Positions 1-64,000 of a stretch of 64,000 nucleotides of DNA are shown here, piece after piece. The position numbers and the translations under genes are program-made. Origin of the DNA: Brachyhypopomus gauderio (taxonomy: Eukaryota > Chordata > Actinopteri > Gymnotiformes > Hypopomidae); NCBI RefSeq assembly GCF_052324685.1, contig NC_135225.1:14464110-14528109 (forward strand), written 5' to 3'. How positions within the stretch are numbered: the first letter of the stretch is position 1; the number at the start of each line of letters is the position of its first letter. The notes under the pieces were generated by a model, which was not told where the DNA came from, ran no database searches, and saw only the letters and a program-made list of their open reading frames with translations.

Positions 1-187
1 GTGTGGCTCTGTGTACGTTTGTCAGCATTGTAGGAAGATTCCCATTGTTAATAGGGACAGCAGACAGATCCAGACATTAGATGCTAGGGGGAAGGGCAGG
101 GCTGATTTCATATGTAGCACATACCACAGTGACACAGGAAATGAAACAATTAGGTCACCTCTGTAAGGGAAACTTTTTGATTGTATG

Positions 188-189
<2 letters not shown>

Positions 190-278
<89 letters not shown>
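190..278. repeat. (GT)n microsatellite
   Basis: Uninterrupted dinucleotide run of about 89 bases in the tet2 upstream region. Confidence 0.98.
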
Positions 279-280
<2 letters not shown>

Positions 281-698
281 TACTACTCTACTGGCCACTC
301 ATGGAGTGCAGAAAACCTCTTAATCAACCAGACAATATGAGACAACCAGAAACATGATAAACAACATTCCAAAAACAGCTACATCTGAAGTATTTCTCTG
401 GGGTTCTGGGACATGCGTCCCTTACAGAAAACAGCACCCTTGGTTTTGGACCCATAAGCAGAATTCCTTAGAAGTGGAGGATCCTACAGAAGTCCAGCCT
501 GTTCTTTGTGAGTGATGGGTTTCTCAGGAGAAAGCTTCCACCGGGACAATGTTCTGCTTCAGACTGCAGAGTATGACGATGTGTTTATGGTACAGAGCTG
601 AAACTCAACCGGCAGGTTTCAGGTGTCTGGGGCTTGGTGTGAAATCGGACCAGAGAGATACTGGGGCCAACCAGCTGCCACCAACGACACATGCATAT

Positions 699-784
<86 letters not shown>
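699..784. repeat. (CA)n microsatellite
   Basis: Pure run of about 86 bases ending in ACACGTGTGT, a switch of strand sense. Confidence 0.98.
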
Positions 785-787
<3 letters not shown>

Positions 788-911
788 TGTTTGTTTCCCA
801 GATATAGCAGCAGTTGTTTTCATTTTGCAGTCATGTAAGAGCTTGAAATATGATGTCCAGGGTGAAATGGCTTTGTGGCTCCACCTACTGAAATAACCAT
901 CATTGGTTCTA

Positions 912-1935
912 CACAGTCTACACAAAATACTGCAGTCTACACAGTCTACACAAAATACTGCAGTCTACACAATCTCCACAAAATACTGCAGTGTACACAA
1001 TCTCCACAAAATACTGCAGTCTACACAGTCTCCACAAAATACTACAGTCTACACAAAATACTGCAGTCTACACAATCTCCACAAAATACTGCAGTGTACA
1101 CAATCTCCACAAAATACTGCAGTCTACACAGTCTCCACAAAATACTGCAGTCTACACAGTCTACACAAAATACTGCAGTCTACACAAAATACTGCAGTCT
1201 ACACAGTCTACACAAAATACTGCAGTCTACACAATCTCCACAAAATACTGCAGTCTACACAGTCTCCACAAAATACTGCAGTCTACACAGTCTACACAAA
1301 ATACTGCAGTCTACACAATCTCCACAAAATACTGCAGTCTACACAGTCTCCACAAAATACTGCAGTCACACAGTCTACACAAAATACTGCAGTCTACACA
1401 AAATACTGCAGTCTACACAATCTCCACAAAATACTGCAGTCTACACAGTCTCCACAAAATACTGCAGTCACACAGTCTACACAAAATACTGCAGTCTACA
1501 CAGTCTACACAAAATACTGCAGTCTACACAATCTCCACAAAATACTGCAGTCTACACAGTCTCCACAAAATACTGCAGTCTACACAGTCTACACAAAATA
1601 CTGCAGTCTACACAATCTCCACAAAAAATACTGCAGTCTACACAGTCTCCACAAAATACTGCAGTCACACAGTCTACACAAAATACTGCAGTCTACACAG
1701 TCTACACAAAATACTGCAGTCTACACAATCTCCACAAAATACTGCAGTCTACACAGTCTCCACAAAATACTGCAGTCTACACAGTCTACACAAAATACTG
1801 CAGTCTACACAATCTCCACAAAATACTGCAGTCTACACAGTCTCCACAAAATACTGCAGTCTACACAGTCTACACAAAATACTGCAGTCTACACAGTCTA
1901 CACAAAATACTGCAGTCTACACAGTCTACACAAAG
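912..1935. repeat. 28-bp minisatellite, about 37 copies
   Basis: Unit built on ACAAAATACTGCAGTCTACA with CAGTCTCC or CAGTCTAC variants, so a PstI site CTGCAG recurs about every 28 bases. Some units are shortened to about 18 or 26. The unit lacks stops in all three forward frames, so three spurious frames of 340-370 codons arise. Confidence 0.97.
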
Positions 1936-2118
1936 CGAGGCATGAAAGACTTTCATTCAAAGACAGGATCAGGAAAAAGCCTCTGGGTTCTGTTGTTGGG
2001 AAGTTTCACTTGTGAAGCTACTTTAACATAAGAAGATATTTGTGGTGCATAAATGGTGTTAGATGTGTGCATGTATATTATAGATCTATATATGAAAAGA
2101 TCTATAATCATTTCAATC

Positions 2119-2172
<54 letters not shown>
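2119..2172. repeat. (TG)n(AG)n compound microsatellite
   Basis: A TG run passes directly into an AG run. Confidence 0.95.
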
Positions 2173-2174
<2 letters not shown>

Positions 2175-2821
2175 GCTCTGGGTCACATGCCTTTGCTCTT
2201 TGGAGGGAAAATCGATGCCACGGCAACAGTTTCTGAGGAGACGCTGCCTGGATACCAATGAATGCTCCAGCACTGGCCAGTTTGTGCTAGTCAGCATGAA
2301 CGATAGAAATGCAAACATATGAATCAAGGAGCTGAAATAAACACCCAGAGAGGTGCAGGGCACTCGGACTGGCCTCAGGTTGAATTACACCCATCATCAT
2401 GGAGATTTTGGGTTCTCCTACCACTGAGCCTGCAGGGCGGAAGGCGCTCTCATCTTTGCTGAAAATCTGCCTGTGAATACTTCCTGTGAACACCCCATCC
2501 TACCCCCTCCTGCCCCCACTGCACTGCCCCGCTGTCCCGACACCTGTCCTGCTGCGGTCAAGGTTAGGGTTATAAGAGGGGCGAGTACTGCTGACTTCAC
2601 AGGTGAGCAGTGAGCAAACCTTTACCCACGGCTGAAGAGAAGCCTGTGTGAGCAGAGGCCCGGGGCTGTGCCATCCCTCCTGGGGAGAGAAAGAGACGGA
2701 TGCAGGAGAAACACTCGGTCTGTCCCCCTGCCAGCAACCGAGCTGTTGCTCATGGAGGGAGGCTGACACCACTCCCTCTGCAGTGTAACGATGAGCACCG
2801 GCCGTCTCCCAGTGCTGAGGG

Positions 2822-3150
2822 GTCCTCACTGTCCTCTCTCACTAAACACACTGTCCTCACCATCCTCTCTCACTAAACACACTGTCCTCACTGTCCTCTC
2901 TCAATAAACACACTGTCCTCACTGTCCTCTCTCACTAAACACACTGTCCTCACCATCCTCTCTCACTAAACACACTGTCCTCACCGTCCTCTCTCACTAA
3001 ACACACTGTCCTCACCGTCCTCTCTCACTAAACACACTGTCCTCACCGTCCTCTCTCACTAAACACACTGTCCTCACCGTCCTCTCTCACTAAACACACT
3101 GTCCTCACTGTCCTCTCTCACTAAACACACTGTCCTCACTGTCCTCTCTC
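2822..3150. repeat. 31-bp minisatellite, about 10 copies
   Basis: Unit contains ACTAAACACACTGTCCTCAC followed by CGTCCTCTCTC; copies differ mainly at CACCG, CACTG or CACCA. Confidence 0.95.
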
Positions 3151-3408
3151 GCTCACAGCTTGCTGTACAGCTCCCAGATCCTGAAACAGAGAGGCAGATT
3201 GGCTACATGCCAATCACGAGTTTCAGAAAGAAACCCAGTCCGTTCTGAGACCAGAACGAAGCGCAGAATGAGCCACAGCCATCCTAGTCCCACCAGCTTC
3301 TCTCGCTCTCTTCCTCCATCTGTATCACTCTATCTCACCCTTGTCTCTTTCTCACTCCCTCTCTTTCTCTGTCTCTTTCTCTTTGTCTTTATTTTTCTAT
3401 GTCTCTAT

Positions 3409-3411
<3 letters not shown>

Positions 3412-3459
<48 letters not shown>
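3412..3459. repeat. (TG)n microsatellite
   Basis: Preceded by a pyrimidine-rich stretch (3295-3410). Confidence 0.95.
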
Positions 3460-3462
<3 letters not shown>

Positions 3463-3672
3463 TGCTAGGTTAATGTTTGAAGCAGATGGCCAAGCAGGAA
3501 TAATAAGGTGGTAGCCATGGTTACTGTGCTGTCTGAAAGACATTAACTTTGCACTGTGCCCAGTTCATCAGGTTAGTACAATATATTGACTACACACATA
3601 CAAAAGGTGGGGGAGGAAATGTGGAGGAAGTGGATTATTGGGGTGAGGCGTTGCCGTGGCCTCAGATGGCAT

Positions 3673-3673
3673 G

Positions 3674-3763
<90 letters not shown>

Positions 3764-3778
3764 TAGAGAGAGAGAGAG
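3673..3778. repeat. (TG)n then (GA)n microsatellite
   Basis: About 90 bases of TG followed by a short GA run. Confidence 0.95.
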
Positions 3779-4966
3779 CTCAGAAACCAGAGACCTTAAT
3801 TAGATGCAGTGTGTGATGTGAGCTGTCTTCATCATCCCATGCACAACCATCAACCACTACACTCACTCCGCACCACAGAGAGGGGGGTAACCCCTCCGCA
3901 CCACAGAGAGGGGGGTAAGCAGTGAGACGGGTTACGTCATTAGCAGGTGACCCAGTGCTCGCTGTGGTAATCAGTCGTGCAGAGGCAGATAAGCTGACAT
4001 CTACACCCCTCAGGGATCCCAAGGCAACATTGCTCAGACCTGTTTGTGTTTTAGAGCCGGCGTGATGGTGTAATCACTGCTGAAACCTGTGCTTGTGTTC
4101 TGTCTTATGGAGTACAGCAATGAGCAGGACCAGAAGTGTTATTTTAAAGTGCATTCCAGTACACATTACTGGTTACTTATTTAGAATGAATCTGTAACCT
4201 AATCCACAGGGCTGATTATTTTTAACCCATTGACTGTGTCTCATAACACTGCCTCCCTACATTTTCAGGCAGTGTAGCCACCAGCAAGCTCCCACAAGCT
4301 CCTTTATTCTTCTGTGCAGACACATGAACAGCTCAGCAGACGTGTGAAAGGTGTCCACACAAACATGGTCCCTCCACAGCAGGTCAGCACTGTGCAGAAG
4401 GGCTTTTGCTGCAGAATGTCCAATCTCTCCTCTCCTGTCAAACTACCAAACTCCACCAGTGTGAACAGCCTACACAGTGTAGAAGAATTTGGTGTTTGTA
4501 AGCACATGACGTTCTTCATATTAAACCTGTGGCTAGAATATACCTCACCGGAGTATACTGATGAAATACACTGTCCTTCAATAAGAGACCATGGACATGT
4601 CTAAAATTTTGCTAAAGATACTTATGTAAAGAACTTCCTTCAGAAATCTCTCAGTTGAGAATGGCACACATCTTCAAAAGCGGATCGTAATCTGGGTTTA
4701 TTCCAGGCAACATTATAACTAAAATGTAAACAGAAATTTATTGTTTCATAATGATTGCGGAAGATAAAACAAGAAAAAAACAGCATCAGTGAGTTTCATC
4801 ATGACATTTTAATCATATAGGCTATAAAGTAATATTTACCTTTAGTAACATTTAGTAACATTTTGACTTGTGTCACCTTAGAACAATATCTACTAAATCC
4901 ATATCAAATGAGGATACATACAAGGGATTTGGTATGACCAAACATGTATTCGATATAAAATTTATG

Positions 4967-5180
4967 TTGACATAAAGGTACTTAATCAGACTCAAATTCA
5001 TCCTTACATATCCACTGGGACTATGAAATGCTTATGATATTGCATTAGAATATAACATTAGTGTAGGGGTTTAGTACTGGTGTTGGGATTTAGGATTAGG
5101 GTTAAGGTTTAGCATATAGGTTTAACATTAGGGTTAAGGTTTAGCCCTAGGTTTATGGTTTAGCCCTAGGGTTAAGGTGG
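4967..5180 (+). repeat. Left arm of a long inverted repeat
   Basis: The reverse complement of this stretch matches 7480-7668 over about 190 bases with small gaps (shared blocks include CATTTCATAGTCCCAG and AATCCCAACACCAGTACTAA). The inner part has degenerate TTAGGGTTA-like repeats. Probably one of two opposed copies of an unnamed interspersed repeat. Confidence 0.8.
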
Positions 5181-5337
5181 AGCAGTACCATAGTACCATA
5201 ATACTTAGCTTGTTAGCGGAGAAGATTTCAGAGCAGCAAGAGAAGAACGACATGTTAGAGTCAAATGACATTAGAGCCGTCTGACTGGTTTCTGCTAGGG
5301 AATCTGCAGTGCAGATTTGTTTTTACTTGGAGTATGC

Positions 5338-5339
<2 letters not shown>

Positions 5340-5371
<32 letters not shown>

Positions 5372-5408
5372 TGTGTGTGTGTGTGTGTGTCTGTGTGTGT
5401 GTGTGTGT
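5340..5408. repeat. (GT)n microsatellite, interrupted
   Basis: GT run with CT interruptions. Confidence 0.9.
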
Positions 5409-5849
5409 TAGTACTCTAAATGTTTCTAAATGTGTGTTTGCATGCATATGGTTGTATGTGTGTGTGAGTGTGTATCAGCTTTTACTCTTTTGTAGTGCTT
5501 TCACTGTAGATGAGCACCAGAGTCCGAGACGTGTGGGCAGGAATGGAACCCCTGCACAGGCCTGAGTGAGATGTGAGAGGCTGCCTGAGCCCTGGTGGCC
5601 TGATGGGCCCTTCGGCCTGATGGGCATTGCTGATCACAGGAGTGTCGCAGGAGCAGCCAGAGCAGCAGCACATCTGTCTCTGATTACCCACAAAGACTTG
5701 CAGCCGCCAGGGGTTTCGCTGGGGATGAAATTACAAACAGAAGTGAATATCCAGCCCCGACTTTGAGCTCCTCTGTTGAATGTCGACTAAAGAGCTCAGA
5801 CAGGCACTGGTGCAGAAAGAAATGAGAGATGTGCACACAAGCAGCAGAG

Positions 5850-6440
5850 GAGGTGTAGGGACAGAGACCTGCAGAGATATAGGAGGTGTAGGGACAGAGA
5901 CCTGCAGAGACAGAGGAGTTGTAGGGACAGAGACCTGCAGAGACAGAGGAGGTGTAGGGACAGAGACCTGCAGAGACAGAGGAGGTGTAGGGACAGAGAC
6001 CTGCAGAGATAGAGGAGTTGTAGGGACAGAGACCTGCAGAGTCAGAAGACGTGTAGGGACAGAGACCTGCAGAGATAGAGGAGTTGTAGGGACAGAGACC
6101 TGCAGAGTCAGAAGACGTGTAGGGACAGAGACCTGCAGAGATAGAGGAGTTGTAGGGACAGAGACCTGCAGAGACAGAAGACGTGTAGGGACAGAGACCT
6201 GCAGAGACAAAAGGAGGTGTAGGGAGAGAGACCTGCAGAGATAAAGGAGTTGTAGGGACAGAGCCCTGCATAGACAGAAGAAGTTTAAGGACAGTGACAT
6301 GCAGAGACAGAAGAAGGTACAGAGACCTGCATGTGCAGCAGAGGAGGTGTAGGGACAGAGACCTGCAGAGACAGAGGAGGTGTAGGGACAGAGACCTGCA
6401 GAGACAGAGGAGGTGTAGGGACAGAGACCTGCTGGAATCT
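5850..6440. repeat. 33-bp minisatellite, about 18 copies
   Basis: Unit contains GTAGGGACAGAGACCTGCAG plus AGACAGAGGAGGT variants. The 33-base period keeps frames open on both strands. No link to an exon. Confidence 0.95.
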
Positions 6441-6907
6441 CTGACCAGCACGGATCAGGTGTGCCGCATATGTTGGCTGAAGTGAAAGTCGTTGCTGTAT
6501 TGTGTTGGTGGAAATCAAGACTGAAAAGACAAAGTAAGCCCAACGTATCGGTGGGCCGGTCAAGCCAGTGAGGAAATCTCCTGCGTCCCCCGCTGCACCT
6601 CCCCCACCACCCCCGGGACTTCCTGCGTGGAGCTGATCCCAAACAGACAGAGACGCTTCCTCTGCTGCTCCTGCCTGCTGCTAGCAACCAGCACAGGGGC
6701 ACCAAGAAAACAGCCCTGTTACTAGACAAGCTAGTGGTGCAGCACACAAGGAGAGCAAAGGGCATCTTGTGTATGTGTGTTTGAGAGAGAGGAAGACAGA
6801 GAGAGGAAGAGGAGGAGTTTATAGTTGTTTACTGTAGTGTTGGTTGGGGGTTTGTTGGTGTAGGCTTTCAGTGAGTAAATACTTCGGCTTGAAGATTACA
6901 CTGCATG

Positions 6908-6909
<2 letters not shown>

Positions 6910-6990
<81 letters not shown>

Positions 6991-7032
6991 TACACAACAC
7001 ACACACACACACACACACATATATACACACAC
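6910..7032. repeat. (CT)n then (CA)n microsatellite
   Basis: About 70 bases of CT followed by CA-rich sequence. Confidence 0.95.
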
Positions 7033-7479
7033 ATGTGCCACACAAATGGCTCCTTCAAACAGTTCCAAAATCTCAATCAAGGGCATAAACTACAGTACAC
7101 ATATATTCCAACACGTTATTAAAGTATTATAAAACAACCCTACAGAAATTCACTTGTTCACTTCTGTCACAGCTTCCTATCTGCCCTCTGAAACACACGT
7201 TGCTCACATGCACACAGGACACTATGGAAACCTCAGACTGATGTGGTTTAGAGTGAAAAGAAGAAATGGTGCTTTTAGCTCACAAAGGACCAAAAGAATT
7301 TGAATGAAGCTCATTTTCAGCATGGCACCTCTCTGTCTAATGCCTTCCAGTTCTGGATATTCCTGTTTCACAGTATATGAAATATGCTTTGAAATCTACA
7401 GAAAAGTTTGTGTTGTCCTTCCTGTAGCACAGGAAAATGTACTGCTGTAGTTCAGGTTTCTAAATCTCCCTGAACAACA

Positions 7480-7668
7480 ACCTTAATGCTACACCCATAT
7501 GCTAAACTTTAAGCCTAATGGTAAACCATGTGCTAAACCTTATGCCTAATGCTAAATCCCAACACCAGTACTAAACCCCTAGACTAATGCTATATTCTAA
7601 TGCAATACTTTAAGCATTTCATAGTCCCAGCGGATATGTAAGGATGATTTTAAGTACCTTTATGTCAA
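7480..7668 (-). repeat. Right arm of a long inverted repeat
   Basis: Partner of 4967-5180. Lacks about 10 bases present in the left arm near the outer end. Both outer edges stop at TATGTCAA/TTGACATA. Confidence 0.8.
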
Positions 7669-7783
7669 ACTGCTTATTTGAATCTGAGGCATATTCTGAA
7701 AGTTAAGAACTAAACCATCTCACCCTACATCACAGCTACAGCCTGGCAGACAAACACAGCCTTAATAGAAACTACCCCAGTAA

Positions 7784-7827
7784 CACACACACATACTCAC
7801 GCACACACACACACACACACACACACA
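7784..7827. repeat. (CA)n microsatellite
   Basis: Short CA run with small interruptions. Confidence 0.9.
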
Positions 7828-8104
7828 GAGGCCCTTTGTTACAAAGGCCAGAAATGCAGTTTGGCGTGTCACATGTTGCAAGCTCCTGCCCCATGCCTGC
7901 TCTATGTTGCTGGAGGAACCTGCTGGCTGAGACACACATGTGTGCATCTGTTCCCCAGAGGCCCCGCCCACTCCACTAAGAGGCTCCGCCCACTCCACTC
8001 AGAGCAATTACTTCAGCTCATCAAGCCCCTCCCAGCATGTGGGAGTCCTGTTAAAATCCTGCCCGTCACGCCGAGGTCTGCCAAAGCATCAAGAAAAAAA
8101 GACA

Positions 8105-8275
8105 CTCGAGACCAGAGTTGCCAGGTTCGCGGTTTTCACGCCAAAATGGGCTCGTTTGAAAATCCAGCCGCGGGTAATAATTCTGGGGTCGCGGGGTGCG
8201 GTTTTTTGGGCTACTTTTGAGTTGGGCTACCGCGGGAGTTACAAGTCAACACTAAGAATCGATCGCGATATAATA
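8105..8275. mobile_element. Interspersed repeat-like fragment, family unknown
   Basis: Begins GAGTTGCCAGGTTCGCGG and continues with GGGCTACTTTTGAGTTGGGC, which I recognise as a recurrent vertebrate interspersed motif but cannot assign. It ends near the poly-C tract. Confidence 0.4.
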
Positions 8276-8307
8276 CTTAATTTGCCTCCATTTCACACTC
8301 GCCACCA

Positions 8308-8325
8308 CCCCCCCCCCCCCCCCCC
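8308..8325. repeat. Poly-C tract (18)
   Basis: Homopolymer run followed by further C-rich sequence to about 8368. Confidence 0.95.
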
Positions 8326-8439
8326 GTCGACAACTTACACTCACCACCTCCCCACCCCCCACCCCCCGTATGAAGTAATGAAATGCAGTTTGGTATCTAA
8401 TCAAGTGCAACACGTGCAGGTTGTATAGAATGCAATATT

Positions 8440-8960
8440 TAGAGATAAAATGCAGTTATTTACAGCTAGTGTAAGTAACGATGGTTAATAGATATGTGCA
8501 GAATAGATAAATTACCTAGGGAAATGCATGTGTGTGTAATGTAGTTATGGCAGTACATTGCACAGGGCAAAGAAAAATACCATGGTATAAATAAATGTGA
8601 TAAATACAGATGGAATCATACAGATAATATACAGATTATCCTATACCACTGTAGATAGGGCTATACAAATGTGAATTGAAGAGGAACACTGTACAGATGT
8701 TGTGTGGATGGTAAGGTATGGATAGAGGGGAAGGAAAGAATGGTCTTTGGGAAGAGTTCAATAAGGTGACCGCTGTGGGAAAGAAGTGGTTTCTGAACCT
8801 GCTTGTGTTAGTCTGCAAACTGTGAAAATGGTAGAGCCTGGAGGAGGAGCAGAAAAGAGTATGGCCCGATGACAGGAGTCTGAGAATCTTACATGCCTGG
8901 TGCAGGCATCTCTTCTTGTGGACCTCCTGTGATTGCCTATCAGCAAGTCCCTCTCAGCTT
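8440..8960 (-). mobile_element. Degenerate LINE 3' end (reverse transcriptase C-terminus)
   Basis: The minus strand reads SRFRNHFFPTAVTLLNSS, the pattern typical of the C-terminal end of fish LINE ORF2 proteins, preceded by LLSSGHTLFCSSSRLYHF. Frames are broken, so it is a dead fragment. Family not assigned. Confidence 0.6.
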
Positions 8961-9044
8961 AGTACACTTTTAAGGTTCACACTGTCAGTTCTCAAAAATT
9001 AAATGTTGAACATGGGTCAGTACTCATTTAAACCTTAAAGTAAT

Positions 9045-9168
9045 CCAAAAGTAATTAGTTACATTACTTTTTTTAAGTAATCGAAAAGTTACTCTACAAT
9101 TACATTTTAAACAAGTTAACTTGAAACTGTAACAAATTACATCTTTAAAGTAACTTACCCAACACTGC
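9045..9168. mobile_element. AT-rich interspersed repeat remnant
   Basis: Recurrent GTAATTAGTTACATTAC and AAGTAACTTACCCAACACTG motifs, common in fish genomes. Probably a non-autonomous DNA-element remnant, but the family is not established. Confidence 0.4.
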
Positions 9169-10699
9169 ACACACACACACACACACATAGCAGCTCACAT
9201 ATATACTCTCAGACAGAACTGTCAACCCACAAAACAGTGAACAGAGAACACCTTTCCTGGCCTGTAGAGTCATTTGTGGAGCAGTAAACAGGGACAGCTG
9301 AACTTCATCGGTGTTCATGAACACAGAACAGAAATGCTGTTTCCCTTTTAGAGGGGTTTTCCTTTTCTTAGAGGGTTTTTCATCATTAAAGTTTAGTCTT
9401 GCTGACTTTTTAAACAAATCCTGCAGTTAATCCAAATGCCATGGCTTCTGAAACAGGACGAGAAGGTGCAGCTTATAGAAGCATGTTCTCTGTTTTGTCC
9501 TCCACATCACCCACAGTTAGTCAGGCATGTGTCTGCCTGTTCAGACCAATCAAACATCTGTTTACTGCAGAGTAGCTCCTTATGTCTTAACTACAGGTTT
9601 CACACAATGCCCTGTGCGTGTGTGTGTGTGTGGCTGCTAGCTATGAAATTAAGCATTAAGATCATTCAAATGTTCACCAACTTATATTGGTTTGTTCATC
9701 ATAACTCTTTAAATGAGGATAGTAAGAGAAAACTATGTCCATGAAAAACCTTGTTAACATAAGAGCTGCCATTCAGAGCCCATGGTAAAGAGTTAACAAT
9801 CAGAAACATGTTCCAGACTGACAGGAGAGCGTGTCTCTTCTTTCAGCCAAATAAACCAAACAGAATCTAAATCTTAACTTTGAATCTAAATCTAACTGCA
9901 AATCTAAATCTAACTGAAACTAAACCTAACTGTGAATCTAAATCTAACTGAATCTAAACCTAACTGTGAATCTAAATGTTTGTTTCTTGTTCCTTCAGAA
10001 ATAATTTAGGGCCATGCAGTGTGCAAGGTTTCGCTGGGTAATTGTAGTAGAGGCACACACACACTGACACACACTCACACAGCTGCAGCCTGGAACAGAG
10101 GAAATGTACACTCAAGATAATTCAGCTCTATTGAGAGACCAAGCAGAGGCCAGGGGTAGATTTATGGATGCCCCTCTGTATCTCACTTTGAGTGGTGCTG
10201 CATGTTCTCAAACACACACACATACACACACTTATACACACACACTTATACACACACTTCATCCTGCCTAAACCAGCAAACCTGCCTTGCCCCAGCTGTG
10301 CTGACATCAGCATTCTGTATAAGGTACAACTGATCTAAATACCTTTTCCTCTGCTAACACACACACACACACACACACACAGGTGAAGGTGTGGCTGAAA
10401 GTAAGCAGCAGGTAGTTTTCGAACTGCGTGAAGCCCTGCTAGTCTGGTTCCCACCAGTGAGACAGTTCATCTTTTTTTCTCAATAAGCTCAATCACTTAA
10501 AATTAATCACTTAATTTAACACCAGAAATAAACCAAACAAATGCCAGCTCTAAGCTGCACTGCTGTGTTGTCAGTTTGTGGTTGTCAGGTCATGGTCCTC
10601 CCTCCACTCCCTCCACACACTCCACTCCTTCCACACCCTCCACTCCCTGGACCCCTGCAGCGTCTCCCCACCCCGCCCTGAGGCGTAGGGGCTGCCTGG

Positions 10700-10745
10700 C
10701 CAATCGGCTGCTATAAATACCAGCGACGGCGGCACTCTCCATGAG
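10700..10745 (+). promoter_or_regulatory. CCAAT/TATA promoter-like site
   Basis: CCAAT at 10700-10704 and TATAAATA at 10712-10719, followed by a GC-rich stretch with an ATG at 10741 and a possible donor downstream. Could start a tet2 5' non-coding exon or an unknown transcript. The unusually short CCAAT-TATA spacing lowers confidence. Confidence 0.3.
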
Positions 10746-10949
10746 CAGCGCCGCCCCCCCCCCCCTTCCCGAGCCTGTGCTGGCACGTGCAGCATGTCCA
10801 GGAGGGAGCGTTTCTGGGGGCGACTGCAGGAAGTGGGACGTGGCCATGGGTAGAGTAAATGAGAGAGGTCTCTCTACTAAGACCAGCGTAGCCAGGAAAG
10901 GGCATGTGGGAGAGGAGGAAGTGAAACAAACAAGACAGACTGGCAACTG

Positions 10950-11035
10950 ACATCCAGGCCCCACCCAACTGACATCCAGGCCCTACCCAACTGACATCCA
11001 GGCCCCACCCAACTGAAATCCAGGCCCCACCCAAC
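10950..11035. repeat. 22-bp tandem repeat, four copies
   Basis: Unit CAACTGACATCCAGGCCC plus CACC, last copy with GAAATCC. Confidence 0.9.
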
Positions 11036-11773
11036 CACAAGAACTGTGAAGCAGCTCAAATCCAACAGCAACTCATATCCAGACGGCAGGCTAGTGTACG
11101 TCAGGTTAATTGTTTTGGTCACTGTTACTAATAAATTATTGCAGAAACCAAAATTCAATATTGCAAAAACCAAAATGCATTTGACAGATTCGGATAGAAA
11201 AGAGTTGTTAGTGTTAAAGTCACCAAACTAAACGTGTTTTTGTCTGACAAATATCTAATGACACATATCTAATACTAAATAAATATACAAATAAATATAC
11301 AAATTAAATACAGCAAAGGTCTGTTTTAATGCAATAGACAGCATGCAACTAACACATTTCTTTTGACTCAAAGTTAACATGTCATTATTTGGAGCTCTGT
11401 GTGTGTGTGTGCGTGTGTGTGCGTGCCTGCATGTGTAAGTGTGTGTGTGCGCGTGTGTGTGTGTGCGTATATGTTTGCGCGCGCAGCTCTCAGCTGGGAT
11501 CTTTTGCTTTGTTATCCTGCCTTCAGAGATTTTTTTCAAAGTGGGTGTATCCAACTGTGACAAGCTGCCCGGCACCGAGCAGCTGCAAGCAAACTCTGGA
11601 GTGGCTTTCAGGACTGGAGCTACTTTGGAGAAACATCACATGAAACTAAACTCTATAATTAGCACTACAAAATATTGGTCCCTCAACCATCTATAGGGAA
11701 TTATCTGTTGTTTACATGACGAAGTGCTTTGACGGTGTAGCTCTGAGGCAAGTGAGGCCTTAGTTTGAATAAT

Positions 11774-11776
<3 letters not shown>

Positions 11777-11854
<78 letters not shown>

Positions 11855-12045
11855 AACATGTGCGCACGCTTGAGTGTGCGTATATGTCAGTTATGAGTGT
11901 GCACGTGTGTGGGGGGGTATGAGTATATGTGTATGAGTGTGAGTGTGCATGTGTGTGTGGGGAGGGAGGGTATGAGTGTATGTGTAGAAGTGTGAGTGTG
12001 CAAGTGTGTGTGTGGGGAGAGGGGGAGGGTATGAGTGTATGTGTG
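11777..12045. repeat. (TG)n microsatellite passing into a degenerate GT-rich minisatellite
   Basis: Pure TG to 11852, then loosely repeated GGTATGAGTGTATGTG units with G-runs. Confidence 0.9.
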
Positions 12046-12296
12046 TGTGATTATAATCATGGCTAATGACTTCCAGATGTGAATAACAGCAGTGGTGACA
12101 TCTCTCTGCCTAACTAAACATGCCGTAGGATTCCTCCTTTTTTCAGCTTTTTCAACATTTATTTCCATTTTCTCTTCTCCTTCCTCCTTCCGCTTACAGC
12201 GGTGTGTGTGTGTGGATGGTGTGTGTGCTCCTACACACAGTCCTCTGCTCGGCAAAAACAGAATCTTTTCAACTTTTTTGGAAATGCTGATTCAGG

Positions 12297-13645
12297 ATCC
12301 AGTTTCACGGTTCTGTCTCCTCCATCAGTTACACTGTTCTGTCTCCTCCATCAGTTACATGGTTCTGTCTCCCCATCAGTTACACGGTTCTGTCTCCTCC
12401 ATCAGTTACACGGTTCTGTCTCCTCCATCAGTTACACGGTTCTGTCTCTCCATCAGTTACACGGTTCTGTCTCCTCCATCAATTACACGGTTCTGTTTCC
12501 TCCATCAGTTACACGGTTCTGTCTCCCCATCAGTTACACAGTTCTGTCTCCCCATCAGTTACACGGTTCTGTTTCCTCCATCAGTTACACGACTCTGTTT
12601 CCTCCATCAGTTACACGGTTCTGTCTCCTCCATCAGTTACACAGTTCCGTCTCCCCATCAGTTACACGGTTCTCTCTCCTCCATCAGTTACACGGTTCTG
12701 TTTCCTCCATCAATTACACGGTTCTGTTTCCCCATCAGGTACACGGTTCTGTTTCCCCATCAGGTACACGGTTCTGTTTCCTTCATCAGTTACACGGTTC
12801 TGTTTCCTCCATCAGTTACACGGTTCTCTCTCCTCCATCAGTTATACGGTTTTCTCTCCTCTATCAGTTACACGGTTCTGTCTCCCCATCAGTTACACGG
12901 TTCTGTTTCCTCCATCAGTTACACGGTTCTGTTTCCTCCATCAGTTACACAGTTCTCTCTCCTCCATCAATTACACGGTTCTGTTTCCTCCATCAGTTAC
13001 ACTGTTCTGTCTCCCCATCAGTTACACTGTTCTGTCTCCCCATCAGTTACACGGTTCTGTTTCCCCATCAGGTACACGGTTCTGTTTCCTCCATCAGTTA
13101 CACGGTTCTGTTTCCTCCATCAGTTACACTGTTCTGTCTCCCCATCATTTACACGGTTCTCTCTCCTCCATCAGTTATACGGTTCTGTTTTCCCATCAGT
13201 TACACGGTTCTGTCTCCCCATCAGTTACACGGTTCTGTTTCCTCCATCAGTTACATGGTTCTGTCTCCTCCATCAGTTACACGGTTCTGTCTCCTCCATC
13301 AGTTACACGGTTCTGTTTCCTCCATCAGTTACATGGTTCTGTCTCCTCCATCAGTTACACGGTTCTGTCTCCTCCATCAGTTACACGGTTCTGTTTCCTC
13401 CATCAGTTACATGGTTCTGTCTCCTCCATCAGTTACACGGTTCTGTCTCCTCCATCAGTTACACGGTTCTGTTTCCTCCATCAGTTACACGGTTCTGTCT
13501 CCTCCATCAGTTACACGGTTCTGTTTCCTCCATCAGTTACACGGTTCTCTCTCCTCTATCAGTTACACGTTTCTGTTTCCCCATCAGTTACACGGTTCTG
13601 TCTCCCCATCAGTTACACGGTTCTGTCTCCCCCATCAGTTACACC
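12297..13645. repeat. 25/26-bp minisatellite, about 52 copies
   Basis: Unit contains TCTCCTCCATCAGTTACACG plus GTTCTG. Variants have CTCCCCATCAG (25 bp), TTTCC or GGTACACGG. Each unit resembles a 3' splice site (pyrimidine tract then CAG). Long forward frames are a by-product of the stop-poor unit. Confidence 0.97.
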
Positions 13646-13977
13646 GTGTGATGATAGTGAAGTGAGTTCTGTGTGCTCACCATGTGATGATAGTGAAGTG
13701 AGTGTTGTGTGCTGATCAGTGTGCTGATAGTGAATTGAGTGCTGTGTGCTGATCAGTTTGATGATCTTGGTTTGGGTGTTCACTGATTTCCTTTCATCAG
13801 GCAGAAGTCCTGATAAACTAAACTTTGAGTACTACACACACACACAAGCACACACGCACACACACACACACACAAACACACACACCCACACACACAGAAT
13901 GCTTTCATAAAGGAGAAGGAAGTGGCATAGGGCAAAGCAAAGCTGAGTGTGTTTTGAACCAGCAACAGAACATAAGA

Positions 13978-14030
13978 CTCTGTGGGTGGAGGCCCTGTGG
14001 GTGGAGGCTCTGTGGGTGGAGGCTCTAGCA
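13978..14030. repeat. 16-bp tandem repeat, about three copies
   Basis: CTCTGTGGGTGGAGGC units. Confidence 0.85.
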
Positions 14031-14099
14031 GGGAGTTCTAAGGAAGACAACTTTACAGAACCAACTCAACCCTCTCAGAGCTGGTCTTCAGGACCAACC

Positions 14100-16136
14100 C
14101 ACCTCAACCATCCAGCAATTAACGGCAACAAACTGCACTCATAATGATTCTATCTGAGAACACTGTCTACCTCCTGCATCAGACTCAGGCCAGTGTTGGG
14201 ACACTTCAAACCCGTCCTCCTCCTCCTCCTCATCTTCCTCAGAAAGGGCGCTCTGTAGAAGACTGACCCTGTGTACTGTAATTGTTTCACAGATGCTGTG
14301 AATTTGACACACATTAATGATTGTGTCTGGCACACAGAACTCAACGCCACAACTAGAATCCTCAACAGCAGGGGGAGGGGCATCAGGGTTCCTGCTGTGT
14401 GCTTTCCAGATGCTTCTCTTTGTTGAAGAAATAGAAATATTCAATTCCTATTGGACAGATGGCTAAAGAGGGATTAGCACAGAGAGTCAGTGGAGCAGAA
14501 TTTCTGATGATTTCATTTTTCTGTACTGTTGTGGTTGGCTTTGGGATTTTTGCAACAAGAGCAGTTCTAGTGCACCGTGTGTCAATACTCAGACAGAAGG
14601 TTCACACACTCAGATCTCCTACTCGAAAACACAAGGAGTTTAATGTCATATTTATCTGCATTGGTGACAGACTGTGACACGAGCTGGTTCTTAGTCTTAC
14701 TGCCAGCTCTGCATATCAGTAATGCAGATAAAACCTTTTTTAACAAGCTTAATGGCGATGTCCTCAACTGTCTACTGTCTGACTTGATTACAACCTACTG
14801 TGGACTGATCAGCTATTTTAAGCATTGGCATCACTACTGCTCCTCAAAATCCTGCTGAACACAGCAAACTCAGTCCTCAGTGTAGAATTAGCACCTACGT
14901 TGACGTAAAGTCAGTTGACCCCAATTAAATGCTGTGAGAATTAATTCAAGACTAAGAATCTTACTGTGAACACAGTGAACTCCAGTCTCACAGCTACTTA
15001 ACGTCATCTTGGCCTGATTTCAGTGGTTGCCATCTAAGTCATTGCAGAATGCCAGTGGATTGTGCTTAAAAAACAAGACTGGAAAAGACACCAATCTGGT
15101 AACACACAAACCTGAGGCTTTCAATAGGATAAAAGTACTTCAGATAAATAAATGGACAAATGACTAATTAAACAAATAAGTAATGTTTCTTAAGAGAAAC
15201 ATAAGTTCTAGGGCAAGGCATTATATCTCTCTGAGGGCTCTAGGCCTCTTGGGGACCTTATCAGCAGAAGAAATTAGGTCAGTGTCTAGCCATTAGCTCC
15301 AGACACAGTCCTTTGTTTGGTGTATGTGTGTCTGAAGGAACGGGGGACTCGCTGTATGCGTGACCACAAAAGCCCAACTTCCCTCTGTGCACGAGGGCTG
15401 CCTGCTCACCACACGCCACTGCCAGCTGGTCGCACTCGTCTGCATGTTGTGAAAATGCTGAGCACGCAAAGAATGCAGCCTGAGCTTGTCTCCCCCTCCC
15501 CCGCTCCAGACTCCCATCAAGGGGCTTTTGTGACAAGTGTGGGAGTTATCAGAGAACACCAGACGATAAGGTATAGCGCTCAGGACAGATCTGGAGTGCT
15601 ATAAAGAAAACTTGTTTCTTTAAAGTGAAAGAAAGAGCAGAGAGAAAAGGTACCGGCCGTCCTACTTCATGGTTCATGGATTGGGAATGTGGTCTTTAAA
15701 AGTTAAACCAATCACTGCTGCTTGTGTGATGTGACAGTATGCTGATCATTACACACACCCAGTCTCACACTGACATCACATGCTGTCCTCAGATGACCTC
15801 GTGCCCTTGCTATTCCCTCTCTCTTGTGCCGCAGCTCTGGCAAGGCAAGATGGTTGTAAAAACTGTACCGCTTCTATGCTGCAATTCACTTACTGAGCCA
15901 AACAAGGAACCCTTTCCCACCCACTTACTACACGCTACAGCTCTGCCACCGAATAGCCCGACACAGCACAGGCACGGGTTTGTTTTGTATTGTATTTTCA
16001 TTTTCATTATCACCCATTATATAATTAACACAGTACACTACAGATAGAAAAGGGAGGCCCTGAATAATATTGTATGAGCTCTGGTAATTGTCTTTGAAGC
16101 CTCTGGTTTACCTTTTGTTTCTTGTGTCTGTTGCAG
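14100..16136. other. tet2 5'-proximal non-coding sequence
   Basis: No array or recognised mobile element. Ends in the acceptor TGTTGCAG at 16136 before the tet2 start codon. Open frames here are short and unlike known proteins. Confidence 0.5.
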
Positions 16137-16180
16137 GACGCAGAGAGGACACCCCTGTGAATGGACTCAGAGCAGGCCCG

Positions 16181-24323
<8,143 letters not shown>

Positions 24324-27095
24324 GCCTCTGTAGGTCTCTTCTTAGGTTTACATCATCTTTACTTGGGGGAACAAAATAGTAGTGCAAACGTGAAATGGTG
24401 CTACAGTATTGCATAGCAGACCTCAGTGCCACCAACTGTGTAGACCCAGAAACCTTCTGTGAGGTAAGTTATGATCCACACTATGAGCAATGCAGAACGG
24501 ACAACAGACTAATGACAGGTAACACATCAGTTCTTGAAAGATCAAGCTTTACTGATTGACCCTTAAAAGTGTTTATTTATTTTTTATGGTTCTCTTTCAA
24601 GACATTTGTTAGTGAAGATACTTCAGCTTTGGTAGCTTTAATTACACAGTGAACCAGAAACTATTATGACCTAAATCTTGGCATAAACCAGTGACTTTGT
24701 GGCTAATCCCCTTTCACGGTGCTAACTGAAGAGAATCTTGAATATACACTTTTTGTTTAAATGCCTTCATAAAATATTTTATTAGTGTGTTACCTCATAA
24801 TAAGCAATTATTTTCATGATGTATTTCAATTAGTAGCAATTATGGAAATATCTTAAAGGAACTGCTTTTATTCGTTTTTTTAAAAGCACTTTTTATCATG
24901 GGTGTACCTTTTTCATCCTATGGTCAGAACGCTGATTTAAGTAATTCTTTAGAAAGCCACTTGATCAGTGAAAGACTACATAAAATTTAACACTTATTGC
25001 AGTGGCAGTTCTGTAAGTTCGGAAACAAAACGTCAACGTGCAAAAGAAATTTTTTTCTTTGGTGCTTTCACAGTTTCACCCTCATATGTGCTTTATATTT
25101 ACTGTATATTGAGCCATTCTCAATGTTCTTTGTTCAAACAGTAATGTTCAGAGACATGCAGGAGTGGACAGACAGATCCAAGAGTGCTACTTCATGTTCA
25201 CTATAGTTACTGAGTGCTGGACCATGGGTCCAAAACGTATGCACAGAGTTTGGGAATTACAGTTGTTACAGTTAAATTCATGTCCTCGTTGCATTGGTCA
25301 AGAAACATGTAACAGGGTTTAGCTGTTTGTCAGTTTCAGTTACCAAGGCAGCTGGTTTGCTGTGGGGGTCCTTTAATGATTGTAATCTAGGTGTATGATA
25401 AAGGTAACATTTGTACAGTAAATTAATTCTTCTCTTTTCTGAAATTGCTTTAGATTTTAGTACTGTAAACAAGAGTGATATTTCTTTGGGGTTAAACTCA
25501 TTCTATTTCAAAATGGTGCTACTCAACCTGTTATAAACATATAATGTGAGAATCTTTATGGGTGGTGATACATTTTTTGAATGATGTAAGGAACCTACTT
25601 GGCATATACCTCAAACTATTTGTCTGCAATAGGATTACTATACCAAGGTGTCTATTTTTCTTTTTCCTGCATTCAGAACTCAGCAGAGAGAACACAAAAA
25701 CTTATGTCATCATAACGCTCAGTTCATCACTTACTTTCTTCACACTTCTACTAGAAAGTATTACTTGAACTTCAAGCATCAATGTAATAGCAAAATCAGG
25801 GATATTTCAGCTCATTTATGTGCTTACACAAGTCAGTTGTGTGGTCTCCTCTCATTCAGGGATTGAGTTTTGCATCTTCAATCCCTATGATTTACTTGTA
25901 TATACTACAAAGAAACTAACTTTGTAAAAGAATCAAATTACCTGCATTTTTGTACTTATGTTTTAGTGGATAGTTGGTAAACATTTTCTAGAAGTCATTT
26001 GAAAGTACATTAATATGCACTGAGTCGTCTGAAGGGGCAAAAGGGCATTTACTTTTGAATGGAAATTCATACCAGGACAGTCCAAACGTTTAACTATACA
26101 CATAGACGCATGTGTAAAGTTTTAAGCAAAAATGTATTTATAACCACTAAACATTTATTTTGATTGTTTTCCCTCCCTCTCTCCATTCAAATAAATGTGA
26201 CATATTCATGAGCACTGGTAATACGAGGCAATATTTCCCTATTTACATACATAAAATAATTTTCAGAAAGCACTTCGTTTCTTTTTCAGAAGAAAAAACA
26301 ATTAGGAATTAGGAACACAAAACATTTATTTAAACTGAAAAGGGTTACTGTAAATGTGTTATGAAATAAATTATGCCATGTTGTATATACCATGTGTTTA
26401 TTACAAAAAGTACAAACCCATGATTGGTGTATGTCTGTAGTTTGCTAATTGTATCCATAACCCTCCTTTCATTTACCCATCAAATGTGATTCCCTTTGAT
26501 TTTTACCTTTGTTGGTATTTGGATTTAACTCAAATCCCTCGTATCTCCTTTTATAGATTGGTTGCGTAGATATCACACTGTCAGTACTACAATACCTTTA
26601 CTGTACCAGATTCCTTTTTAGCTGAATGACTTACATTGAGTAATTTTGAAAAAGAATTCCAAGTTTGTAAATGCAATTAGGCGTTTGAGACCCTGCTTGA
26701 GCAGCTGGTTGTGGATGAGAGGAGTGAGGGGGGAATTCAGACCCATCACGTGCAAACATCACCATACTTGAAGACGTGTCAGCGTGTGTTATTTGAGTTG
26801 AGTCAGCCTTACTTGAATGACTTAAGACACACGGAGCTCACAGCTCATATGTTAAGCTGTTATGATTATGTACACGTGTTGGTATTTGGCAGTTAGACAC
26901 TAAAGGTTTGAAACATCTTTTTTTGTTTCCATTGCTCCCTTAAGTTTGGAATGTTTAAAAATGGATGGATATAAATACTGTAAGTATTGTAATTCACTGA
27001 AGTACTGAATGCAGTTTATTTGAAAGCTGTTTATTATATCATTCCTGATATTGCTGAGATGTGGGTGTTTTTAATAAAATTTATATTTATTTCAA
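24324..27095 (+). other. tet2: tet2 3' UTR
   Basis: AT-rich, non-coding, and free of the minisatellites that fill the rest of the window, which fits a transcribed and constrained 3' UTR. Candidate polyadenylation signals AATAAA occur at 26189-26194, 26365-26370 and 27073-27078; the last would give a UTR of about 2.77 kb. It holds miR-29 seed matches (24396-24403, 25060-25066, 25514-25521), miR-26 seed matches (25762-25769, 26765-26772, 26810-26817), one miR-101-type 8-mer (25460-25467) and two Pumilio elements TGTATATA (25897-25904, 26382-26389). The UTR end is inferred. Confidence 0.75.
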
Positions 27096-27198
27096 GCATT
27101 TCAGCTGTCACACTCATGAAATAAAAGGGAGCATCCCCATGCTGCAGCTTTAACTAGTTTGGGTTTAATGACAAAACAAGAGAGGCTTGTGGATTTAG

Positions 27199-27204
27199 TT
27201 TATT
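27199..27204 (-). other. ppa2: Candidate ppa2 polyadenylation signal
   Basis: AATAAA on the minus strand, about 450 bases beyond the ppa2 stop codon. It implies a 3' end near 27.18 kb, roughly 100 bases from the inferred tet2 3' end. Position and motif are seen; use is inferred. Confidence 0.45.
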
Positions 27205-27656
27205 TACCTAAACATAACGGTTACCCCCAGCATGAATCCTGGCAGGGTCAGCCATTCATGCACTCCCTTTGAAATACGTATTTAGAAAAACAGAACTCAT
27301 GGTGTTCAATGACGATGCACTTCCCCATCAGAACAGTGAAAAGCCCTCCTATGATGAAAGTATGCTAAGCATGTCTGTACTAACATTGGGAGGAACATAA
27401 CAGTAAATAATGTATCATTCATTTAACTAATTGAAAACTGAAATGATCTACATGCTTGCAATGGTACAGAAATGGGAAGCTTCTAAAATTATACAATCTG
27501 ATTTAAAAACTAAAGAAAACTGTTCACACATCAGTAGAGAGCACAAAGTTATTCACCTGTGACTTAGTTCTTCAGTGTAAGTGAATGTGTAAGTGTATGT
27601 TTAATTCCAGACAGATGTATACTGAGATGTAAGCTTCATCCTCTTCTAGATCACCG

Positions 27657-30600
27657 TCACAGGAAATACCATTTGTCCACTGTGAAAGAGATCATCACAC
27701 ACAACAGCATGCCTATCATTTGATATGCCATGAACAGGCTTGACAAAGGTGATCATATGTGCTTCAACACAAAAACACTGGGGGGGGGGGGGGGGGGGGG
27801 CAAATCTACCTTCTGAAGGAATGGGTAGCGATTCTCCATACTCAGGCGCCTAGGATCAAAGCACAGTCTGTCATGATTTCTGACAGGCATTGCACACATC
27901 CCCCAAGAGACCCTAATCGAAGCTTTTCTTATTCTCGGCACAGACAGCTTCAGATCCAGCTTCAATGGGTTAAACACTCACCCCCCTGACCACTGCATCA
28001 GCGTCCGCATCACTGCACCGGAACGGGCTTTCACCCACCGAGGAATTCTGACTACAACAACAAAAGCACGCTTTCAGTCTGTTAGTCCAACGCAGGAAAG
28101 CTCAGACGTAGAGACAGAAGGCTTACCAGACTATATCTCCACACTTCGTCTGTTTCTGCACAAGTGCTTTCCAATAGTTGTGAGCTGTTTTTATAACTTC
28201 TAAGGCAAAGTCCTGTAACACAAATCCATAACATTACAAGCAGTTGAATGAGAATAGAGGGAAAGGTTATTTTTACTGTGAGTGGTGTAATGATGTGGCA
28301 GTAACATGCCGACACAAACTGGCCCCGGTACCTTGTCCTTGTACTGGCCCTTAAAGGCAAACTGGTTCTCGGGTTTCCCATCTGGAATTTTGTACTTCCT
28401 GAACCATTCCACAGTTGCGTCCAACTGACCTGGTCTTTTCACACGAACATCTTCAATACCTAGTGATGAAGCAGAGAGTCATGTCCCGTTCCACTGACAC
28501 TGCTCTGTAGTCGGTGCAGGTAAACTGACTGTTAAGTGTGGAAGCGTCAGGGTCATCCGTATTGATGGCAATTATCTTCCAGTCTGTCTCTCCTTCATCA
28601 ATCAGAGCGAGTACACCGAGCACCTTCACCTGAATCACCTGCCCAGTGGAGCACACCTGAGACACACAGGTAAACACATACACACAGTTTCATATTACAA
28701 TTTACATTCATGACATTACCAGACAATTTTTTTCTTAAAAAAAAAAAAGTCTAAAGTATGTTTAAAGTGACTTACAATTATGACCTAAACAACAGTGTTA
28801 TCAGGGGCTCAAAAGGGTCAACGCAGCAACGGTGGGGCTTGAACGGTCAACCTTCTGATTACTAAACAAGCATCTTAACTGCTGAGCATGCAGTGTAATG
28901 GGGAACACCTACTGATCAGAACCTCTCTCACCTTACTGCCTATGTCACAAACATCTACAGGGTCGTTGTCTCCACAGCAGTTGGTGTCTTTGTCTGTGTG
29001 GTTCGGATCCTCCCAGGTCTGAGTCAAAAGTAATAAAATAATCTCAGCGTGTTAAACAAACAGACAAACCACTGCTGCACCACTACACTACCACACTCAC
29101 CTGTGGTAGAGCCCCATAGTTCCAGATGTAGCACCGGTACACTACCACACTCACCTGTGGTAGTGCCCCATAGTTCCAGATGTAGCACCGCTACACTACC
29201 ACACTCACCTGTGGTAGTGCCCCATAGTTCCAGATGTAGCACCGCTACACTACCACACTCACCTGTGGTAGAGCCCTATAGTTCCAGATGTAGCACCGCT
29301 ACACTACCACACTCACCTGTGGTAGTGCCCCATAGTTCCAGATGTAGCACCGGTACACTACCACACTCACCTGTGGTAGTGCCCCATAGTTCCAGATGTA
29401 GCACCGCTACACTACCACACTCACCTGTGGTAGAGCCCCATAGTTCCAGATGTAGCACCGCTACACTACCACACTCACCTGTGGTAGTGCCCCATAGTTC
29501 CAGATGTAGCACCGCTACACTACCACACTCACCTGTGGTAGTGCCCCATAGTTCCAGATGTAGCACCGCTACACTACCACACTCACCTTTGGTAGAGCCC
29601 CATAGTTCCAGATGTAGCACCGCTACACTACCACACTCACCTGTGGTAGTGCCCCATAGTTCCAGATGTAGCACCGCTACACTACCACACTCACCTGTGG
29701 TAGTGCCCCATAGTTCCAGATGTAGCACCGGTACACTACCACTCACCTGTGGTAGAGCCCCATAGTTCCAGATGTAGCCTTTATGTGGGAAGACGTTGGC
29801 TACGTAGCGCAGCCTGCCTTTCTTCACGTCCTGCTTGATGGGGTTCAGTGCCTCTTTCGTGGCAATCTGTAGAAATTCACAGGGTTGAACAAGGCCATAT
29901 AAAAGCAGAAATCTTCATGCCCGTTTTCTGCTGCAGTCGAACAGCGTTATTTTGGTGTCTGTTGCCGACCAGAAGAGGATGGATCCCCTTTGGTTAATCT
30001 TCCTCATGCTCTAGGTAGTGTCTTCCTCGTGTTCTAGGTAGTTTCTTCCTCGTGTTCTAGGTAGTTTCTTCCTTGCCACTGCTGGCTTTGGCTTACTAAC
30101 TGGGGACGGGGACTTGGACTCGGACATGTGTAAAGCTGCTCCGTGACAACAGCGCTATACAAATTAATTAGACTGACACCCATTAAAAGTGTGAAGTATA
30201 ATGTAGAAGTCAACTAGAACACAATAGCTAGATTGATATCAACAATTCCTGCCAAGTGCATAATACACCAGCCTTAGAAGCCAGCCTGTTAAAACACAAC
30301 TCTCTTGAAATCACACACACACACCTCCATCTTGGCATTTGTCCAGCGGGGAACCTCCACCACCATATTAAAGAGAATCTGTGGCAACAGAAATGTTTTT
30401 GTGTTAACATTTGCATGTAAATATACTGTAATTATCTACATACTAATTTCTTAAGTACACACATTCACCCACCAGCATGCATCTGAGATCAGCCATGTGA
30501 TTTAGTCTCTTAATTATCCAAAGTTAGTTGGAGTCAGTTATCAAGTATGCTGTTAAGCGTGCCACATCAACAAATACCCATGTCTAACGCCACACCACTT

Positions 30601-31546
30601 ATACATACTGTGCATCAATCTAATATGAAGTCCATCCATGGACACTACCAGGCTGTTTATACAAGGTAAAGCTGTGACAATTACCTCACTGTCGTCCGAT
30701 TTACGTTTTTTTGTTGGTACACCATTCTCCTGAAATATGGCCAAAACATTTTGAACATCTTTTAAGAAATAAATAGCGCCTGTCGTAAGACCATAGAAGC
30801 GTTAAACAGTTATAAGCCACAAAGTAATTTTTGTTATTGTGCATCAAAACCAACCTGTTCATCAGCTGCATAGAGGGGGATGTCGTGGAAGGGTGAAACG
30901 TGTTTACCATCGGACGTTTCTGCGCAGGACGATACAGTGTCACCATTAACACCAGTGGAACTACACCAGTGCAGCTTTAAGATTCCCACTGTTATCAAAA
31001 TGGCCTGCTACAGTGCACATCAACATGACACTGCAGAATATTAGCACGGATACTACATTAAGGCTTTGGGAAATGTATTTAACTATTTAACTCCGTGCAT
31101 ATCAATGTACTTGTATGTATTAAACTCTGTGTCGTTTTACACCCGGAATGATCACCCTCGATACACAGGAAATACCCAGCTAAGAGAGAGCATTCTGTGA
31201 CAATCCAACAAACAAAACAACTTTAAGCATTTATTTACAGTATTTATTTCGATAAGTAGCCCTGTATTATTGGTTTGTCGTTTCTGCGACCACCTAAAGC
31301 CGCATTCGACTCCAGACCACGCGAAATCTTCTGAATGAATTGTGGTTTTGTTTTCACCGTGACTAACTTACTAAAATAAATCCTGTAGTCGGGCGAGTTT
31401 GGGCGACCTCTCTCCTCCGTTAGAAAATGAGCCATTTTTCTGACACTGGGAAAAACGGCTGTGAAGAAAAGCAGACTTTTGTGAGGAGGCTGCAGCGCGA
31501 GAAAGGCAGCACGACAGCACGCAGCCGGACGCAGGAGCAGACGCAT
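27657..31546 (-). CDS. ppa2: Inorganic pyrophosphatase 2, mitochondrial (twelve coding exons)
   Basis: Hydrolyses pyrophosphate to phosphate in the mitochondrial matrix. Coding exons in transcript order: 31546-31372, 30919-30855, 30729-30685, 30378-30325, 29866-29747, 29018-28932, 28656-28530, 28459-28332, 28212-28127, 28051-27982, 27849-27810, 27679-27657. Phases join to 339 aa (human 334). The chosen start [15 protein letters not shown] begins an Arg-rich, acid-free stretch typical of a mitochondrial presequence; the conserved region begins at [10 protein letters not shown]. The soluble family I signature DNDPVDV is in exon 6, with SPFHDIPL in exon 2 and [12 protein letters not shown] in exon 7. 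The last two exons are very short (40 and 23 coding bases) and were placed by phase and by a DKWYFL ending that resembles the human C-terminus; they are the least certain part. Intron 5 carries a minisatellite made from the exon 5 donor region. Confidence 0.94.
27780..27800. repeat. Poly-G tract (21)
   Basis: On the ppa2 sense strand this is C21, beginning ten bases after the exon 11 donor. Quadruplex or i-motif formation is plausible. Confidence 0.95.
28731..28895 (-). mobile_element. tRNA-derived SINE in ppa2 intron
   Basis: On the minus strand an A-box-like GCTCAGCAGTTAAG and a B-box-like CCGTTCAAGCCCC are followed by the TGTAAGTCACTTTAAA tail typical of V-SINE-like fish elements. Same strand as ppa2, in intron 6. 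Confidence 0.65.
29080..29746 (-). repeat. 54-bp minisatellite carrying copies of the ppa2 exon 5 end and donor
   Basis: Each unit holds about 32 bases matching the 3' end of ppa2 exon 5, its donor CCACAG|GTGAG, and about 20 bases of intron. Donor copies sit at plus positions 29101, 29155, 29209, 29263, 29317, 29371, 29425, 29479, 29533, 29587 (mutated to CCAAAG), 29641 and 29695; the real one is at 29747. Period is 54 except the exon-proximal unit (52), so copies are out of frame with the exon. Lies wholly in intron 5. Confidence 0.97.
29935..30165 (+). mobile_element. LINE-tail-like interspersed repeat
   Basis: AGAGGATGGATCCCCTTTGG, CTTGCCACTGCTGGCTTTGG and GCTGCTCCGTGACAACAGCG in order are the landmarks of a very common fish LINE 3' tail. 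A 23-base piece (TCTTCCTCGTGTTCTAGGTAG plus TT) is triplicated inside it. In ppa2 intron 4, antisense to the gene. Confidence 0.55.
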
Positions 31547-31649
31547 CGTCCCCTCGCCTTCGGCCGCTCTCTCCCCGCCGTGGGCGACACTTCCTCGGCG
31601 GGCTCCCGGAGCTTGTTGGTTATGTGGCACCGCCACCTACCCGCCGCTT

Positions 31650-34600
31650 AAAGCTCTGTCTCTCGGAAATTGAGAATGTGCAGGAAAATGTGAGGACCTT
31701 TACCACAAGAAAATGGCTGCATTGGAAGTTTCAAAATGTCTGGCAACCTACTGTCTGGGGTCATTTCATTTTGTTGGTGGTTTATTAATATTTTAGCTAT
31801 GTTAGTGTATTTGGGGATGTAAAGATCTCTGTCTGATCGCTTCATTGGGACTGGCTCATAATGTTGTTGGACAATGCGTTTTTTGTTGTTGTTGTTTCGG
31901 CTGTTATTTTGTTGTTTTCCAGCAAACCAGAAAGAATTCCCAAGCTAATCACCAAGTCTTACAGATATGCAAGAACAAGTGTATCAAGTAGCAGGGGGAC
32001 CAAATATATACATACACAAAAAGTTCCTTAGCTATGTGAGGTTTCGCCCTCTGGTGGATTGGCTGTACGCAATTATATGGAATAAGGTACAAAATACAAA
32101 CAATGGCAAAATAAAAGTCTGAAAATCATGACATCGTAACTCTTTTATTGTGACTCAGAATCAACTCATAATATTCTGAACATCTTCAGAGGTTTATGGG
32201 ATAGTTAAAAATTACGATTTAAAAGAGTAATTATCCAAAATCTTTTGACTCATCTTTGACTCCTCACCTTGCATTGAATTACCCCTGGTACAGTTATCAG
32301 GGAGCCATTTTGTATTATATGTCATGTTGTTATGCTGAGACCATTGTTGTAATGTTACAGAAGGATAATGGTTACAGAAGCACTCCGGATGGTTACATAA
32401 GTTCAGCAGAGTCACCTGAGTCCTGCGCACTGTTTTTGGTTTGTTTATTTGCCCATCAGCCTTTATGTGCAGGCGTTCCTTTGTTTGCTTTCCACGGCTA
32501 TGAGCTGAAGATGGAGCGAACAGCAGAACCCGTGGAGTGTGTTTATCCTCGTCACTGGATATAAACACCAACACACCAGTTACACTGGCTTTCTGCTTCC
32601 AAAACAGACCTGTGTGCCACTTCAGACTAAGCATGTGGTGAAGCCTGCTAACACCTCACAAGGCTGGGAGTGTCTCCACACGCCTTTTACCCCATGGGCT
32701 GTGGAGACTGAGAGTGATGGGCCAGCTGTCAGATCACAGATGATTGTGTCTAAATGCAGCTCATTTCAGCATCTCCTTTTTCCACTTCTGTTTGTCTTCG
32801 CGTGGGTCTCCATAGTAACATGCTGTGCACTTTCACGGGCCTTCTTGTGTGTGTGTGAGTGTTTTCTCTTCCTAGTGGATCCTGAAAGCTGCAGAGCTCC
32901 AGGAAGCAGTAATTAAAGCCGTTCATTCAGAATTGGCTCTCCTTATCAGCCGCACACCCAGAGCACTCAGTAAATACGTGGCTGCATTTACCCACACTCC
33001 CATCCCAGCCCTTCTGCCCTGCCTCTCTCTCCCTCATTTCTCCGTCAGTCTGCCCTCTCTTTCTACTCTCCCTTCTCTTACCCAATCTCCTCTCTCCCTC
33101 TTTCTCCTCTCTTTTGCCCCTTTTTCTCCTCACTCTGTTTCTCTTTCTTCTCTTGCCCCTTTCTCTCCTCTTTCTTTATTCTCTTGCCCCTCTCTCCTTC
33201 TCTTCTATATTTGATTGTATTGTTCTGCATCTTCCAATTTGTTCACATAAAATGGCTGTCACATACCATAATCTGAACCCTGTGCGATGTGTTACAATCT
33301 CAACAAAGCATCCTGGAAGTCTTTTTTGAAGCCAGAACTCTGGGAAGTAACGTGTTCTGCGTCAGTTGTTCTCTGTCAATGTGTTCTTCCAGGTTTACGA
33401 TACTAGATTTGCTTTGTTTCATACATGATATTGACTGGCGTGGGTGTGTTTGTGTAATTATATTAAGGGTCACATGTCTTAGGCATACACTGTGTCCTGT
33501 TATTGAGTACTTATGGAAATAGACCTATGACATGTATATTATGTCATATCATAACACATTTCATAACATGTGAACTTGTTTGTTATTAAACAAAGTTATA
33601 AACAGGTAAATCATTAGTAAGTCCTTTTAAAAAAATGATGGTGTGTTAACCTGATTAGGGTCAACTTACATCGCAGTTGATTATATGTTTATCAGCAATG
33701 GCTGTAGGCACCTGAGGGCAGAAACACACATCTCTGCACACACATGTTCACTTGTCAAGCCCTTCATTTATACCATCTCATTTATGGCTTCATACTCAAA
33801 CACAGGTGCATAAAACTGCACTGAACACGAGATGCTTCAGTACTTACTGACAATTTGTGTGCAAACGTAAAAATCTTGCATTGTAAACACTTGGGTGGAC
33901 ATGCTGTTAGTGCGATGCTTTGTGAGTTTGTGAGTGTTTGCTCTCTCCTACAGATCTGTGGATGTTTTACCCTGTTGTAGTGCAGCAGCTGTTGTATGTT
34001 CATGCTCAACAATGGAAACCCAACCGGAGTCTCCCAGAGAGCAAGAGAATGCCCTCATTCATTCATCTCCAGTGGGAACCCTGGGCCTGCTTGCCATACT
34101 GGAATATCACTATCACTGCCCCAATGCCAGGTAACGAGACCAGAATAACCAGATCGGTCTCACAAAATGGGAGCCAATGGAGCCGTGTCCAAAGAACAAT
34201 GAATAATTAGTATACATTGCCCTTTTTAATGCAATGCTTTTTACTGCTTTGTTTTGCTTGTGTTTGTTTTAGGTCATGCGCAGGTGTGGACCCGTGACAT
34301 GTTATTCGCTTGGCCGTGCTGTTTCCGCTCTCATGCTGCTGAAGTCTTTGTTTGCGCTGTTCTTGTATACCCAGGGACGTAAGCAGCCCAAGCTCCTGCT
34401 CCTGCTTCCAAAAACAGAACCCTCTTCCACCCAGGACACGGGTTGTGCAGTGAGGGCCTGTCATGGAGTCAGTCCTCCAAAACCCCTGCTCATTAGCTCA
34501 GTATTGCCCAGGGGACAGTTCATGTCCAGGGGGACAGTTCACCAGGACACTGCTTCTCTCCCACCCAGAGCACCATCACTCTAGAACGCGTCTAAGAGCA

Positions 34601-36220
34601 TATAGTGTGAATAAAACTTGTACTCCTTTAGCACTGTAAGAGGAATCACCTCTGTGTTTTCTATATAGACACATATGGCTGTTGAGAGCCATTGCTTGGT
34701 TTATTTTTTCCCTCATGCTTCTAACTTAATAGTCATGAAAGCTCCTTTTTAGCAGATAGTACTTCATGAGGGCAAAGGCTGAGCAGTGTTGGTGTGAACA
34801 GTCTTTCAGTGTTGACTCAGGCATCAGAAACATTTATGACATCATCTGAGGCGTGAGGTTTTGTCCACATGATACAGTCCCTCCCCTCTGTTTAATATTA
34901 ACTTACACACAGGTCCCATATTAGCAAATGTTAGAAACTTATTTCAGTAATAAAATAAAAGTAATTCCATTTCTGTTCGGTTTTACCCTATTCTCTCTCA
35001 CTGTAACTCAGCCTGCATTAGAGATTATCTTTTTGAAGTTGTCACCTGTGTGTGTGTTTACTGCTTCTATATGTGTGTTTGCTAAGAGCTTAGCTTTCCA
35101 TAGCTTCTGTTCCTATTGCCTCTTGGCTCCCGTTTTTAGGTTATCATTCATGTGGTCACTCACCCCTAGTCCCGCTAGACCTGTGTTCTGTTCAAAGGAA
35201 AATAATTTTTTCCCAGAGGATCACTGGCTCTTTGAGAGAGGAATGCTGCATAGCAACCTGGAAAAGCTGTGTGGACCAGGGCAGATCTGTGAGGACCAGG
35301 AGCAGTGAACATCAATGTGAATCTGCAGTACATCTGTGAACGGTACTGAATGGTACTGAATGGGTTCTTTTGGACTAGTTACTGCTAATAGCTATTGGGG
35401 ATATGCAGTATTTCACTACAGAGGGTTATATCTTCTGTTTGTAAATCATGCTGCTGTAATCTACCATCACACTCTGGAGAGTGGCTTGCTGCAAGGGCTG
35501 ATGGGATATGTTGCTTTTACACTGACTTTACTGCTGTGGTTGTTTCCTGGTGACGCTCTCCTGTTATGGCAGTCCCAGATAACCCCGAGAAACGCTGATG
35601 CTTTTCAGGGCCGCACAACTTTCTTCCCTCTGGGTTAAATTTCACAGCATCCCATCCACTCCCAAGAACAGCAGGACAGTAATAAGAGTGTATTTATAAC
35701 TGCCCACATGTTTATGCATAAGATTTAACAATAAGGGCAGTTGAGCTGAAGTGGGAAAAGGACTTAGCTATTTGTCCTCTTTGTATTCTCACAGTCTTTA
35801 TATTCCCACAGTTTTTATAGTCTCACAGTTTTTATATTTTCAAAGTCAGGTGTGTAACAGCTCTGCATTATTGTCAGATGCATATTAGCTACCAACACTG
35901 TTCATTTATATGAATTGATAAAGGTGCTACAGTAAAGGTGCTATTTATCTACATTATCCTTTTTGTTTCTTGACTTTATTTTCATCTCTTACTCTCTCTC
36001 ACTTACTTTTTCCACTCTCTTTCACTCCATTGAACAGGCATAGCAGTGCAGTAGAAGGGGGCGGTGCTCATTGTCTCTCCTGAGGCAGGTAAGTGGGCGG
36101 AGCTACCTGTGCTGAGCTGAGAGAGCCTGTGTACACAGCAGGAACGAGAGAGCTGCACCTGTTCCTCTTCTCAGCAGCTCTCTCTGTCTGCTTCTTTCTC
36201 TCTCCCCTTGTTTCTCAAAA
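31650..36220. other. Divergent ppa2-arhgef38 spacer
   Basis: Non-coding. GC-rich sequence around 31480-31640 is the likely ppa2 promoter. A pyrimidine-rich tract lies at 33010-33205. The rest is ordinary AT-rich sequence without arrays. Open frames inside are short and unrecognised. Confidence 0.45.
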
Positions 36221-36245
36221 CAGGGGGACACAGTTGGGGGTCATC

Positions 36246-54244
<17,999 letters not shown>

Positions 54245-54576
54245 GACCAGAACGAACCTTTTCTGAGCCTCAGTTCCTGTCCTCCTCCACCATTTTGTTT
54301 TTAAACTCGTTTATCACTTAATGAAGGCCAAACTTGCACTAAGAAACATTCTTAGCACTTTGTATTTCTACCTAAAGTGTTTAATTTGCTACACTGATGA
54401 AGACTATAAATGTATGAGAGAAATTTATTATATTGTCTAGATGGATATATTATATACAGAGCTTAAGACAAATTATTGAAAAGTTAATTTTATAAAATTA
54501 TAAATATCAAAATATATATATCAAAATATCTTTTTCCTATGTACTGATGAATATACTTTGAAAAAATCTCACTTAT

Positions 54577-54589
54577 AATAAAAAATAAA
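54577..54589 (+). other. arhgef38: arhgef38 polyadenylation signals
   Basis: Two AATAAA hexamers (54577-54582 and 54584-54589), about 335 bases past the arhgef38 stop. They are the best candidates for its 3' end and sit about 35 bases from the opposing ints12 signal. Confidence 0.6.
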
Positions 54590-54620
54590 AAGAATTCTTC
54601 CACATTTTGAAAAGATGTTA

Positions 54621-54626
54621 TTTATT
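54621..54626 (-). other. ints12: ints12 polyadenylation signal
   Basis: AATAAA on the minus strand, about 180 bases past the ints12 stop. Cleavage would fall near 54600, meeting or overlapping the arhgef38 3' end. Confidence 0.55.
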
Positions 54627-54805
54627 AAAGGCATCTTTAAAAGCGCAGGTTAGTGCTGTTGCTTTTAGACCAGACGAGGCACAGTTCCACCACAGAGAAC
54701 ACTACATTACCCAGCAGCCCCTACACAGAGAGCATTATATTACCCAGCAGCATCTACACGGAGACATTCAAGTATTAGTTCTGGATTTGTTTGCTCAAAG
54801 TCCGG

Positions 54806-57630
54806 TCACTTCTTCAGCTTCCTCTGTGCAGCCTTCTTCTTCACCATCTGCAGGCGCTTCATGGCGTTCAGCTGGGACTCCTGTGATGTCGGCGTTTTGC
54901 CGTCTGCTGACACTTTGGCCGTGGCGTTACTGTTGTTGTTACTGCTGCTGCTGGCGCTACTATTACCGCCCCCGTTTCCACTGCCATTCACGCCTGAGCC
55001 ACCATTGCCCCCCAGGCCACCGGAGGGCACCGTCCCGGGTGAGACAGAGCCCGTGGCCATCAGCTTGCCCAGGCTCTCGCCGCTGGACGAGCGGCTCAGA
55101 GGCTGCTTGCCCAGCGTGAGAGGGGGAGGTGCCTTCAGCTGCGCCGTGGACGAACCGTTATTCCCGTTACCACTCCCCCCACCGCCAGCACTTCCACCGC
55201 CCCCTGAGGCTTTGGCACTGGGCTTCACATTGGCCAGGGCGGACAGACCCATGGGCTTGGGTCCTGTGGGGGGCTGGGGGGGCTTACTGGCCCCCGGCTT
55301 GCTGCCGGAAGCCCCTGCTGTGGAGGTTTTGGTAAAAGCAGCCCAGCCAGTGAGACCAGAGGGCAGAGACGAGCTGCTCCCCGACGAACTCCCCGACGCC
55401 ACTGTAGACACCTGAGACACACACACACACAGACCAACACACACAGACTAACACACTCTTATCAGGCTCTTAGCAGAAGAGCTGGGATTAAGAAATAGCA
55501 TAGGCAACAGAATCACATTTCATCCAGAATGGATTTAAGAGCGCTGGGTCTATTTAAAAGCCTGTGGCTGGTTTTTTGAGTCAAAATGGCAGACACATGA
55601 AGATGCAAGGATCTCACCTTCACCTCCGTCCTCTTGAAGGCCTGGAAGGACCCTGCTGTAACCTCCGGCTTGGCCTTCAGCTCTGGCTTCTTCACCAGAG
55701 GCTCCTTCACCACGGGAGCAGCAGATAGCGTCACAGCCGGTGCCGCCTTCTGAGGAGGCTTCTGGGGCTTCTGAGCCTGGTGGAGTACAGTATAAACACC
55801 ACCACATATACTGAACCTGATGGAGTACAGTATAAACACACCACATCTCCTGAGCCTGGTGAGTACAGTATAAACACCACCACATATCCTGAGCCTGGTG
55901 GAGTACAGTATAAACACCACCACATCTCCTGAGCCTGGTGGAGTACAGTATAAACACACCACATCTCCTGAACCTGGTGGAGTACAGTATAAACACATCC
56001 ACAGCCTCACTGCTGCTCCCACACACTATTAAACTAGCATCACATGTCCCACAAACACCAGCTTCCACACCATCAGCATGTGTCCTACGAACCCTACAAC
56101 CTCCATTACGGATTACATTAATGCATCACTACATGCTCGACAGGGGGATGGGAAAGCAAAGCCAAGTTTAACCTGAAAGCAGCAGGTCAAATGAGCAGAG
56201 CCTCCGATGAGATTAAAGAGTAAAGGAAACAGCTCGTTTAAAAAGTCTACGGGACCTAGTCTACAAGGTTGTTATTTGAAACAATTTTTTACAGAACTTT
56301 ATGGTAGTGTGACATTCAGTTCTGGCAGCAAGGTTTAACACAGAGGTTCTTTGTACTGATGTAAAACATGCAAGCACATGACAGTACAGGAAAACTGTGA
56401 AAGAGATTAAACTGCAACTACTAAACCAGTATTCTACAGTGTATGTATGTATTAAAACCGGCACTCTACAAAGGTACGTATTTCCAAGTGATTAGTACCA
56501 TGGCCATTCTACTACCATATCTGCTTTCCAGTCCTGGGTATGTGACCCGTGACAGTACATCACATAAAAGGGGGCAAAGCAAACATCTCACCATGCGCTT
56601 CATCTGTCGGGTGCAGCGTGCGCAGTACCAGACCAGACGGGGGTCGTTGACGTCTTTGTCCGTCACCTGAGGCTTGTGACATTCTTGATGGTACAGATTA
56701 TGACACTCTTGACACTCCACAAGCTGATTGCCTGAAGTGACCGTCATCTGTCTGTGCTCAACCAGATTGAGGGCTTAAGCTTAGTGACACGCTAGGATGT
56801 TATCAAAAGTATAGGTAGCATATTACAGCTTGTGTGAATCTGGTTAACGTGACAGACCGGCAGACCACGCAGACGAGTCCCATCTCCATGGCGAAGTCGT
56901 CAGCGTTGGTCTCATCGCTGTAAGTGAAGTCGGCGAGGGGCGGGTCTTTGTGTTGGAAGGTGACGGGGGAGGGGCAGCTCTCTGGCCTGTCCAAACGCTG
57001 CTTCTTCACAACTTCCCCACACTCCACCCGCACCTGCAAGCGAACGTAAACCACGGTCAGCAAGGGCAAGATCAGCCTCCTCAAGGTCAAACACTGCATG
57101 ATGGAAATGTATGTACCACTTGCCGTGTTGGGAACTAGATAAAATAAAATAAAAAAACATGAGGAGCAATTTGAGTGTTTAGGATTTCAGAGCAGAGATC
57201 ACCCACCTTCTCTGCAGGTCTTTTCTCTGCCTCTTTCTTGATTTTCTCCGAGTTGCTGGACTTCCCGCTCCCACTGCTGCTGGAGGAGGATGAGGAGGAG
57301 GATGAGGAAGAGGACGAACTGGATGATGACTTGGTCTCTGGTTTGTTTATTTTGGGTAGCGACACCTTGGTCACCTCGGTTTCCTACAGCAAGGGGAAAC
57401 ATTTTCAGTACCCACACAGAAGCTACAAATAACTTCAGCGAACGTTGAATGGCGTTAGCTAGATCAGCCGGCACCTTTAGTGATGTCCGGTAGACTGAAT
57501 CGCTCCCTCTGGATAAGGACTCGTCCACCAGAGCTTTTAGTTTTTCAGCAGAGTCTTTGCTTTTTGAGTGAAGGTATCCGAGCCCTTTCAGAAAAATAGG
57601 GTCCAACTCGAGACTGACTGTTCCCGCCAT
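54806..57630 (-). CDS. ints12: Integrator complex subunit 12, PHD-finger protein (six coding exons)
   Basis: Nuclear subunit of the Integrator complex, which cleaves snRNA and paused RNA polymerase II transcripts. Coding exons in transcript order: 57630-57475, 57383-57207, 57033-56858, 56751-56592, 55776-55618, 55411-54806. Phases join to 477 aa (human 462). The N-terminal Integrator-binding helix is visible ([19 protein letters not shown]). Exon 2 codes a serine run of about 20 residues written in mixed codons. The C4HC3 PHD finger is at about residues 166-220, from CVVCRQM through YHQECH to YCARCTRQM, all eight metal ligands present. The Ser/Gly/Pro-rich tail ends [18 protein letters not shown], near-identical to human. 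Intron 5 is partly a minisatellite that copies the exon 5 acceptor. Confidence 0.95.
55777..55995 (-). repeat. 39-40-bp minisatellite carrying copies of the ints12 exon 5 acceptor
   Basis: On the minus strand each unit holds TACTGTACTCCACCAG|GCTCAG, matching the real acceptor (exon high end 55776) and the first six exon bases. Copies of the exon hexamer lie at 55811, 55850, 55889, 55929 and 55968 (two read GTTCAG). The real site is the most downstream copy. All lie in intron 4-5 of ints12. Confidence 0.95.
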
Positions 57631-58469
57631 AGCTATGAACACAAGAGGCATCAAACGAGGTCCTCGGGTTTCCAAATACAGTAATGATGAGGCCAAGTGT
57701 CAGCAAAACCGGCCGATATTGAAATGTTACTATACTTTTATCTATTTTAGTCAGACTCAGTAACTTTCCGTCCTAAGCACAACAAACTACGCCCGTGTTA
57801 ATGTGAGACGAGGTTGAGGAGAGACTGGCGACACTACAGAGAAGGACACCGACCTGTACACAGCGAGCTGCTTAGCTTAGCGACCTACCGCCCGGGTGGG
57901 TGACTGTGTGTGTTAGCTAACTACCAATATCTAGCAAAACGTAAATGTTTCATGAGTATACGTGACCTGACCTTCCTTACATAAGCGTCCTGGGCGTATA
58001 GCGTACTATATATTCAACATGCATAGAAATAAAATCGCCGTTTAATAAAATAAACTAAAATAAACTCCAGCTAGATAGGTGAGATTTCTCCCGAGATGAC
58101 GCCAGGTCCCCCTAGTTTAAAAGTAGGACGGAAACAAGGCACGACACTTCTTTATCCTCCTCGTCTCTTACGTTTCACAGAAAGAAAGGGAACCCACATT
58201 AATCCTTAATGCATTTAAACATTTTATTTTGCTCATAAACATATTTTCATACACGTGTAATAAATCAAATTGTTCTCAAAATCTTTTAAAAAATCGAGTT
58301 ATCATCACATAAGTCGGTATCTAAAAAATGTTACACAGGGAAGTACGGATTCTCAATATTTTGATGGTCCTTTTCACGTTGTCCTTTCACCTGTTATCCT
58401 TGTTAAATTGTTGTGTATCATATTAGCACAAATAATAATAAATATGTCAAGACAAAGTAAGTGTTAGAG
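57631..58469. other. ints12 upstream region
   Basis: Non-coding spacer upstream of the ints12 start. The first 270 bases are moderately GC-rich and probably hold the ints12 5' UTR and promoter. The rest is AT-rich with no recognised element. No trace of GSTCD, the expected neighbour in human. Confidence 0.4.
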
Positions 58470-58811
58470 TGTCCCGGCGCTGTAGCGGTGCCGGGCGGCA
58501 GCAGGAAGTGCTCCGGGCTCCGCCACAGTCGTATCAGTGTAAGAGGCTGATTGGCTTCGCCCGTGTGACGGGGCTCTTCTCACAGATTACAGGGGTTAGA
58601 CAATAAAATTGAAGATATCGCTGTCAAAATCTGTTATAACCCGGGATATCCAGTTAGGAAGGTCAACGGCGACCACTTTGGACGTTGGGTTGGAGTCGTA
58701 CATGAGGAATAGACATAACTAGGTAGCAACACCATCTGAAATATATTCGACGTGTGGTGGACGTGATTAATATTTAGTCACTGTGATTAATAAGACAGGT
58801 CCATCAAAAGG
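58470..58811 (+). promoter_or_regulatory. GC-rich promoter-like stretch and candidate alternative first exon
   Basis: GC-rich block at 58470-58600 with an ATTGG (inverted CCAAT) and ETS-like GGAAG, followed by a strong donor AAAAG|GTAGGT at 58811/58812. It could be an alternative g3bp2 5' exon. The minus strand of 58607-58730 also holds an open frame (see findings). No product can be named. Confidence 0.3.
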
Positions 58812-59404
58812 TAGGTGGCTCGTGTTATTTAAGCCGTAAATTAACTAGAGCTAGCTAACTTAACCCTAGCTACTAGCTAAAACTGCAGTTTACGGATATG
58901 TTTTGCTCATTTATTTGTCACGGTAATTGGGGAACTTTTCTCAGTGCAACTGGATGGCCATGGTCATCATTACGTCTAGTTTCACCCCACAGTTAAAGTG
59001 CATAACAGTTCATACTGTAGCCAGCGAGATCATTAATATATCTGGTCATTGGTTGTATTTCACGCGTGTTTGTCTAATTGTTTCACTAACTGCTGCCGTT
59101 ATGGCACCGATGGTTGATAATACGTTAGTACAGAGCTGGTTGTCTGCACATCTCGTCCTTTCGCAGGTTAAAAGCGCACAGCATTTATCATTGACATCAC
59201 TGCCAACCCTGCCAGCCAACTGCCCTGCGACCGGACAATGTGTTAAAGACACTTTCCACTTTGGCATTTCAGCAGACATCCCGTGTGATTAACCGATATT
59301 ATTCGCCACGTCGTCGGTAGCGTGATTATAGCAGTAATATTATATATATTTTGCGTTATAAGTCAGTGGTTAATGTCGCCGCACGCGATGACGGAGGAAG
59401 AGAG

Positions 59405-59516
59405 ACGACGTCACGCGCTGACGTCACCGCCCGTAACTGGACGTGAAACTCCGAGCAAAATAAATGGCTGCTAAAATAATTTTGCGAAACATTTGAGGCG
59501 CTACTGCTGGTGATCT
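59405..59516 (+). promoter_or_regulatory. g3bp2: g3bp2 promoter with cAMP-response element and candidate first exon
   Basis: CpG-rich stretch with a perfect CRE palindrome TGACGTCA at 59419-59426 and a second GACGTCAC just upstream. A good 5' splice site (T|GTAAGC) after 59516 could end a non-coding first exon that joins the acceptor at 60462. Motifs are seen; transcription is inferred. Confidence 0.4.
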
Positions 59517-60485
59517 GTAAGCTTGACGCTAGACCGTGTCTGCCGTCGATCGTGGTGCGTATTGATCTTGATCTGTTACCTCGTTTCCTTTAATCAAGCG
59601 GTTTCGTTTTTGTTTTCCTCCTGGGCATTTTCAGCTCGTGCGTACACAAGACTCCGAATTTACTTTGTGCGTTTCACATTTTGAGATTGTAGATTCAAGT
59701 GCACGACCATTTCGAAAATGCAATGTAAAGAAAATTATGTTTTTACAATTAATTCTGTAATACATTTCATCGAATGATTTTGGAAAAATGTTAGGTTGTG
59801 GGCTTTTTTACATTACATTATTTTAGTACAATTTACAATGACCTATTTCTCAGGCACTCAGCTATAGGCCCAGATATTTTATCAGCAGGGGGTTTCCAGG
59901 TGTGGTTACCTTGCTGTACTGGACAAATTCCTGTTTTCATTCTTCTAAAATAGAAACTGAAACCCTGCTAACCAGTAGAGATGCTGATGTTAAAATTGTG
60001 GACACCTCTGAAAATCCTCTCTTAAACATTGCACCTCCATTGTCTCCTACTGAGCATGGAAGATGCAGAAATTTTCCTCTGGCCTTAGTAAGATCTTTTT
60101 GTAACTTGCAACTAAGTTTATTTTGTATTCAGTGCCATTGCCAGTCTGCAGTGATCCACAACCACACCAGGTCCTCACGCATCAAACGATAAGCTCATAT
60201 CACTCCAATTCTTCATCAGGTGCACTGGTCACTGCGTTATTTACCACATCTAGTTTTAAATCAGTCCAGTAGTCTCAGCCCAGTCTGATCTGTTTAATTC
60301 GCTTTTTCTAGTGCCTTCTCCTCTCCTGTCACTGAGGACATTTGTACACCTCCCATCTCCAGCCCATATTGTAGTGTGTAAACGTATAGCTACTACTGTG
60401 TTTCGTACAACGCTCATTTGCATACTGGTGTGCATACTACAGCTATTGTTCTTGTGCTGCAGACTCCGGATTCGTTGGCAAAGAA

Positions 60486-63394
<2,909 letters not shown>

Positions 63395-64000
63395 GTGACC
63401 CTCCTTGATTGTCCTGAAGCTGGTATTCCGTACCTCCCCCTCTCGGAGGATCACTGAGGCAGGGCACTCCTACTAACCCAGCCAACTTCCTCCTCCTTAA
63501 TTATTAACACACAGGGAGCGTTATAAAGACCAGGGTGGTGTCCAGAGGAGCCGTGGACAGCTGAAACATTCATGCCTGCCTTTGTGATGTGGCGCTAGTG
63601 TTTTAGTCCTGGCAGAGGGTGCGGGGACTGGGCACTCAGGTGTGCAGGCAGGTGACACACACCTGTGAGATGACACCTGAGTCAACCACCCGTCTCGGGC
63701 GAGACGGCTGATATTAATGCAGCAGGAACCACAGACGTCTGAGGTTACAGCGCTGACGGTGGTATTGTTCACAAGCCACGCCCATGCCTGTGGGTCAGGT
63801 GAAGAACCACGTGCTGTATGAGGATGAGGGGGACGAGTCATTAATTCAGAATTTGCATATTAAAATATGCACGCCTGCATGAGCAGGTGTGGTGCAACTG
63901 GCTTCACAAGCTGTTATGCTAGTGAAAACTTTAACAGCATTATATAATTACACCTGGTTTATTAGAGGAATAAATAATGGATATTTTTACATAACTACAC
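63395..64000 (+). other. g3bp2: g3bp2 intron, right edge
   Basis: Non-coding after the donor at 63394. I see no exon, array or recognised mobile element. Confidence 0.5.

Follow-up and report, generated by a model that had tools for sequence, protein, structure and literature searches.

A minisatellite over the exon 5 donor of a fish ppa2 gene holds twelve additional, nearly identical 5′ splice sites

The window analyzed here, a stretch of 64,000 nucleotides on contig C15, contains reading frames that we take to be those of tet2, ppa2, arhgef38, and ints12, with the identity of ppa2 alone backed by searches. This gene order points to a bony fish. On the minus strand, ppa2 exons 1 to 9 could be placed, and they join in frame after a presequence of the mitochondrial type. 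The partial product gave a best E value of 2e-112 against solved inorganic pyrophosphatases in a PDB search, the best chains presumably being human PPA1, and matched Pfam PF00719 at 2.6e-50. Judged by these matches, this is the mitochondrial pyrophosphatase gene ppa2, with exons 1 to 9 intact. A protein search of the assembly returned ppa2, one paralogue, and no others. The paralogue, at C15:5.83 Mb and taken for ppa1 from its sequence, has the same exon 5/6 border as ppa2, CCTCAG/GTAAGG (a slash marks a splice border), without an array.

Exon 5 of ppa2 (120 nt; 29747..29866, minus strand) ends at donor 1, the authentic CAG/GTGAGT, which is the nearest to consensus among the nine listed donors of the gene; the final 32 nt of the exon form the founding end of the repeat described below. 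Intron 5 (728 nt; 29019..29746) and exon 6 (28932..29018) follow on the same strand, and introns 7 and 8 measure 70 and 119 nt. The donor of exon 7, at 28530, is ACA/GTCAGT, a weak match to the consensus. Minisatellites and dinucleotide runs abound in the window (1-64000), with 110 TRF rows, some of them overlapping.

Across the border of exon 5 and intron 5 lies a minisatellite of 13 copies (29077..29778, minus strand), for which TRF gave a period of 54, 13.0 copies, and 96% matches. Each unit comprises 32 exonic and about 22 intronic bases and repeats an AG/GTGAG site, so that the authentic donor at 29747 heads a series of 13 donors on the minus strand. The last exonic bases of the extras fall at 29695, 29641, 29587, 29533, 29479, 29425, 29371, 29317, 29263, 29209, 29155, and 29101, the first spacing being 52 bp and the remaining eleven 54 bp. 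These twelve extra 5′ splice sites (29095..29698, minus strand) comprise 11 CAG/GTGAGT and one AAG/GTGAGT, at 29587; in terms of donor 9-mers, 12 of the 13 read CAGGTGAGT and the one at 29587 reads AAGGTGAGT. The extra donors were compared with the authentic one over 32 exonic positions and intronic positions +1 to +7. The intronic positions never differ; ten of the extras have a single exonic base changed, and donors 7 and 13 match donor 1 at all 39 positions. The original prediction had described an array built from the exon 5 donor, with the exon as its end member and CAG/GTGAG kept in 11 of the 12 extra copies, and all of this held. As in border repeats of the CBS 31-bp type, the unit straddles the border between a coding exon and its intron, and the exon is intact and coding, with the array bounded on one side by the exon's own donor. 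A three-unit query of the 796.5-Mb assembly found no second copy of the ppa2 array, its 6 matches all lying within the array itself.

How might such a structure have arisen? The end of exon 5 encodes an 11-residue stretch that is conserved in pyrophosphatases and aligns with the best PDB match; because these residues are conserved, the array derives from exon 5 rather than exon 5 from the array. At the joint of the duplication, GC is all that is common to the exon (AAAG/GCTACATC) and the intron (GGT/GCAGCAG), and we infer slippage or an end-joining duplication with 2-nt microhomology. A T/A variant at position -10 reads TAATAATAATAAT across the 13 units, a perfect three-unit pattern that is 1 of 1287 arrangements. 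Differences per unit are fewest for units three apart (0.78, versus 1.45 for neighbors). Together, the pattern at -10 and the likeness of units three apart argue for growth at least partly by three-unit blocks, in steps of 162 bp, and the pattern suggests past changes in array length. We propose that a 54-bp tandem duplication over the ppa2 exon 5/intron 5 border was amplified to 13 copies, partly in such blocks. Amplification would have extended intron 5, which without the twelve extra units would probably measure about 80 nt, to its 728 nt and would have placed 12 near-identical donors downstream of the authentic one.

The array, or its copy number, might instead have been made during assembly, given that a single assembly is at hand and that tandem arrays are liable to copy-number errors. 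However, the variants that distinguish its units recur in a regular period of three, contiguity of the assembly is good (796.5 Mb, 840 contigs, C15 at 23.6 Mb), and comparable arrays adjoin other exons. We consider an artefact very unlikely.

Use of any extra donor would have consequences that can be read from the frame. As predicted, the 52-bp first unit puts the downstream donors out of frame, all 12 extras being in frame +1 relative to exon 5. From donors 2 to 9, translation would run into a stop in exon 6. It starts 71 nt into that exon, with the exon 6/7 junction 16 nt and the exon 7/8 junction about 143 nt further on. From donors 10 to 13, and upon intron retention, translation would end in unit 10 at TAG 29278 (29276..29278, minus strand), a single-base variant in the exon 5 read-through frame. 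The expectation that the unit lacks a stop in that frame was thus correct for the units before unit 10 and wrong for unit 10 itself. Under the usual junction rule for nonsense-mediated decay, RNAs from every extra donor, as well as those retaining the intron, should be subject to decay. The accompanying suggestion that such RNAs may escape decay found no support, translation from 12 of 12 extras being cut short, and the stop in exon 6 carries more weight here than the one in unit 10. Nor is ppa2 an in-frame array of alternative donors that would vary protein length, again with all 12 extras at +1 and leading to a stop.

That leaves the question of which donor is chosen. With local sequence near-equal at the 13 donors, position must decide, be it order, distance, or wider context. 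Expectations here are opposed: exon definition, or an advantage of the donor made first, would favor donor 1, and a preference for short introns or for downstream sites would favor donor 13. Older work found the downstream one of two equal donors to be preferred, which speaks against donor 1. Donor 13 lies 82 nt from the acceptor, the length of intron that would be left by its use, and could compete well. It might even be the main donor, through intron definition, with the allele a hypomorph or on its way to becoming a pseudogene. Besides the nearby acceptor, its identity to donor 1 over 39 positions fits such a role, as do the short introns 7 and 8, from which it follows that short introns are spliced in ppa2. 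However, exons 1 to 9 are intact and in frame, which would be unexpected of a gene making truncated products only, since such a gene should decay, and the protein search gave ppa2 and one paralogue alone. We consider a main role for donor 13 very unlikely.

All extra donors lead to premature stops and exons 1 to 9 are intact; thus, if the allele works, donor 1 carries its function, and on the evidence of the intact exons we infer that it dominates. In DOK7 minigenes, use of the upstream donor was reported to rise once it was made equal to the downstream donor, with SRSF1 binding still shifting the choice (PMC5585400). Order alone, therefore, need not decide between donors. The explanation we favor, and hold to be somewhat probable, is that an array made by slippage persists since splicing stays mostly on the exon-most donor, possibly with some leakage into decay. 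Donor 1 would be transcribed first and paired with the exon 5 acceptor by exon definition, and splicing would mostly occur there. Rare use of an extra donor would yield a frameshifted RNA, to be removed by nonsense-mediated decay; the loss would be small and may rise with copy number. Donor choice, decay, and an effect of dose are all expectations within this explanation.

RNA structure offered another way in which the authentic donor might be set apart. Extra donors could sit in the loops of perfect 8- to 10-bp hairpins and so be hidden from U1, with the authentic donor less so. Indeed, eight extras take the form CACTACCACA-GGTGAG-TGTGGTAGTG, a 10-bp stem around the donor (-15.5 kcal/mol), and three have an 8-bp stem (-11.7 kcal/mol), and the main stem at the authentic donor is 2 bp short (-12.5 kcal/mol). 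In the run with shuffled controls, the mean predicted cost of opening was also about 0.9 kcal/mol higher for the extras than for donor 1 (5.8 versus 4.9). On the other side, donor 4 has no such hairpin (-5.7 kcal/mol), and the opening cost of the authentic donor equaled or exceeded the mean of the extras in five of five settings. Donor 13 was the costliest of the 13 in the shuffled-control run (7.0 kcal/mol); across the five settings, it was costliest in two (5.9 and 5.7 kcal/mol) and among the cheapest in two (2.6 and 2.8 kcal/mol). No donor stood clearly beyond its 60 controls, in which flanks were shuffled base by base, the most extreme being donor 13 at 4 of 60. Finally, pairing with U1 (-11.9 kcal/mol; -10.4 kcal/mol for the AAG donor) outweighs the opening costs. 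Although the stems are real, at 12 of 13 donors, the authentic donor cannot be told from the extras by its opening cost, and the controls are unremarkable; we rejected masking by hairpins, which we regard as highly improbable.

To place the ppa2 array in its genomic setting, we looked through the assembly for triplets of a strong donor 9-mer, with 29 to 59 bp from one copy to the next, and used the same letters read backwards as an enrichment control. The triple pattern was found at 998 places for CAGGTGAGT (1937 backward), 106 for CAGGTAAGT (63 backward), 20 for AAGGTAAGT (45 backward), and 247 for AAGGTGAGT (39 backward); an H variant of the CAGGTGAGT triple gave 375 versus 1039 backward, and single CAGGTGAGT gave 15,674 versus 14,580 backward. 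Across these six comparisons, there was no consistent excess of arrays at donors over chance, the backward control being higher in three and lower in three, and the idea that donors attract minisatellites was dropped.

Among the matches listed, the sequence before the first exact copy was read in 59 array pieces (28 for CAGGTGAGT, 17 for CAGGTAAGT, 7 for AAGGTAAGT, and 7 for AAGGTGAGT, the last picked as coding-like from 18 listed). At least 8 of these were uninformative, pointing inside the array (L043, L070, L072, L078, L080, L084, L094, and L096). By eye, in 13 of the 59 pieces from the matches listed, the first copy closes an open reading frame, the tail of which is repeated in the unit. 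By pattern, such junction arrays made up 7 of 28 for CAGGTGAGT, 0 of 17 for CAGGTAAGT, 1 of 7 for AAGGTAAGT, and, among those selected as coding-like, 5 of 7 for AAGGTGAGT. Between 5 and 29 nt of exon tail are shared; at the lower end, L087 has a clear exon, but its 5-nt tail makes a weak case.

At least nine of these other arrays begin at the donor of a recognizable exon (family match below 0.001). Their matches are to LDL-receptor class A (L037, 9.4e-13), ubiquitin-like (L050, 2.2e-5, under the Pfam curated cut-off), zinc finger (L056, 1.4e-5), PEX11 (L087, 1.2e-17), ankyrin (L098, 8.1e-11), synaptobrevin, VAMP-like (L099, 1.5e-6), fibronectin III (L101, 9.4e-4, under the curated cut-off), PDE3A (L086, 1.8e-16), and RNA polymerase III RPC1, that is, POLR3A (L054, 1.8e-11). 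An EGF-like match was weak (L051, 0.0076), the exon peptide of L097 had no family match, and those of L090 and L102 were too short for a family search. As a Pfam control, frames ahead of non-junction arrays gave 0 of 10 matches below 0.001 (best, 0.044) versus 7 of 10 for junction peptides. Border minisatellites thus recur in this genome, and they are evidently survivable. The original view of the ppa2 array as born from an exon-intron junction was right, yet this was one of several such arrays and not a singular event.

Similar structures may exist on the acceptor side. Within the same window, a 40-bp array of about 6 copies (55771-56003, minus strand) ends at a probable ints12 exon, and its units carry versions of (C)ACCAGG(C/T)TCAG, the would-be acceptor of that exon; it is a possible acceptor-side counterpart. 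A PDB search with the probable ints12 exon gave no significant match. Elsewhere, a 46-bp array (L046, C1:52.25 Mb) that is antisense to a PDZ exon (Pfam, 6.3e-9) adjoins the acceptor of that exon, which appears to form part of the repeated units.

The first five junction arrays, 4 of them with a period divisible by 3, had suggested selection for frame. The idea was dropped once the count stood at 7 of 13 in the larger set (expected, 4.3; hand-computed binomial P about 0.10), a test of low power with 13 arrays, 5 of them drawn from the set chosen as coding-like. The lack of clear selection is in keeping with little use of the extra donors. If splicing shifted to the first extra donor, the frame would stay open in 5 of 13 arrays (L037, L050, L051, L054, and L086), and some use is therefore possible there. 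Frames were read by computation in 10 of the 13; L099, whose piece lacks a second unit, was judged by its period of 46, which breaks the frame. Periods are 44 and 41 in L090 and L097, and the L102 unit (period 45) has, as read by eye, a stop in each of three frames. Unlike ppa2, the L037 and L054 arrays have read-through frames open for 572 and 837 nt. At the PDE3A-like exon of L086, the frame stays open through a 21-bp border array to the end of the sequence piece, and use of an extra donor would add residues in frame.

Could array length matter for ppa2? The extra donors might be appreciably used in proportion to their number, with array length setting the share of ppa2 RNA lost to decay. 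All 12 are near-consensus and bound for premature stops, and there is a human precedent. CBS activity is reported to be lower when 31-bp repeats at the exon 13-intron 13 border of the gene are more numerous (PMC5188458; table entry PMC1395315). For an intronic repeat in ABCA7, a correlation with reduced expression and with exon skipping is reported (PMC5954066). By analogy with CBS, a dependence of ppa2 output on array length is plausible. Like arrays at exons of other genes, one of them matching POLR3A, nevertheless suggest tolerance, and we regard proportional use of the extra donors as unlikely. One can also envision a whole class of "donor minisatellites" in this fish genome (in ppa2 and in genes matching POLR3A, PDE3A, PEX11, VAMP, and others), each starting at the donor of a working exon and each tuning output through copy number and decay. 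Were this so, a gene's own splice site would furnish a heritable dimmer of variable length; we regard the proposal as unlikely. Border arrays are candidate loci for length-dependent expression of the kind reported for human CBS.

Choice among equal donors has so far been studied with engineered pairs. The ppa2 array is a natural test of how the correct donor is chosen, with 13 donors of nearly equal local sequence in one enzyme gene, and the at least nine comparable arrays at recognizable exons differ in unit length and number. In the open-licence literature, we found no prior account of a genome-wide class of such border arrays. New here are the thirteen near-equal donors within a single gene whose exons are intact, together with the recurrence of such arrays across the genome.

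On its sequence, the ppa2 array is of a known kind, the border repeat of the human CBS type. That repeat, c.1444_1467+7(16_21), is reported in 16 to 21 copies of 31 bp (PMC2630376); as in ppa2, a unit that reaches from a coding exon into its intron is present many times. The units differ, with 31 bp in CBS (24 exonic and 7 intronic, as implied by the name) and 54 bp in ppa2 (32 and about 22), and length variation is known in human, whereas the ppa2 array is known from one assembly. CBS 844ins68 is also a border duplication that leaves competing splice sites, of which one is reported to be strongly favored so that normal mRNA is made (PMC2630376), but it duplicates a single intron 7/exon 8 junction rather than arraying an exon's donor. 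In the AGGT model of intron gain, described for potato RdRp, tandem duplication across a splice border likewise creates splice sites (PMC4974935); a new intron results there, whereas in ppa2 an existing intron appears, from the DNA alone, to have been lengthened. The length of the ABCA7 repeat correlates with splicing and expression, but the abstract does not describe it as bearing the exon's own donor (PMC5954066). In the DOK7/SRSF1 minigenes, equal donors compete and outside signals sway the choice (PMC5585400), as may happen in ppa2, with two engineered donors there and thirteen natural ones here.
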